Assembly (NCBI GenBank): GCA_017536445.1
Contig: JAFXHJ010000003.1
Coordinates: forward strand, 1-64,000
Length of the DNA stretch: 64,000 nucleotides
Direction: 5' to 3'
Source of the DNA: Clostridia bacterium
Lineage (GTDB): Bacteria; Bacillota; Clostridia; TANB77; CAG-465
In this document: positions 1 through 64,000 of the stretch, one piece after another
Numbering within the stretch: the first letter of the stretch is position 1
How the letters are laid out: every line of letters starts with the position of its first letter
Translations under genes and position numbers: made by a program
Notes under the pieces: generated by a model
What the model was told of the DNA's origin: nothing
Databases searched by the model: none
Seen by the model: the letters and a program-made list of their open reading frames with translations, nothing else

Positions 1-111
1 ATTTTAGCACAGAGGTTATGTATTGTCAACAATAATTTTGAAAAAAATTAAAAATTTTTTAAGTTTTTTCGAAGCCCTTGATATTACTAACTTTCAAGCT
101 ACAAGTTTTTC

Positions 112-342
112 TTAAATTTCTACTAAAATTACATCTTCTCCAATTAATTTTACATTATTCCATGGGATAGTTATGTTGTTTTTTCCTCCAAGGCTTTTTA
201 TTAACTTCCCAACTTGTGCTACAACTATACTTTTTATCGCTCCATTTGTTAGCTCCGCATCAACATCTATAACAAATCCAAGTATTTTTCCGTCACTTAC
301 ATTTATTACTTCCTTTTGCCTAAAATCTATTCCTCTTGCCAT
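112..342 (-). CDS. YlmC/YmxH-family sporulation protein (PRC-barrel)
   Basis: A 76-residue protein opening MARGIDFRQKEVINV, with later segments on a pattern of short beta strands typical of PRC-barrel proteins of the YlmC/YmxH family. That family is common in spore formers and poorly understood. I start it at the ATG at 342 because GGAGGG lies a few bases upstream; an in-frame extension to 357 would read through that ribosome binding site. It follows the amidase gene closely and ends the sigE/sigG-side gene series. Family assignment is fairly secure; function is not known. Confidence 0.8.
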   Translation of the reverse strand: MARGIDFRQKEVINVSDGKILGFVIDVDAELTNGAIKSIVVAQVGKLIKSLGGKNNITIPWNNVKLIGEDVILVEI

Positions 343-350
343 ACGCCCTC

Positions 351-878
351 CTAACAAACTTTTAATTTCATTCCTTCTATTATTCCGTTGGCTATAGCTT
401 CTCCTATTACATATATACTATTACTTATCCACTCTACATCCTTTATATTATCGTGATATCCAACTTCTACCAAAACAGCAGGGCTATTTACATTCATCAT
501 CTCTACTATCTTATTATTGTATGTGATACCGTTATCTGCTTCTTTATCATAATATACACTCATTAACGACTTATAAATCTCCTTCGCTACACCATTAGAT
601 CTTTCACAATTTATTTTAGGGAAACATTCCGGTCCTTTGTCTCCTCCATAATTGCTATGTATTGCTATATGAATATCTACTTTTAATATATTACTTTCTT
701 TTATTATTTCATCCTTATTCATTCCTCTTCTATTTCTATATACAACAAAATCACCAGAACCAACCAATATTCTTTCTACTACATCTGCAACCATATTCAT
801 TCTGTATTCTTCTGTTCCATATTCTCCTACTCCAAAACTCTTATCTTGCGTTGATGGACTTAAATAAATCTTATACAT
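351..878 (-). CDS. N-acetylmuramoyl-L-alanine amidase (Amidase_3 type, atypical zinc site)
   Basis: About 175 residues with the Amidase_3 layout: a Glu in the EEYRMN segment, the zinc-ligand His in IAIHSN and the catalytic Glu in VLVEVGYHDN. These enzymes cleave the amide bond between the stem peptide and MurNAc in peptidoglycan. The N-terminal zinc ligand normally found in DPGHGG is absent; the equivalent stretch reads YLSPSTQ. No signal peptide is visible, so it may act inside the cell, be released by lysis, or belong to a sporulation or phage-like subgroup. Start at the ATG at 878 after AGGTGATTAAT; the GTG at 887 is part of that ribosome binding site. Confidence 0.75.
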   Translation of the reverse strand: MYKIYLSPSTQDKSFGVGEYGTEEYRMNMVADVVERILVGSGDFVVYRNRRGMNKDEIIKESNILKVDIHIAIHSNYGGDKGPECFPKINCERSNGVAKEIYKSLMSVYYDKEADNGITYNNKIVEMMNVNSPAVLVEVGYHDNIKDVEWISNSIYVIGEAIANGIIEGMKLKVC

Positions 879-905
879 ATTAATCACCTATTAATATATA
901 TAATA

Positions 906-932
906 AAAAGAGTGAAAAAATATCACTCTTTT
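906..932 (-). terminator. Rho-independent terminator of sigG
   Basis: Stem AAAAGAGTGA/TCACTCTTTT (906-915 with 923-932). Read on the minus strand it begins inside the sigG stop codon and is followed by a T-rich run. Confidence 0.75.
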
Positions 933-1705
933 AACATTCTTCTTTTCATTCTTTCTAGCGCAGTCTTCTCAATTCTAGATATTTGAGCTTGCGATACTCC
1001 AATTTCCTCCGCTAATTCTACTTGTGTCTTATTATCGAAAAATCTTCTTTTTATTATATTCCTTTCTTTTTCAGACAATTTTTCTAACGCTTGTATTACA
1101 GCTAGTTTATCCGTTAATGTTTCAGCATCATTCTTTTCACTTTTCAATTGATCTAACACATATATTACATCTCCACCATCATTATATACTGCATCATATA
1201 TAGACATAGGTGTAACCGTGCTATCTAATGCTAGTATTACATCTTCTTTACTTTCTCCTACCGCTTCTACTAAATACTCTATAGTAGGTTCTTCGTTGTG
1301 CTCGCTTATATACTTTTCCTTTTCTTTCGATAATCTATAGGATAAATCTCTAATAGATCTGCTTATCCTCATGGAGCTACTATCTCTTAAAAATCTTTTT
1401 ATTTCTCCTATTATCATTGGAACTGCATATGTAGAAAATTGTACATTTTGTGTTATATCAAAATTATCTATTGCTTTTATTAATCCTACTACCCCCACTT
1501 GAAACACATCGTCTACATTTTCACATCTATAATTAAATTTCTTTACCATGCTTAATACTAATCTAAGATTTGCATTTATGAAATCTTCTTTTAATTCGGT
1601 ATGCCCTTCTTTTATTTTTAATAACATTTCATTTTGCTCTTTTGCTGATAGTACTGGTAATTCTTTTGTATTTACTCCATTTATTTCTACTTTTATTGTT
1701 CTCAT
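923..1705 (-). CDS. sigG: RNA polymerase sigma-G factor (forespore)
   Basis: A 260-residue sigma-70 family protein. It opens with the SigG-like segment VEINGVNTKELPVLS, followed by region 2 (NLRLVLSMVKKF, about residues 46-57, then DVFQVGVVGLIKAIDNFD) and region 4 with the helix-turn-helix QVELAEEIGVSQAQISRIEK near the C terminus. Sigma-G drives late forespore transcription. Length and the order spoIIGA-sigE-sigG match the conserved Firmicutes cluster. The start is preceded by GGGAGGAAAC. It lies 66 bp after sigE. I found no forespore promoter I could defend in the gap, although autoregulation is known for the family. Confidence 0.95.
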   Translation of the reverse strand: MRTIKVEINGVNTKELPVLSAKEQNEMLLKIKEGHTELKEDFINANLRLVLSMVKKFNYRCENVDDVFQVGVVGLIKAIDNFDITQNVQFSTYAVPMIIGEIKRFLRDSSSMRISRSIRDLSYRLSKEKEKYISEHNEEPTIEYLVEAVGESKEDVILALDSTVTPMSIYDAVYNDGGDVIYVLDQLKSEKNDAETLTDKLAVIQALEKLSEKERNIIKRRFFDNKTQVELAEEIGVSQAQISRIEKTALERMKRRMLKE

Positions 1706-1771
1706 TTGTTTCCTCCCTAATAAGTATCACCTTACTAGTCATATTTTGCTTTAGTTTATCCACTTTATTCA

Positions 1772-2485
1772 CTACACTACATCAAACTTCTTTTTTAGAC
1801 GATTTATGACTTTCTTTTCAATCCTAGATATATACGATTGAGAGATTCCAAGTTTGTCTGCAACTTCTTTTTGTGTTAATTCTTTTTTACCGTCAAATCC
1901 ATACCTTAATTCCATTATTTCTTTTTCTCTTGAATCTAAATTTTTAATTGCTAAAGTTATTATTTTCCTGTTATCACTATCTTCTACTTGTTTAAAAAGG
2001 CTGTCATTATCTGAACCTAATATATCTCCTAGTGCCAAATCATTTCCCTCACTATCTGTATTTATTGGTTCATCTATAGATACCTCTGCTTTTGTTCTTT
2101 GAGTTTTTCTTAAAAACATAAGTATTTCATTCTCTATACATCTAGAAGCATACGTAGCTAGTTTAATATTCTTATCTAAGTTAAAGCTATTTACTCCCTT
2201 CATTAAGCCTATAGTTCCTATAGAAATCAAATCTTCTATATTTACTCCTGAATTTTCGAATTTCTTTGCTATATATACAACTAGTCTTAAGTTTTTCTCT
2301 ACAAGGTTCTTCCTAGCCTCATCATCTCCATTGCTTAATCTATCTAACATTTCTTTTTCTTCGTCTGAAGATAATGGTTCTGGAAGTTTATCCGAACCTG
2401 CTATATATAGCAATTCTTCATTTACATTTAACAAACTTAATATATATTCATATATTTCTTTAATCTTTTTATTTCTTATTTTCAT
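1772..2485 (-). CDS. sigE: RNA polymerase sigma-E factor precursor (mother cell)
   Basis: A 237-residue sigma factor with region 2 (NLRLVVYIAKKFENSGVNIEDLISIG) and region 4 ending QKEVADKLGISQSYISRIEKK. The N-terminal extension of roughly 30 residues, rich in Ile and Leu, fits the pro-sequence removed by SpoIIGA when sigma-E is activated in the mother cell. Its ATG overlaps the stop codon of spoIIGA (ATGA) and its ribosome binding site GGGAGG lies within spoIIGA, so the two are translationally coupled. Sigma-F, sigma-K and sigma-A genes are not in this window. Confidence 0.95.
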   Translation of the reverse strand: MKIRNKKIKEIYEYILSLLNVNEELLYIAGSDKLPEPLSSDEEKEMLDRLSNGDDEARKNLVEKNLRLVVYIAKKFENSGVNIEDLISIGTIGLMKGVNSFNLDKNIKLATYASRCIENEILMFLRKTQRTKAEVSIDEPINTDSEGNDLALGDILGSDNDSLFKQVEDSDNRKIITLAIKNLDSREKEIMELRYGFDGKKELTQKEVADKLGISQSYISRIEKKVINRLKKKFDVV

Positions 2486-3291
2486 ATTTCAATACCTCCC
2501 ATAGATTCTGTATATAAAATATAATTTAATATCATGTTATAATTGTTTTGCTTTGATAATTGTCTATCCTCAAAAACAACTCCCGCATTAACTATCCATT
2601 CTTTAGTTTTGCTACTTATCTTTATTCCTTCTAAAATATATGCTTTTTTAGTACAAACATTTCCAAGCGTTACAGTTTTTACATTAAAATACGGTTTGTT
2701 TTCTATTCCTTTTAGCATTTTTTCATCTAAAAGTTCCGCAAATATAACAGGCACGCCGTGAGAATATACCGTATTTCCAGTGTCTAGGAATCCTGTATAT
2801 GTATATATTTTTCCTCCTATATTTATTTTTACTGTATAGTTCAATTCATTTTTGTTTATTTCAGTCCTATAAATTCTCCACAATCCTCCTAAAAAAGTTT
2901 TGCCTACAAAATATGTAAATATATACACAAACGCCTTTTCTAATCCCAGCTCATTTGACATATTAAATATATTAGATATAACTATATATGTTCCTACATT
3001 TATTATCGAAACTAGAAAGAATAGCACAAAACATTTTGAATATATTTTCATTGTTTTAGGTTTTACCGATATATATATTATGCATATCGCTAATAATAAT
3101 TTTGTAACTACATAGTTTAATCTCTCCAACCTAAAATAAAACATAACTACAACATATGTGCTTGATATAAGGCTAGCTAACATTATTCTTTTATTATTTA
3201 AATTCACTTTTGCAATTTCTATCGTTTCTTTTAATACGACGAAATCCATTATTAGATTTTCTAGAAAGATATATTCAAGATAAATAGTCAT
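2482..3291 (-). CDS. spoIIGA: SpoIIGA, sigma-E processing aspartic protease
   Basis: A 269-residue protein whose N-terminal half is hydrophobic, with about five membrane segments from YLEYIFLENLIMDF to residue 150. The soluble C-terminal half carries the aspartic-protease signature FLDTGNTVYS (Asp-Thr-Gly, about residue 169). In Bacillus this membrane protease removes the sigma-E pro-sequence in response to forespore SpoIIR. Overlap with sigE by ATGA supports the call. In the 156 bp upstream I see only a weak one-mismatch Spo0A-like box (TGTAGAA near 3335), so Spo0A control, usual for this gene, is not shown by the sequence. Confidence 0.93.
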   Translation of the reverse strand: MTIYLEYIFLENLIMDFVVLKETIEIAKVNLNNKRIMLASLISSTYVVVMFYFRLERLNYVVTKLLLAICIIYISVKPKTMKIYSKCFVLFFLVSIINVGTYIVISNIFNMSNELGLEKAFVYIFTYFVGKTFLGGLWRIYRTEINKNELNYTVKINIGGKIYTYTGFLDTGNTVYSHGVPVIFAELLDEKMLKGIENKPYFNVKTVTLGNVCTKKAYILEGIKISSKTKEWIVNAGVVFEDRQLSKQNNYNMILNYILYTESMGGIEI

Positions 3292-3383
3292 TTAATACCT
3301 CACTAAAATTATATTTATCTTTATATTAAAATTTTGTAGAATAAATAGTTGGATGTATAATTTTTGATTTACAAATTTAGATA

Positions 3384-3418
3384 AAAAAGAAGCGAAATGT
3401 TTTCACATTTCGCTTTTA
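3384..3418 (-). terminator. Rho-independent terminator of ftsZ
   Basis: Ten-base-pair stem AAGCGAAATG/CATTTCGCTT (3390-3399 with 3405-3414), followed on the minus strand by CTTTTTTAT. It separates ftsZ from spoIIGA. Confidence 0.85.
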
Positions 3419-3447
3419 ATACATATTTTTTATATTTCTTGTATTTT

Positions 3448-4569
3448 TTAGTCTCTATTTCTTCTTAAGAAAGGAGGGATATCCAAGTCTGCTGTATAGT
3501 CTGCTCTTGGTGATACTCTTCCGCTCATTGATGGTTGAGAAGGTTGTGCATCTTGTCTTTCTACCATTGTGCTTCTTAAACTTTCAATTATTTCTTGAGA
3601 TTTTGTGTCAGTTGTTCCCCATTTATCAAAACCAGTAGCAATTACTGTAATTACAATTTCGTCTTGTAAGCTTTCATCAATAACTGCACCAAATATGATA
3701 TTTGCTTCTGGATCAACAGATTTTTGAACTAATTCTGCTGCTTCGTTTATTTCTAATAATCCAAGGTCTTTACCTCCAGTAATATTGATAAGAACTCCGC
3801 CTGCACCTTCGATAGAAGTTTCAAGTAATGGGCTGTGGATAGCTTGTCTTGCTGCTTCGCCTGCTCTATTATCTCCTCTTGCTCTACCGATACCCATATG
3901 TGCAACACCTTTGTCTAACATTATTGTTTTAACATCAGCGAAGTCAAGGTTGATTATACCTTTAACCGTGATAAGGTCAGATACTCCTTGTACACCTTGT
4001 CTTAATATGTTATCTGCTTTTAAGAAAGCTGATTCAACTGTAGTATCTTTTTCAACTACTTGTAATAGTTTTTCGTTTGGTACTACGATTATTGTATCTA
4101 CATTTTGTTTTAATTCTTCGATACCTTTTTCAGCTTGCATCATTCTTCTCTTTCCTTCAAATGGGAAAGGTTTTGTTACAACTGCAACTGTTAGTATGCC
4201 CATTCCTTTAGAAATATCTGCTATTACTGGTGCAGCACCTGTACCAGTTCCACCACCCATTCCTGAAGTAATGAATACCATATCTGCTCCTTTTAGAGCT
4301 TCTGCTATTTCAGCTTTAGATTCTTCAGCACTGCATTCACCAATCTCTGGGTTTGCTCCAGCACCTAAACCTCTTGTTAGCTTTTCACCTATTTGGATCT
4401 TTGTTTGTGCCTTAGATGATTCTAATGCTTGTTGATCCGTATTTACAGCTATAAATTCTACATCTCTTAAACCAGCCTCAATCATTCTGTTTAATGCGTT
4501 ACCGCCGCCGCCACCAACACCAATTACCTTAATGTTTGCTGACCCTGACTTGAACATTGTTTCTTCCAT
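3448..4569 (-). CDS. ftsZ: Cell division protein FtsZ
   Basis: A 373-residue tubulin homologue that polymerises into the division ring and, in spore formers, the polar septum. The glycine-rich start of the nucleotide fold ([16 protein letters not shown]) and the tubulin signature GGGTGTG (about residues 105-111) are intact. The C terminus ends with the partner-binding peptide [13 protein letters not shown], which binds FtsA and SepF in other species. I chose the ATG at 4569 because GAGGGGG precedes it by about 9 nt; a longer frame to 4596 would overlap ftsA. ftsA lies directly upstream, forming an ftsA-ftsZ operon. Confidence 0.97.
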
Positions 4570-4570
4570 C

Positions 4571-5863
4571 TTAAAAATCCCCCTCTTCTTCTTCATTGAT
4601 ATTTCTTCTTTTTAGTGTATTTGTTATCTTTTCTTTTGCCTTATTTATTACTTCCATAATTTTGTCTTTCATTCCAGGCTCTGTCATTATTTCAATGTCA
4701 CTATTTACATGTTTGCTTGTTCCTACATTTGCAATATATTTTACCATTCCAAATGCAACTATATGTTGTGGCTTAATTACATTTATTAGTTTTGGACTGC
4801 ATATTCTTACTTGATTTACTTTAAGTGTAAGTACTGCTAGTTCTTCAACACCAGATATATTACTTAAACCTTGTCCTGTTATTACAACACATTCTATTTT
4901 CCCTATCAAATTATTTTCTGCCATTATTTTTCTTGTTATTTGATAGATTTCTTTAACTCTCGCTTCTATTATTCTAACTATATCACTACATTTAACCACA
5001 TTTGATTCCTCATCATTTGCTTTTTTAGTAGTTAATTTGACATCATGATTATTAGATATCATAGCTTCAATTGCTAAATTATATTGCCTTTTCAATTTAT
5101 CTGCTTCGTCCATATCTATATTTAATGAAATTGCAATATCACTTGTTATATGATCTCCACCAACAGGTAATGTATTATTGTATTCAAGAGATCCGTTTTT
5201 GAATACTGATATTTCTGTGTGTGCCGCGCCTATATCTAGTAGTAATACTCCTAATTCTTTTTCTTCTGGCATAAGTACTACATTTGAAGTAGCAAATGTT
5301 TCTAGTACAAAACCATCAATTTTTAATTCCGCTAAGTCCATTACTCTAGTTATATCTTCTACTGCTTGCTTGTCCGCTATTATTATATCTGCATCTACTA
5401 CGAAGTATTTTGCGAATGCGCCTATAGGTTCTTCAAAGTATTCTCTGTCATTTACTATGTATCGTGTAGGTATAATATCTATTATTTGTTCTTTATTATT
5501 TTGTCTAATACCGAGTTGTATTTTTTCCATTACTGCGGTTATATCTCTATAAGACAAACCATCATCTGGTTTTTCAACATCCCCTTTGAATCTTATTTTT
5601 TCGATTCTTGTATTGATGCCTTTTATATTTACATACGCCGAATTTATATATAGTCCAGCGGTATCTTCTGCTTCTGTAATTGCTTTTACTACTGATTCAG
5701 CAACCTCATTGCAGTTAACTATTTTACCCTTTTTAATTCCATTAGACTTTGCCAATCCATATCCAACTACTTCTATTTCGCCAAATTTGTTTACTTGCCC
5801 AACTACCGCAGCTGATTTAGAAGCCCCCATGTCTAAGGAAACAATAATGTCACCTATAGCCAC
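4571..5863 (-). CDS. ftsA: Cell division protein FtsA
   Basis: About 430 residues with the actin-fold opening [19 protein letters not shown], the FtsA-type SHS2 (1C) subdomain region, and the second phosphate loop [15 protein letters not shown]. FtsA anchors FtsZ filaments to the membrane. The C terminus has a Lys/Arg-rich stretch ([12 protein letters not shown]) that could be the amphipathic membrane helix. The likely start is the GTG at 5863, 8 nt after AGGGGG; a TTG two codons upstream sits too close to that site, so the start is not certain. It ends one base before the ftsZ ATG. Confidence 0.9.
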
Positions 5864-5970
5864 TTTCAATTCCCCCTGTTTGTCATGGGTATATAATACT
5901 ATTTTTTTAGTCAAAAAGCAATACTTTGAATCAAAATTCTGTAATCTTTTTGTAATATTTTTGATATATA

Positions 5971-6012
5971 ACCCCGAACCCTCACATTACAGTGATTTCA
6001 AGGGTTGCGGGG
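5971..6012. repeat. GC-rich nested inverted repeat at the end of the M50 protease gene
   Basis: CCCCGAACCCT (5972-5982) pairs with AGGGTTGCGGGG (6001-6012) with one bulged base, and an inner TCAC/GTGA pair (5982-5985 with 5992-5995) can form inside the loop. It overlaps the last codons of the M50 protease gene and is unusually GC-rich for this genome. No good T-run follows on either strand, so it may be a weak terminator, an mRNA-stabilising hairpin or a repetitive element. Confidence 0.6.
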
Positions 6013-6571
6013 AATTAACTTTTATGTAAACCAATAGTAGGAATAAGGAAAAATTATTGTTTTTTATGCACATAAAAATTGATAATATTAACATCATTAT
6101 TTCTATTGCTTTTTGTATATAATTCATATATCCTTTTGCTGTTTTATCATCAGTTAATACTCTTAGTATTAATTTCCATATATTATACCCATCTAGAGGA
6201 AAAATTGGAACTAAATTTATTAATGCTAGTGATATATTTATTTCAAATACTATTCTTACATTTTTAAATATTAATGCTAATACTATATTAGAAATAGGGC
6301 CTACTAAATAAATAATAATCCCTTTTATCCCTTCAATTTTTTCTTTAAATCCTGCATTCAATCCGGCTAATCTAATATTTATTCTTTTTACTTCGTAACC
6401 AAATATAGTTGCAATTAGTATATGTGCAGTCTCATGGAACATTATAAACAAATAGCATATAAAATAATTAGAAAGGAAATTTCTAGCTTTATTAGAAAAA
6501 ATACAAAGAAACGTTATTATTATTAACGTTTCTTCTACACATATGTATTTCTCTCTTACTTTTATTCTCAT
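5987..6571 (-). CDS. spoIVFB: SpoIVFB-like M50 site-2 protease
   Basis: A 194-residue, strongly hydrophobic protein with the zinc motif HETAH (about residues 46-50) and the second M50 motif NLVPIFPLDGYN (about residues 119-130). SpoIVFB-type enzymes cut pro-sigma-K within the outer forespore membrane. At least four membrane segments are visible. The ATG overlaps the stop of the upstream M23 gene by one base (TAATG), the same pairing as spoIVFA-spoIVFB in Bacillus. The final residues VNSPQPLKSL are encoded by a GC-rich inverted repeat and look unlike the rest. The role is inferred from motif and context. Confidence 0.82.
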   Translation of the reverse strand: MRIKVREKYICVEETLIIITFLCIFSNKARNFLSNYFICYLFIMFHETAHILIATIFGYEVKRINIRLAGLNAGFKEKIEGIKGIIIYLVGPISNIVLALIFKNVRIVFEINISLALINLVPIFPLDGYNIWKLILRVLTDDKTAKGYMNYIQKAIEIMMLILSIFMCIKNNNFSLFLLLVYIKVNSPQPLKSL

Positions 6572-7548
6572 TATATATTCACCACAAGTCTAGGATTTAT
6601 CTTTTCACCTTTATATTCTATTTCAAAGTGCAAATGAGGGCCTGTTGAATATCCAGTACTTCCCATCTCTCCTATCTTCGTTCCTGCTTTTACCTTCGCG
6701 CCTTTTTTCACAGATATTTTATTTAAATGACAATATATTGTTTTAATGTCCCCATTTTCCACAACTACATAATTCCCGTTATATTTATTATTCGTAGCGC
6801 TTGTAACCTTTCCTTCGATACTACTTACCACCTTCGTCCCTTTTTTGTTTGCTATATCCACACCAGTATGGTAACTATCCACTCCTTCAAAAATTACTTC
6901 CCTTGCTCCAAAATTAGAAGTTATTGTCCCTGTTGTTGGTTTTACAAATTTGATTCCTGTACCTTTTATTTTTTCTACTATGTTATTTTCGAAACTCATA
7001 GAACTAACAGCAGTTATATATTGTTCTTCTACTACACTAGTTCCAACACCTAATGGCTCATCATATACTTCTACTTCTTTATTCTCACTTTTATTATTAC
7101 TAGTTTCTTCATATATTTCTACCTCTTCTTTTTCTAAATTTATCAACATATTTTTTATCTTATTTATTTCTTCTTTAACTTTGTTTTCCAAATTATCCGG
7201 TATTACTCCTTCTATATATGAATACACTGTACTTCCCATATTAAAGACATCTTGCTTTATTTTTTCCTTAGAATAGTTCTTCCTAAATTCCGTTTTTATT
7301 TTTTTCGTTATATCTGCTTCTAATACAATTTGTATATTCATTATTTTTACTAATGCTACAAATGTAAATATTGCTATGGTTGTAACTAATTGTATTGCTA
7401 ATCTAAATATTATTTTTTCTTTTAATGTTTCATTTCTATTTTTACTCTTTGATTTACTTTTAATTGCTTCTTCATCGTTATCTATACTAATGTTGTTTTT
7501 TAAATAGTAACTTCTTTTTAATGTTCTTTTTGCTACTACACCTTCCAT
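6571..7548 (-). CDS. spoIVFA: SpoIVFA-like membrane-anchored M23 (LytM) peptidase
   Basis: A 325-residue protein with a basic cytoplasmic N terminus, one membrane segment (about residues 48-68, IFRLAIQLVTTIAIFTFVAL region), a charged linker and a C-terminal M23 domain. That domain keeps YHTGVDIA, YCHLNK and GPHLHFEI, so all zinc and catalytic His/Asp positions appear present. In Bacillus SpoIVFA holds SpoIVFB inactive and its M23 domain is degenerate; here the domain looks capable of hydrolysis. Adjacency to the M50 gene supports the name. A SpoIIQ-like role is the alternative. GGAGGTT precedes the ATG. Confidence 0.75.
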   Translation of the reverse strand: MEGVVAKRTLKRSYYLKNNISIDNDEEAIKSKSKSKNRNETLKEKIIFRLAIQLVTTIAIFTFVALVKIMNIQIVLEADITKKIKTEFRKNYSKEKIKQDVFNMGSTVYSYIEGVIPDNLENKVKEEINKIKNMLINLEKEEVEIYEETSNNKSENKEVEVYDEPLGVGTSVVEEQYITAVSSMSFENNIVEKIKGTGIKFVKPTTGTITSNFGAREVIFEGVDSYHTGVDIANKKGTKVVSSIEGKVTSATNNKYNGNYVVVENGDIKTIYCHLNKISVKKGAKVKAGTKIGEMGSTGYSTGPHLHFEIEYKGEKINPRLVVNI

Positions 7549-7557
7549 ATAACCTCC

Positions 7558-7600
7558 AAAAAGGACTTATCCTAATACAATATATTGGATAAGTCCTTCT
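7558..7600 (-). terminator. Terminator between miaB and the SpoIVFA-like gene
   Basis: Twelve-base stem AAGGACTTATCC/GGATAAGTCCTT (7561-7572 with 7587-7598), followed on the minus strand by TTTTT. The T-run is directly next to the ribosome binding site of the downstream gene, so the hairpin may also affect its expression. Confidence 0.85.
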
Positions 7601-7614
7601 TATATGACTATATA

Positions 7615-8994
7615 TTAAACTATTTTTCCTGTTAAATACCATTTATTATTTTCTACTATCTCTACATTTTTTACAGTTCCGATATCTTTTTCTTCCGCTT
7701 CAAATACAACAATCTTGTTGTCTATTGTTCTACCTGTATACATTTTATCATTGTTTTTACTTAAACCTTCAACTAAAATTTTGTGAACTGTTCCTATCTT
7801 CTTTTCATTATCTTCTAATACTAGTTTTTCAAATAGAGCTTTCAGTCTTTGTAATCTTTCCACTTTAACACTTTCTTCTATTTGATTTTCCATTCTTTCT
7901 GCACGTGTACCTTTTCTTATACTATAGCAGAACATATATACAAGCGAAAACTTAACTTTTTCTACAACATCCATTGTATCTAAGAAGTCTTCTTCTGTTT
8001 CGCCAGGGAATCCCACAATTATGTCTGTTGAGAAAGAAACATTTGGTATTCTTTCTTTCATTTTTTCTACTAATGTTAAGAAATGCTCTTTAGTATATTT
8101 TCTATTCATTGATTCAAGAATTCTAGTACTTCCTGATTGAAGTGGCAAATGTATTTGTTTTGCTATTTTGTCTGATGATGCTATTTTATCTATTAACGCA
8201 TCTGTAAAATCCTTTGGATGTGGAGAAATAAAACGTATAACTTCTATTCCTTCTACTTTTTCTATCTCTGTTAATAGATCTACAAATGTATATTTATTAT
8301 CTTTGAAATCATTTCCATATGAGTTAACATTTTGTCCAAGTAATGTTATCTCTTTATATCCCTTACTTGCTACCGTTTTAACATCATTTAAAATATCCTC
8401 TGGTAGCCTACTTCTTTCTCTTCCTCTTACATAAGGAACTATACAATATGAACAAAAATTATTACAGCCATAAATTATACTAATTGATGCTTTATATCCT
8501 TCTTCATATCTTATTGGCACATCTTCTACTATTTCATGTTCATTGTCTTGTACCTCTTGTGTTTTTTTATGGTTCTTTATTGCTAGATACAATTTTTCTG
8601 CGAAGAACTGCATACTTTTTGTTCCTAAAACAACATCTACATAGCTATAAGATTTTCTTATTTTATCTAGTATATGCCCTTGTTCTGTCATACAACCAAC
8701 AATTGCTATATACATGTCTTTGTTTTGTTTCTTTCTTGTTTTTAAGTATCCTACTCTTCCAAAAAGTTTGTCTTCTGCATTTTCTCTAATACAACAAGTA
8801 TTAAACAAAACTACATTAGCTTTTTCTATTTCATTAGCTTTAGTAAATCCCATTTTTTCTAGTATTCCGGCATATTTCATAGAATCGTTTTCATTTAATG
8901 CACATCCCATTGTTTCTATGTAATATGTATATTGTTTGTTTTCTTGTTCTAGTAATTCTTTTATTCTTTTTTCATAATCTATTTTATATCTCAT
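7615..8994 (-). CDS. miaB: tRNA-2-methylthio-N6-dimethylallyladenosine synthase MiaB
   Basis: A 459-residue radical-SAM methylthiotransferase that adds a methylthio group to i6A37 of tRNAs reading UNN codons. It has the N-terminal UPF0004 domain with three cluster cysteines (TMGCALNENDS, NTCCIRENAE, VGCMTEQG), the radical-SAM motif CNNFCSYC (about residues 177-184) and a C-terminal TRAM domain. The first motif reads TMGCALNE where TFGCQMN is usual. The start follows AGGTGAAAAT. It is transcribed alone between terminators. Confidence 0.95.
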   Translation of the reverse strand: MRYKIDYEKRIKELLEQENKQYTYYIETMGCALNENDSMKYAGILEKMGFTKANEIEKANVVLFNTCCIRENAEDKLFGRVGYLKTRKKQNKDMYIAIVGCMTEQGHILDKIRKSYSYVDVVLGTKSMQFFAEKLYLAIKNHKKTQEVQDNEHEIVEDVPIRYEEGYKASISIIYGCNNFCSYCIVPYVRGRERSRLPEDILNDVKTVASKGYKEITLLGQNVNSYGNDFKDNKYTFVDLLTEIEKVEGIEVIRFISPHPKDFTDALIDKIASSDKIAKQIHLPLQSGSTRILESMNRKYTKEHFLTLVEKMKERIPNVSFSTDIIVGFPGETEEDFLDTMDVVEKVKFSLVYMFCYSIRKGTRAERMENQIEESVKVERLQRLKALFEKLVLEDNEKKIGTVHKILVEGLSKNNDKMYTGRTIDNKIVVFEAEEKDIGTVKNVEIVENNKWYLTGKIV

Positions 8995-9060
8995 ATTTTC
9001 ACCTGGTTAGTATTGTACCACAATATTCATCATTTTTCTACATATATCTATTTTTGTATA

Positions 9061-9090
9061 AAAAAACGACTCTAGAAAATTCTAAAGTCA
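9061..9090 (-). terminator. Terminator of efp
   Basis: GACTCTAGAA (9068-9077) pairs with TTCTAAAGTC (9080-9089) through one G-U pair. On the minus strand it is followed by a run of T. Confidence 0.75.
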
Positions 9091-9110
9091 TTTTTATATC
9101 TTTTTTAATA

Positions 9111-9668
9111 TTAAACTCTTTCCATATATTCGCCAGTTCTTGTGTCTATTCTTATTTTATCTCCGATTTCTACGAATAAAGGTACTTGGAATGATGCTCC
9201 AGTTTCAACTGTTGCTGGTTTTGTAGATCCAGTAGCTGTTGCTCCTTTTATCCCTGGTTCTGTATATGTTACTTCTAATTCTACAAAAGTAGGTGGTTCA
9301 ACACCGAATATGTTACCTTTGTATGATAATACTTTAACGTTCATATTGTCTAATAAATATGGAAGTATGTCTTCTATTGCTGATTTATTAAGTTCTACTT
9401 GCTCATATGTGTTATTATCCATGAAAGTATAAGTTTCGCCATCATTGTATAAGTATTGCATTTCACTTGTAGTGATTGATACTTCTTCTACTTTTTCTGA
9501 TGGGTTAAATGTTTTTTCCATAGTAGTACCAACTATAACGTTTTTAAGTTTAGTTCTAACGAAAGCGGCACCTTTACCTGGTTTAACATGTTGGAATTCT
9601 ACAACTCTATAAACTTGAGAGTCCATTTCGAATGTAGTTCCATTTCTAAAATCTCCTGCAAATATCAT
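9111..9668 (-). CDS. efp: Translation elongation factor P
   Basis: A 185-residue protein of normal EF-P length with three beta-barrel domains. EF-P relieves ribosome stalling at polyproline stretches. The tip loop reads KPGKGAAF, with the conserved lysine that is modified in many bacteria. The signature [19 protein letters not shown] is in the C-terminal half. In Bacillus the lysine carries 5-aminopentanol, and YfmF/YfmH homologues that take part in that modification are encoded at 38.7-41.2 kb in this window. GGGGGAAAT precedes the start. Confidence 0.97.
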
Positions 9669-9697
9669 TTGATTTCCCCCTTAAACTTCAATTTTTA

Positions 9698-10045
9698 TTA
9701 AGCTTTAACTGTTTCTACTAATTTAGCAAAACCGTTAGCATCGTTTACTGCCATTTCAGCAAGCATTTTTCTGTTAATGTTGATGTTTTTCTTTTTAAGA
9801 CCATCCATTAATTTTCTGTAAGAAATTCCATTGATTCTAGCTGCAGCATTTATTCTTGCAATCCATAATCTTCTAAAATCTCTTTTCTTATTTTTTCTTC
9901 CAACAAATGCATATTGTCCAGATTTCATAACAGCTTGGTTAGCCATTCTAAATCTTATGCTCTTTGCTCCAAAATATCCTTTAGCTCTTTTTAATACGCT
10001 TTTTCTTCTAGCTCTTGTTGTAACTGCTCCTTTAACTCTTGCCAT
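9698..10045 (-). CDS. rplT: 50S ribosomal protein L20
   Basis: A 115-residue, very basic protein opening [19 protein letters not shown], with the family segment [19 protein letters not shown]20 binds 23S rRNA early in 50S assembly and in Firmicutes also represses its own operon by binding the infC leader. It is the last gene of infC-rpmI-rplT. AAGGAGG lies upstream of the ATG. Confidence 0.98.
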
Positions 10046-10080
10046 TTTGTTTTTCCTCCTTTTTTACTAAAGTCCCTTAA

Positions 10081-10278
10081 TTATGCATAAGGTAATAATT
10101 TCTTAACTGCTGACTTGTTTGCAGAATCTACATAAGATGCTCCTTTTAAAGCCATTTTTCTTTTAGAGCTCTTTCCTGTTAATTTGTGTGCTCTGTTTGC
10201 AGTTGTTTTTTTAACTTTACCAGATTTTAATACTGATAATCTTTTCTTTGAACTACTGTGAGTTTTCATTTTAGGCAT
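10081..10278 (-). CDS. rpmI: 50S ribosomal protein L35
   Basis: A 65-residue basic protein opening MPKMKTHSSSKKRLSVLKSGKVKK, the standard length and sequence for L35. It sits between infC and rplT in the conserved operon, preceded by GGAGG. Confidence 0.98.
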   Translation of the reverse strand: MPKMKTHSSSKKRLSVLKSGKVKKTTANRAHKLTGKSSKRKMALKGASYVDSANKSAVKKLLPYA

Positions 10279-10292
10279 AATCTATTCCTCCT

Positions 10293-10808
10293 TTATTTTT
10301 TGCTGTCTTTTGGTAACACTATTACATTTAAGAATTTGCCTTCTAGTTTAGGTTCTTTGTCTATTTGACCTGCATCTAGCATTGAAACAAATTTAAGAAT
10401 TGTTTCTTTACCTTTTTCAATGAACCTAACTTCTCTTCCCTTAAACTTAAGTGAAACCTTAACTTTATCTCCATTCATTAGAAATTTATTAGCATTTTTT
10501 GCTTTAACTTCTAAGTCATGTACATCGATTGTTGCAGATAGTCTTATTTCTTTTATTTCAACTACCTTTTGGTTTTTCTTAGCTTCTTTTTCTTTTTTAG
10601 CCATTTCAAACTTGAACTTGCTATAATTTAGTATCTTACATACTGGTGGATTTCCGTTTGGCGCAACCATAACTAAATCCATATCTTCATCATAGGCTTT
10701 ATCTATAGCTTCTGCTGTGCTCATTCTTCCTAATCTTTCACCATTAGTTCCAATAACTTCAACTTCAGCTACTCTGATTTGTTCATTTATTAGAAAGTCT
10801 TGTTTAAT
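10293..10808 (-). CDS. infC: Translation initiation factor IF-3, non-AUG start
   Basis: About 171 residues. The family N terminus aligns with KQDFLINEQIRVAEVEVI and the linker with VAPNGNPPVCKILNYSKFKFE. IF-3 keeps 30S subunits apart from 50S and proofreads start-codon choice. No ATG, GTG or TTG lies at a sensible place. GGAGGTG is followed by two in-frame ATT codons, 3 and 9 nt after GGAGG; I choose the one at 10808. AUU starts are known for infC in E. coli and Bacillus and let IF-3 reduce its own translation. The next upstream AUG-type start would lie inside the leader terminator. Confidence 0.93.
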   Translation of the reverse strand: MKQDFLINEQIRVAEVEVIGTNGERLGRMSTAEAIDKAYDEDMDLVMVAPNGNPPVCKILNYSKFKFEMAKKEKEAKKNQKVVEIKEIRLSATIDVHDLEVKAKNANKFLMNGDKVKVSLKFKGREVRFIEKGKETILKFVSMLDAGQIDKEPKLEGKFLNVIVLPKDSKK

Positions 10809-10822
10809 ATCAATACACCTCC

Positions 10823-10952
10823 ATAAACAATAAAAAAAGATTGCAAGCATGCAATCTTCTCCTCTACAATTTATCCCATATATTTTTAGATACTAAATTG
10901 TATACCCTGTTAAGACAAAACCACAAGGTGAGAAGACTACTTCTACTTTACG
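10823..10952 (-). promoter_or_regulatory. infC-rpmI-rplT leader with attenuator (L20-leader type)
   Basis: The leader can fold two competing ways. The terminator hairpin AGATTGCA/TGCAATCT (10838-10845 with 10850-10857) is followed on the minus strand by seven T, just before the infC ribosome binding site. Upstream, GAGAAGA (10930-10936) can pair with TCTTCTC (10855-10861), which shares bases with the terminator arm, enclosing a TACAATTTA/TAAATTGTA stem (10865-10873 with 10894-10902). Mutually exclusive stems before infC match the known L20-controlled attenuation of this operon in Bacillus. L20 binding itself is inferred. Confidence 0.8.
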
Positions 10953-10958
10953 GGTTAA

Positions 10959-10987
10959 ATTGTAACATAATTTTATTTGTTTGTCAA
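10959..10987 (-). promoter_or_regulatory. Sigma-A promoter of infC operon
   Basis: On the minus strand TTGACA, 17 bp, TACAAT, placing the transcript start near 10952, about 145 nt upstream of the infC start. Confidence 0.85.
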
Positions 10988-11011
10988 CATAAAAATTTGG
11001 TTTTAGCAAAT

Positions 11012-11734
11012 TTATTTACTATTTCCACCAAATCTTCTATTTCTTTTTGCGTATTCTTTTATTGCCTTATTCATTTCTTCTTCATTAAAATCTGGCCAAT
11101 GTTTTTCAGTAAAATAAAATTCAGAATAAGATAATTGCCATGGTAAGAAATTACTTGTTCTTAACTCATAACTAGTTCTTATCATAAGATCTGGATCAGG
11201 TTGCCCTGCAGTATATAACATATTAGATATAGTTTCTTCAGTAATATCTTCTACTTTCAAATTTCCTTCTTTCACAAGATTGACAATTTCTTTTGTAGCA
11301 TTAACAAGTTCTGCTCTTCCACCATAGTTAAAGGCAATATTTAATGTAAGTCCAGTGTTATTTTTTGTCTTTTCGACTATTTTATTAACACCTTCTGTTA
11401 CATCTTTAGGAATATTGTCTTTTTCTCCTATTACCCTTATCTTTATATTCTGAAAATCTTTATTATCTATCATTTTTGCAAGACGAGTTCTTAAAAGCAT
11501 CATTAAAGTTGCTATCTCATCTTTACTTCTTTTCCAGTTTTCTGTGGAAAAAGCATACACTGTCATATACTTTACTCCAATCTTGTTCAAATATATAGTA
11601 ATTTTTTCAAGATTATCTGCACCAGCTGTATGCCCTTCTAAAGTTGTTAATTTTCTTTCTTTTGCCCATCTTCTATTGCCATCCATAATGATGGCAATAT
11701 GTGAAGGCAACATTTCTTTATTTAGTTCTTCCAT
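11012..11734 (-). CDS. uppS: Isoprenyl transferase (undecaprenyl diphosphate synthase)
   Basis: A 240-residue cis-prenyltransferase with the family motif IAIIMDGNRRWA (about residues 13-24, including catalytic Asp), FSTENWKRS, and the C-terminal motif SNFLPWQLSYSEFYF. It adds isoprene units to farnesyl diphosphate to make the lipid carrier for peptidoglycan and teichoic acids. It stands alone here; in many Firmicutes it is next to cdsA, which is not present. Its 3' end lies just upstream of the infC promoter. Confidence 0.95.
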   Translation of the reverse strand: MEELNKEMLPSHIAIIMDGNRRWAKERKLTTLEGHTAGADNLEKITIYLNKIGVKYMTVYAFSTENWKRSKDEIATLMMLLRTRLAKMIDNKDFQNIKIRVIGEKDNIPKDVTEGVNKIVEKTKNNTGLTLNIAFNYGGRAELVNATKEIVNLVKEGNLKVEDITEETISNMLYTAGQPDPDLMIRTSYELRTSNFLPWQLSYSEFYFTEKHWPDFNEEEMNKAIKEYAKRNRRFGGNSK

Positions 11735-11763
11735 TTATTCTCCTTAGGTATGATAATATAGCA

Positions 11764-13695
<1,932 letters not shown>

Positions 13696-13730
13696 CTATA
13701 AATTTGTTTTTTTACATTTGCATTCTATCA

Positions 13731-14828
13731 TTAATTTTTTAATTTTTCAACTGTTCCATTTTTAACTTTAAAAATCGTCTTATCTTCTACCTTGTCTATA
13801 CTATCTACTTCAGTAGTAGTTATAAACACTTGATAATCTTTTAAATATTCTATTAAATAATTTATTCTTCCTTTATCTAATTCTGAAAAAACATCATCTA
13901 ATAATATTAATGGAATTGTTGCTTTTATTTCTTTTAATATTTCAAACTCAGCCAATTTTAGAGCTAACAATGCTGTTCTATTTTGTCCTTGTGAACCATA
14001 CTTGTTTACTTCTTTATTGTTTACAAAAACTAAAAAATCATCATGTGCTATTGTTTTATTAGAAGTTTTTCTAAAAATATCATTTTCACGAGACTTTAAT
14101 AAAATGTTTAAAACCTCTTCCTTATTTTTATTTTCAAATTCAGAAATGTATTTTAAATTTAATATTTCATCCCCTTTAGATAGTTCTTTTTGTATTTTTA
14201 CTGCCTCTTTTTCCACTTTATCCACATATTCGTACCTTTTTGTGGATATATATTCTATTTTTTCGGCTATTTGTTCATCTATTATATCTAAATATGTGAA
14301 ATCTATTTTTTCTTTTTCTAATTTAAGAACGTCATTCTTTAATTTAATTAACTTGTTATATTCTTGAAGTGAAATAACATACTTTTTAGAAATTTGACTT
14401 ATTAATATATCTAGAAATTTTCTTCTATTATTAGGAGAACCTTTAACAATATTCATATTATCTGGTGAAAATACAACAATTGGTATCTTACCTATAAAAT
14501 CTGAATACCTATTCACTTTAAGATTATCCTCTTTTATTTGTTTCTTATTACTAGTATCTAAAAACACTTCCACTTCTATCTTTTTATCTTTATTACTTTC
14601 GTCTATATATGTATGTACATTTCTAAAAAACTCTTTTTCAAAGGATATACATTCTATATCTTTACCTGTTCTATATGATTTTGTAATAGCGCTTACATAT
14701 ATCGACTCAAGTATATTAGTTTTTCCATGCGCGTTATCTCCAACAAAAACATTTACATTATTATTAAACTCTAATTCGAGATTCTCATAATTTCTAAAAT
14801 TAGTTAGTTTCAATTTTTGTAAATACAT
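13731..14828 (-). CDS. recF: DNA replication and repair protein RecF
   Basis: A 365-residue SMC-like ATPase. Walker A is GDNAHGKTNILES (about residues 30-42), followed by the signature near SQGQNRTALLALKLAEF and Walker B LILLDDVFSELD. RecF loads RecA at gaps with RecO and RecR. The small S4-domain gene (yaaA/rlbA) that often separates dnaN and recF in Firmicutes is absent; only 15 bp separate the two genes. Confidence 0.97.
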   Translation of the reverse strand: MYLQKLKLTNFRNYENLELEFNNNVNVFVGDNAHGKTNILESIYVSAITKSYRTGKDIECISFEKEFFRNVHTYIDESNKDKKIEVEVFLDTSNKKQIKEDNLKVNRYSDFIGKIPIVVFSPDNMNIVKGSPNNRRKFLDILISQISKKYVISLQEYNKLIKLKNDVLKLEKEKIDFTYLDIIDEQIAEKIEYISTKRYEYVDKVEKEAVKIQKELSKGDEILNLKYISEFENKNKEEVLNILLKSRENDIFRKTSNKTIAHDDFLVFVNNKEVNKYGSQGQNRTALLALKLAEFEILKEIKATIPLILLDDVFSELDKGRINYLIEYLKDYQVFITTTEVDSIDKVEDKTIFKVKNGTVEKLKN

Positions 14829-14843
14829 TATTTACTCCTCAAA

Positions 14844-15944
14844 TTAATCTTTTAATTTTAAAGGTAATACCATATATACATATCCACTTCCTGCAAGTGG
14901 TCTTATTACAACTGGTAATAATGGAGATGAAAATTCAAGTTCTACTTCATCATCATCAATTACTTTTAAAGCCTCAATTAAATATCTTGGATTAAATCCA
15001 ATTTCTAAATCTTTACCAGAAACAACAGCATTAACACTTTCTTTTGCGTCACCTGCTTGGCCTGCACATGAAATTTGGAAAAAATCTAAGCTCATATTAA
15101 TTTTAACAGGTATCTTCTTATCTTCTTTAGAGAATATTGATACTCTTTCTAAAGCTTCTAATAATGTTTTCTTGCCTATTCTCACTCTTGTTTCTATATC
15201 TGTAGGTAATGTCTTATTATAATTTAAGAAGTCACCTTCTATTATTCTACTAATAACTGTACAAGGGCCCATTCTAAATAATGCTTGGTTTTTATTTAAA
15301 CCAATCTTTATAATAGCTTCTTCATCATCAGATAAAGTTTTAGTTATTTCTGTTAATGCTTTAGCTGGTATTATTGCTTTAAACATACTTGGTCTTTCTA
15401 AAATTTCACGTCTTACTGCCATTCTAAATCCATCAAGTGCTACAACACTCACTTCGTTATCCACAACTTCCACAAGTGCTCCTGTGTATACAGGTCTGTT
15501 TGGATCAGAACTTGTAGCAAAAACTGTTTTCTTAACCATATCTTTAAACATTTTTTCAGAGATACTTATTTCTCTTTCAGCATTAAATACAGGTAATCTT
15601 GTAAAATCATCTGGATTTTGTGTTAATAATTTAAATACGCCACTAGTTGATTTAATAATAAATATACCATTATTAATTTCAAAACTAATATCTTCTGATT
15701 CAATTTTTCTTATTATTTCATTAAAAGTTTTTAAATCTACAACTGTACTTCCCGAAGCTTCTATAACAGCTGGTATTATATATTCACTACCTATTTCTAA
15801 ATCATTAGTAGTTAATTTTATATTATTATCATATGTTTCTATTAAAACGCCTTCTAGTATTGGCATAGTAGTTCTTGTTGATACCGTTCTACTTACATTA
15901 TTTAGTCCTATTATTAGATCTTCTTTTTTACATTTAAAATTCAT
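14844..15944 (-). CDS. dnaN: DNA polymerase III beta sliding clamp
   Basis: A 366-residue clamp with three repeated domains. It starts MNFKCKKEDLIIGLNNVSRTVS and ends with SSPLLPVVIRPLAGSGYVYMVLPLKL, close to the usual clamp C terminus YLVMPMRL. The dimer encircles DNA and tethers polymerase. I start at the ATG at 15944 because GGAGG lies 8 nt upstream; the frame extends to 15983 without a ribosome binding site. The DNA unwinding element of oriC lies just upstream. Confidence 0.97.
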   Translation of the reverse strand: MNFKCKKEDLIIGLNNVSRTVSTRTTMPILEGVLIETYDNNIKLTTNDLEIGSEYIIPAVIEASGSTVVDLKTFNEIIRKIESEDISFEINNGIFIIKSTSGVFKLLTQNPDDFTRLPVFNAEREISISEKMFKDMVKKTVFATSSDPNRPVYTGALVEVVDNEVSVVALDGFRMAVRREILERPSMFKAIIPAKALTEITKTLSDDEEAIIKIGLNKNQALFRMGPCTVISRIIEGDFLNYNKTLPTDIETRVRIGKKTLLEALERVSIFSKEDKKIPVKINMSLDFFQISCAGQAGDAKESVNAVVSGKDLEIGFNPRYLIEALKVIDDDEVELEFSSPLLPVVIRPLAGSGYVYMVLPLKLKD

Positions 15945-15999
15945 TTTTTCTGCCTCCATATTTTTTAAATTTATCCCCAACAAAAAATTTTCACTGCTA

Positions 16000-16051
16000 T
16001 AATATAATAATATATATATAATCTATATATATTTAGTAGTAGTAGTAGTAG
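16000..16051 (+). other. oriC unwinding element with DnaA-trio
   Basis: An AT-only stretch (about 16003-16033) is followed by six perfect TAG triplets (16034-16051), then a DnaA-box-like TGTGGATTA (16056-16064) and a short GC-rich patch ACGGGG. Read 3' to 5' away from the box the repeats are GAT, the DnaA-trio pattern shown in Bacillus to guide DnaA onto a single strand during opening. Position between dnaA and dnaN is also the same as in Bacillus. Confidence 0.85.
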
Positions 16052-16055
16052 GTGT

Positions 16056-16232
16056 TGTGGATTACGGGGATAAGTCCAACAAACGCCTAAAAATAAGGTG
16101 TTTCGAGTGTGGATAACTTTGTGGATAACTTGTACTTTTTATCCACAGAACATTTGTACTTTGTGGATAATTTGTAAAAATTGAAGTTATCAACAGTCTA
16201 TCCACAGGATATTCACAGCTTTGTGTGGATAA
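16056..16232. other. oriC DnaA-box cluster downstream of dnaA
   Basis: Five perfect TTATCCACA boxes (either strand) at 16108, 16120, 16139, 16162 and 16224, plus one-mismatch boxes at 16056 (TGTGGATTA), 16187 (TTATCAACA), 16198 (CTATCCACA) and 16209 (ATATTCACA). Together with the adjacent trio this is the likely unwinding half of a bipartite origin. No gene is supported here. Confidence 0.93.
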
Positions 16233-16289
16233 CTCGATTCTTTGTAACAAACGCATAATCGTTTTGTAACATTCTTGTAACAAAACCCT

Positions 16290-17165
16290 CTAAGCATTGG
16301 TAGATAGCGATTTTTTGATATCATCTATTAATTCTTTTGTACTTGGATCTGACATATATTCTTTCGTAAGTTTGTCACATGCATGTATAACTGTTGTGTG
16401 ATCTTTTCCCCCGAAATCCTTCCCTATTTGTGGAAATGTCATATTAATAACTGTTCTGCATAAATACATTGCTATTTGTCTTGGATATGCAACGTTTTTA
16501 GAACGGTTTGAGCTTAATAAGTCAACTACTTTTATATTAAAGAATTTACTAACAACTTGCATTATTAATTTACTTGTTATAACTTTTGAACCTTTAACTA
16601 ATACTGATTCAATAGTACTATCTATAATTTCATCTGTTAATTCGTTATTTGTAAACGACGTATACGCTTTAAGTTTATTAAAAACCCCCTCAAGTTCTCT
16701 AATGTTAGAAGTTACTTGTGTTGCTATTTTTACTAAAACTGAATCGTCGATCATATATCTTTCTTTTTCTCTTCTTTTCTTTAGTATAGCAAGTCTTGTT
16801 TCATAATCTGGCGCTTGAACATCTACGGCAAGGCCCATATCGAAACGAGTCTTTAATCTTTCATCTAACATGTGTAGATCTTTTGGTGGTTTTTCACTTG
16901 TTAGTATTATTTGTTTTCCACTCTCAAACAATGTGTTAAAAGTATGGAAAAATTCCTCTTGGCATTTAGCCTTTCCTACTAGGAATTGGATATCATCTAT
17001 AAGTAAAACATCTATATTTCTATATTTATTTCTAAACGAAGCATTTTCTATCTTCTCGTTCATGATAGATGCTACAAGTTCATTAGTGAAACCTTCACCA
17101 GTTGTATATCTGATGTTAAGGTTCGGATGATTTTCTTGTATTGCATGACCTATTCCTTGCATCAA
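16290..17165 (-). CDS. dnaA: DnaA, AAA+ and DNA-binding part (second frame of a split dnaA)
   Basis: This frame holds DnaA domain III after Walker A and domain IV: Walker B LLIDDIQFLVGK, sensor and arginine-finger region RLKTRFDMGL, and the DNA-binding signature GGKDHTTVIHACDKL. The coding frame extends upstream of the ATG at 17165 to about 17195, where it reads IY-GGVGLGKTHLM, the Walker A motif. The N-terminal domains are in a different frame (17183-17704). The break is at a TA-dinucleotide tract, 17193-17206. Joined by loss of one AT unit, or by a -1 shift, the parts make one DnaA of normal length. Confidence 0.9.
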   Translation of the reverse strand: MMQGIGHAIQENHPNLNIRYTTGEGFTNELVASIMNEKIENASFRNKYRNIDVLLIDDIQFLVGKAKCQEEFFHTFNTLFESGKQIILTSEKPPKDLHMLDERLKTRFDMGLAVDVQAPDYETRLAILKKRREKERYMIDDSVLVKIATQVTSNIRELEGVFNKLKAYTSFTNNELTDEIIDSTIESVLVKGSKVITSKLIMQVVSKFFNIKVVDLLSSNRSKNVAYPRQIAMYLCRTVINMTFPQIGKDFGGKDHTTVIHACDKLTKEYMSDPSTKELIDDIKKSLSTNA

Positions 17166-17182
17166 GTGAGTTTTTCCTAGCC

Positions 17183-17704
17183 CTACTCCCCCATATATAT
17201 ATATAATGGGTTGTATACTTCGCCAGGATTTTCTGCAACGTTTTTAGCTGCTGCATATGCAAATCTGTTGTTTGATCCAACAATATAATTTTCAAAAGTA
17301 TATTTTGGATTTAATCCTATATCTATAGGACTAGAGTTAGTTTGATTTGCAATAGGTTGAGTTATATTTTCTACATTTTTAGTAGTTTCATCTTTGGTAT
17401 TGTTTGATATTTCGCTACTAATTGGAGTTATATCTTCTTCTTCGCTTTCGTTCATTTCTTTAGATTCAAAAGTTATAATATAACTTTTATTAGTCAGTAT
17501 TATTAAAGCGTTAGTTATAAGATCAATATATTTCTTATTGATAACTTCTATGTGGTACGATGAAGGAACTAAAAAACATATAGTATTTTCATCTGAAAGC
17601 CTTGGTACCATTACTTCTATAAAAGTTTTATATCCAATTGGAGAAATTTCTTCTTTAATTGCTTCTAAAGCTTGTTCCCAGATTTTTATAAAATCCGCAT
17701 TCAA
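17183..17704 (-). CDS. dnaA: DnaA, N-terminal domains (first frame of a split dnaA)
   Basis: A 173-residue frame with DnaA domain I (FIKIWEQALEAIKEEISPIGYKTF-like start), a Ser/Thr/Asn-rich domain II linker, and the start of the AAA+ domain, NPKYTFENYIVGSNNRFAYAAA. It ends YNPLYIYMGE-stop, exactly where YNPLYIYGGVGLGKT is expected. The tract reads TATATATATATATGGGGGAGTAG; one AT unit fewer restores the frame. A -1 slip on the GGGGG run would also restore it and add only one residue. dnaA is essential, so a sequencing or assembly error, or recoding, is more likely than loss. Confidence 0.9.
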   Translation of the reverse strand: MNADFIKIWEQALEAIKEEISPIGYKTFIEVMVPRLSDENTICFLVPSSYHIEVINKKYIDLITNALIILTNKSYIITFESKEMNESEEEDITPISSEISNNTKDETTKNVENITQPIANQTNSSPIDIGLNPKYTFENYIVGSNNRFAYAAAKNVAENPGEVYNPLYIYMGE

Positions 17705-17729
17705 AATTACTCACCCCTTATCTTGAAAG

Positions 17730-18042
17730 TTATCCACAAAGTTATCCACAGCTGTGAATAACTTCTTATATTTTAACAAGCAATTCATATCACTATTTTA
17801 CATAATGAATGTGATTAAATTGTTGAATAAAAATAGGATATAACTATTTGCTCTAATATATCAGAAAATGTAGAAAAATACAATAGTTTAGGGCAAAAAA
17901 GATAGTTAAAAAAATAAATAAAAATGTTATGTAAAATGAATATGTAATCTTAAAAACATATTGTGGATAACTTTAAAGGGAAAACTGTGGATAACTCTGT
18001 GGATAACTTTTTTTAAAACGTGGAAAAATAGACTTATCCACA
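17730..18042. other. oriC DnaA-box cluster upstream of dnaA
   Basis: Consensus boxes (TTATNCACA, either strand) at 17730, 17742, 17753, 17962, 17986, 17998 and 18034. They flank the dnaA start and lie in its promoter region, so they are likely both part of the bipartite origin and autoregulatory. The stretch between 17765 and 17960 is AT-rich and shows nothing else I can support. Confidence 0.93.
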
Positions 18043-18049
18043 TACCAAG

Positions 18050-18078
18050 TTGACAATTTTATGATGAAATAGTATAAT
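18050..18078 (+). promoter_or_regulatory. Sigma-A promoter for the origin-region gene
   Basis: Perfect TTGACA, 17 bp, TATAAT, eight bases after the last DnaA box. DnaA bound at that box could influence it. Confidence 0.88.
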
Positions 18079-18125
18079 TTCACATGCAAAAACAAATTAT
18101 ATTACTTACTATTGGAGGTATTAAA

Positions 18126-18602
18126 ATGTTTAGAAAAATAAGGAGAAGATTAGCACATCGGCATATAAAAAAGTTTCTTGAAGAATTTATACCGTGTATA
18201 GGATTAGGAGAAGTACATCTTTTTTGCTGCGAGAATTTTAGATTAGGACAGTATGCAGTACATACAACGAAAGGTAAGTATAAATTGACTTTCTGGGAAC
18301 TATGCAATGGTGCAAAGGAGTTTACTTTATGGCTTAATTATAAGCAAGGCGAAGGGGAGTTTATTACTTTTTCTATTATTGGAAATATTTCTTTTGCCAT
18401 TATGCCTGAAACGCATACGATGGATAAGAAAGGCGAAAGACAAGTGGTTGATCTTATAAATGGAGCGGCAAAAGTATATCCGAAAGAAAATAAGAGTGAC
18501 AATGTTAACTATAAGATGATTGAATACAAGCAATATGTAATGAAATCAGATGTAATTGACATTGAAAATCTTATCAAGGAAACATACAATTATATCTTCT
18601 AA
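18126..18602 (+). CDS. Unknown protein encoded between dnaA and rpmH
   Basis: A 158-residue protein starting MFRKIRRRLAHRHIKKFLEEF, with a basic N terminus, a CC pair (HLFCCENF), two further cysteines and an alternating hydrophobic middle that suggests a beta-rich core. No signal peptide and no motif I recognise. Start chosen at the ATG at 18126 after GGAGGT; the frame opens upstream at 18084 within the promoter. A strong sigma-A promoter and a terminator make it a monocistronic unit. Its place inside the bipartite origin is unusual because this gap is normally empty. Function unknown. Confidence 0.8.
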   Translation: MFRKIRRRLAHRHIKKFLEEFIPCIGLGEVHLFCCENFRLGQYAVHTTKGKYKLTFWELCNGAKEFTLWLNYKQGEGEFITFSIIGNISFAIMPETHTMDKKGERQVVDLINGAAKVYPKENKSDNVNYKMIEYKQYVMKSDVIDIENLIKETYNYIF

Positions 18603-18606
18603 AGAA

Positions 18607-18645
18607 TCAAAAAGAGCAGGAATAGATTATTACTGCTCTTTTTTT
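18607..18645 (+). terminator. Terminator of the origin-region gene
   Basis: AAAGAGCAG pairs with CTGCTCTTT, with partial pairing within the loop, followed by TTTTTTT. Confidence 0.85.
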
Positions 18646-18674
18646 ATTTAGTTTAAAAAATATTTTTAAAATCG

Positions 18675-18703
18675 TTGACATTTACATAACTTAATGTTAT
18701 AAT
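18675..18703 (+). promoter_or_regulatory. Sigma-A promoter of rpmH
   Basis: TTGACA, 17 bp, TATAAT; both hexamers perfect. The rpmH start is 46 bp downstream. Confidence 0.9.
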
Positions 18704-18748
18704 CTTACCAGAAATTTGTAGACTTATTAACAGGAGGTGTACTACATT

Positions 18749-18883
18749 ATGAAAATGACATTTCAACCAAAAAACAGACAAGAAAAGAAAGAACATGGAT
18801 TTAGAAAAAGAATGAAAACAGCTAATGGAAGAAAAGTATTAAAAGCAAGAAGAGCTAAAGGAAGAGCTAAACTTACAGCTTAA
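18749..18883 (+). CDS. rpmH: 50S ribosomal protein L34
   Basis: A 44-residue protein, [20 protein letters not shown] at the start and [10 protein letters not shown] at the end, the standard L34 length and composition. L34 is a small basic protein of the large subunit. AGGAGGTG precedes the ATG. It is the conserved gene next to dnaA in Firmicutes, separated here by the extra unknown gene, and is followed by its own terminator. Confidence 0.97.
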
Positions 18884-18902
18884 TTAACAAAAAGAATATT
18901 TT

Positions 18903-18929
18903 TAATAAAGGCGAAAGCCTTTATTTTTT
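18903..18929 (+). terminator. Terminator after rpmH
   Basis: AATAAAGGC, GAAA loop, GCCTTTATT, then a run of T. rnpA begins 37 bp later, so some read-through or a weak promoter must supply it. Confidence 0.85.
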
Positions 18930-18965
18930 TATCCAAAGGAATTAAAATATTAATAGGTGAGAAGA

Positions 18966-19316
18966 ATGAGATATACAAAATCTTTAAAAGGAAGTGTTAA
19001 CTTTAAAAGGGTTTTAAGACAAGGAAGTTATGTTTCAGGGAAAATAGTAGCTATTTATATAAGAAAAAATAATGATATAGTAGACGAAAACAGGCTTGGA
19101 ATATGCGTGAGTAAGAAACATGGAAATAGTGTTGTTAGAAATAAATTAAAAAGATGGGCAAGGGAAGCCTACCGTTTACTTGAGAATGATCTTTTAAAAC
19201 AGTACAATATTGTAATTTTATATAGAAAGGAGATAGAAATAAATAAACTAGATTTCAACGCTCTAAAAAGCGAAATGAGAGATTTATTTGTTAAAAACAA
19301 CTTGCTATATGGATAG
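18966..19316 (+). CDS. rnpA: Ribonuclease P protein component
   Basis: A 116-residue basic protein opening MRYTKSLKGSVNFKRVLRQG, with the RNR-like signature VRNKLKRWAREAYR (conserved basic helix) in the second half. It is the protein partner of RNase P RNA in 5' maturation of tRNA. I take the ATG at 18966 because AGGTGAG, which contains the in-frame GTG at 18957, is its ribosome binding site. It overlaps yidD by 8 nt. Confidence 0.96.
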   Translation: MRYTKSLKGSVNFKRVLRQGSYVSGKIVAIYIRKNNDIVDENRLGICVSKKHGNSVVRNKLKRWAREAYRLLENDLLKQYNIVILYRKEIEINKLDFNALKSEMRDLFVKNNLLYG

Positions 19317-19551
19317 GATATTAAAACGCCTTAAAACAGCTCCTAGACGCTTAGGGGTTTTTGTGATAAATTTTTATCAAAAACATATATCAAAACATCT
19401 TGGAAAGAAATGTATATACTATCCATCGTGTTCGGAATATACCAAACAAGCTATTGACAAATATGGTATAATCAAAGGTAGTTTAAAAGGCATAAAAAGA
19501 GTGCTAAAATGTCACCCTTTTAATCAGGGTGGAATTGATCATTTAGAGTAA
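19309..19551 (+). CDS. yidD: Membrane protein insertion efficiency factor YidD
   Basis: An 80-residue protein with the family cysteine motifs CIYYPSCSEYTKQAI and the C-terminal KCHPFNQGGID. YidD assists YidC in inserting membrane proteins. The ATG at 19309 overlaps the end of rnpA and gives the usual MDRILKRLKTAPRRLG start, beginning with an amphipathic helix. It precedes yidC, the conserved order. Confidence 0.95.
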   Translation: MDRILKRLKTAPRRLGVFVINFYQKHISKHLGKKCIYYPSCSEYTKQAIDKYGIIKGSLKGIKRVLKCHPFNQGGIDHLE

Positions 19552-19560
19552 GGAGAAAAG

Positions 19561-20379
19561 ATGATAAACTTTATAGCGGAAATATTAGGAGCACTAATAC
19601 GACTAATATATAATATTGTTGGAGAAAATTATGGTTTATCTATAGTGATATTTACAATATTAACAAAGGTATTGATGTTTCCAGTTACATACAAACAAGA
19701 AAAAGCAATGCAAGAGATGGGGAAAGTTGCTCCATTAGAAAAAGAAATAAGAGAAAAATATAAAGGGGATAAAGAAAAAATGGCAGAGGAGCTTACTAAA
19801 ATGTATAGTGAGCACAAGATAAATCCGGCATGCGGCTGTTTATCTATGCTAATACAAATCCCATTAATATTTGCAATATTTGCAATAGTAAAACAACCGT
19901 TAACGTATATAATGCAAGTACCACAAGCAGAATTAACACAATATACTCAAGAATATTTAGGTAAAGAAAAGGTAACAGATGGCGATGTAAAATCGTATGA
20001 AATAGAAATTGCAGATAAAAAAGGATTAATAGATATGGAATTTTTAGGATTAGATTTTGGTGAAAAACCATCAGATATATTTAATAAAGATAAAGAAAAA
20101 AGAGCTAATCCGATAACTATTTTAATACCATTACTTTCAGTAGTTTTAGCGGTTATACAAAATAAATTAAATGAAAAAAGTAGTAATATGACTGAAGAAC
20201 AAAAAGAACAACAAAAAGGAATGTTGACAATGATGCCAGTACTTTCAGGATATATATCATATATAATGCCATTGTCACTAGGAATATATTGGTTAATTGG
20301 TAGTGTGCTTCAATTAATAACACATTGGTTAGTAAAATTGCTATTAAGAAGAAACACTATTATGATAGGAGGAAAATAA
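19561..20379 (+). CDS. yidC: Membrane protein insertase YidC/OxaA (SpoIIIJ type)
   Basis: A 272-residue membrane protein with five hydrophobic segments. It starts near the first of them, followed by the coiled-coil cytoplasmic hairpin QEMGKVAPLEKEIREKYKGD and the segment INPACGCLSMLIQIPLIFAIF. It inserts proteins alone or with SecYEG. Unlike typical SpoIIIJ proteins there is no clear lipobox Cys at the N terminus. The loop between segments 2 and 3, about residues 118-180, is longer and more charged than in Bacillus. Confidence 0.93.
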   Translation: MINFIAEILGALIRLIYNIVGENYGLSIVIFTILTKVLMFPVTYKQEKAMQEMGKVAPLEKEIREKYKGDKEKMAEELTKMYSEHKINPACGCLSMLIQIPLIFAIFAIVKQPLTYIMQVPQAELTQYTQEYLGKEKVTDGDVKSYEIEIADKKGLIDMEFLGLDFGEKPSDIFNKDKEKRANPITILIPLLSVVLAVIQNKLNEKSSNMTEEQKEQQKGMLTMMPVLSGYISYIMPLSLGIYWLIGSVLQLITHWLVKLLLRRNTIMIGGK

Positions 20380-20380
20380 C

Positions 20381-21028
20381 ATGAAAAGAATGACAGAAGA
20401 ATACGGAAAAACAGTAGAAGAAGCAATAAGAAAAGGATTAGAAACACTTAAAGTTTCACGTGAAGATGTTAAGATTATTGTAATAGATGAACCATCTAAC
20501 GGAATGTTAGGAATACTTTCTAGTAAAATGGCTAAAGTAAGACTTACTGTAGAAAAGAAAGTAGACGATGAACAATTACAAAAAACAGTAGAAAAAGCAA
20601 ATGAAATACTTGAAAAAATCTTTGAAATAACTGGTGATTCTTCAACATTTGAAGTTACAGCAGAAGATGGAAAAGTACTTGTAAAAATAGCATCTGAAGG
20701 TTCAGCTCATTTAATAGGATATAAAGGAAAAACAATAGAAGCTATCCAATCTACAATAAACTCAATACTTCAAAAAGAAGAAGAGGAATATGCAAAAGTA
20801 TTTGTAGAAGTAAATGATTACAAAGTAAAGAAAGAAGAAAGACTTAAAGAATTAGCAAGAAAAATGGCTAGAAACGCTGTGAAGTTTGGAAGAGATGTAA
20901 GACTTGAACCGATGTCTGCATATGAAAGAATGATCATTCACACAGAACTTGCAAATAGAACAGATGTAAAAACAGAAAGTTACGGCGAAGAACCAAGAAG
21001 AAGAGTAGTAATAAAGAAAATAAGATAA
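20381..21028 (+). CDS. jag: RNA-binding protein Jag/KhpB
   Basis: A 215-residue protein with an N-terminal Jag domain (about 1-55, YGKTVEEAIRKGLETL), a KH domain (SAHLIGYKGKTIEAIQSTIN, about 108-130) and a C-terminal R3H domain (MSAYERMIIHTELA). Members bind many mRNAs and influence cell shape and division. It starts one base after yidC. A site similar to parS, with one half conserved, lies inside it at 20452-20467. Confidence 0.94.
   Translation: MKRMTEEYGKTVEEAIRKGLETLKVSREDVKIIVIDEPSNGMLGILSSKMAKVRLTVEKKVDDEQLQKTVEKANEILEKIFEITGDSSTFEVTAEDGKVLVKIASEGSAHLIGYKGKTIEAIQSTINSILQKEEEEYAKVFVEVNDYKVKKEERLKELARKMARNAVKFGRDVRLEPMSAYERMIIHTELANRTDVKTESYGEEPRRRVVIKKIR
20452..20467. other. Weak parS-like site in jag
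   Basis: Matches TGTTTCACGTGAAACA at 12 of 16 positions; left half AGTTTCAC, right half GTGAAGAT. Taken alone it could be chance. Confidence 0.4.
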
Positions 21029-21033
21029 AATAA

Positions 21034-21060
21034 AAGGTCAGCAAAAGCTGACTTTTTAAA
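21034..21060 (+). terminator. Terminator of the rpmH-side operon
   Basis: GTCAGC, AAAA loop, GCTGAC followed by TTTTT, between jag and mnmE. Confidence 0.85.
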
Positions 21061-21078
21061 AGGAAAGGAAATAAAGTT

Positions 21079-22452
21079 ATGTTAACAGAAACTATTGCGG
21101 CTATAAGTACAGGTGGTACAAGTAGTGGAATTAATATAATAAGAATAAGTGGTGAAAAGGCACTAGAAATAGTGTCTAAGATTTTTACGAACTATGCTAA
21201 ATTAGATCACCAAAAAATAATTTATGGAAAGATAATAAATAACAACACAAGCACTATGGTAGATGAAGTGCTTGTTTCATACTTTAAAGCACCACACAGC
21301 TTCACAGGAGAAGATGTGTGCGAGATAAATTGTCATGGTGGAAGAAAAGTAACGTTAGAAATATTAAAACTTGTAATAGATAACGGAGCAAGAATAGCAG
21401 AACCAGGTGAGTTTTCTAAGAGGGCTTTCTTAAACGGTAAGATGGATTTATCTAAAGCAGAAGCTATAATTGATGTAATAAATGCTAAGACAAGCGCGCA
21501 AGCAAAAGTGGCTGTAAATCAGTTATCAGGCGGAATCTACGACAAAGTAGAAACAGTAAGGGATATGCTTGTAACACTTATGGCAGAGATAGAAGTAAGT
21601 ATAGATTATCCAGAATATGATTATGAAGAAATAACAATAAATAAGCTAACGGAAAGATTAGAATTAATAAAAAAAGAAATAGATTTATTAATTAAAACAC
21701 ATAACGATGGTAAATATATAAAGAACGGAATAAACCTAGCAATAGTAGGAAATACAAATGTAGGTAAATCATCATTATTAAATACATTATTAAATGAAGA
21801 AAAAGCAATAGTTACAGATATAGAGGGAACAACAAGAGATGTTATAGAAGAAACTTTAATAATAGGCAACCTAGTATTAAATGTTTCAGATACTGCAGGA
21901 ATAAGAGAAACTGATGATGTGGTTGAAGCAATAGGTGTTAACAAAAGTCTAAAAGCCATAGATGACACGGATATGATAATATATTTAATAGACTTATCAA
22001 GGGGATTAAACGCTAGAGACATTGAGCTTTTAGAGAAAATTAAAGGCCAAAACAAGCCATATATAATTGGACTTAACAAGGTAGATATTTCACGTGAAAA
22101 GATTGAAGATGTTAAAAGGCAATTAGGAAATCATAAAAATATAATATGTATATCTAGTAAAACTGGAGAAGGTATTGTAGAATTAAAAGATACTATAGAA
22201 GAAATATTTAATATATCTAATATAGATAGTGAAGAAAGCAGAATAATAGTAAATGAAAGACATAAAGATTTACTAGAAAAAGCTAGAAATAGCGTTATAA
22301 AAGCAAAAGAAATAGCAGAAATGGGAGAATCTTTAGATGTTGCTGCAATAGATATAAAGGAAGCTACAGAAATGATAGGAAACATTACAGGAAAGAATGC
22401 AAGCAGCGATGTTGTAAACAAGATATTTGAAAAATTCTGTTTAGGAAAGTAG
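21079..22452 (+). CDS. mnmE: tRNA modification GTPase MnmE
   Basis: A 457-residue GTPase that with MnmG makes the cmnm5 group at U34 of tRNAs. The N-terminal folate-binding domain starts [21 protein letters not shown]; the G domain has [12 protein letters not shown] (about 222-233), [13 protein letters not shown] and NKVD; the C-terminal CxGK catalytic motif is FCLGK at the very end. mnmG follows after 10 bp. A parS-like site lies within the gene. Confidence 0.97.
22086..22101. other. parS-like site in mnmE
   Basis: TATTTCACGTGAAAAG matches TGTTTCACGTGAAACA at 13 of 16 positions, including the perfect 12-bp core TTTCACGTGAAA. ParB/Spo0J is encoded 4 kb away, and parS sites in other Firmicutes cluster near the origin. 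Confidence 0.7.
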
Positions 22453-22462
22453 GAATAATATA

Positions 22463-24358
22463 ATGATAGAATATAAAGATATGGATTATGATGTAGTTGT
22501 AATAGGTGGAGGACATGCTGGTATAGAAGCTGCCCTTGCCGCTGCACGTCTTGGAAAGACTACAGCTATGTTTGTAATGAATATGGATTCGGTTGCTAAT
22601 ATGCCTTGTAATCCTAGTATTGGGGGAACTTCAAAAGGGCACCTGGTAAGAGAAATTGACGCTCTAGGAGGACAAATGGGACTTTCTGCTGATCAATGTT
22701 TTGTGCAATCTAAGATGCTTAATTCATCTAAAGGGCCAGCTGTACATTCATTAAGAGCACAAATAGATAGAAGAAAATATCATGCATATATGAAGCAAGT
22801 ACTAGAAAACGAACAAAATCTAGATATTATACAAGCAGAAGTTGTAGAAATTAGAACTGAAGGAAATAAAGTAAAAGAAATAAAAACTAAAAACGGAGCA
22901 ATATACGGATGTAAAGTAATAGTAGTTGCTACTGGAACATACTTAAAAGGTAAAGTTGTAATAGGTGAAGTATCCTATGAAAGCGGCCCGGATGGCGTAT
23001 TCCCGGCTAATGAGCTGTCTCAAAGCTTATTAAACTTAGGTATAGAATTAAGAAGATTTAAGACAGGTACTCCAGCTAGAATAAATGTAAAAACAATGGA
23101 TTTATCTAAGATGGAAGTACAAAGTGGAGATGAAGACATACAATCATTCTCGTTTATGAATGAAGAAAATAAGGAATTACTTTCAAGACCGCAAATAGAC
23201 TGTTATTTAACATATACAAACGAAGAAACACATAAAGAAATTAGAGCAAATATACATCGTTCGCCTTTATTTAATGGCTCTATATCAGGAGTTGGGCCTA
23301 GATATTGTCCTTCTATAGAAGATAAGGTAATGAGATTTGCAGACAAAGAAAGACATCAAATATTTATAGAACCAATGGGAGATAATACTGGAGAAATGTA
23401 TATCCAAGGAATGTCATCTTCGCTTCCAGAAGAAGTTCAAAAGAGATTATACAAAACCGTTCCAGGCTTAGAGAATTGCAGGTTTATGCGTTCTGCGTAT
23501 GCAATAGAATACGATGCAATAGATTCAACAAAATTATCTTTAGGATTAAAATATAAAGATATAGATGGATTATATTTTGCAGGCCAAATTAACGGAAGTT
23601 CTGGATATGAAGAAGCAGCTGCACAAGGCTTGATTGCTGGTATTAACGCAGCTAGAGAAATAGACGGCATGCCAGAGTTTACGTTAGATAGATCTGAAGC
23701 CTATATAGGGGTATTAATAGATGATCTTGTAACTAAAGGAACTAATGAACCATATAGAATGATGACATCACGTTCAGAATATAGACTAATGTTAAGACAA
23801 GATAATGCAGATCTTAGACTTACTGAAAAAGGCCATGTTGTAGGGCTTGTAAGTGATGAAAGATATGCTGCATTTGTAAATAAAAAGGAATTAATAGAGA
23901 AGGAATTAGAAAGAGTAACAACTACATTAATTAAAGCTAATGACCATACAAATACTCTTTTAGAATCATTAGGAAGTAGTAGAATTGAAAGAGGTACAAA
24001 GCTTGCAGAACTTCTAAAAAGAACAGAAGTTACATATGATAATACAGCAAGTATAGATCCTTCTAGACCAGTATTACCAAGGTCTGTAAGGGAACAAGTA
24101 GAGATACAAGTTAAGTATGCCGGATATATTAAACTTCAACAAGAACAAATAGATAGATTCAAAAAATTAGAAGAAAAGAAACTATCTACAGAAATAGATT
24201 ATGAACAAATAAAAGGATTAAGTTTAGAAGCAAGACAAAAATTAAATAAGCAAAAACCTACTTCTGTAGGACAAGCTTCTAGAATAACTGGAGTTTCTCC
24301 AGCGGATATATCTGTGTTATTAATTTACCTAACTCAAAGTGGGAAGAAAGAGGTGTGA
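22463..24358 (+). CDS. mnmG: tRNA uridine 5-carboxymethylaminomethyl modification enzyme MnmG
   Basis: A 631-residue FAD protein. The dinucleotide-binding motif is [21 protein letters not shown], followed by the signature [21 protein letters not shown] and the C-terminal segment [11 protein letters not shown] that contacts MnmE and tRNA. Length and order with mnmE and rsmG are standard. It acts with MnmE on U34. Confidence 0.98.
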
Positions 24359-24372
24359 TTTCACGTGAAATT
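24357..24372. other. parS-like site at the rsmG start
   Basis: GATTTCACGTGAAATT contains the perfect palindromic core TTTCACGTGAAA and matches the parS consensus at 12 of 16 positions. It straddles the mnmG stop and the GTG start of rsmG, 1.2 kb before parA. Confidence 0.7.
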
Positions 24373-25099
24373 AACTAAAGAACAATTCATTGAAAATACT
24401 GTAAATGCAGTTAAATCAATAGGTTTGGATGTTTCTATGAAACAAGCAGAAATGCTATACACATATAAGGAACTCTTAGTAGAGTGGAACGAAAAGATAA
24501 ATCTTACTGCCGTTACAGAGGATGATGAAGTAATAGTAAAACACATTATAGACTCACTTTATGTAGCAAAATATATTGAAGAAGGAGAAAAAGTAATTGA
24601 TGTAGGAACAGGAGCAGGACTTCCAGGGATGATTCTTGCAATATATTTTGATGGAAAAGTGGAATTCACATTATTTGATGCATTAAATAAAAGAATAATA
24701 TTTTTGAATGAAGTTATTAAAATTTTAGGGCTAAAGAATGTTAAGGCAGTACATGGCAGAGCGGAAGAAACTGCTAAAGAAGCTGGGTTTAGAGAAGTTT
24801 ATGATGTAGTTGTAAGTAGAGCTGTAGCAAGACTTAATGTACTTATGGAACTTACATCACCTTTTGCAAAAGTAGGTGGTAAGTGCATATATATGAAGGC
24901 AGATAAGACAGAAGAAGAAATGAAAGAAACAAATAAAGCGGTAGTAGAACTTGCGTTAACATTAAAAGATACTTATGAGTATCTTTTAGAATATAACAAT
25001 GAATATTTTAGAAGAACTATCATAGAATATAATAAAACAGATAATGTTAAAGATAAATATCCAAGACAATTTGCTAAAATAAAAAAACAACCTTTATAA
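24365..25099 (+). CDS. rsmG: 16S rRNA (guanine-527-N7)-methyltransferase RsmG
   Basis: A 244-residue Rossmann-fold methyltransferase with the SAM motif VIDVGTGAGLPGMILAI (about residues 78-94) and the catalytic region DVVVSRAVARLNVLME. It methylates G527 in 16S rRNA. The start is a GTG about 9 nt after GAGGTG and lies inside a parS-like palindrome. It is the last gene of mnmE-mnmG-rsmG. Confidence 0.95.
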   Translation: MKLTKEQFIENTVNAVKSIGLDVSMKQAEMLYTYKELLVEWNEKINLTAVTEDDEVIVKHIIDSLYVAKYIEEGEKVIDVGTGAGLPGMILAIYFDGKVEFTLFDALNKRIIFLNEVIKILGLKNVKAVHGRAEETAKEAGFREVYDVVVSRAVARLNVLMELTSPFAKVGGKCIYMKADKTEEEMKETNKAVVELALTLKDTYEYLLEYNNEYFRRTIIEYNKTDNVKDKYPRQFAKIKKQPL

Positions 25100-25142
25100 G
25101 CTAAAAATATGACTTGGGTGCGATAAAGTTTGCAAAACTTGA

Positions 25143-25164
25143 CAATGTATGGTATAATACATTG
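25143..25164. promoter_or_regulatory. Extended -10 promoter inside an inverted repeat
   Basis: CAATGTAT and ATACATTG (8 bp each, 6-bp spacer) form a palindrome enclosing TGGTATAAT, an extended -10 element at 25150-25158. A TTGACA just upstream is only 8 bp from the -10, so it cannot be its -35. The palindrome may be an operator for the following small gene. Confidence 0.6.
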
Positions 25165-25211
25165 TGCTGTAAAAACATTTTGACTATATTTAAATAAATA
25201 AGGAGGTTTGT

Positions 25212-25469
25212 ATGGCAAAGAAGAAAAAAGTAAACTGTAAGCATGGCCTTACTTGTGCTGAAGAAATTCAGGCAAGAAAACTTAGATGGCAGTTAGAAGC
25301 CGGGGACGAAGACTACAACCAACTGATACGGGAGCTTTATAAAGAGTGGTTTATGAAACCTAAGGAAAGTTTTTTTGATTGGCTTTGGCCTCAAGATAAA
25401 ATTCTGTCTTCTGCACTTAGAAGGATGTACGACTGGCAACTGACCGTTTTCGGAAAATCTATCAAGTAA
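25212..25469 (+). CDS. Small unknown protein
   Basis: An 85-residue protein, basic at the start (MAKKKKVNCKHGLTCAEEIQ) and rich in Trp and acidic/basic residues later (KESFFDWLWPQDKIL). There are two Cys near the N terminus, no membrane segment and no motif I recognise. It has its own promoter in an inverted repeat, a strong ribosome binding site AAGGAGG and a terminator, so it is expressed alone. GC content of the reading frame is higher than that of its neighbours, a possible sign of transfer. Function unknown. Confidence 0.78.
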   Translation: MAKKKKVNCKHGLTCAEEIQARKLRWQLEAGDEDYNQLIRELYKEWFMKPKESFFDWLWPQDKILSSALRRMYDWQLTVFGKSIK

Positions 25470-25496
25470 TTATAAGATGTGATTGTATAAGGTCAA

Positions 25497-25546
25497 AAGA
25501 AAAAGAGCAAATCTTTAAAAAAAAGAGATTTACTCTTTTTTTTTTG
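25497..25546 (+). terminator. Terminator before parA
   Basis: AAAGAG and AAATCT on one side face AGATTT and CTCTTT on the other, with one mismatched base between the two stem blocks, followed by nine T. Confidence 0.85.
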
Positions 25547-25586
25547 CGTAACTTGTAATATAATAACAAGCAAAGAGGTGAAAGTT

Positions 25587-26357
25587 GTGGCAAAAGTAAT
25601 AGCAATAGCAAATCAAAAGGGTGGCGTAGGTAAGACTACAACAGCAATTAACTTAAGTGCTTGTGTTGCAGAAAGAGGAAAAAAAGTACTTTTAATAGAT
25701 ATAGATCCACAAGGTAATGCTACTAGTGGTGTAGGTATAGCAAAACAACCAACAGATAAGTCTGTATATGATGTAATAATAAATGAAGACAAAATGGTTG
25801 ACATAATAAAACCAACTGTGGTTAAAAAATTATTTGTGTGTCCATCAAGTATAAACCTTGCAGCAGCAGAGGTGGAACTAGTTCCTTTAATGGCTCGTGA
25901 AACAAGACTTAAGAAAGCAATAGAGGAATTAGAAGAAACTCAACAATATGATTATATATTTATGGATTGTCCTCCATCATTAGGACTTGTAACATTAAAC
26001 GCATTTGCAGCAGCAGATAGTGTCCTTGTTCCGATTCAATCAGAATATTATGCGTTAGAAGGGTTAGGACAACTTGTAAATACTATTAAGCTTGTTCAAA
26101 AGAATTTAAATCCAGATCTAGAGATTGAAGGCGTTGTAATGACTATGTTTGATTCTAGAACTAGATTGTCTACTCAAGTAGCAGAAGAAGTAGTGAAATA
26201 TTTTGGAAACAAGGTGTTTGAAACTATGATACCAAGAAATATTAGACTTAGTGAAGCACCAAGCCATGGATTACCAATAACAATATATGATCCATTATCT
26301 AAAGGTGCTAGAACATACAAGAAACTAGCAAAAGAATTATTAAATAATAATAAGTAA
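25587..26357 (+). CDS. parA: Chromosome partitioning ATPase ParA/Soj
   Basis: A 256-residue ParA with the deviant Walker A KGGVGKTTTAINLS near the start, DIDPQGNATSG and DCPPSLGLVTLNA. Soj controls DnaA activity and, with ParB-parS, origin segregation and sporulation. The start is taken as the GTG at 25587, 6-8 nt after GAGGTG; the GTG at 25578 is part of that site. parB follows after 15 bp. Confidence 0.96.
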   Translation: MAKVIAIANQKGGVGKTTTAINLSACVAERGKKVLLIDIDPQGNATSGVGIAKQPTDKSVYDVIINEDKMVDIIKPTVVKKLFVCPSSINLAAAEVELVPLMARETRLKKAIEELEETQQYDYIFMDCPPSLGLVTLNAFAAADSVLVPIQSEYYALEGLGQLVNTIKLVQKNLNPDLEIEGVVMTMFDSRTRLSTQVAEEVVKYFGNKVFETMIPRNIRLSEAPSHGLPITIYDPLSKGARTYKKLAKELLNNNK

Positions 26358-26372
26358 GCAGAGGAGGAACAT

Positions 26373-27254
26373 ATGGGAACTAATAAAGGTTTAGGAAGAG
26401 GATTAAATGCCCTATTTGATGATATAGAAGAGGTTAAGAGTGTAACAACAAAAGAAAAGAAAAAGGTATTAGATAGTGTTGTAGAACTTAATGTTACAGA
26501 TGTTGAACCAATGCCTAATCAGCCAAGAAAAGTATTTGATGAAAAGAAATTAGAAGAACTTGCAGATTCTGTAAGAGAACATGGTGTTATTCAACCAATA
26601 ATTGTAGAAAAGGCAGATGAAGGTTATCATATAGTTGCAGGTGAAAGAAGATGGAGAGCAGCAAAAATAGTTGGTCTTAAAACGATACCTGCTATAGTTA
26701 AAGATTATACAGAATCTAAAAGAAAGCAAGTTGCATTAATAGAAAACATCCAAAGAGAAGATCTTAATGTTATGGAAGTTGCTAGAGCATTAAAAGAGCT
26801 TATGGAAATAGACGAGTATACTGTAACAGAAGTAGCTAAAGTAACTGGTAAGAGTCAATCAGCAGTATCTAATATAGTTAGACTTCTAAAATTAACTCCT
26901 GAAGTTCAAGAGTATGTTCTAGATGGAAAACTTGTTGAAGGACAAGCAAGAGCACTTTTAACAATAGAAGATGCAGAAGAACAAGTAAGAGTAGCTAAAA
27001 AAGTAATAGAAAAGAAACTTACTGTTAGAGAAGTTGAAAAACTTATTTATGAAGATGCTAACAAATATAATGTGAAAAAGAAGAAGGTAGCTAAGAAAAG
27101 TAGCCTTTATAAAGCCGTAGAAGACAAATTAAGCGAGTATTTTGGAATGAAGGTAAAAGTAGATGCCTCAAAACAAAATCAACGCCTAATTATTGAATAC
27201 TACAATAACGAAGGATTAGAAAGTATACTTGAAAAGCTAGAAATAGAACTATAA
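26373..27254 (+). CDS. parB: Chromosome partitioning protein ParB/Spo0J
   Basis: A 293-residue ParB. The CTPase N-terminal domain has PNQPRKVFDEKKLEELADS and the GERRWRAAKI motif; the helix-turn-helix TEVAKVTGKSQSAVSNIVRLLKL recognises parS; a C-terminal dimerisation domain follows. CTP-driven clamps spread from parS and load SMC. Candidate parS sites are in mnmE and at rsmG. No noc paralogue is found in the window. Confidence 0.96.
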   Translation: MGTNKGLGRGLNALFDDIEEVKSVTTKEKKKVLDSVVELNVTDVEPMPNQPRKVFDEKKLEELADSVREHGVIQPIIVEKADEGYHIVAGERRWRAAKIVGLKTIPAIVKDYTESKRKQVALIENIQREDLNVMEVARALKELMEIDEYTVTEVAKVTGKSQSAVSNIVRLLKLTPEVQEYVLDGKLVEGQARALLTIEDAEEQVRVAKKVIEKKLTVREVEKLIYEDANKYNVKKKKVAKKSSLYKAVEDKLSEYFGMKVKVDASKQNQRLIIEYYNNEGLESILEKLEIEL

Positions 27255-27281
27255 ATGTAATAATAAAAGAAGGTGAAAGTC

Positions 27282-27851
27282 ATGATGAGTATATTAGAAA
27301 ATGTGAAATATGAACATATAGCGATACTTATCCTTTTTATAATAACAATAATGAACTACATTTTGCTATTAAGGAATAATAAAAAGGTAAAAAAGTATAA
27401 AGAACAATATGAAAAAGTATTAGCTAAGTTCAATTCAAAAGTAGATATACAGGATGACTTTCAATCTATTTATGACAGATTAAACGCTGTTGAGAAAAAA
27501 TCTGAAGAAACTGTGGAAACTGTGAATAAGTATATAAACAAAATAAAGAGTAATGTGCAAAAAGTAGGATTTATAAAATATAATGCTTATGATGAAACAG
27601 AAAATAAATTAAGTTTTGCATTAGCGCTTTTAGATGATTATAATAATGGAGTATTAATAAACCACATATATTCTAAACACGGTTCTAATATATATGCAAA
27701 ATTAGTAACAGAATCTAAAGTTGAGGATAGAATTTCAGAAGAAGAGGGCTTAGCGCTTCAAATGGCAATAGATGATAAAGATTTTAAACTAAGAGTAGTT
27801 GGGGAAGTAAAGGAAACTAATAAGACTAAAAAAAGAAACAAAAGATTGTAG
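27282..27851 (+). CDS. DUF4446 membrane-anchored protein
   Basis: About 189 residues with one N-terminal membrane segment (residues 10-30), a coiled-coil stretch (about 35-85) and a conserved domain with VGFIKYNAYDETENKLSFAL and LLDDYNNGVLINHIYS, typical of DUF4446 proteins found downstream of parB in Clostridia. Function unknown. The ATG at 27282 follows AAGGTGAAAGT; an earlier GTG is within that site. Coupling to parAB suggests a link to chromosome segregation or division, but this is inference. Confidence 0.85.
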   Translation: MMSILENVKYEHIAILILFIITIMNYILLLRNNKKVKKYKEQYEKVLAKFNSKVDIQDDFQSIYDRLNAVEKKSEETVETVNKYINKIKSNVQKVGFIKYNAYDETENKLSFALALLDDYNNGVLINHIYSKHGSNIYAKLVTESKVEDRISEEEGLALQMAIDDKDFKLRVVGEVKETNKTKKRNKRL

Positions 27852-27912
27852 TATTATTTGCAAAAATAAAAGTAGGAAATATAAAAAGAAGAAAATAAAT
27901 AATAAAAAAGTC

Positions 27913-27940
27913 TTGACATTGATAATAAATTTGGTATAAT
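27913..27940 (+). promoter_or_regulatory. Sigma-A promoter for tRNA-Ser genes
   Basis: TTGACA, 16 bp, TATAAT, 16 bp before the first tRNA. Confidence 0.85.
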
Positions 27941-27955
27941 TAGTCATGTACTTAA

Positions 27956-28044
27956 GGAAGAGTGTCCGAGTGGTTTAAGGAGCCAGTCTTGAAAACTGGT
28001 GATGTCGAAAGGCACCGTGGGTTCGAATCCTACCTCTTCCGCCA
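27956..28044 (+). tRNA. tRNA-Ser (anticodon UGA)
   Basis: An 89-nt class II tRNA: acceptor GGAAGAG/CTCTTCC, anticodon TGA in the loop after AGTCT, long variable arm, GTTCGAATC T-loop, discriminator G and encoded CCA. A GAAGC/GCTTC hairpin follows it. Confidence 0.95.
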
Positions 28045-28078
28045 CATAAAGGAAGCTAAAGGCTTCCTTAATTTATAT

Positions 28079-28171
28079 GGAGAGTTACCCAAGAGGCCGA
28101 AGGGGACTGTTTGCTAAACAGTTAGTGTCCAAATTCGGGCAGCGAGGGTTCGAATCCCTCACTCTCCGCCA
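28079..28171 (+). tRNA. tRNA-Ser (anticodon GCU)
   Basis: A 93-nt class II tRNA: acceptor GGAGAGT/ACTCTCC, anticodon GCT, long variable arm, GTTCGAATC T-loop, encoded CCA. It probably shares the promoter of the first tRNA-Ser. Confidence 0.95.
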
Positions 28172-28207
28172 AAAATAACATTATCATTAGATAATGTTAT
28201 TTTTTTA
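28172..28207 (+). terminator. Terminator of the tRNA-Ser unit
   Basis: AAAATAACATTATC pairs with GATAATGTTATTTT over a 4-base loop, followed by T residues. Confidence 0.88.
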
Positions 28208-28234
28208 TATAATATATAATTATTGTTTTACTAA

Positions 28235-28840
28235 ATGTTTTGTTTTAATATGAGTATATGGAGAGGTAAATGTATAGAATTAAAGCCACATCAACAAAGG
28301 GCAGTAAATAATGCAAATAAAGTATTTGTAGAAGACAATAGAGCAATAATAAGCCAATTAAAAGTAAGTATTGCAAAAGAGTTTGGAGTAAAACCAGAAG
28401 AATATAAAAAAGTGTTTCCTAATTTAGAGATTACAACATATCAACAAATAGCATCAGATTTTAAAAAGAATAAAACATATGCCCAAGACTTTGATGCAGA
28501 TTTAGTTGTATTTGATGAAGCACATCATACAGGAGCGCCAGGTTGGGGAAAAATGTAAAAGAGCTAATGAATTCACATCCAGAAACTAAATTTTTAGGAT
28601 TAACAGCAACTCCACAAAGACCGTATGGTATAGATGTGGTAAAAGAAGTTTTTAATGGTAATTTAGCAGATGAAATAACACTTGAAGAAGCAGTAGCAAC
28701 AGGTCTTTTAAAAATGCCTAATTATGTGTACAGCTATGTGTTCGTATGAACCAATTATAGAAGAAATAGAGGCTGGAAATGTATTAGAACAAGATTTAAC
28801 AAATCAAGAAATTGACGCGCTAGAAAAATTATATTTTTAG
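28235..28840 (+). pseudogene. Decayed superfamily 2 helicase (DEAH type)
   Basis: Three frame segments give a helicase core without its start. LKPHQQRAVNNANK resembles the Q-motif side, VVFDEAHHTGAPGWGK is motif II, and FLGLTATPQRPYGID is motif III. The Walker A motif expected between residue 30 and the DEAH box is missing, pointing to an internal deletion. A one-base loss in an A-run near 28553 and another shift near 28740 break the frame; the last segment reads EPIIEEIEAGNV to a stop at 28838. There is no nuclease or methylase nearby. It lies just after tRNA genes, a common landing place for acquired DNA. Confidence 0.85.
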
Positions 28841-28847
28841 AAAAAAC

Positions 28848-28876
28848 TTGAAATATTATGTAAACAATGCTATAAT
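28848..28876 (+). promoter_or_regulatory. Sigma-A promoter
   Basis: TTGAAA, 17 bp, TATAAT, followed by an approximately 95-nt leader before the next gene. I see no stable fold in the leader. Confidence 0.75.
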
Positions 28877-28974
28877 ATAAATGTAAGTTTTTGTAGGTGT
28901 AGCAAAATAAATAATTACGCTTTACTAGAATTGCCTGCTGATTAATATAGTGGGGAAAGTAAAAAGGAGAACAA

Positions 28975-29283
28975 ATGGAAAAAAATCGTCTTACTTCTGA
29001 TATGAACATGACAGATATGTTACTAGTTATGTCCGAAGGAAATTCGGGAGCAATGATATGCATAGCATTGATGATGAAATATGATCCAATGGCTTTGGTG
29101 GATATTTTAGCATTAGATGCTATAGGCATATATGGCACTAAGTTATATATGTTATGGAACGACTGCTGCGGAAGAGATTTGGAGAAAATGAAGCAAACAA
29201 TTGCAGCTTTTAACGAAGGCAAATTTACCGAAAAAGAAATTCACGAAAATCTTTCACGCGATTACGCAAAACCATTTATTTAA
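28975..29283 (+). CDS. Small unknown protein
   Basis: A 102-residue acidic and Met-rich protein: MNMTDMLLVMSEGNSGAMICIAL, then DPMALVDILALDAIGIYG and CCGRDLEKMKQTI. It looks helical, with no signal peptide. I recall similar small Clostridia proteins of unknown role but cannot name a family. AAAGGAG precedes the ATG. It has its own promoter and ends at a long bidirectional terminator. Codon use is more GC-rich than in the housekeeping genes and resembles the two genes that follow on the other strand. Confidence 0.78.
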   Translation: MEKNRLTSDMNMTDMLLVMSEGNSGAMICIALMMKYDPMALVDILALDAIGIYGTKLYMLWNDCCGRDLEKMKQTIAAFNEGKFTEKEIHENLSRDYAKPFI

Positions 29284-29298
29284 TCTTCTAAAAGAAGA

Positions 29299-29342
29299 AA
29301 AACCAGAACCGTTTCAACAATAGTTGAGACGGTTCTGGTTTG
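29299..29342. terminator. Bidirectional terminator between convergent genes
   Basis: A long stem of about 18 pairs, AACCAGAACCGT...ACGGTTCTGGTT, with T-runs on both strands. It ends the small plus-strand gene and the minus-strand coaB-like gene. Confidence 0.9.
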
Positions 29343-29344
29343 TT

Positions 29345-30112
29345 TTATTCAAAAATAAGATGCGAAATAACATTTGCAATTTCAGGCTTAGTACTACAGC
29401 TGTGTAGAATACCATCCTTGTTGATAATCATTGCAAAGTGCTTTCCACCACCAATTCTATCAAGCAGATTGGCTACGATATAATCAGCAGAGTTCTTGTG
29501 AAGAAGATTGCTTGCAACGTTAAAGAGTTCTTCTTCGCTTACGCCTTCAAGGAGTTTGAAACCGATAAGTTTGGTATCAGGGCTCCATTTTTTGATACGT
29601 GAAATAACCTTAGGAGTAAGGTCGAGCATAACCATAAGGTTTGGCTCATACGAAGAAATCTTACTTTCGTCGTGAAGAACTGCTTTAGGTGCGGTGAAGA
29701 TATTCATAAGCTTTTCACGTTTTTCGTTTTCAGAAAGATTTGTAAAATCTTCGTGAAGAATTTCTTCTACAATGTCTTCTGCACGAACAACATATCTGCC
29801 TTTGTAGTCTCCAACTGCAGCAGAGTGGACGATTGCATCAATTCTGTAATTTGCAAAGAGATTATCCAAAGCATGAATAAGATCATCTGTGGACTCAACC
29901 GTGATAAATCTTACCTTATCACTTTCTACTCTAGGCTTATATGAAAGCTTAGTAGAGATATAAAAAAGATTTTCGATTTCATCCTCGAAGTTGGTAAGAA
30001 CTGTGTCTGCAATGATGCTACCAAGAGCACCAGTAGACATATTCGTAATCTTCATCACAGCATCGATTCTTTCGTTTGTAGGGCCAGCGTCAATAATAAT
30101 GTTCTTTTTCAT
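29345..30112 (-). CDS. coaB: Stand-alone CoaB-type phosphopantothenate-cysteine ligase
   Basis: A 255-residue protein starting KKNIIIDAGPTNERIDAV, with TNMSTGALGSIIAD and IVHSAAVGDYKGRYV, which match the stand-alone CoaB of streptococci and lactobacilli. CoaB joins 4'-phosphopantothenate and cysteine in coenzyme A synthesis. Most Clostridia have a fused CoaBC, so a separate CoaB here may be acquired or have a side role. The ATG at 30112 follows GGAGG, which lies just after the stop of the nitrilase-fold gene, so the two are one operon. CoaC is not present in the window. Confidence 0.85.
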   Translation of the reverse strand: MKKNIIIDAGPTNERIDAVMKITNMSTGALGSIIADTVLTNFEDEIENLFYISTKLSYKPRVESDKVRFITVESTDDLIHALDNLFANYRIDAIVHSAAVGDYKGRYVVRAEDIVEEILHEDFTNLSENEKREKLMNIFTAPKAVLHDESKISSYEPNLMVMLDLTPKVISRIKKWSPDTKLIGFKLLEGVSEEELFNVASNLLHKNSADYIVANLLDRIGGGKHFAMIINKDGILHSCSTKPEIANVISHLIFE

Positions 30113-30126
30113 AATATTTTCCTCCA

Positions 30127-30984
30127 TTAAAGTAAATTTTTTGTAACTACACCACAGGGTGTGTTAAGATAGTTATCGCTTCTTCCGAATCTAGAGATTT
30201 CACGTCCAATTGCGTATTTCCCATATGCAAAAGAAGGAGTATCTTTATCTAGAGTAAGAATGCTTGCATTATGGTCAAGAGATTCAATCCCTTCTTCTTC
30301 CATCCAGTCCTTTTCGTGGTATTGAATAGGGCCAAAGATATAACTCCTGCCATAACGATTAGTTTCATCACCGCGAATTCTATTAGCTACAAAAGAGTAA
30401 ATAAATTCGTTATGATTGTGGATTGCGCGGGATTCATCCATAAAGACTGTTGGATTAGAATTGCTACAAGGAACGATAAATCCAAACAAATCTTTAGAAA
30501 GTTCATAATCCCTTGAGATAAGATAAGCTGCCTCATAGTACTCCAGACAGTTAAGGATATATATTTTATTTCCTTTCACGTGGAATTCATGTTCATGAAG
30601 ATAATCTTTAATGAATTCGTTTGGAGTAATCTTTGGTGCAAACCTTACCATTGGTTCACTTCCGCAAGGGAATCGCTTGGCTATAAGATAGAGTTCGCCA
30701 TTTTGATAAATCGTAGTGTAGTTGGTTGATCCTGCGTAGATGCTACCAAATACAATTAACTTACCTGTTTTAGAAAGCTCTAACATTACATCTGCATATT
30801 CCTTAGTTGCAGACATTTCCGGAAAAACAACGATGTCTGGGTTAGTTTCTCTTATGATTTCGATACATCTTTTAATTTGCTTGTGGTAAAGGTCGTCTAC
30901 GACGAGATAGTCCTTTTCATGTGTACATTTGATGTGTAATTTCAACTGAAATACAAGTACTGCTAAATAATTATTTGTTAGCAT
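30127..30984 (-). CDS. Nitrilase-superfamily (C-N hydrolase) protein
   Basis: A 285-residue protein with a plausible Glu-Lys-Cys triad: Glu in VVFPEMSA, Lys in LIAKRFPCGSEP and Cys in YILNCLEYYEA. The superfamily cleaves or forms amide and nitrile bonds. The substrate is unknown. Because it is coupled to a coaB-type gene, and animal pantetheinase belongs to the same superfamily, a role in pantetheine or pantothenate recycling is a reasonable guess only. Start at the ATG at 30984 after GGAGGTGATAAT. GC content is somewhat above that of the surroundings. Confidence 0.75.
   Translation of the reverse strand: MLTNNYLAVLVFQLKLHIKCTHEKDYLVVDDLYHKQIKRCIEIIRETNPDIVVFPEMSATKEYADVMLELSKTGKLIVFGSIYAGSTNYTTIYQNGELYLIAKRFPCGSEPMVRFAPKITPNEFIKDYLHEHEFHVKGNKIYILNCLEYYEAAYLISRDYELSKDLFGFIVPCSNSNPTVFMDESRAIHNHNEFIYSFVANRIRGDETNRYGRSYIFGPIQYHEKDWMEEEGIESLDHNASILTLDKDTPSFAYGKYAIGREISRFGRSDNYLNTPCGVVTKNLL
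30572..30587. other. Weak parS-like site in the nitrilase-fold gene
   Basis: On the minus strand AATTCCACGTGAAAGG matches TGTTCCACGTGAAACA at 12 of 16 positions. The gene looks imported, so this may be chance. Confidence 0.3.
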
Positions 30985-31020
30985 ATTATCACCTCCACTA
31001 ACAGTATAACTCTGTAAACG

Positions 31021-31070
31021 CCATAACACAAATACATAATATTTATATAAACCATAACTTACGGTTATGG
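31021..31070. promoter_or_regulatory. LysR-type operator in the divergent intergenic region
   Basis: CCATAAC, 5 bp, GTTATGG (31052-31070) is a perfect LysR box containing ATAAC-N5-GTTAT. A second CCATAAC half-site lies at 31021-31027. Upstream of the minus-strand pair the -10 TATACT is good but the -35 is poor, so the full box would sit near -60 and the half-site near -30, the usual activation layout. Confidence 0.75.
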
Positions 31071-31075
31071 AAACC

Positions 31076-31104
31076 TTGAATAAAATGTTATATAGTAGTA
31101 TAAT
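31076..31104 (+). promoter_or_regulatory. Sigma-A promoter of the LysR gene
   Basis: TTGAAT, 17 bp, TATAAT, starting six bases after the LysR box, so bound regulator could repress its own gene. Confidence 0.75.
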
Positions 31105-31121
31105 TATTTTGGTGATATAAT

Positions 31122-32024
31122 ATGGGAAATGATATAGATTTAAACTTATACAAGGTATTTTATACAGTAGCAACTGTGGGGAATATAACTAAAGCAGCAG
31201 AGGAATTATATATTTCACAACCTGCTGTAACAAAAGCAATACATACATTAGAAACAAATTTAGGCGGAGTGCTGTTTATACGTACTAAAAAAGGTGTTAC
31301 TTTAACAGAAGAAGGAAAAGTGTTACTTGAATATGTGAAAAACATATTGACTGAAGCTAGAAATGCGGAGAATAAATTCAACTCGTTAATTAAACTTGAA
31401 GAAGGTAAGATTAGAATAGGTGCAAGTGCTACGGTATCTAAACACTTTTTAATGCCGTATATAGCGGAATTTCACAAAATGTACCCTAATATAGACATTG
31501 AAATAACAAATGAACTTACTATCAATTTAATAAGCGATTTAAGAAATGGATATGTAGATTTTCTGGTTACTAACTTACCTACTAAAGAAGCATTAGATAT
31601 GGATATAACAGTTTGCGCAAAACTTCATGATACATTTGCAGTAAGTAAAAAGTATCTAGAAAAAGAGGATAAAGTATATACATTAAATGAAATTTTAGAG
31701 CATAAAATAGTAACACAAAAAGAGCCATCTAATACGAGAGCTTTCTTAAATAATTATATGAAAAGTAACGGAATTGAGTTTAAGCCAGATATTGAAATAG
31801 TAAGTTATGGATTAGTTACAGAGTTTGCTAAAGCTGGCTTTGGAATAGCATATATAACCAAGGAGTTTGCAAAAGAAGAATTAGAGTCAGGCGAACTTTA
31901 TGAATTAAATGTAGTGCCAAAGGTAGAAGAAAGAGAATTAGGTATAGTTACATTAAAAAATAGTGCATTAAACTATGCAGCAAGCAAATTTGTAGAATTA
32001 ATATTAAAAGATATTAAGGAATAG
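31122..32024 (+). CDS. LysR-family transcriptional regulator
   Basis: A 300-residue regulator with an N-terminal winged helix-turn-helix (NITKAAEELYISQPAVTKAIHTLE, about residues 21-44) and a C-terminal periplasmic-binding-like effector domain starting GKIRIGASATVSKHFLMPYIAEF. It is divergent from the nitrilase-fold/coaB pair, and the LysR-type palindrome between them suggests it controls that pair and itself. The effector is unknown; a CoA precursor would suit the neighbours but is speculation. Confidence 0.92.
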   Translation: MGNDIDLNLYKVFYTVATVGNITKAAEELYISQPAVTKAIHTLETNLGGVLFIRTKKGVTLTEEGKVLLEYVKNILTEARNAENKFNSLIKLEEGKIRIGASATVSKHFLMPYIAEFHKMYPNIDIEITNELTINLISDLRNGYVDFLVTNLPTKEALDMDITVCAKLHDTFAVSKKYLEKEDKVYTLNEILEHKIVTQKEPSNTRAFLNNYMKSNGIEFKPDIEIVSYGLVTEFAKAGFGIAYITKEFAKEELESGELYELNVVPKVEERELGIVTLKNSALNYAASKFVELILKDIKE

Positions 32025-32080
32025 AATATTGAGTTTTTTTAAGTTTTGTTCTAGAATATATATGTACAAAGGAGAAAGAA

Positions 32081-32959
32081 ATGGTAGATTTACATATGCA
32101 TACTAAAAATTCTGATGGTAGTGATACTGTAAGAGATCTTTTGAAGTTATGCGAAGAAAAAGAATTAGAAATAATATCTATAACAGATCATGACACTTGT
32201 AAAAGCTATGAGGATATAAAGAAATTCGATTATAAAAGTTTGTATTCTGGAAAAATAATAGTTGGCTGTGAAATAACAACATCATACAAAGGAAGAATAG
32301 TAGAAATTTTGGGCTATGGCGTAAATCCAGAGATTATAAACGAATATATGTTAAATTACTATACCCCAAAGCACAAACTTGCTAGAAAGCGCTATATGGC
32401 CTCTAGAATGGTGAAAAATTTGCAACGTGATGGATTTGATATAGATATGAGAGATATAGATTTTTCTGGTTATCCAGAGCATCAAGCATACGACTATTTA
32501 AAAGCACATAAAGAACAAGCAGTTAAAGTTTATGGTGAACATTTACTAGACTCACTTAAGAATTTTTTTAGAGATGGAGTAGTAAATCCAGAGCATCATT
32601 TGTTTATAGATTTATCTAAGTTTAGTCCTAGTGTAGAAGAAACATTGGCTTTAATAAAGAAGGCAAACGGAATAGCAATTCTTGCACATCCATATCAATA
32701 TGCTTTTGATAATACTATAGATTTCCTAAATGAATTTACAGAAAAGTATAGAATTGATGGAGTGGAAGTATATCATTCAACATTTACAAATGAACAAATG
32801 AATGAAATAGAAAAATGGGCAAGATAACATAATATGATAATGTCTGGTGGTAGCGACTATCATGGAACAGTTAAGCCGGGTATAGAATTAGGAACTGGAA
32901 TGAATCATAACTTGAATATAAATAGAGCGATATTTTATAACTGGACGAGAAATAAATAA
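32081..32959 (+). pseudogene. PHP-domain phosphoesterase with an in-frame stop
   Basis: Residues 1-248 read MVDLHMHTKNSDGSD, SITDHDTCKSYEDI and AILAHPYQYAF, the metal-binding motifs of PHP phosphoesterases (TrpH-like, probably acting on phosphorylated nucleosides or nucleotides). After EKWAR a TAA stop at 32825-32827 interrupts the frame, yet it continues HNMIMSGGSDYHG to KPGIELG and ends at 32959. The lost segment carries the Asp and His metal ligands of SDYHG. A single base change, AAA or GAA to TAA, would explain it. Either a recent nonsense mutation, a sequence error, or read-through. Confidence 0.85.
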
Positions 32960-32963
32960 AGAT

Positions 32964-32996
32964 AAAAAGAGTAACAGTTTGTTACTCTTTTTTATA
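32964..32996 (+). terminator. Terminator after the PHP gene
   Basis: AAAGAGTAAC pairs with GTTACTCTTT (32966-32975 with 32981-32990), then T. The A-run on the other side may also end the minus-strand gatD transcript. Confidence 0.88.
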
Positions 32997-33017
32997 ACTA
33001 TTTGCTAACAATACTAA

Positions 33018-33797
33018 TTATTTTTTATTATCTTTTTTATCTTTAGTGTTCTTTTTATCTTCTTTTTCTGCAAGTGCAGCTAAAAGATTTGTATATTTAT
33101 CCATAAATCTATCGTGTGCAGCTTGTGCAATTTCTAAATCTAATGGTTTGAATTCAAAATCTTTATCTTTACGTGAAATTAATTCTTTTACGAAGTATTC
33201 TAGTAGTTTTGGATTTCTTGCAAGGATAGGGCCAAGCAAGTATGTACCACGGAAACTGTTATGCTTGAAACCTTCTGTGCCGGTGTCTTTTTCTTCTCCA
33301 TATCCTTTTATTACTTCAAACATAGGTAAAGAGACATTTTTAAGTATTCCTTGGTGATTTTCAAAACCAAGAATTAAATCGTCTACTTTTTTATGTTTAA
33401 ATACACATTCAGAAACTCTTCTTTCTTTAGTTCTTTCAGTATAGTAATGGAATATACCTAATGTTTCTATTTTGCTTTCTCCATCTTGTATGTGAGTACC
33501 AAATAATTCTACTGCATTACCTGTTACCAAGAAGAACTTCCCGCTTAATACTTCTTGTGAAATATGCGGTAAATATTTTTTTAGATATTCTAAAGCAAGT
33601 ATTTGGTTTGTTTCAGTTCCTGCACCCATATACACAAGGTCTAAATCTCCAAGATAAAGATTGTCGTTTAAAGATATTTCTTTAACTTCTACATCAATAC
33701 CTTGTTTTTCTAAAGCGTATTTTAGCGCTAGTATATTTCCACTTTCACCATAAAGGTTAAGTATATCATAAAATAAATGTCCTATTGTTATTTTCAT
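33018..33797 (-). CDS. gatD: GatD-like glutamine amidotransferase lacking catalytic Cys and His
   Basis: A 259-residue class I glutamine amidotransferase fold opening KITIGHLFYDILNLYGESGN, with DLVYMGAGTETNQ and GFENHQG. In S. aureus GatD the nucleophile is Cys94 and the base His189. Here the matching stretches read VTGNAVELFG (Gly at about 93) and GTYLLGPILARNP (Leu at about 188), so both catalytic residues are missing. A Lys-rich tail ends the protein. It overlaps murT by one base. Normally MurT-GatD amidates D-Glu of lipid II using glutamine; this pair could not release ammonia that way. Possibly a structural subunit. Confidence 0.88.
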   Translation of the reverse strand: MKITIGHLFYDILNLYGESGNILALKYALEKQGIDVEVKEISLNDNLYLGDLDLVYMGAGTETNQILALEYLKKYLPHISQEVLSGKFFLVTGNAVELFGTHIQDGESKIETLGIFHYYTERTKERRVSECVFKHKKVDDLILGFENHQGILKNVSLPMFEVIKGYGEEKDTGTEGFKHNSFRGTYLLGPILARNPKLLEYFVKELISRKDKDFEFKPLDLEIAQAAHDRFMDKYTNLLAALAEKEDKKNTKDKKDNKK

Positions 33798-35131
33798 TAT
33801 ACTTCCTCCTTCTTAGTAAAAGTTGATTTAAATGGTTCTACATAGTCAAAATTAAGAATTCCAAATATGTAGTCTGTTTTATTCATATCTACAGCTTCTT
33901 TAGCTTCAGTTAAGTTATTAAATATGTATATTTGTTCATTTGGATAGCCAGCCAAAATTAATCTTGTAGCTATATCATAGGCATTTGGCCCTGCACAAAT
34001 AATGTTTTTTACATCTGGTGTGTTTAATATTTCAAAATCTATATCATATAACCAGGATAAATCATCAAATGCATATCTTCTGCTTATTTCTTTCCAACCA
34101 ATTACAACAGTTTTTGTTCCTTTGAATCTTTCTGTGAAAAGTAAAGATTGATTAAAAGTAGTACTGTTTTCGTTTTTATTATTTAACACATACACATCAC
34201 TATCGTTGTATTTGTAGTGGTTGTACATTTTAGAGTTAGCATTAAGTTCGCTAATATGTTTAGCGACCTCTGTTTCGTCTAGACCAAGTGCGCAAGCAGT
34301 GGTATATGCAGCCATTGTGTTGTATACACTGTATAATAAATCATATTGTAATTTTACTTTGTGTTTATTATCTACAGTCATTTCAAAGTTTGGATAATCT
34401 ATATTTGTAATAGTATATTTAGATTCAGGATGACTAAAGTCACATTTTGGACAATTAAATTTGCCGTGGTTTTCAAAATGATAGAAGTCATATACTAATT
34501 TCGTATTACATTTTGGACAGTAATTTATATTTAAATTCTTAAACTTTTTATCGGTATAAGATAAATCTGTTTTATCTAAAGAATAGTATGTTGTTTCATA
34601 TTCGTTTTCTAAATTGAATTTTTGAAGATATGGATCATCGCCGTTTAGTATTAAATGAACACCTTTGGGCAATGCTTTTTTAATTTCTTCATAAACCAAG
34701 TCTACATGTCCTTGTCTTGGTGGTTGATCGCGAGTAATGTTTGTTATTACTATATGAGTTGGTTTAACATCAGAAAATGTAAATTTTGCATATCTTTCAT
34801 CCATTTCAAATACAAATACGTCACCTTTAACTTTTCCTGATAATGTACAGTTCTCAAGTAGTGTAGTTGTTATACCTGCAGTTAGATTAGCACCTGATGC
34901 GTTGTGCACAACTTTATATCCCATACTTCTATATATGTGAGCAATTATACTCGAAGTACTTCCTTTACCAGAAGAACCAGTAACAGCGATTTTAAGTTCT
35001 GGTAATTCTAGTTTTGTTAATAATTTTTTATCTATTTTAAGAGCAATATCTCCAGGCAAAGAACTTCCTCTTTTAAGAATCTTACCTGCAACAATTGCAG
35101 CCTTTCCTAAAATAATTGCTAATGATTTCAT
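33797..35131 (-). CDS. murT: MurT-like lipid II isoglutaminyl synthase, Mur ligase subunit
   Basis: A 444-residue Mur ligase fold. The ATP loop is AVTGSSGKGSTSSIIAHIY (about residues 49-67), followed by the central motif FEMDERYAKF, a four-Cys zinc ribbon (NYCPKCN and FNCPKCD, about 207-233) and the DUF1727 C-terminal domain. It activates the D-Glu carboxylate of lipid II for amidation. The partner gatD follows with a TAATG overlap. All expected ATP and zinc residues look intact, in contrast to the GatD subunit. Confidence 0.93.
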   Translation of the reverse strand: MKSLAIILGKAAIVAGKILKRGSSLPGDIALKIDKKLLTKLELPELKIAVTGSSGKGSTSSIIAHIYRSMGYKVVHNASGANLTAGITTTLLENCTLSGKVKGDVFVFEMDERYAKFTFSDVKPTHIVITNITRDQPPRQGHVDLVYEEIKKALPKGVHLILNGDDPYLQKFNLENEYETTYYSLDKTDLSYTDKKFKNLNINYCPKCNTKLVYDFYHFENHGKFNCPKCDFSHPESKYTITNIDYPNFEMTVDNKHKVKLQYDLLYSVYNTMAAYTTACALGLDETEVAKHISELNANSKMYNHYKYNDSDVYVLNNKNENSTTFNQSLLFTERFKGTKTVVIGWKEISRRYAFDDLSWLYDIDFEILNTPDVKNIICAGPNAYDIATRLILAGYPNEQIYIFNNLTEAKEAVDMNKTDYIFGILNFDYVEPFKSTFTKKEEV

Positions 35132-35193
35132 GTTATCACCTCAAATTACACATATATTATACTCATAAAAGCCCTATTTTACAAGGGTATAAG

Positions 35194-35224
35194 AAAAAAC
35201 TCTACAGTTTAGGTAGAGTTTTTA
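35194..35224 (-). terminator. Terminator of the flippase gene
   Basis: AAAACTCTAC pairs with GTAGAGTTTT (35196-35205 with 35213-35222), T/A-runs on both sides. It overlaps the end of the flippase gene. Confidence 0.82.
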
Positions 35225-36802
35225 GAATAAATCAAATATTTTCTTAAATCTTGGTAAAGAAGCTTGTTCTTCTTTGTTAAAGATTTGCATTTTAAGTAAT
35301 GCAACTGCATAAACTATGGCTCCAAACGCTACACATATAAACATGTTTATTGCTGTTGGAACAAATCCAGAGAATAGCTTAAATAATATGAACACTACAA
35401 TTCCCATTATAGCTGATGAAATAAGTGGTTTCATATATACGTTTTTGATATCTGGCTTTCTTCTTAATGTTCTATACAATACAGTAGTTACTATTAAACA
35501 GTTAACTAAATGGTAAATAATTGTTGTTATTGGAACAATTATTTCACCATAAATAGGTATTAATTTAATATTTAATATATATTTAACAATTGCGGCTACA
35601 AGTACAGACATACCTGGTACGAATAGTTTTCCAATTCCATTTAATGATCCTTGAGATACTTGAGCTATTAATGAGAAGATTACTGCCCATACTTCTATTT
35701 GCAGAAGAGTTGCGCCTAAAGGAGCATTAGGGAATATTGTATTAAATATTGGAGTAGCAAGAACAGCTAAACCAACCATACAAGGGAACGCTATTATTGA
35801 AGATAATTTCATAGAGAAATTAATCTTATTTAGCGCAGCTTGTTTTTCCTTCTTTACAATATGTTCTGTTATTATTGGAATAAGCGGTGTAACAAACGCT
35901 ACATTAAATGTGTGGGGTATAGACACTAGAATATCTACTTTACCAACTATTATTCCATACTTTTCATTAGCTGTAGCTAAGTCATAACCGTATTTAGTTA
36001 ATCCTTCCATAACAGACAATATATCTACTATTCCAGATAATGAAACAACTATACTTGCAAAAGAGATAGGTATTACATATCTTAATATTTTTTTAATTGT
36101 TACTCGTGTACTGTCTTGCATATGCGGTGCAGAGTTTTTAATAGCTTCATATATACTTGTTCTGTGTTTCTTGTAGAATAAGTATAGGTAAACAAGAGCT
36201 GTTAAACAAGATACTGCGGTAGCAGCTGTTGAACCTATGGCCATTATTTCTGGACTCTTACCAGTTAAAAGCAGTACGAATATTACTGAGAATACGCTAT
36301 TTACAACTTGTTCTAATACTTGAGCTTTACTATGTGCAGACATGTTTTGCATTCCCATAAAATATCCTCTAAATACAGCTGCTATAGAAACGAACCATAC
36401 AGCAGGAGCTAGAGTTGCAAGCGTCCAACGCACGCCTTCGTTAGAAAGTATATTAGTTGCAATGTAATTTGATCCAAATAAAAGAATACATGCAAAAAAC
36501 AATCCTACAAATGTAAATAATTTAAGTGCTGTTCTAAATACTTTATGAGCACCTTTTGCATCACCAACAGCAAGTTTTTCTGAAACAAGCTTTGATATTG
36601 CGTTAGGAACTCCTGTTGTAGCAATCGCTAAGATGAATACATAAACCTTATATCCGGTACCGTAATAACTATTACCAGCATCCTGGAATCCTTCTATGTT
36701 AGTAAGGATAACTCTATATATAAATCCCAAAAACTTTATTAAAAGTTGAGCGGCCAAAACAACAGTAACACTTTTCATAAATGTTTGTTTTTTTATAGCC
36801 AA
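35222..36802 (-). CDS. MOP-superfamily lipid flippase (SpoVB/MurJ-like)
   Basis: A 526-residue polytopic protein with about 14 membrane segments and the family opening AIKKQTFMKSVTVVLAAQLLIKFLGFIYRV. This group moves undecaprenyl-linked precursors across the membrane; members include SpoVB (spore cortex) and MurJ. Sequence alone does not settle which. The start is a TTG at 36802 preceded by GGAGGG; the frame runs up to 36934 without support. Its neighbours murT/gatD and tagO, both acting on undecaprenyl-linked molecules, support an envelope role. Confidence 0.88.
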   Translation of the reverse strand: MAIKKQTFMKSVTVVLAAQLLIKFLGFIYRVILTNIEGFQDAGNSYYGTGYKVYVFILAIATTGVPNAISKLVSEKLAVGDAKGAHKVFRTALKLFTFVGLFFACILLFGSNYIATNILSNEGVRWTLATLAPAVWFVSIAAVFRGYFMGMQNMSAHSKAQVLEQVVNSVFSVIFVLLLTGKSPEIMAIGSTAATAVSCLTALVYLYLFYKKHRTSIYEAIKNSAPHMQDSTRVTIKKILRYVIPISFASIVVSLSGIVDILSVMEGLTKYGYDLATANEKYGIIVGKVDILVSIPHTFNVAFVTPLIPIITEHIVKKEKQAALNKINFSMKLSSIIAFPCMVGLAVLATPIFNTIFPNAPLGATLLQIEVWAVIFSLIAQVSQGSLNGIGKLFVPGMSVLVAAIVKYILNIKLIPIYGEIIVPITTIIYHLVNCLIVTTVLYRTLRRKPDIKNVYMKPLISSAIMGIVVFILFKLFSGFVPTAINMFICVAFGAIVYAVALLKMQIFNKEEQASLPRFKKIFDLF

Positions 36803-36938
36803 AAAAATTCCCTCCAATTCTAAGGTAATATTATATCTTATTTTAAAAGTCATTTCAACCGATTTTAGTGTTAAATTGTGTGTTTGTATAAATATATATA
36901 AATATACAAATAACAATAGTATGAACAAATCCATTTAA

Positions 36939-36988
36939 TTGACTTTACCCCACTTCTGTGGTAATATTACTGTGTTAAGTGGGGTAAA
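36939..36988 (+). promoter_or_regulatory. tagO promoter inside a 12-bp inverted repeat with TAATATTAC loop
   Basis: TTTACCCCACTT (36944-36955) and AAGTGGGGTAAA (36977-36988) form a perfect 12-bp inverted repeat around a 21-nt centre. The sequence also fits a promoter: TTGACT, 17 bp, TAATAT (36939-36967). The centre holds GTAATATTAC, itself a palindrome. It is the only strong signal in the 250 bp between the divergent flippase and tagO genes. A repressor operator is the simplest reading. Confidence 0.75.
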
Positions 36989-37052
36989 CACACATTAATA
37001 TATATGTGCTAAATTAAAATATAGAATAGGCACGTATTATGGAGAGTGAAAT

Positions 37053-38153
37053 ATGAGAGAATATATAATATATGGGGCACTAACTTTATTATCATTTTTA
37101 GTTAGTTATTTTACAGTGCCATTTGCAATTAAATTTGCAAAGAAAATGGGGATTATAGACAACCCAAAACAAGATGATAGAAGGGTACATAAAGAACCTA
37201 CACCGCGTGTTGGTGGTATAGCAATGGTTGCTGGTATGGCAGTAACAATAATTGTATTTTGTATTTTATGTTTAATATTTAATATGGAAATAAACACAAA
37301 ATTAATTGGATATTCATTAGGTGGTTTAATTATCGTTACAATGGGATTTGTAGATGATATGAAAAACCTAAGACCGCTTTATAAATTTTTATTCCAATTA
37401 ATTGCGGGAATGGTAATATACGTATTTGGAATAAGTATAGCAGGAGTAAAAATACCATTCATACATCCACATATAATAGATTTTGGTTTGTGGTCGTTCC
37501 CATTAACTCTAGCATGGGTTTTAGGAATAACAAACGCTGTAAACTTAATTGATGGATTAGATGGGTTGGCCGCTGGTATTTCAGCAATAGCAAGCATCTC
37601 ATTGCTAGTAATATTCTCATTAGTAGGAGCAGGAATGGAAGTTATAGTAATAACTTTAGCACTAGCAGGAGCAACAATAGGATTTTTACCATACAATTTT
37701 AATCCAGCAAAAACATTTATGGGTGATACAGGATCAAACTTCTTAGGATTTACATTATCTACAGTATCTATTATGGGTATGGCGAAAGGATATACAATTT
37801 TAGCAATAGTAACACCAATAATTGTTTGTGGAGTTCCGGTATTTGATATGTTATTTGCAATAGTAAGAAGACTTGCAAAACATCAAAAAATAACAGCTCC
37901 AGATAAAGGACATATACATCATAGATTATTAAAACATGGTTTTTCACAAAAGCAAGCAGTATTAATACTTTATGGCTTAACAAGTATTTTAGGAATTATA
38001 GCAGTAACATTAGTAAGTGGATTTACAGTACAAGGAATAATTTGTATTGTAGTGGCTATAATAATATGGGCAATAGGTTATATATATAACGATATGAAAG
38101 TAAGAAGAAGTACGATGATTCCAGAGGAAACATCGAAAGAAGATAAAGTTTAG
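37053..38153 (+). CDS. tagO: Undecaprenyl-phosphate GlcNAc-1-phosphate transferase (TagO/WecA type)
   Basis: A 366-residue polytopic enzyme with about 11 membrane segments and the family motifs GFVDDMKNLRP (about 91-101), NLIDGLDGLAAG (about 164-175), FMGDTGSNFLG and the cytoplasmic HIHHRLLKHG. It moves GlcNAc-1-phosphate to undecaprenyl phosphate, the first step of wall teichoic acid and similar glycopolymers. MraY is excluded by the HIHHRL loop. The downstream glycopolymer genes are not in the window. Confidence 0.93.
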   Translation: MREYIIYGALTLLSFLVSYFTVPFAIKFAKKMGIIDNPKQDDRRVHKEPTPRVGGIAMVAGMAVTIIVFCILCLIFNMEINTKLIGYSLGGLIIVTMGFVDDMKNLRPLYKFLFQLIAGMVIYVFGISIAGVKIPFIHPHIIDFGLWSFPLTLAWVLGITNAVNLIDGLDGLAAGISAIASISLLVIFSLVGAGMEVIVITLALAGATIGFLPYNFNPAKTFMGDTGSNFLGFTLSTVSIMGMAKGYTILAIVTPIIVCGVPVFDMLFAIVRRLAKHQKITAPDKGHIHHRLLKHGFSQKQAVLILYGLTSILGIIAVTLVSGFTVQGIICIVVAIIIWAIGYIYNDMKVRRSTMIPEETSKEDKV

Positions 38154-38165
38154 GAGGAATAAAAG

Positions 38166-38615
38166 ATGGGATTAAAACAAGATTTAATGCAAGCACTGAA
38201 AGAAGCTATGCAAAATAAAGACACATTAAAAAAAGAAACAATAACAATGCTTAGAGCAGCAATACTTCAAGTAGAAAAAGATGGATTAAAAGAATTATCT
38301 GAAGCAGAAATGGGAACAATAGTTGCTAAAGAAGTTAAAAAGAGAAAAGAATCTATAGTAGATTTTGAAAAAGGTGGAAGACCAGATATTGTAGAACAAC
38401 TTAATAAAGAAATAGAAATATTATCTGTATACTTACCAGAACAATTATCTGAAGCAGAAATAACAAAGATGGTTGTAGAAGCTATAGCAGCAGTTGGTGC
38501 AACTGGAATGAAAGATATGGGTAAAGTAATGGGAAGCATTAGAGAAAAGACAGCTGGTAAAGCAGATGGCAAATTAGTATCAGATATAGTTAAAGCAGAA
38601 CTAGGAAAACTTTAA
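38166..38615 (+). CDS. yqeY: GatB/YqeY-domain protein
   Basis: A 149-residue protein with the YqeY pattern: LKQDLMQALKEAMQNKDTLKKETITMLRAA and SVYLPEQLSEAEITKMV. The domain resembles the tail of the GatB subunit of tRNA amidotransferase and may bind tRNA; the role of stand-alone YqeY is not established. It starts 12 bp after tagO with GGAGGAATA upstream. Confidence 0.94.
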   Translation: MGLKQDLMQALKEAMQNKDTLKKETITMLRAAILQVEKDGLKELSEAEMGTIVAKEVKKRKESIVDFEKGGRPDIVEQLNKEIEILSVYLPEQLSEAEITKMVVEAIAAVGATGMKDMGKVMGSIREKTAGKADGKLVSDIVKAELGKL

Positions 38616-38663
38616 TAGGCATAAGATATAAGAGGAAGTAAAACAAAACTAAAAGGAGCAAGT

Positions 38664-39908
38664 ATGAAAAATATAATTATTAGAAATAGTAATAGATTTA
38701 AGAGTGTTTTTGCACAAGTGAATTTGTTGTTACCATTAACAGCAGAGGATATGAGCAAGAATGCTCTTCTTGCTATGATGTTAAAAAAATCAAATAGCAA
38801 GTATAAAACAGAGAGAGAATTAGAAAGAAAATTAGCAGAGTTATACAACACATCATTTGGTGCAGGTGTAGGTAAAGTGGCAAATATGTACGATATAACC
38901 TTTGGTATAGAAATATTAAATGTTAAATATACAGGAAAAGAAGCATTAGACGAAGCTGTGGATATTCTTTGTACTGCAATTTGTGAACCGAATTTTGTAG
39001 ATGGTAAGTTTGACGAAAAAACATTTGAATTAGAAAAATCTAGCTTACTTGAAAGAATCGCAGAAGAAAAAGATAATAAGAAAAAATATGCATTAGACTC
39101 ATTAGAAAGAGAAATGTTTAAAGGAACAGATTATGGTTATCCTTTATATGGAACTGCTGAAGATGTGGTAAAAATAACTAACGAAGAATTAGTTAAACAT
39201 TATTACGATGTAATATCTAAAGCGGAAGTTGTAGTTGCTACTGTTGGTAATCTAGAAAATATGGATGGCTTAGCTGAGACTATACACACAAGAATATGTG
39301 GAAAGTGTGGAAAACATACAGTAGAATTTACACCACTTGTGGAACAAGCAATTAATAAAGAAATAGAGACAAAAGTAGAAGAACAAGATATAAATCAAAG
39401 TATAATTTGTATTGGCGCAAGAATTAAAGATGTTAAGACAGAAGATGTATATAAAGCACGTCTTTTTGATAACATTCTAGGTGGAACACCAGCAGCAAAA
39501 CTATTCCAAAATGTAAGAGAAAAAGAAAGCTTAGCGTATTTTGCAAAATCTATGTACAATATGTTCACAGCAAGCGTATGTATGTTTGCAGGAATAGCTC
39601 CAGAAAAATATGAAAAAGCTAAAGAAGTAATGCTAAAACAATTAGAAGATATAAAGTCTGGAAAGGTTTCAGATATAGAATTTAATGCAGCAAAAGAAAA
39701 CTTAATTTCTGCATATAAAGAAAAACAAGATTCTAAAGGCGGTCAAGCCAAAGGATTATTTAGTAATGAAATATACTTTGGTAGAACTGTAGATTTTGAC
39801 GAAATGATAGAAGAAATTTCTAAACTAACACTAGACGATGTGGTGGAAATTGCAAATAGAGTAGTGGTAACAAATATCTTCTTGTTAGGAGGTAAGGCAG
39901 ATGTTTAA
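38664..39908 (+). CDS. M16-family protein YfmF (EF-P modification partner, non-catalytic)
   Basis: A 414-residue M16 fold protein. The zinc motif HxxEH is absent at its normal place near the N terminus (residues about 45-60 read SNSKYKTERELERKLAELYN), and LFDNILGGTPAAKLFQNVREKESLAY matches the second-half substrate-binding signature. In Bacillus YmfF/YmfH are needed for the 5-aminopentanol modification of EF-P. It overlaps the next gene by 8 nt, which encodes the catalytic partner. The link to EF-P in this window is established for the family, not shown here. Confidence 0.88.
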   Translation: MKNIIIRNSNRFKSVFAQVNLLLPLTAEDMSKNALLAMMLKKSNSKYKTERELERKLAELYNTSFGAGVGKVANMYDITFGIEILNVKYTGKEALDEAVDILCTAICEPNFVDGKFDEKTFELEKSSLLERIAEEKDNKKKYALDSLEREMFKGTDYGYPLYGTAEDVVKITNEELVKHYYDVISKAEVVVATVGNLENMDGLAETIHTRICGKCGKHTVEFTPLVEQAINKEIETKVEEQDINQSIICIGARIKDVKTEDVYKARLFDNILGGTPAAKLFQNVREKESLAYFAKSMYNMFTASVCMFAGIAPEKYEKAKEVMLKQLEDIKSGKVSDIEFNAAKENLISAYKEKQDSKGGQAKGLFSNEIYFGRTVDFDEMIEEISKLTLDDVVEIANRVVVTNIFLLGGKADV

Positions 39909-41187
39909 AGTAGAGACAAACTTAAAAACAGGTGAAGAAATATACAAAAAGGTACTATCTAATGGTCTAAAGGTATATATTTGCAAGAAACCAGGATATA
40001 TTAAAAAAGTTGGAATGTATGGAACAGTATATGGTTCAATTGACAACGATTTCATAGATATAACAACAGGTGAAAGACTTAAAGTAGAAGATGGAATAGC
40101 TCACTTTTTAGAGCACAAGTTATTCGAACAAGAAGATGCAAATGCATTAGATGTATTTGCAAAAATGGGTGTAAGTTCAAATGCATATACTTCTTTTGAT
40201 CATACAGTATACTTCTATGAAACAAGTTCCAAACATAAAGAATGTTTAAATAAGTTATTAGAATTTGTAAATACGCCATATTTTACAGATGAAAATGTTG
40301 AAAAAGAAAAAGGAATAATAGCACAAGAATTGAAAATGTATGAAGATGAACCAAGTTCGGTAGCATATTATAACGTTTTAAGAGCAATGTATAAGAAGTT
40401 CCCGCTTAATGTAGATATTGGTGGAACAGTAGAATCTGTATATAGAATAGATAAAGAAGCGCTTTATTCATGCTACAATACATTCTATAATCCTGCTAAT
40501 ATGTTTGTTATAGTAATTGGCGATGTGGATGAAGTGGAAACAGTAAAGCAAATTGAAAGTTTCTTTAACAAAAATGTGAACAGAAAAACAGCTACAGTTG
40601 AAAGATTTATTTTAGAAGAGCCAAAAGAGATAGCAGAAAAGAGAATAGAAAAGAAACTTGATGTATATATGCCATATATTTGTATGGGATTTAAACATGA
40701 AAAACAAGATGGTAAGACAAATGCTAGAAATACAGTAATAATGGAAATAATAGATGATGTATGTTTCTCAGCGTTATCAGATTTCCATGAAAGAATGTTT
40801 AACAGCAAAATTATTACAGAACCAGTAGAAATTACATACGAATCTGGTAAAGAGTTTTCACATACAATACTATTTGCGGTTTCTAAAAAGCACGAGGAGT
40901 GTGAAAAAGAGATAAAAACATATTTTGAAGAATTAAGACAAAATGGAGTAGATAAAGAATTGTTTGAAATAGCAAAAAAGAAGAAACAAGGTGAACTTAT
41001 CTATGATGCTGAAAACTTTATGGAAATACATAGAACAGTAATAGATAGTATAATTCAAGATACAGATGTGTTTGAAATGGCAAATGCAATAAAAGATATA
41101 ACTAAAGAAGATGTAGACAATTTCATAAGAGAAAATTTAAGGGAAGATAATATGGTTATATCTAAAGTTAGAGAAAAGAAAAAATAA
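39901..41187 (+). CDS. M16-family metalloprotease YfmH
   Basis: A 428-residue M16 protease with the intact inverted zinc motif in GIAHFLEHKLFEQE (HFLEH, about residues 65-69) and the downstream Glu in EKEKGIIAQELKMYEDEP. It pairs with the non-catalytic upstream protein, like mitochondrial processing peptidase subunits. Family work in Bacillus links it to EF-P maturation. The operon tagO-yqeY-yfmF-yfmH ends at the terminator that follows. Confidence 0.92.
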   Translation: MFKVETNLKTGEEIYKKVLSNGLKVYICKKPGYIKKVGMYGTVYGSIDNDFIDITTGERLKVEDGIAHFLEHKLFEQEDANALDVFAKMGVSSNAYTSFDHTVYFYETSSKHKECLNKLLEFVNTPYFTDENVEKEKGIIAQELKMYEDEPSSVAYYNVLRAMYKKFPLNVDIGGTVESVYRIDKEALYSCYNTFYNPANMFVIVIGDVDEVETVKQIESFFNKNVNRKTATVERFILEEPKEIAEKRIEKKLDVYMPYICMGFKHEKQDGKTNARNTVIMEIIDDVCFSALSDFHERMFNSKIITEPVEITYESGKEFSHTILFAVSKKHEECEKEIKTYFEELRQNGVDKELFEIAKKKKQGELIYDAENFMEIHRTVIDSIIQDTDVFEMANAIKDITKEDVDNFIRENLREDNMVISKVREKKK

Positions 41188-41197
41188 AATTAATGAT

Positions 41198-41236
41198 AAT
41201 AAAAGCTCTATATTATAGGGTTTTTATTATTTTTTT
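41198..41236 (+). terminator. Terminator after yfmH
   Basis: AATAAAAGCTCTATA faces TATAGGGTTTTTATT with a G-U pair, followed by seven T. Confidence 0.75.
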
Positions 41237-41247
41237 ATCAAAATTAT

Positions 41248-41276
41248 TTGACAAATGCTAAACCGTAATGTATAAT
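41248..41276 (+). promoter_or_regulatory. Sigma-A promoter of the structured RNA
   Basis: TTGACA, 17 bp, TATAAT: a perfect consensus promoter with no reading frame downstream. Transcription would begin about 41283. Confidence 0.92.
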
Positions 41277-41282
41277 ATGACC

Positions 41283-41727
41283 CTACAAACAATTTAGTAG
41301 ATACTAACTATGTATCTTGTTGTATGTTAGAGTAGTGTTTTGAATGCGATTATTGCATGTGCCCGCGAAACCCGACCACGGGTAGTGTTATAGGTTAGTA
41401 GCGGCGAGCGAACGCTTGGCACTAGCTGGGTAATGAAACCTTAATCGGCGGCTAAGACCCGTTAGTAGAAACACAACTTTGATATAAATATGTTGGATAA
41501 TCTGATGTATCCGAAAGGACTTGGTTATTCAAGGTGAATGGCATAAGCGTGAAGGGTAAACGTGACATGTCAGCGGGGAAGACTGCAAAGATATACTATA
41601 TAACAAAACCGTCCGGAAGGATTTGTTACGAACTAGTATACTCCTCGTAGATGAAAAGGGGAAACCCACTCCTTATCTAACAGTCTATAAAGCGGGAAAG
41701 AGGCACACAGGCCTCTTTCTTTTTTTG
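41283..41727 (+). ncRNA. Large structured non-coding RNA, class not recognised
   Basis: About 445 nt between a perfect promoter and a clear terminator, with no plausible ORF and higher GC than its surroundings. Stems seen by eye include CCCG/CGGG (41370s-41390s), a long arm in which TATACTA and TAACAAA (from about 41591) pair with TTTGTTA and TAGTATA (to about 41641) over a GTCCGGAAGGA tip, and the terminator. Several AGTA/GAA pairs look like loop-E motifs. It lacks the RNase P, tmRNA, SRP and 6S hallmarks. Candidates to test are ornate classes such as ROOL, GOLLD, OLE or HEARO; I cannot assign one. Confidence 0.85.
41697..41727 (+). terminator. Terminator of the structured RNA
   Basis: AAAGAGGC (41697-41704) pairs with GCCTCTTT (41711-41718) over six bases, followed by C and seven T. 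Confidence 0.92.
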
Positions 41728-41733
41728 ACTAAA

Positions 41734-41740
41734 TGTCGAA
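41734..41740 (+). promoter_or_regulatory. Spo0A box upstream of the Spo0E-like gene
   Basis: TGTCGAA, the exact Spo0A-binding heptamer, about 50 bp upstream of the -35 of the following promoter. Confidence 0.6.
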
Positions 41741-41789
41741 ATATGCTGAAAAATAGCGAAACTTGCGGTCGATTGTTGGGTAAAAAATA

Positions 41790-41818
41790 TTGACACTGTA
41801 GAATAAAAATGTTATAAA
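41790..41818 (+). promoter_or_regulatory. Sigma-A promoter of the Spo0E-like gene
   Basis: TTGACA, 17 bp, TATAAA, 18 bp before the proposed start. Confidence 0.82.
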
Positions 41819-41835
41819 TTTGGTGTGAGGGATGA

Positions 41836-42012
41836 GTGAATAACATGCTAAACAAAATAAATATGCTAAGAGAAAAATTAGACAAACAAATTTTAGAGGA
41901 AAGACCGTATGATGAGATCTTAGAGACAAGTAGAGAAATCGACAGACTTTTAGTAGAATTTTATAAAGATAGTACTCCTATTAAGGAGTCTAGATTATTT
42001 TTGGTCAAATAA
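41836..42012 (+). CDS. Spo0E-like sporulation regulatory protein
   Basis: A 58-residue protein: NMLREKLDKQILEERPYDEILETSREIDRLLVEFYK resembles the two-helix Spo0E family, whose signature SQxLD appears as SREID. Spo0E proteins dephosphorylate Spo0A-P and delay sporulation. The GTG at 41836 is 5 nt from GAGG; the ATG at 41845 is the alternative. A sigma-A promoter and a Spo0A box lie upstream, which would make a feedback loop. It converges with and overlaps the next gene by 18 bp. Too short to be found by most length cut-offs. Confidence 0.78.
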   Translation: MNNMLNKINMLREKLDKQILEERPYDEILETSREIDRLLVEFYKDSTPIKESRLFLVK

Positions 42013-42345
42013 GATGATAGCTAGTATTATTACTATGCTATAATCTATTTGGTTTTCTTTAAACATAAAAAACAATGTTATAAGTATTATCAAGTCATCT
42101 ATATTAATACTTATACCAAACAATTCGACTCTGTCATTTGTTATAGAAAACGCATTGCTTTTTAATGGTTCATTAATATTATTATAATTGTCGTTCAATT
42201 CGTAAGGAGTTCTGTTATTATTTATTATTTCGTTTGTACTTTGTTCGTTTGAGAAAGCTCCATAGACGTGATTCATAGAGCACATATTATTCATATATGC
42301 TCTATTTGGATAATAAAAGGGATTATTATAAAAAGGGTAATACAT
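41995..42345 (-). CDS. Unknown Asn/Tyr-rich protein with C-terminal membrane segments
   Basis: A 116-residue protein. The first 70 residues are rich in Asn, Tyr and Met (MYYPFYNNPFYYPNRAYMNN), like spore-coat proteins, and the last 40 form two hydrophobic stretches (LIILITLFFMFKEN and YSIVIILAIILF). It is the last of three tightly packed minus-strand genes. I do not recognise a family. Composition and the neighbouring Spo0E-like gene hint at sporulation, but that is inference. Confidence 0.7.
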   Translation of the reverse strand: MYYPFYNNPFYYPNRAYMNNMCSMNHVYGAFSNEQSTNEIINNNRTPYELNDNYNNINEPLKSNAFSITNDRVELFGISINIDDLIILITLFFMFKENQIDYSIVIILAIILFDQK

Positions 42346-42347
42346 TT

Positions 42348-42794
42348 TTAATCACGATCCTTGCCATTAAATATATTAAAAGCTTTCATTACACCTAAAA
42401 GTGCTATGTATGTATCAATGTTTTTTTGTCTAGTTTCTCTTAAGAAAGGCTTTAGTGAAGAAAGTAGATTTTGTCTGGGGTCAGGATTGTTTATTCCGCT
42501 TAATACATTTTGGAATTTCATAATTGAACCTATATCTAAATTCCCTAATGCACCAAGAGGTGATGAACTGTTCGTATTCGAGTTTGCATTCATAGAATTA
42601 GTGGTTTTATCAGTATTTAACATGTCTACAATTTTTGAAATGTCTAAATTGTTTAGATTTGGGCTATTTATATTCTGTTTGGAAATATTTGTTTCTCCTG
42701 AGTTTGATTCATTCAATTTGCTTTGAATAGATGTAACAATGTCTAAAATGGGATTAGAAGTTTGATTCTCAACTTCTTTTATATCGTTGTTCAT
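42348..42794 (-). CDS. Unknown Asn/Ser-rich protein
   Basis: A 148-residue protein with an Asn/Ser/Thr-rich, probably disordered N-terminal two thirds (NMNANSNTNSSSPLG-like) and a conserved-looking helical tail DPRQNLLSSLKPFLRETRQKNIDTYIALLGVMKAF. Tails of this kind occur in small Clostridia proteins of unknown role. Its ATG overlaps the stop of the upstream small gene (ATGA) and two bases separate it from the downstream gene. Confidence 0.75.
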   Translation of the reverse strand: MNNDIKEVENQTSNPILDIVTSIQSKLNESNSGETNISKQNINSPNLNNLDISKIVDMLNTDKTTNSMNANSNTNSSSPLGALGNLDIGSIMKFQNVLSGINNPDPRQNLLSSLKPFLRETRQKNIDTYIALLGVMKAFNIFNGKDRD

Positions 42795-42964
42795 TTATTT
42801 GTTGTATTTTGTTCAGTGTTGTTAGTGCTCATACCGAGCATTCTTACTAAATTATTTAAATCATCTTTAGACATGTTTTTTACTATATTTGAAACTTGTT
42901 CCAATTTTTCCTTATCTACACCTGCTAGCATATTTAGCAAATTTGAATTTAACAGATTATTCAC
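42791..42964 (-). CDS. Small unknown helical protein
   Basis: A 57-residue frame starting GTG 6 nt after AAGGAGATGATTTT: NNLLNSNLLNMLAGVDKEKL, then VKNMSKDDLNNLVRMLGM and an Asn/Thr tail. The strong ribosome binding site and the ATGA overlap with the next gene support it as real. The Asn-rich tail resembles that of the next protein, so they may work together. It is first in its operon, divergent from the VirB4-Tad operon with only 63 bp between. Confidence 0.72.
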   Translation of the reverse strand: MNNLLNSNLLNMLAGVDKEKLEQVSNIVKNMSKDDLNNLVRMLGMSTNNTEQNTTNK

Positions 42965-43027
42965 AAAATCATCTCCTTATATCTATTTATTAAATTATAT
43001 GCAACAAACTCACAAAAGTTACAAGAG

Positions 43028-43549
43028 GTGATAATTATTTTAGGTAAATTTATAACAAGAGATATACAGAGTATGTATGGTTTGGAAGAAATAAAAGACG
43101 ATGGGGTAATTGTAGTTAACAAAAGAGAAATCGCAATTTATAAAGTAAATCCTGTAAATATTATAGCGTGGGATTTAGAAACAAAACAAAAAATAATTTC
43201 GTCATATATAGCTACCTTAAGAGGCATGTCAGATACATTTCAAATAGTTGTATCAAAAGAGAAAAGTACGCTTAAACAAGATATTGAACAGTATAAGAAA
43301 AGATTGTTGGAAGTAGAAAATTATGGGCTTAAAATTGCGCTTAAGAAGTACATAGAATATCTTCAGAAGATAGAAAATGAGAATGGAATATATGAGGTAA
43401 AACATTACTTAATTGTTGAAGTGAAGAATAATGAATTAGATGAAAATATTAGAAATACTTTTTCTAATATGAATGAATTTGGTATAGATATTAGAAAAAT
43501 AACAAGGAAGGCAGAGGTGCAAAATGTACTTCGAAAGGCGATGGAGTGA
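43028..43549 (+). CDS. Unknown first gene of the VirB4-Tad operon
   Basis: A 173-residue soluble protein: IKDDGVIVVNKREIAIYKVNPVNI, then a helical middle and FGIDIRKITRKAEVQNVLRK. The pattern (a beta-rich start asking for an input such as YKVNPVNIIAW, followed by a long helical hairpin) recalls the N-terminal portion of conjugation VirB4/TraC ATPases, so it may be a split-off N-terminal domain of the next gene. The start is unclear: the GTG at 43028 is within AGAGGTGAT, which could instead serve an ATT at 43037. It overlaps the next gene by GTGA. Confidence 0.72.
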   Translation: MIIILGKFITRDIQSMYGLEEIKDDGVIVVNKREIAIYKVNPVNIIAWDLETKQKIISSYIATLRGMSDTFQIVVSKEKSTLKQDIEQYKKRLLEVENYGLKIALKKYIEYLQKIENENGIYEVKHYLIVEVKNNELDENIRNTFSNMNEFGIDIRKITRKAEVQNVLRKAME

Positions 43550-45240
43550 AAGGAAATAACTTAGAAATATTAAAAATATTACCTTCAAAAGTGGAGGAAA
43601 AGTACGATTGCGTTAAGATTGAGGATAAATACATATGTATTATGACTGTGATCTCGTATGAAAAAATTGTATTTTTAGAATTTTTAGAACAACTTCTTTT
43701 GGAGGAAGAAATAAGAATTTCATTTCATATATCTAAACAAAATGGCGGTGAATTCTTAAAAAAAATAACAAAGTTTGTTTCAGAAAGTGGAGCTGAGATT
43801 AGGACGATAAAAAAGAACCAAATAGATATAGAATTGTTAGAAAAAAATAAACGAGAAGCAGAAGATATAAAACGAGAAGTGCAAGTTAACAATGAAGAAA
43901 TATTTCTAGTTGAAACATATATTGAAATCATAGGAAAAAGTAAATTAGAGATAGAAAGCAAGTGTAATAAATTGAAGAATTTATTGTATTCTAAAGGGAT
44001 AATATTAAGACCAACTTTTTTTAAGCAGAAAGAAGGATATAAAGCAATGCTCCCATTTTTGTTAGAAAGAAAGTTGCTTTCAGAGTATACTTCAAATGTT
44101 TTTACTACATCTAGCTGTTCTATGTTGTTCCCATTTTTTGCAAAATATAACATCACAGATAGTGGGGTGCTTGTAGGTAGTGTAGATAATAACCTATTCA
44201 AACTATCTTTGCTTTCTAAAAACAATCTAAATCATAATATGTGCGTGTTTGGCAGTAGTGGAGTTGGAAAATCGTTTTTTGTAAAGTTATTAATATTAAG
44301 AAAAATGTACAAAAATATAAATCAGATAATAATAGATTCTGAGGGAGAATATGAAGTTTTAGTAAAAGAGTTTGGCGGAAGAACTTTAACGTTAGACACA
44401 TATAATCCGATGCAGATTGAAGAAAGTTTTGCCAAAAGAAATCAGGATTTTTTAGAACAAACTATATACATAACTAAAGAGTATGTGCAAAAAAAGTACA
44501 ATATTAAATATAGGGAATTAGAAATTGAGAATCATGTAAAAGATTTATTTAAAAAATATAAAATAACGAGCAATATGGAATCACTTTATGAGTATGGAAA
44601 TCGAGATAACATATACATTTCGCCTAAATATAAAAGTGAATTTCCAAAATTACACGAATTGTTAGAACTACTAGGAATTATAGATGAAACTTTAACCGAA
44701 TGTGAAATAATTCCAAAGACTAACCTTTATTATTTTTTATTAAAAGGTAAAACAGGCACACAAATACGAAAGGAAATGGAACTGTTTTTGCCAAGACTGA
44801 AAAGTATAATCACAGAAGAAACATTAATATATTTTGATGAAATTTGGAAGTTAATAAGCAACGACGATGATTACAATGTTATAGAGGAAATATATAACTT
44901 CTTTAAGACTTTAAGAAAGAGAAGAGCGGGTATAGTGGCAATTAGTCAAGATATAGGTGATTTGTTTAACATAGATAATGGAAATTTTGGGAAGAGTATA
45001 CTTAATAATTCTTATACTAAAGCGTTCTTCAAAATGAGTTATTCAGATATGGACAAGATGAACGAAGTAAATAATGGTGAAAATAACATAAGAAAAGAAA
45101 TATGCAAATTAATTAAAGGACAAGCTTACATTATGCAAGGTGATAATAAATTTGTTCTAGATGTAATAGCAAACGATTACGAAATAAATTTAATAGAAAA
45201 GGGGATGTCAGATGAAGAGAATATTAATAGCAATGGATAA
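43546..45240 (+). CDS. VirB4/TraC-like secretion ATPase
   Basis: A 564-residue protein. Walker A is GSSGVGKSFFVKLL (about 235-248), followed by QIIIDSEGEYEVLVKEFGG, a typical VirB4/TraC segment, Walker B TLIYFDEIWKLI (about 426-437) and the arginine-rich motif LRKRRAGIVAISQDIGDLF. Such ATPases power conjugation and type IV secretion. No relaxase, coupling protein or VirB6-like gene is near. It is coupled by GTGA to the upstream gene and overlaps the TadZ-like gene by 29 nt, tying it to the Tad-type genes. Confidence 0.88.
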   Translation: MKGNNLEILKILPSKVEEKYDCVKIEDKYICIMTVISYEKIVFLEFLEQLLLEEEIRISFHISKQNGGEFLKKITKFVSESGAEIRTIKKNQIDIELLEKNKREAEDIKREVQVNNEEIFLVETYIEIIGKSKLEIESKCNKLKNLLYSKGIILRPTFFKQKEGYKAMLPFLLERKLLSEYTSNVFTTSSCSMLFPFFAKYNITDSGVLVGSVDNNLFKLSLLSKNNLNHNMCVFGSSGVGKSFFVKLLILRKMYKNINQIIIDSEGEYEVLVKEFGGRTLTLDTYNPMQIEESFAKRNQDFLEQTIYITKEYVQKKYNIKYRELEIENHVKDLFKKYKITSNMESLYEYGNRDNIYISPKYKSEFPKLHELLELLGIIDETLTECEIIPKTNLYYFLLKGKTGTQIRKEMELFLPRLKSIITEETLIYFDEIWKLISNDDDYNVIEEIYNFFKTLRKRRAGIVAISQDIGDLFNIDNGNFGKSILNNSYTKAFFKMSYSDMDKMNEVNNGENNIRKEICKLIKGQAYIMQGDNKFVLDVIANDYEINLIEKGMSDEENINSNG

Positions 45241-46438
45241 CGAAGTGCTTTTAAGTCAAATTAAAAAGTGCGGGAAGTATCTTGTTTATGGGTACGATAT
45301 AGATACAAAGGAAAATGTAATAGAGTATTTAAAGAAAAACGATGTAGATGTTTTGATAACAAAAGAAAGTTTATCAGGAAATATGGATTTTAAAACATAT
45401 ATAAAAGAAATAAGCAAATCACAAAGCGGGGTGAAGGTAATAATTGCAGTAAATACTCTGGTAGAAGAAGTTAAAGGTTTTTTACTTGCAAATAATGTAA
45501 ATAATATAATTGAAGGCGAGTGTATAAGTTTTAGTAAAATAATAGAGATGATAGATTCAAAGCAAAATATTATAGAAACATTGCAAGTTAAACAATATGG
45601 GAAAGTTAGAGATGATACGAACATAATAACAAAACAAAAGATTTGTGTGTTTGGCACGAGTGGCGCTGGTAAATCTTATGTTGCGAGTTTACTTGCACAT
45701 CATATAAGTAAGAAGTATAAATTAAACACTCTATTAATAGATATGGATTTGCAAAATGCAGCAATAGATATATATAACAATTTAATGTATGCTCCAAATT
45801 CTCTTGGATGTCTTATGGAAGAGATAGATAATGACTCTTTTAATAGAGAAGTACTTTTAGATTATACAAGTAAGGGCGAAAAAAACGGGAAGTTATCTTT
45901 TTTAACAAACAATGTAGGTGTATATGAATGTCAAAATCGATTATCTAAAGACTATTATGAAAAATTGTATGAAGAGGCAGAAAAAAACTATGATGTTGTG
46001 ATATTAGATATGCCGTCTGCACCTTTTCTAGATGTAGTACCATTTTCTATGCTTAAAGCAGATAAAATAGTGTTCGTTCTTAATCCTAATTTTATAAGTA
46101 TAAGACAAGCAGTAAAGTACATAGATTTAATGGTTAATGTATGGCAAATAGATAAGAACAAGATATACTTAATAATTAACAAAATAGGAAAAGATTCGTT
46201 AACTGCGAAGCAAATATCAGCGATTCTAAAAGATTATACAATTGTTCTTAAAATAGATGAATCTAGAGAAGTAGAAAAAGTGATAAACGGAATAACAAAT
46301 ATCACTGGTGACGAGATACTAGATACGGAGGAGTTTTTAAAAATGTTAAACATATATAATTTAGAAGAGATAGAGGAGAAAAAACATGGTCATAAATGCA
46401 TACAAAACCGTTTTAGCAGAAAAGAACCGAGACAATAA
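45212..46438 (+). CDS. TadZ/CpaE-like MinD-family ATPase
   Basis: A 408-residue protein with a receiver-like N-terminal domain (RILIAMDNEVLLSQIKK, DVDVLITKES) and a ParA/MinD-type ATPase with the P-loop FGTSGAGKSYVASLLAHHI (about 147-160), LLIDMDLQNAAIDIYN and VVILDMPSAPFLD. The P-loop reads GTSGAGKS, not the usual KGGxGKT. CpaE/TadZ proteins place Tad pili at a cell site. The start overlaps the VirB4-like gene and the end overlaps the CpaF-like gene by 53 nt. Confidence 0.87.
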   Translation: MKRILIAMDNEVLLSQIKKCGKYLVYGYDIDTKENVIEYLKKNDVDVLITKESLSGNMDFKTYIKEISKSQSGVKVIIAVNTLVEEVKGFLLANNVNNIIEGECISFSKIIEMIDSKQNIIETLQVKQYGKVRDDTNIITKQKICVFGTSGAGKSYVASLLAHHISKKYKLNTLLIDMDLQNAAIDIYNNLMYAPNSLGCLMEEIDNDSFNREVLLDYTSKGEKNGKLSFLTNNVGVYECQNRLSKDYYEKLYEEAEKNYDVVILDMPSAPFLDVVPFSMLKADKIVFVLNPNFISIRQAVKYIDLMVNVWQIDKNKIYLIINKIGKDSLTAKQISAILKDYTIVLKIDESREVEKVINGITNITGDEILDTEEFLKMLNIYNLEEIEEKKHGHKCIQNRFSRKEPRQ

Positions 46439-47561
46439 GGAACAAAAAAGAGATATAATCAAGCATATTACAAAGAGATTGTTGGAAGAAGAACTCGAAA
46501 CAATAGAAAGAAGAAATATAGAGAAACTTACAAAAAAGATCGAATGGATATTAGTAAATAAATATGAAATAGTAGAAGAAAAAAATGTAAATGATTATAT
46601 TAAAGAAGTGCTAGATAAAATATATGGATATGGAATTCTAGAAAAGTATTTGAATGATGGAATAACATCGGATATTAGGGCGGTGGCTTTTAATAATATA
46701 TATGTAAAACAAAAAGGTAATTGGATAAAAACTGAAGAGACTTTTGCAAATGAAGAAGAATTTAACGAGTATATTAGATTTTGCGCACTCAAGAATAATT
46801 ATAATATAAATAATGAAAATCCAATAGGGGTATTTAGTGATAGGAAAAATGGCCTTAGAATTGAAGCGGGAATAGAACCTGTTAATGTGAATAATGCTAA
46901 TTTAGTAATAAGAATTCACAAAAACGAAACTCCAAAAAGTTTAGAGCAACTTTTTGAAGCATATCATATGTTAGATAAGTATTCATATGAAGTTATAAAG
47001 GATGGTACAAAAAGAATGGCAAATATATTAATTTGTGGGAAAGGTGGAAGTGGAAAAACCACTCTTTTAAGAGCGATAATAAACACATTGCCAGAAAATA
47101 TAGCGATAAATACTAATGAAGAAACGGCAGAATTATATATTGAAAATAGAAATATTATACAAAGAGAATGCTTGTTAACTAGAGTAGAAGATAAAAATGT
47201 CGATTTAGAAAAATTATCAAGGAACTCTTTGGTGATGTCAAATGATGTTATTGTAATAGGAGAACTTAAAGGAAAAGAAGCAAATTCTTTTTTTGATGCG
47301 ATTTCAACTGGACATATGGGAATAGCCACCGTTCATTCGGATTCTACTAAGAATGCAATAGATAGAATAATAACGTTGATTAGAAAAGACGTGAAAGCTT
47401 CTCAATATACAGACAGATTTCTAAGAAGATTTTTAGCGGGGACTATAGATTATATAATATTAGTAAAAGATTTTCAGGTTAAAGAAGTAGCTGCAGTTAA
47501 GTATGATGAAGAAAAAGATGTGTTAAATGTTATTAATGTATATAGAAAGGCGAGAAAATGA
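46386..47561 (+). CDS. CpaF/TadA-type secretion ATPase
   Basis: A 391-residue GspE/VirB11-superfamily ATPase. The family segment YGILEKYLNDGITSDI and RIEAGIEPVNVNNANLVIRIHK lead to Walker A CGKGGSGKTTLLRAI (about 217-230), the Asp-box-like TNEETAELY, Walker B DVIVIGELKGKEA and the His box STGHMGIATVHSDS. It would drive assembly or secretion with the TadB-like protein. Start at the ATG after GAGGAG despite the 53-nt overlap. Ends in ATGA overlap with the next gene. Confidence 0.92.
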   Translation: MVINAYKTVLAEKNRDNKEQKRDIIKHITKRLLEEELETIERRNIEKLTKKIEWILVNKYEIVEEKNVNDYIKEVLDKIYGYGILEKYLNDGITSDIRAVAFNNIYVKQKGNWIKTEETFANEEEFNEYIRFCALKNNYNINNENPIGVFSDRKNGLRIEAGIEPVNVNNANLVIRIHKNETPKSLEQLFEAYHMLDKYSYEVIKDGTKRMANILICGKGGSGKTTLLRAIINTLPENIAINTNEETAELYIENRNIIQRECLLTRVEDKNVDLEKLSRNSLVMSNDVIVIGELKGKEANSFFDAISTGHMGIATVHSDSTKNAIDRIITLIRKDVKASQYTDRFLRRFLAGTIDYIILVKDFQVKEVAAVKYDEEKDVLNVINVYRKARK

Positions 47562-48424
47562 AGATATGTATATTCTTACTAATATTTTTTCTAGTGAACA
47601 TTTTAATAGAATGGTCAAAAAAAGATTATATAAATCCATTAATAATATTTAAGCAAAGTAAAATAGCGCGATTAATAACAGATAAGGTAAATATTCTTTA
47701 TGACAAGAAAATAATCAATTTTAACAAAAAGTATTTAACAGTGTTAAAAATAACAACAATTAGCTTCGTATTATATTTAATAAGTATCATTATACTATAT
47801 TCGTATATAAAAGTTTTAAGTACGTCAATGATTTTATCTATACCATTTTTAATATCACCGTTAATTATATCTAAAATTTTAATCGAAAGAAATAAACAAA
47901 TAATCTCTAAACAAATTCCATTCTATGCTATAAATATAAAGAACCAAATAAAGGATGAAAACAATATAATACAAGCTATAAAAAGAGCAAGAGTAGAAGA
48001 ACCGCTTGCTAGACATATTAATGAGTTTTTAACTAGTGTATTTAACGGTGCGAATGTTATTAGCTCTTTTAACAAATTAAAGCAAGATGTAGATGTAAAA
48101 GACTTTACAGAGCTTATAAATTCGTTTGAAGATTGCTATAAAAATGGTGGAGATTTTGTTCGAGTGTTGGAAAAATATATTATTATAAATACAAAAGAGA
48201 GACTGCAAAAAACAGAAATGGAGGAGAAGGCATTTTCGTCAATTGTAACTTTGGTTGTTATGACATTTTTAAACATATTAGTAATAATAACATTTGTGTT
48301 TGGGAATGCAGAATATGCAAATATTGTAAGAGGTACAAATGCAGGACGAGCAATATTAAATTTAAATGCAATAACGTATATGCTAACTTCAATAATAATT
48401 TTTAGAGTATATAAGGAGGAATAG
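47558..48424 (+). CDS. TadB-like membrane protein (GspF domain)
   Basis: A 288-residue protein with membrane segments at about residues 1-15, 65-105 (two), 228-248 and 262-284, and a cytoplasmic GspF-like domain between (NQIKDENNIIQAIKRARVEEPLARHINEF, NGANVISSFNKL). In Tad systems TadB and TadC form the inner-membrane platform. Only one such protein is present here. It is coupled to the ATPase gene by ATGA. Confidence 0.82.
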   Translation: MKICIFLLIFFLVNILIEWSKKDYINPLIIFKQSKIARLITDKVNILYDKKIINFNKKYLTVLKITTISFVLYLISIIILYSYIKVLSTSMILSIPFLISPLIISKILIERNKQIISKQIPFYAINIKNQIKDENNIIQAIKRARVEEPLARHINEFLTSVFNGANVISSFNKLKQDVDVKDFTELINSFEDCYKNGGDFVRVLEKYIIINTKERLQKTEMEEKAFSSIVTLVVMTFLNILVIITFVFGNAEYANIVRGTNAGRAILNLNAITYMLTSIIIFRVYKEE

Positions 48425-48425
48425 A

Positions 48426-49166
48426 ATGAGCTTAGATATGGAAATAAGTGAAACAATAAATAGATTAAGAGATAATGTTTTGGAATTAGATTTAGATCAT
48501 CGATTAGACAATTTAAAATTAGATTTACAAAATATTTCGGAAAGAGCTTTAGAAAAGTCAATGAACTATATAATAAAATCAATGCCTGTGCCAGACGCTA
48601 TAAAAGATGTTTTGAAAGGTGTAAAAGAATCAATAAAAACAAAAACTTTAAAAGAAGTTGTAGAAACGGCTGTAAATAGTAGTGTAAGAGAGGGGCTAGA
48701 GATAGTAGGAGTTTCTAAAACTAACATAAGCACATTAAAGGATGTGAAAGATTTCGCTTTTAAAGGTGGATTGGCAATGCTGTTGAAATGTGGTTTGCAG
48801 CTGGTTGAAAGAAAATATCTTAAAAATAATATAGTAAGTGATGCTATATATAGATTTTTTGGAAAAGTCAATGAATATATACTGAGTAATGAATTTGTAA
48901 AAAAGATAAATTCTATGGTAGACAAGCTGTCAGCAAAAAAAGATGAATATATGAAAAAATGTGATAACTGGTACGAGGCCTATACTAAGTTGGATATAAA
49001 AAATATAAATAAGCTGTCAGAAGAACTTGGGACTAATAGATATATAACGTCAAGGTATGAAGACTGTGATAGAGAAAATAGGATAATACAAAATATGACT
49101 AAAATGGTAAATGCCAAAAAAAGCATATTATCTATAGAACAACAAAAACTATGCGAAGCAATATAA
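48426..49166 (+). CDS. Unknown last gene of the VirB4-Tad operon
   Basis: A 246-residue mostly helical protein: LDMEISETINRLRDNVLELD, a possible amphipathic middle (DVKDFAFKGGLAMLLKCGLQLVERKYL) and a charged tail NAKKSILSIEQQKLCEAI. No signal peptide, pilin motif or domain I recognise. It starts one base after the TadB-like gene, so it is part of the operon and probably belongs to the system, either as a substrate, adaptor or structural subunit. Confidence 0.75.
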   Translation: MSLDMEISETINRLRDNVLELDLDHRLDNLKLDLQNISERALEKSMNYIIKSMPVPDAIKDVLKGVKESIKTKTLKEVVETAVNSSVREGLEIVGVSKTNISTLKDVKDFAFKGGLAMLLKCGLQLVERKYLKNNIVSDAIYRFFGKVNEYILSNEFVKKINSMVDKLSAKKDEYMKKCDNWYEAYTKLDIKNINKLSEELGTNRYITSRYEDCDRENRIIQNMTKMVNAKKSILSIEQQKLCEAI

Positions 49167-49175
49167 ATGTAGGTA

Positions 49176-49204
49176 TTGCAAGCAAAGTCAATATGTAGTA
49201 TAAT
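49176..49204 (+). promoter_or_regulatory. Sigma-A promoter
   Basis: TTGCAA, 17 bp, TATAAT, after the VirB4-Tad operon. It starts a separate transcript covering the small membrane protein and the ylbF-like gene. Confidence 0.78.
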
Positions 49205-49224
49205 GAGGCTGGGAGAGGATGTTT

Positions 49225-49455
49225 ATGTCTAAAATGAAGGAAGTTCCAAACGCAAAAGCAAAGCTAATAGGAATGTTAATATCTGTGCTATTAATGATAT
49301 TTACAGTTACACAAACATATTACTTAGCAATGTATACATTAGGGCAGGAAATATCCGAAGACAAGATGGCGATATACAAATGGGTTGTGAAGCTTGTGAA
49401 TTATGAAGATAATAACGAACAAGTTGAGCAAGACGCTTATCAAGTTTCAGAGTAG
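49225..49455 (+). CDS. Small single-pass membrane protein
   Basis: A 76-residue protein with one membrane segment (about residues 13-37, IGMLISVLLMIFTVTQTYYLAM) and an acidic tail. I do not recognise it. The ATG at 49225 follows GAGAGG by 6 nt; the ATG at 49219 is too close to that site. A ylbF-family gene follows after 9 bp. Confidence 0.75.
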   Translation: MSKMKEVPNAKAKLIGMLISVLLMIFTVTQTYYLAMYTLGQEISEDKMAIYKWVVKLVNYEDNNEQVEQDAYQVSE

Positions 49456-49464
49456 GAGGTTTTT

Positions 49465-49803
49465 ATGAATTTTTACGATAAAGTACATGAATTAGTGAAA
49501 AATTTTAAAGAAACAGAAGAATATAAAAAATATATAGAACTAAAAAAGAAAGTAAAAGAAGATTTAACTTTAAAGGAAAAAATAGACACATTTAGAAATA
49601 AACAAATAGATTACCAAAAACAATATATAAATGGCACTCCGATGTCTGAATCTAGCAAAGAAGAAATGCAACAACTGTATTCTGTAATTATTCAAAGTGA
49701 ATTAGGAGCTGAATTTTTCCAAGCAGAAATAAGACTAAACGTATTGCTTGCGGATATGCAAAAAATAATAAACGATGGAATGAAAGATGTAATTGAGTTT
49801 TAA
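49465..49803 (+). CDS. YlbF/YmcA-family regulator
   Basis: A 112-residue helical protein with the family pattern YDKVHELVKNFKETEEYKKY and SELGAEFFQAEIRLNVLLADMQKII. In Bacillus YlbF, YmcA and YaaT form an Fe-S complex that affects RNase Y and entry into sporulation and competence. Which paralogue this is cannot be told from sequence by eye. AGGAGG precedes the ATG. Confidence 0.88.
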   Translation: MNFYDKVHELVKNFKETEEYKKYIELKKKVKEDLTLKEKIDTFRNKQIDYQKQYINGTPMSESSKEEMQQLYSVIIQSELGAEFFQAEIRLNVLLADMQKIINDGMKDVIEF

Positions 49804-49805
49804 TT

Positions 49806-50378
49806 ATGAATTTATCCAATCAAGTACAAAATATGTTAAAACTACTTAAAAGTAGAAAAACAAAAGTAGAGATAAATAGAAATATAAAGAAAGAAGAATA
49901 TAATTTTATATCGGATACAATATATATATCTTTATCGGAAAGAATAGTACAAAAAGGATTAGAAAGTGCTAATCCTTTTTGTCTTAAGGTTCTATCGATG
50001 TATAAGTCGTATTTTAGGTCGAAACAATCTAAGATATTACATACTCTATTAATACTTCTAGATAATTTGAGCTTAATAATGACAGGAATGACGATTCTGT
50101 TTAGGTTTTCTTTAGGAAAATCTAGAGGTGTATGTTTATTAACAATATTGTTTATATCGTTAGAAATAGCATTAAATTTATTTGTTGAAAACAATGCGTA
50201 TAAAAGAGCGTGTAAGTATCTAAAAAAGAACATATCTAAGCTAAATGACGATGATATAACCAAAGAAAATGTGGACAATGTGGAAAAATTAGTGAAGAAA
50301 AACAAGTTAAAGTTAATAATTAATAAAGAAAAAATTAAAATAGTAATGTTAGTTTTAGTTTTGATATTAGCAATATAA
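49806..50378 (+). CDS. Unknown membrane protein
   Basis: A 190-residue protein with a soluble N-terminal third, two hydrophobic segments around residues 79-120 (LLILLDNLSLIMTGMTILF and VCLLTILFISLEIALNLFV), a charged middle and a hydrophobic C terminus (IVMLVLVLILAI). No family recognised. It begins two bases after the ylbF-like gene and is followed 16 bp later by the transglutaminase-like gene. Confidence 0.72.
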   Translation: MNLSNQVQNMLKLLKSRKTKVEINRNIKKEEYNFISDTIYISLSERIVQKGLESANPFCLKVLSMYKSYFRSKQSKILHTLLILLDNLSLIMTGMTILFRFSLGKSRGVCLLTILFISLEIALNLFVENNAYKRACKYLKKNISKLNDDDITKENVDNVEKLVKKNKLKLIINKEKIKIVMLVLVLILAI

Positions 50379-50394
50379 CTAATGAGAGGGAAAT

Positions 50395-51252
50395 ATGGTA
50401 TTTTCAAATAAATTTTATTATTTTCATTTGAACAGGTACGAAAAGAAAATATATAGGAAGTTCGAAAGAAATAAATGGCGAATGAAAAACGGTAAGGCAA
50501 GAATAGAATTTTCTTATGCGTTTTCATGGTTGTTAAAATGGAGAAGTGGAACGGATAAAATAAATGATTATTACGCAGAAGCTACAAGGGCATATTTATA
50601 TGATAACCCGGATGTGTTTTATATAGATCAAAACAAGATGTATATAAATACTTTAGCAAGACATAAAGGAATAAGAAAGAGGACAAAAACGTATATGGAT
50701 GCTGGCGCAAACGGTACATATTATGTATATGGATATAAGTCGAGACTACAAATTAGCATTATAGAAAGAAAGTTAAGAAAGATAGTACGTGGACTAAAAA
50801 GAGTGACTAGAGGAATGTCAGACTATGATAAAGTAAAAACGGTCCATGATTATTTAGTTAATACTTGCAGATATGATATAGAATTTTCAAATCCTAATAT
50901 GTTTAATATATATGGTGCGCTAATAGACGGTGTTTGCGTTTGCGCAGGCTATGCTAGAGCGCTAAAATATTTACTAGATTCTATGGGAATTAAGTGTATT
51001 TGTATAATAGGAAGAGGCGGAGATATATTAGAAAGACCTGAGGGCCATGCTTGGAACTATGTTAAACTAGAAGGTGAGTGGTATGCTATAGATGTTACAT
51101 GGGACGACCCTGTTGGAGATGTAGATGAAATTAGATATGATTATTTCTTAATGGGAAGTAAACAAATAACAAAGGACCATTTACCATCTGAAACATATGA
51201 ATATCCAGAACTTGCTGGAGATAGAAGGGACAAAGTTTGTTATAAATTGTAA
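50395..51252 (+). CDS. Transglutaminase-like cysteine protease-fold protein
   Basis: A 285-residue protein with a C-terminal transglutaminase-like domain (about 140-250): YDKVKTVHDYLVNTCRYD, Cys in DGVCVCAGYARALKYLL, His in EGHAWNYVKLEGEWY and Asp in IDVTWDDP, a full catalytic triad. The N-terminal part is basic with no signal peptide. In bacteria such domains are often proteases or peptide-modifying enzymes. The substrate is unknown. Its stop overlaps the start region of tadA. Confidence 0.88.
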   Translation: MVFSNKFYYFHLNRYEKKIYRKFERNKWRMKNGKARIEFSYAFSWLLKWRSGTDKINDYYAEATRAYLYDNPDVFYIDQNKMYINTLARHKGIRKRTKTYMDAGANGTYYVYGYKSRLQISIIERKLRKIVRGLKRVTRGMSDYDKVKTVHDYLVNTCRYDIEFSNPNMFNIYGALIDGVCVCAGYARALKYLLDSMGIKCICIIGRGGDILERPEGHAWNYVKLEGEWYAIDVTWDDPVGDVDEIRYDYFLMGSKQITKDHLPSETYEYPELAGDRRDKVCYKL

Positions 51253-51263
51253 TGGAGAATAAG

Positions 51264-51722
51264 ATGCAAAAAGAAAAATATATGAAAGAAGCTTTGAAAG
51301 AAGCTAAAAAAGCACTTGCTAAGGATGAAGTACCAATAGGTGCAGTTATAGTACTAGAAGACAAAATAATAGCAAGAGGCCATAATCTTAGGGAAACAAA
51401 AATGAATAGTTTGAAGCATGCAGAAATTGTAGCTATAGATAAGGCGTGTAAAAAGCTAAATAATTTTAGGCTAGAGAATTGTGAATTATATGTAACTTTA
51501 GAGCCCTGCCTTATGTGTTCTGGGGCGATAGTTCAGTCTAGAGTAAAAAAAGTGTACTTTGGTGCGAGTGATGAGAAATATGGCGCGGTGACAAGTGTAG
51601 CGAATGCTTTTGATATAAAATCTAATCATAAAGTAGAGTTTGAAGCTGGAGTCCTAAAAGAAGAGTGTGAAAAAATAATAAAAGACTTCTTTAAGGAACT
51701 AAGAGAAAAGAAGAAAAAATAA
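51264..51722 (+). CDS. tadA: tRNA-specific adenosine deaminase TadA
   Basis: A 152-residue zinc deaminase with HAEIVAID (zinc His and catalytic Glu) and PCLMCSGAI (two zinc Cys). It converts A34 to inosine in tRNA-Arg(ACG), and a tRNA-Arg with ACG anticodon is encoded 1.2 kb downstream. The ATG at 51264 follows GGAGAATAAG; an earlier ATG at 51252 is part of the ribosome binding site. Confidence 0.95.
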   Translation: MQKEKYMKEALKEAKKALAKDEVPIGAVIVLEDKIIARGHNLRETKMNSLKHAEIVAIDKACKKLNNFRLENCELYVTLEPCLMCSGAIVQSRVKKVYFGASDEKYGAVTSVANAFDIKSNHKVEFEAGVLKEECEKIIKDFFKELREKKKK

Positions 51723-51760
51723 AAAGAAGAACAAAGTTGCAAATCAACTTTGTTCTTTTA
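51722..51760. terminator. Bidirectional terminator
   Basis: AAAGAACAAAGTTG-type stem of 14 pairs (51724-51738 with 51744-51757) over a 5-base loop, with T-runs in both directions. It serves tadA and the convergent ATP-grasp gene. Confidence 0.9.
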
Positions 51761-51762
51761 TA

Positions 51763-52770
51763 TTATCCAAATATTATTTTCTCAAATTCTTGTCTCATTC
51801 CAGTGCCATCTTCGTTCATATGTATTTTAGATTGGTAAATGTCATGCCCAGGAAAAGGGTTCGCTTCTACTACAAGTGGACCGTTTTCTGTTATTGCTAT
51901 ATCCCAACCAACATATCCAACTTGAGGAATTTCCTTACACATTTCTTTTACATAGTTTATTGCATCTTCAAACATTGGAATTTTGAAACCAATAAGCTTT
52001 GTGTTTGTATATGGATGCTCTTCATATATATTCCCTTTTTTATCTACAGCTGGTTTAACAATAGTTCCGTCTGGTTCTATTGTAGTAAATAGTCCGCCGT
52101 GGTTAAAGTTATCTACAACGTTTCCGCTATTACCCATACGAATGCTTCTAAACATTATATGTGTGTTTCCGTCTTTTGTAACAGAAACAATTCTTAATGT
52201 ATTAACTGCAGTAGGATATATTTTAGACATTTCTGGATGTTGAATTATATAATCTTCAAGGAGCAATTGCTTGTTTTCTATAAGAGAATCATATAATTCT
52301 TTAAGGTTTGTATCATCTTCTATTACAACTTTAATTATATTTCTACCACACGCCAAATCTACTGGTTTTGCAATAAAACTTTTTTTAGATTTTGCGTATG
52401 TTTCGAATTCTTCGTAAGAAGCTTTGTTTAAATCTAGCCAATCCCTTTTTAAGAATTTGTTAAACTTTTCATTAAACTTTAGCTTGTTATCTAATAGATC
52501 TGTGTAGTTTTTATCGTTCAATGTTTGTACAAAACGATTGTTAATACCACGAGTAATCATTGTTTCTCTTTGCGCTTTGCTTAGGTTATAGAAACAGAAG
52601 ACTTCGTAATCCACATATCCAGCCATATATTTGTAACCACAATAGATTATATCAAAAAGAATGACTATAGCAGGTTTCTTAACTATTTTACTAACTCTTT
52701 TGGCTGTTTTGAACATAGCTTTAAAATCCATTTCAAAAACTCTTTTAATTAAATATTTTATTTTTCTCAT
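51763..52770 (-). CDS. ATP-grasp enzyme of the sugar-transfer-associated type
   Basis: A 335-residue ATP-grasp protein with FIAKPVDLACGRNIIKV (ATP-binding Lys and glycine loop), LLEDYIIQHPEMSKIYPTAVNTLRIV and the metal-binding end VGWDIAITENGPLVVEANPFPG. These enzymes join a carboxylate to an amine or thiol and are often near polysaccharide genes. The substrate here is unknown. Start at the ATG at 52770 after GAGGTATATT; the frame continues into the tRNA-Arg gene but that extension is not supported. Confidence 0.85.
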   Translation of the reverse strand: MRKIKYLIKRVFEMDFKAMFKTAKRVSKIVKKPAIVILFDIIYCGYKYMAGYVDYEVFCFYNLSKAQRETMITRGINNRFVQTLNDKNYTDLLDNKLKFNEKFNKFLKRDWLDLNKASYEEFETYAKSKKSFIAKPVDLACGRNIIKVVIEDDTNLKELYDSLIENKQLLLEDYIIQHPEMSKIYPTAVNTLRIVSVTKDGNTHIMFRSIRMGNSGNVVDNFNHGGLFTTIEPDGTIVKPAVDKKGNIYEEHPYTNTKLIGFKIPMFEDAINYVKEMCKEIPQVGYVGWDIAITENGPLVVEANPFPGHDIYQSKIHMNEDGTGMRQEFEKIIFG

Positions 52771-52796
52771 AATATACCTCATATTCACAAATGTGA

Positions 52797-52872
52797 TGGT
52801 GCTCCCGAGACGAATCGAACGTCCGACCAACAACTTAGGAGGTTGCTGCTCTATCCACTGAGCTACGGAAGC
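52797..52872 (-). tRNA. tRNA-Arg (anticodon CCU)
   Basis: A 76-nt tRNA: acceptor GCTTCCG/CGGGAGC with one G-T pair, D-arm AGCTCAGTGGATAGAGC, anticodon CCT, GTTCGATTC T-loop, encoded CCA at 52797-52799. The ATP-grasp gene starts 26 bp downstream. Confidence 0.95.
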
Positions 52873-52920
52873 AAGCTAAGCTAATTATACTTAAGTTTTA
52901 TGCTATTTTCAATATTTTAT

Positions 52921-52949
52921 TTGCTTTTTTATTTATTCTGTTGTATAAT
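52921..52949 (+). promoter_or_regulatory. Promoter of tRNA-Arg(ACG)
   Basis: TTGCTT, 17 bp, TATAAT, 11 bp before the tRNA. Confidence 0.75.
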
Positions 52950-52960
52950 AATTTTCATCA

Positions 52961-53037
52961 GTACCAATAGCTCAACTGGATAGAGCATCAGACTACGAAT
53001 CTGAAGGTTGGGGGTTCGAGTCCCTTTTGGTACACCA
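52961..53037 (+). tRNA. tRNA-Arg (anticodon ACG)
   Basis: A 77-nt tRNA: acceptor GTACCAA/TTGGTAC, D-arm AGCTCAACTGGATAGAGC, anticodon ACG, GTTCGAGTC T-loop, encoded CCA. A34 is the substrate of TadA, whose gene is nearby. Confidence 0.95.
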
Positions 53038-53067
53038 AAAAAGAGCGGTTAACCGCTCTTTTTTAAT
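53037..53067. terminator. Perfect palindromic bidirectional terminator
   Basis: AAAAAAGAGCGGTT/AACCGCTCTTTTTT, perfectly symmetric, serving tRNA-Arg(ACG) and the convergent phosphatase gene. Confidence 0.92.
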
Positions 53068-53071
53068 TTTT

Positions 53072-53791
53072 TTATACAACAAAATCTTTTAAAAACTTAT
53101 CTTTAATCTTATTCAATGTTTCTTTACTTAAGCCGCAACTTAATAGATAGTTTTCATATGTCCCATATGTTTCTTTTAATCTCATAATTAATGTCCTAAT
53201 ATATTTAGCGTCAGACTTTTGCACGTTTTCTGCATAGGTATCTAAGAATGTAGAACCAGAGATATATGTTTCGGTCACTTGGTAGTTTGCGATAATATCT
53301 AAATCATCTACACCACATAAACCCAGAAGTAGTGCTGCAACAGTGCCTGTCCTGTCTTTACCGGCAGTACAGTGGAAAAGAACTCCACCTTTAGCTTCAG
53401 CAAACACGGTAAATATTTGTTTTACTTTTTCCTTGTTGTTTAACATGAATTTATATGCTTCGCCAAAATCGAAATTTGGTTCTAGTTCATGTGCCTTAGA
53501 ATAAGCTTCACTTTCTTTATTAGATAATGGAAGATAGTAGAATTTGAAATAGTCCCCGTCAATGTTATCGTCGCTAACAAATGTCGCTTGTATTTTAGTA
53601 ACACCTCTAAGGTCTATAATATCTGTAATTCCGTATTTTTTTAAGAATTCATTATCTTCTTTGGTAAGGTCTGTTAGCCTGCTGCTTCTAACAAATGTCT
53701 TAAATTTGGTAATCTTATTATCTTTTGTACAGTATCCTCCTAAATCTCTTGCGTTTTTAACATATTTAAGCGGTAATCTTATACAGTTCAT
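53072..53791 (-). CDS. Tyrosine/serine protein phosphatase (Y_phosphatase3 type)
   Basis: A 239-residue phosphatase with the P-loop FHCTAGKDRTGTVAALLLG (about 136-154), NARDLGGY near the N terminus and the general-acid region after DIIDLRG. Family members act on phosphotyrosine, phosphoserine or phosphoinositides. No secretion signal is present, so it is likely cytoplasmic. GGAGG lies upstream of the ATG. The target is unknown; there is no kinase gene nearby. Confidence 0.88.
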   Translation of the reverse strand: MNCIRLPLKYVKNARDLGGYCTKDNKITKFKTFVRSSRLTDLTKEDNEFLKKYGITDIIDLRGVTKIQATFVSDDNIDGDYFKFYYLPLSNKESEAYSKAHELEPNFDFGEAYKFMLNNKEKVKQIFTVFAEAKGGVLFHCTAGKDRTGTVAALLLGLCGVDDLDIIANYQVTETYISGSTFLDTYAENVQKSDAKYIRTLIMRLKETYGTYENYLLSCGLSKETLNKIKDKFLKDFVV

Positions 53792-53993
53792 AAATACCTC
53801 CTTTAATCTTATGTTATTATACTATACTTTGTTAAAAAGTTAAAGAAAAAAGGAAGGAATAAAAAATAATTAAAAAGTTCTTGAAAACTGCTTGAATTAA
53901 AGTAAAAAACGATATATAATTCTAAATAGATGTTAAGTTCGTATATTAAGCTTGACGGGGAAAGAAAAAAGTGCTTAAAATAACATTTTTTCG

Positions 53994-54022
53994 TTGACAA
54001 ACAATAATTTGTATGATAAAAT
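53994..54022 (+). promoter_or_regulatory. Sigma-A promoter of rpoB-rpoC
   Basis: TTGACA, 17 bp, TAAAAT, about 200 bp before rpoB. In the 434-bp gap this is the only convincing promoter. The part from 53792 to 53990 shows nothing else I can support. Confidence 0.8.
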
Positions 54023-54134
54023 ATACGAAATGTTTATCGTAACATTCGAAAAACTATGTAAACTAAAGTGTTTAAGGATGGTACAATTGTTGAAAAAAAT
54101 ATTTGTAACGGAGTAAAAGTTAATATGTATGTAT

Positions 54135-54170
54135 CAAATTGATTTTAGGGTAAAATCAGTTTGACTTTTT
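54135..54170 (+). promoter_or_regulatory. Leader hairpin of rpoB resembling an attenuator
   Basis: CAAATTGATTTTA (54135-54147) pairs with TAAAATCAGTTTG (54151-54163) through one G-U pair and a GGG loop, then ACTTTTT. It looks like an intrinsic terminator placed within the rpoB leader, 55 bp before the start, so it may set rpoBC level by partial termination, or mark the end of a rplL-side transcript in relatives. Confidence 0.65.
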
Positions 54171-54225
54171 GTCGTTTATACGAATATTTTATGTAAATAA
54201 ACTATATTTTTAGGGGGAATTTGAA

Positions 54226-57200
54226 GTGGTTCACGAAGTAAAAAATGGAAAAACAACAAGAAAGAGTTTTTCAAAAATCGCAGAAGTTATTGACATGCCA
54301 GATCTTATTGAGGTACAAAAATCATCTTATAAATGGTTTTTAGATTCTGGACTTAGAGATGTTTTTCATGACATATCTCCAATAGTTGACTACTCAGGAA
54401 ATCTAATGCTTGAGTTTGTTGACTATAGATTAGAAGATGAAACAAAATACTCTATAGAGCAAGCAAAAGAAAGGAACACTACATATGCCTCTCGTTTGCA
54501 AGTTAAAGTGCGTCTTTTAAACAAGGAAACAAGTGAAATAAAAGAGCAAGAAATATTTATGGGTGATTTCCCTCTAATGACAGAGAATGGAACATTCATA
54601 ATTAATGGTGCTGAAAGAGTTGTAGTAAGCCAATTAGTTAGAAGCCCAGGTGTATATTTTGATAGAATAAAAGACAAAACTGGTAAAATTACATTTACAG
54701 GAACAGTTATGCCTAACAGAGGTACATGGTTAGAATTTGAATCAGACCTTCAAGATATGTTATGGATAAAGGTAGATAGAACTCGTAAACTACCTATAAC
54801 TACATTTGTAAGAGCATTAGGAATAGAAAAAGATGCTGAAATATTAGATTTATTTGAAGATGATTTAATAGCAGCAACCCTTGAAAAAGATCCTTCTAAA
54901 ACTACAAATGCAGCGCTTCTTGAAATCTATAAGAAATTAAGACCAAGTGAACCTTTACACGTAGATGCTGCAGAGCAACTATTATATGGTTTAATGTTCG
55001 ATGAAAGAAGATACGATCTATCTAGAGTGGGTAGATATAAATACAACAAGAAATTAAATCTTGCTACTAGAATAACTGGTGAAATAGCAGCTGAAGATGT
55101 TGTTAACGGAGAAACAGGAGAATTATTCGTTAAGAAAGGTGAAAAAATCACTGCAGACGTTGCTGAAAACATCAGACAATCTGGTATTAATGTTGTATAT
55201 GTAGATAAGAACGGAAAGAAAGTAAAAGTTATTGGTAACAATACAGTAGACATTTCTAAATATCTTGGTATTGAAGTAGATAAAATGGTTATCAAAGAAG
55301 ATGTTCATTTACCAGTATTAAAAGAAATAGTTGAAAAAATGGAAGGTAAAGATGAAAAAGCTTTACAAAAAGAAATAAAGAAGAGAAGAGAAGAACTAGT
55401 TGTAAAACACATTACATTTGATGATATAGTTTCATCTATTAACTATTTTGTAAACTTCTACAATGGTATGGGGAAAATAGAAGATATCGACCATTTAGGA
55501 AACAGAAGAGTTAGATGTGTTGGTGAATTATTACAAAACCAATTTAGAATTGGTCTTACAAGACTTGAAAGAGTTGTTCGTGAAAGAATGGCTACTCAAG
55601 ATATGGATGTTACAACTCCACAAATGTTAATAAACATCAAACCAGTTGTTGGAGCAATCAAAGAGTTCTTTGGAAGCAGCCAATTATCTCAATTCATGGA
55701 TCAAATTAACCCACTAGCTGAGTTAACACATAAGAGAAGGATTTCTGCATTAGGGCCTGGTGGTCTTACTCGTGAAAGAGCTGGTTTCGAAGTTCGTGAC
55801 GTTCACTATTCTCACTATGGTAGACTATGTCCAATTGAGTCTCCGGAAGGACCAAACATAGGACTTATATCTTCACTTCCTACATATGGAAGAATCAATA
55901 GATACGGATTTATTGAAGCTCCATATAGAAGAGTGGATAAAGAAACAGGAAAAGTAACTGATGACATAGAATATATGACAGCAGATACAGAAGATAATTA
56001 CATAATTGCTCAAGCAAATGAACCATTAGATGCTGAAGGTAGATTTGTAAACAAAAAAATAAAAGTTAGATGCGTAAGAGAAATACTTGAAGTATCTCCA
56101 GATAGAGTAGATTATATGGACGTTTCTCCAAAACAATTAGTATCTGTTGCTACAGCAATGATACCATTCCTTGAAAGCGATGACGCTAAACGTTCGCTAA
56201 TGGGATCTAACATGCAACGTCAAGCGGTTCCATTAATAAAAGCAGAAGCTCCAATTATAGGAACAGGAATAGAATATAAAGCAGCACAAGACTCTGGTAC
56301 ATGTATAGTAGCTGGCCAAGATGGTGTAGTTACATATGTAGATGGAGACAAAGTTGTTGTTGAAGGAAAACAAGGTAAAGAAGAACACTTATTAACTAAG
56401 TTTAAACGTTCTAACCAAGGTACATGTTTGAACCAAAGACCAATAGTTGTTTCTGGCACAAAAGTTAAGAAAGGTGATGTACTTGTAGATGGTTCTTCTA
56501 CAGAACAAGGTGAAATGGCATTAGGTAAAAACATACTAATCGGTTTTATGACTTGGGAAGGATACAACTACGAAGACGCTATCTTAATTTCAGAAGATCT
56601 AGTTAAAGATGACGTATTAACTTCTATTCATATTGAAGATTATGACTGTGAAGCTAGAGATACAAAACTAGGACCTGAAGAAATCACTCGTGAAATACCA
56701 AACGTTGGTGATGATGCGTTAAAAGACCTTGATGAAAACGGTATTATAAGAATAGGTGCAGAAGTAAGACCTGGTGATATCCTTGTAGGTAAAGTAACTC
56801 CTAAGGGTGAAACAGAACTTACTGCTGAAGAAAAACTATTAAGAGCAATATTCGGTGAAAAATCTAGAGAAGTAAGAGATACTTCGCTTAGAGTTCCACA
56901 CGGAGAAGCTGGTACAATTATAGATGTTAAAATCTATACAAGAGAGAATTCTGATGAATTAGCTCCAGGAGTACACAAAGTTGTAAGAATATACATAGCT
57001 CAAAAGAAGAAAATATCTGTTGGTGACAAGATATGTGGACGTCACGGTAACAAAGGTATCATTTCTAGAGTATTACCTAGAGAAGATATGCCATACTTAC
57101 CAGATGGTACACCACTACAAATCGTATTAAACCCACTAGGTATACCTTCTCGTATGAACGTAGGTCAAGTACTTGAAGTACACCTAGGTTACATAGCAAA

Positions 57201-57897
57201 ACAACTCGGATGGAAAGTTGCAACACCAGTATTTGATGGTGCTAAGGAAGAAGATATAGAGAAATTATTTGAACAAGCCGGTTTAAGCGGAACTTGTAAG
57301 TTCCCTGTAAGAGACGGTAGAACTGGTGAATTATTTGATAACGAAGTTACAGTTGGTTACATGTACATGTTAAAACTTTATCACTTAGTTGATGATAAGA
57401 TTCACGCTCGTTCTATTGGACCATACTCTTTAGTTACACAACAACCTCTTGGTGGTAAAGCACAATTCGGTGGACAAAGATTTGGTGAAATGGAAGTTTG
57501 GGCTCTTGAAGCTTACGGTGCAGCATATGCTCTTCAAGAAATATTAACTGTTAAATCAGATGACGTTTCAGGAAGATTAAAAACATATGAATCAATCGTT
57601 AAAGGTGAAAGCGTTCCAGAACCAGGAATACCTGAATCATTCAGAGTGTTAATTAAAGAACTACAAAGCTTAGGCTTAGATATGAAATTATACAATCACA
57701 ATGATGAAGTTGAAGTTAGAGAAACTGTAGACTTAACAGAAAAAACAATATTACCTGCAGATTACGAAACTACAGACATAGATCCTGAAAGCTATGTTTT
57801 AGATGATGATTCTGGAATGGGTATAGAAGATGAAGACGGCGAAGAAGCATATGAACTTGCAGAAGATGACGATTTCGCTGATGACGAAGAAGTTTAG
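54226..57897 (+). CDS. rpoB: RNA polymerase beta subunit
   Basis: A 1223-residue beta subunit. The rifampicin-region segment [28 protein letters not shown] is intact with sensitive-type residues, and the C-terminal half has [24 protein letters not shown] and [24 protein letters not shown]. It ends with a very acidic tail. The start is a GTG at 54226 after AGGGGGAAT. The usual upstream rplJ-rplL genes are not here, so rpoBC stands alone behind its own promoter and leader. Confidence 0.98.
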
Positions 57898-57921
57898 TAG
57901 TAGGGAAGGAGAAAAAGTATA

Positions 57922-60900
57922 ATGGCAGAAAATAATAATGTAAATCCAGAAGTATTCGATAGATTAAGTATTGGAATAGCTTCTCCTGACAAAATAAGAG
58001 AATGGTCAAAGGGTGAAGTTAAAAAGCCAGAAACAATAAACTATAGATCCCTAAAACCTGAACGTGACGGATTATTCTGTGAGAAAATATTCGGGCCAAC
58101 AAAAGACTGGGAATGTTATTGTGGTAAATATAAGAAAATAAGATATAAAGGAATTATATGTGATAGATGTGGTGTTGAAGTAACTAAGAAAAGCGTAAGA
58201 CGTGAAAGATTAGGACACATTGAACTTGCAACACCAGTGTCTCACATCTGGTTCTTCAAAGGAATTCCAAGTAGAATGAGTCTTATAATAGACGTTTCTC
58301 CTAAAGCTTTAGAAAGAGTTGTATACTTTGCAGCATACATAGTTATGGATCCAAAGGATACAGGACTTTCATACAAGCAAATATTATCTGAAAAAGATTA
58401 TAGAGAAGCAATCGAAAAATACGGTGAAGATTCATTTGTAGTTGGAATGGGAGCAGAAGCTATTAGAGAACTTTTAGCTAAAGTTGATCTTCATAAAGAA
58501 GAAAAAGAAATTAGAAAAGCTCTTGAAACAGCTACTTCTCAAAAACGTTTGAAATTAATTAAACGTTTAGAAACAATAGAAGCATTTATAGCATCTGGAA
58601 ATAGACCAGAATGGATGGTACTAGAAGTAATACCAGTTATTCCACCTGATCTAAGACCAATGGTTCAATTAGATGGTGGTAGATTTGCTACTTCTGACCT
58701 AAATGACCTATATAGAAGAGTTATAAATAGAAATAACAGATTAAAGAGACTTATTGAACTTGAAGCTCCAGACATTATCATAAGAAATGAAAAGAGAATG
58801 CTACAAGAATCAGTAGACGCTTTAATAGACAATGGAAGACGTGGAAGACCTGTAACAGGTGCTGGAAACAGACCACTTAAATCTTTATCAGATATGTTAA
58901 AAGGAAAACAAGGTAGATTTAGACAAAACCTACTTGGTAAGAGAGTTGACTATTCTGGACGTTCAGTTATCGTTGTTGGTCCTGAACTTAAGATTTATCA
59001 ATGTGGATTACCACGTGAAATGGCACTTGAATTATTCAAACCATTTGTAATGAAAGAATTAGTAAAAAGAGAATTAGCATTCAACATTAAAAATGCTAAG
59101 AGAATGGTAGAAAGAGCGGCAGTTGAAGTTTGGGATGTTTTAGAAGATGTTATCCAAGATAGACCAGTATTATTAAACCGTGCTCCAACTCTACACAGAC
59201 TTGGTATCCAAGCATTCGAACCAGTTCTAGTTGAAGGTAGAGCAATAAAACTACATCCATTAGTTTGTGCTGCGTTTAACGCCGACTTCGACGGTGACCA
59301 AATGGCCGTACACGTACCATTATCACCAGAAGCTCAATCAGAAGCTAAATTCTTAATGCTTGCATCAAACAACTTGTTAAAACCACAAGATGGTAAAGCA
59401 GTTACAGTACCATCACAAGATATGATACTTGGAAGCTACTACTTAACAGTTGAATATGATGATGAACCAGGTGTTGGTAAAGTATTCAAAGATGAAGACG
59501 AAGCTTTAATGGCATATGACCAAAAAGTCGTTGGACTTCATGCACCTATTAAACTTAGAGTAACTAAGGAAATAGATGGTAAGAAAGTATCTAAGATAAT
59601 AGATACAACAGTTGGTAGAATAATATTCAATGGTATTATTCCACAAACTCTAGGATATGTAGATAGAACAAATCCTGAAAATGCTTTCAGACAAGAAATA
59701 GAATTCCCTGTTAGAAAGAAAGAAATAGGACAAATAATAGATATGAGTATCGAAAAATTTGGTATTCCAGATACAGCAGTAATGCTAGACAATATCAAAT
59801 CTTTAGGTTACAAATATTCTACAGTAAGTGCTATTACAGTTTCTGTAGCAGACATGGAAGTTCCACCTGAAAGAGAACAAATACTAAAAGAAGCTGATGA
59901 AGCCGTAGATAAAGTATATAAAAACTACAAACGTGGTCTTATATCTGATGAACAAAGATACAACGAAGTTGTTAAGATTTGGGGTAAAGCTACTGATGAC
60001 ATCCAAGATGCTATCATGAAGAACCCTAACATTAAAAACCCAGTACGTATCATGGCTCACACTGGTGCCAGAGGTAACCCAAAACAAATGAGACAATTAT
60101 CTGGTATCCGTGGACTTATGGCAGATACATCAGGTAAAGCGGTAGAAATACCAATCAGATCAAGCTTTAGAGATGGTCTAGATGTTCTAGAATACTTCAT
60201 TTCTTCACACGGTGCTCGTAAAGGTCTTGCCGATACAGCCCTAAGAACAGCTGACTCTGGTTACTTAACAAGAAGATTAGTTGACGTTAACCAAGAAGTT
60301 ATAATAACTTCAGAAGATTGTGGAACTGAAGATGGTCTTTATGTTGAAGCTATCATGGAAAGTGGAGAAGCTATAGAAAAACTACTTGAAAGATTAGAAG
60401 GTAGATACTTAGCTGAAGATATTAAAGATGCTGATGGAAATGTAGTATTTACAAGAGATACATACATATCAACAGCAATTGGAAAACAAATAATGGATTT
60501 AGGATACACTAAAGTAAAAATACGTTCAGCTCTTACTTGTGATATGGGAAGAGGCGTATGTGCTAAGTGTTATGGTAAAAACCTTGCAACAGGTGAACCA
60601 ATTAATGTTGGTGAAGCAGTTGGTATAATTGCTGCACAATCAATCGGTGAACCAGGTACTCAGTTAACAATGAGAACTATCCATACTGGTGGTGTTGCTG
60701 GTGGTGCAGATATCACACAAGGTCTTCCTCGTGTTGAAGAATTATTCGAAGCGAGAAAACCAAAGGGTGTTGCAATCGTTACAGAAATAGCTGGTACTGT
60801 AAGAGTAGAAGCTGTAGATGATTTAAATAAAGATGTTATTGTAACAAACGAAGAAGGCACAAGCATGAGATACCCAATCTATAGTGCAAGACCTCTTGTA

Positions 60901-61497
60901 AAAGACGGCGATGTAATAGAAGCTGGTGCAAGACTTACTGAAGGTTCATTAGATCCACACGATGTTATTAGAATTAATGGAGAAGTTGCAGTTCAAAACT
61001 ACATCATCCAAGAAATTCAAAAAGCATATAGAACTCAAGGTGTTAATATTAACGATAAACACATTGAAATTGTTGCAAAACAAATGTTAAGAAAAGTTAG
61101 AGTTTTGGATAGCGGTGAAACTAACCTAGTTGCTGCTTCAATGGTAGATATAAATGAATTTAAATCTGCTAACAAAGAAGCTAGAGAACAAGGTAAGAAA
61201 GAAGCTACTGGTAAGAGAGAATTACTAGGTATCACAAAAGTTGCGTTACTTACAGATTCATTCTTATCTTCAGCATCATTCCAAGAAACAGCTAGAGTAT
61301 TAACAGATGCGGCAGTTAAAGGTAAGACAGATAAGTTACTAGGATTAAAAGAAAACGTAATCATTGGTAGATTAATTCCAGCAGGAACAGGGCTCGTAGA
61401 TTACTCAGATATTAGATTGTCTTCTAAAGATACAGAAGTATCACATGTAGATGATGATATAGTATCTAGCACAATCATAGATAACATATATGAATAA
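57922..61497 (+). CDS. rpoC: RNA polymerase beta-prime subunit
   Basis: A 1191-residue subunit with the N-terminal zinc-binding motif [23 protein letters not shown], the catalytic NADFDGDQM with three Asp for magnesium, the second zinc site [17 protein letters not shown] and the trigger-loop region [22 protein letters not shown]-like sequence. It begins 24 bp after rpoB with AAGGAG. No large lineage insertion stands out. The terminator follows at once. Confidence 0.98.
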
Positions 61498-61501
61498 TAG
61501 A

Positions 61502-61530
61502 AAATAACGGGGTAACCCGTTATTTTTTAT
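61502..61530 (+). terminator. Terminator of rpoBC
   Basis: AATAACGGG, GTAA loop, CCCGTTATT, then T. Confidence 0.92.
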
Positions 61531-61594
61531 GCCTTTTTATTGCAATACATATTATCTTTATGATAACATTATCGTATAATTTAAGGGGTATATT

Positions 61595-62707
61595 ATGAAA
61601 GATAATAAAAATATGATTTCGTGGAGAATCACGCTAGCAATAATGCTAATATTTGGGCTTGGATTTACTTTAGGAAAGGTAACTAGTATCGACAGACTAG
61701 CTAAAATTGAAGGGTATAAAATAAAGATAGAACAAGATGCACTAGCTATTGTAGATGATGCGACTTCTGGAAATGCAACATCTGGTAATGTGGAAGACGA
61801 AGAGTATGCAACTGATCCTAACGCAACTTCTAGCAACGTGCAACCTGAAGACGACGAACCGGTTATTACAGACCCAGTTAGAGTTGAATTAGATGGAAAA
61901 GAAAAAATAGAACTAAAAAATGAAGAGATAACGGCAGATCACATTAAATATATTAGAACATCTACTAAAGATGTAATAGTTGATGCTACAAACAATACGA
62001 AGATTGCTAAAGAATTGTTATCTGCAATATCTGCGGCAAGTAAAAATACACTTGTTGTAAACGCAGGCGGAAACCAATTTGTATTCTACGGAAGTAAGAT
62101 AGAAACAGTAACAGATGTAGATGTGTATATGAATGTTAACACTGTGGCAAAAGATGAAGATGTCTCTAAAGTTGTTTCTTCAAAAGGAATTGTTCTAAAA
62201 TTCTTAGAAGGAAATAAATTCCCAGAGGGAACAATAGTACGAGTTAAAGAAACAGACTTAATAAAAAACGAAATAATAGCTGATGCAAAAGCATACAGTT
62301 ATAACAATAAAGATGGTAGCTTAAAATTAGTTCAAACAAATATAGGTAAAGAAGACGGATATTACAACTTAAAAATTTCTGGGGAAGGAAAATTCGTTTT
62401 GATTAATAAAGATTTTGAAATAGCAGAAGGTACTAAAACAGAGGAAAAGAAAGAAATAGTAGAATTTGTAGATTCTAATATGACATATCTTCTTGTTATA
62501 GCAGGAAGTTTAGTTGTTATATTTATAGTATCAGCAATGTTGATTGCAAATAGAGGCAAACAAGAAATAAAAGTTGAAACTTCAGTTGCATCAGAGGGAG
62601 ATCAAGTTGCGTCAAACGAAACAGATAACCTATTAGAACCACAAACACTAATAGACCAAATGGTAGATGCAATTAATGAGAAAAAACAAGAACAACAAAA
62701 TAAATAA
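61595..62707 (+). CDS. Unknown surface protein with two membrane anchors
   Basis: A 370-residue protein. An N-terminal membrane segment (about 9-27, WRITLAIMLIFGLGFTLGKV) is followed by a Ser/Thr/Asn-rich stretch with repeated ATSGN/ATSSN units (about 55-82), a mixed alpha/beta external domain, a second membrane segment near 296-318 and a charged Gln-rich cytoplasmic tail. This arrangement suits a membrane-bound sensor or wall-associated protein. I do not recognise the domain. It stands alone between the rpoBC terminator and an inverted repeat. Confidence 0.78.
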   Translation: MKDNKNMISWRITLAIMLIFGLGFTLGKVTSIDRLAKIEGYKIKIEQDALAIVDDATSGNATSGNVEDEEYATDPNATSSNVQPEDDEPVITDPVRVELDGKEKIELKNEEITADHIKYIRTSTKDVIVDATNNTKIAKELLSAISAASKNTLVVNAGGNQFVFYGSKIETVTDVDVYMNVNTVAKDEDVSKVVSSKGIVLKFLEGNKFPEGTIVRVKETDLIKNEIIADAKAYSYNNKDGSLKLVQTNIGKEDGYYNLKISGEGKFVLINKDFEIAEGTKTEEKKEIVEFVDSNMTYLLVIAGSLVVIFIVSAMLIANRGKQEIKVETSVASEGDQVASNETDNLLEPQTLIDQMVDAINEKKQEQQNK

Positions 62708-62731
62708 TATAATAAATAATATGAACAAAAG

Positions 62732-62763
62732 ACAGTATACCTTAAGATAATGAGGTATACTGT
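62732..62763. repeat. Perfect 11-bp inverted repeat
   Basis: ACAGTATACCT/AGGTATACTGT around a 10-base loop, between two plus-strand genes. The following bases TAACTTTAAG are only moderately T-rich, so it is either a weak terminator or an operator for the traX-like gene. Confidence 0.65.
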
Positions 62764-62780
62764 TAACTTTAAGAGGGAAT

Positions 62781-63542
62781 ATGAAGGGATTAACATCAAA
62801 CAAACTAAAAATCATTGCAATAATACTTATGATATTAGATCATATAGGGTATTATTTTGTAAGTTATATATCTAAAGAAGCTTTTGATGTATTAAGGTTT
62901 TTTGGAAGAATGGCAATGCCAGTGTTTGCATTTTTAATAGTGCAAGGCTTCTTCCATACAAAAGATATCAAAATATATATGCTTAAGTTGTTTATAACTG
63001 CAACAATTTTTCAAGGATTATTATTTGGTTTGGGGATAATAAATCATGTATATGTACCAAACTTTTATATAGTAATAAACACATATCTAAATATATTGTA
63101 TTCTTTTGTTTTATCTTTAATAATGTTATGGTTAATAGATAAAAAAGATATATTAAAAAACAAATGGTTAAATTATATACTAAAGATAGTTGGTATAGCA
63201 TTAATTGCTTTTGTGTACCATTTAGTAAATTTAGAATTAGGATTAAGAGTACCTGTAACAATATTAGGATTTTATATAGCAGAGAAAATAAAAAGAAGTG
63301 GTAAAACAGCTGAGTTTACACAAGTGGTAATGCTAATTACACTTGTACTAGCGCTGTTTGCGGATTATGATAATCTACAATTTAACTTACCATCGATTTT
63401 ATCTATATTTATTATATCGTTATATAACGGTGAAAGAGGTAAAAGGAACAAATGGATAAGCACAGCTTTTTATGTTTTTTATCCGCTACATCATATGATA
63501 TTATATGTTACAGCATTAACAATAACACATATAGTGAGGTAG
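62781..63542 (+). CDS. TraX-family membrane protein
   Basis: A 253-residue polytopic protein with eight or so hydrophobic segments and the TraX pattern LKIIAIILMILDHIGYYF and RFFGRMAMPVFAFLIVQGF near the N terminus, plus YPLHHMILYV at the end. TraX of the F plasmid acetylates pilin; chromosomal relatives in Firmicutes have unknown acyl-acceptors. No conjugation genes are next to it. GAGGG precedes the ATG, and the VanW-like gene follows after 4 bp. Confidence 0.85.
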   Translation: MKGLTSNKLKIIAIILMILDHIGYYFVSYISKEAFDVLRFFGRMAMPVFAFLIVQGFFHTKDIKIYMLKLFITATIFQGLLFGLGIINHVYVPNFYIVINTYLNILYSFVLSLIMLWLIDKKDILKNKWLNYILKIVGIALIAFVYHLVNLELGLRVPVTILGFYIAEKIKRSGKTAEFTQVVMLITLVLALFADYDNLQFNLPSILSIFIISLYNGERGKRNKWISTAFYVFYPLHHMILYVTALTITHIVR

Positions 63543-63546
63543 GTAA

Positions 63547-64000
63547 ATGGCAAGAAAACTATTTTGCGAATTAGGTCCTTGGGCATATAAAATATCGGTA
63601 ATCAAAGAAGGTATAAGAAAAGATATAAAGGACATAATTAAACGCAATAAATTAGCAAAAAAGAAAATTAAAGAAGATTATGAATACATATTAAAGGGTG
63701 AAATGAAACTGCTTCTTAGAAAATTAGAAGGAGTAGATATGAGGCTTCAAGTAAACAAGATTACTAATCTAAAGCTAGCAGCAGATAAAATAAATGGCAT
63801 TATAATAATGCCTGGAGAAACATTTTCTTTTTGGAAACTTGTTGGGAAACCTACTAAAAAGAAAGGTTATCTTAAAGGGTTGGTTATAAAGAATAGCACA
63901 TCATTTGGTGAAGATTATGGTGGAGGACTATGTCAGCTTGCAAATCTAATACATTATTTAGTATTACATACTCCGCTTGAAGTAACAGAACTTCATCACC
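63547..64000 (+). CDS. VanW-family protein, truncated by the window end
   Basis: The first 151 residues, opening MARKLFCELGPWAYKISVIKEG and reaching IIIMPGETFSFWKLVGKPT, KKGYLKGLVIK and YGGGLCQLANLIHYLVLHTPL, which match the VanW domain. The domain is found in vancomycin-resistance clusters and in many wall-related proteins, with unknown biochemical role. No other van genes are in view, so resistance is not implied. The gene continues past the window. Confidence 0.88.
   Translation, partial: MARKLFCELGPWAYKISVIKEGIRKDIKDIIKRNKLAKKKIKEDYEYILKGEMKLLLRKLEGVDMRLQVNKITNLKLAADKINGIIIMPGETFSFWKLVGKPTKKKGYLKGLVIKNSTSFGEDYGGGLCQLANLIHYLVLHTPLEVTELHH

Follow-up and report, generated by a model that had tools for sequence, protein, structure and literature searches.

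The six-gene operon analysed here (genes A to F) quite probably represents one half of a type IV secretion system (T4SS) that has been domesticated. As far as gene sequences can tell, an order of uncultured gut Clostridia apparently keeps a vertically inherited, relaxase-less T4SS equipped with a Tad-type motor pair. Because no gene for transfer initiation was seen beside either half, the system looks like a captured conjugation apparatus that serves a purpose of its host.

A split VirB4 and Tad-type genes in one operon

The earlier note on the window (the whole stretch of 64,000 nucleotides that was analysed) had described six compact plus-strand genes. Their coordinates and overlaps were all confirmed from the sequence, the successive intergenic spacings being -4, -29, -53, -4 and +1 nt. 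The arrangement is not a matter of chance, since the same gene order recurs in other families and in the window's own family, in which all 21 loci read have the order A-B-C-(D-E)-F. Comparison with the nearest relative (G035) showed that the differences lie mostly at third codon positions in each of the six genes. A promoter and terminator scan of the operon was uninformative, returning 46 promoter-like sites compared with 42.5 in shuffled sequences.

The first two genes encode one VirB4 divided over two proteins. In profile scans, gene A (43028..43549), which has a GTG start codon, matches positions 110-273 of the VirB4 model NF045975 (E 2.4e-8), and gene B (43546..45240; 564 aa) picks up the same model at positions 300-665 (E 8.3e-42). 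The family profile of B also retrieved the VirB4-like structure 4ag5 from the PDB with 162 bits, and A and B are adjacent throughout the order in the loci read, which belong to several families. A is the N-terminal part, of the TrsD type, and B the remainder; TrsD is a relative of the VirB4 N-terminal part (PMC12102498), and a split into TrsD and VirB4 is already known from staphylococcal plasmids and Patescibacteria. The VirB4 ATPase expected of a monoderm (FATA-type) T4SS is thus represented by A-B.

The next three genes resemble motor parts of Tad systems. Gene C (45212..46438) encodes a TadZ/ParA-type ATPase with the P-loop GTSGAGKS; it matches Pfam CbiA (E 2.9e-8), and its family profile retrieves the ParA/MinD structures 4v03 and 3ea0. 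Gene D (46386..47561) encodes an ATPase of the CpaF/VirB11 family (T2SSE, E 3.3e-25), which scores 121.7 bits with the VirB11 model TIGR02788 versus 105.9 bits with the TadA model TIGR03819, and whose family profile gives 113 bits with CpaF structures and 99 bits with Cag-alpha/VirB11. P-loops are present in B, C and D and are kept in all relatives aligned, the letters of the C motif being variable in one subclade. Gene E (47558..48424) encodes a GspF/TadB-like membrane protein with four hydrophobic segments, as judged by hydrophobicity; its GspF match is weak (T2SSF, E 0.0042, under the Pfam cutoff), and its alignment with GspF of pVpro, the plasmid of Vallitalea pronyensis, has E 5e-28. C, D and E therefore stand for the TadZ, CpaF/TadA and, weakly, TadB components of a Tad pilus. 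A second GspF (TadC), a Flp-type pilin and a secretin or CpaB were not recognised at the locus, with a lone GspF and no Flp-type gene in the 21 family loci, and no prepilin peptidase gene was recognised at the A-F locus.

Nine of the 21 family loci have both D and E, and the other 12 have neither. They are also missing from all 20 loci of family f3 that contain B, and both occur in five of six f5 loci, the sixth of which ends at a contig edge. The motor pair appears to have been lost repeatedly, always together. This joint retention or loss, and the resemblance of C, D and E to TadZ, CpaF and TadB, favour the earlier note's view that the six proteins by themselves make up a membrane machine, either Tad-like or concerned with sporulation. 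We nevertheless regard that view as very unlikely, because A, B and F mostly stay where D and E are absent, because sister families place VirD4-, VirB2-, VirB6- and PrgI-like genes beside the operon, and because a Flp-type pilin and a prepilin peptidase were unrecognised at the locus. No link with sporulation was found: the only related genes seen, SpoIIIAA (just under the cutoff) and a SpoVB-like gene, are unconnected with the operon.

Gene F (48426..49166) encodes an all-helical protein that lacks a transmembrane segment. Pfam and other profile scans returned no family above cutoff for F, and although AlphaFold predicts its structure with a pLDDT of 87, it found no match in the PDB at E <= 0.001. 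Identification as VirB8 or as a known fold was rejected, given the lack of both a hydrophobic segment and a PDB match. Of the order's 191 genomes, 66 yielded F, and a draw of 291 genomes from the whole class yielded it in only four, each from this same order. The distribution supports the view of F as a system-specific part, as had been proposed; of the two proteins originally put forward as unknown and specific, F has kept that status, and A has lost it through its match to the VirB4 model.

The second half and its chromosomal surroundings

According to the earlier note, neither the Tad nor the T4SS gene set was complete and a coupling protein was lacking. This is true of the window and not of the genome: the apparent absence reflects the limit of the window, because a search of the window's own genome (G000) with second-half profiles from family f3 located a run of six genes with VirD4 at its head (G000:C8). 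VirD4 (89244-91097, 617 aa) has PF10412 and PF12696 above cutoff, with TrwB_AAD_bind at 1e-12 and TraG-D_C at 4e-10. It is followed by a VirB2-like gene (91098-91448; TrbC 2.2e-4 and T4SS_pilin 4.1e-4, both under the Pfam cutoffs), a VirB6-like gene (91448-92272; TrbL_4 3.9e-5, hhalign 88.8% versus the sister elements) and a PrgI/VirB3-like gene (92259-92570; hhalign 97%, E 1e-10, versus the PrgI-like genes of the sister elements), the single-sequence Pfam scores of the latter two being under cutoff. The run ends with a DnaD-like (92619-93596) and a DnaI-like gene (93605-94618). The putative VirB2 is the weakest identification of this half: hhalign gave a probability of 1.4% against the VirB2 of the sister elements, which amounts to no alignment, and the identification draws support from where the gene lies, between VirD4 and VirB6.

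Thus, the VirB3/PrgI and VirB6 translocon proteins and the VirD4 coupling protein of a T4SS are all encoded in the same genome, and the machine can no longer be called minimal, since its channel and coupling genes are located on the same chromosome. No VirB8 and no dedicated VirB1-type wall hydrolase were recognised in the two loci, and, among the ORFs profiled in the loci read, no relaxase or mobility gene was recognised around A-F or the G000:C8 run.

The two halves lie closer together in other families. In f3, the operon is placed between gyrB and gyrA, and beyond gyrA, on the opposite strand, there are VirD4-, VirB2-, VirB6- and PrgI-like genes and then DnaD- and DnaI-like ones. In an f5 genome (L205) the halves adjoin, with VirD4-VirB2-VirB6-PrgI-DnaD-DnaI facing gyrA-F-E-D-C-B-A. 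The window itself carries dnaA, dnaN, recF and gyrB at 11.8-17.7 kb and parA/parB at 25.6-27.3 kb, which places A-F about 25 kb from dnaA. The dnaD- and dnaI-like primosome genes (L200:12620-14619, +) trail VirD4-VirB2-VirB6-PrgI in nearly all loci read, order-wide, and the association between the T4SS and replication genes appears to be a lasting one.

Several other features of the surroundings were observed. In the 21 family loci, the operon is preceded by the divergent genes m1 and m2 (42348-42794 and 41995-42345, minus strand), and in most of these loci a YlbF gene lies downstream. Both m1 and m2 belong to no known family and are kept in this position in nearly all family genomes, and the terminus of m1 has a conserved LLSLKPFLRKSRQDKINEY-like motif. 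A 78-aa membrane protein encoded at 49219-49455 (+) matches PGA_cap-domain proteins of about 430 aa found at the same site in relatives, and looks like a shortened remnant. The window's dnaA (16290-17704, -) is read as two ORFs of 173 and 291 aa, owing to a frameshift in a TA-repeat run at about 17190; as dnaA is essential, this is probably a sequence error.

Distribution and descent in the order

The genomes are metagenome-assembled, and gaps may account for some of the absences (G031, G032 and G035). A match to B at E <= 0.001 was found in all 36 genomes of the family, and a close copy of the A-F locus in 35 of them, the exception being G034, where only a distant paralog and part of F were found. 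In G034 the A-F half has been lost naturally: VirD4-VirB2-VirB6-PrgI are retained, B is gone, and F is reduced to a fragment that contains a stop (G034:C8:45284-45454). Among the 191 genomes of the order, VirB4 was found in 155 and VirB2 in 157, with both in 140 and neither in 19. This association is significant when kinship is ignored (Fisher p 5e-8), and it could be inflated by assembly gaps, because many genomes have the two loci close to the origin. Among the weaker VirB4 matches, a few may come from copies carried on elements.

In a VirB4 tree obtained by a quick search, with SH-aLRT support only, families f1, f3 and f5 each formed a single clade (100, 100 and 96, respectively), all sequences of the order formed one clade (97), and 14 VirB4s of conjugative elements were the sister group of that clade (99). 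Capture with vertical descent afterwards would be expected to give this pattern, and VirB4 has descended vertically within the order. We infer that the system derives from a clostridial conjugative element and that its relaxase was then lost.

The closest VirB4 relatives outside the order are located in loci resembling integrative conjugative elements (ICEs), with VirD4, TrbL and NlpC/P60 genes, which raises the question of whether A-F belongs to an ICE that is decaying or still mobile. This is extremely unlikely. The ORFs are intact, with changes biased to third positions; there is one locus per genome, and its presence is order-wide; the chromosomal neighbours (gyrA, dnaD-dnaI and M16 peptidases) are fixed; and the VirB4 tree tracks the families. 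A degraded ICE was rejected on these grounds together with the conservation of the locus. The earlier proposal of a chromosomally fixed membrane machine in which a VirB4 ATPase is combined with motor parts of the Tad type is borne out by the conserved gene order. The locus is not the remnant of a degraded element, and the link between VirB4 and the Tad genes, whose absence would have argued against the proposal, proved to be conserved.

Possible use and relation to known systems

If A-F and the second half act as one domesticated T4SS, A-B hexamers would dock on PrgI and VirB6, forming the translocon with them, and would pull out VirB2 subunits for assembly into a short fibre on the cell surface. 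C could position the machine within the cell, D-E could power movement of the fibre or of the platform where they are retained, and VirD4 would supply the substrate where it is retained. VirD4 is gone from four related genomes (G005, G014, G015 and G026), which have a different gene ahead of VirB2 and retain VirB2, VirB6 and PrgI as well as B-C-F, so that VirD4-dependent export is unlikely to be the core task there. The VirD4-less subclade would suit a role in contact or in DNA import, as in the archaeal Ced/Ted systems, which import DNA (PMC9905601).

By analogy with Ced/Ted, the most likely use may be to exchange or import cellular DNA in a contact-dependent way, a suggestion that we make tentatively. 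Ced/Ted is a domesticated, chromosomal VirB2/VirB4/VirB6 set without a relaxase, which the genes described here appear to resemble, and a ParA-like gene lies near ted, comparable to C (PMC9905601). Of such a set, VirB4, VirB6 and the chromosomal location are present here, VirB2 lies under the Pfam cutoffs, and the relaxase was judged from the loci read. Ced differs in being archaeal and in consisting of four proteins, with neither VirD4 nor a CpaF/GspF pair (PMC9905601); its DNA transfer is known from experiments, whereas the clostridial system is known from genes alone. It is conceivable, though doubtful, that the latter is a bacterial counterpart of Ced/Ted, that is, a captured apparatus that is tied to a replication-gene cluster, has a Tad-type motor and exchanges or imports chromosomal DNA between cells. 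The presence of ComEC in all 20 genomes tested fits import, but the genome of the window also has PilB and PilT (named by size and position), which with ComEC offer an alternative route for DNA uptake, and import is therefore only the leading guess. With all three present, the idea that the T4SS replaced a lost competence pilus is unsupported.

Alternatively, a relaxase-less T4SS could act on a partner cell by contact-dependent protein delivery or by attachment; here the identity as a T4SS is shared and the use differs. We consider this possible, if somewhat unlikely when taken by itself, and action on a partner cell, of the kind proposed for Patescibacteria, is nearly as likely as DNA import. 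The MPF-FATA T4SSs of Patescibacteria are likewise chromosomal, mostly relaxase-less and often near oriC or dnaA/dnaN, and they share TrsD with VirB4, PrgI, VirB6 and VirB2-like pilins (PMC12102498). The small genomes of the order, about 0.9-2.2 Mb, also agree with such a role. Against protein delivery stands the loss, in the subclade, of VirD4, the usual docking part for effectors. Patescibacteria belong to another phylum, F is unknown there, and CpaF and TadB are unmentioned in the text of PMC12102498; in the order studied here, by contrast, the genes flank gyrA and precede dnaD-dnaI.

A second T4SS-like locus, at G000:C18 (L220:5260-17901, +), contains three VirB2-like pilins in tandem plus a longer relative, a PrgI-like gene, a VirB4 divided between two genes (523 and 629 aa), a large protein at the VirB6 position and a 1024-aa protein. 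The six genomes examined, which represent three families, all have this gene set. With its tandem pilins, PrgI, split VirB4 and VirB6-like genes it resembles the Patescibacteria system, which lends some weight to action on partner cells.

The combination of VirB4 and Tad genes is in itself not as odd as first thought, because the plasmid pVpro (NZ_CP058650) has PrgI, a gene at the TrsD position with VirB4, a VirB6-like gene, TadZ/ParA, CpaF and GspF in one run. It differs in being plasmid-borne and in having a second GspF, Flp- and TadE-like proteins, a SAF/CpaB-type gene, an M23 peptidase and a small membrane protein (the Flp-, TadE- and CpaB-like names come from reading the sequence and from the SAF annotation of the record), and its VirB4 branches off distantly in the tree. 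The ICE-like T4SSs of other Clostridia share with the order a VirB4 that is the sister group of B, and homologous PrgI and VirB6, but they carry VirD4, NlpC/P60 and mobile-element cargo, and D, E and F are absent beside their VirB4. What is new is the occurrence of the VirB4-Tad mix in a fixed chromosomal form that lacks the Tad pilin set.

A 2025 review states that VirB11 homologs are universally absent from Gram-positive T4SSs, and that VirB2 occurs among these only in Patescibacteria (PMC12857230). In contrast, the order of Clostridia analysed here has a VirB2-like gene and, in part of its members, an ATPase of the CpaF/VirB11 family that adjoins VirB4 at a near-origin chromosomal site. With its parts named, including F and the natural versions without VirD4 or without D and E, a separate bacterial domestication of conjugation machinery becomes testable.
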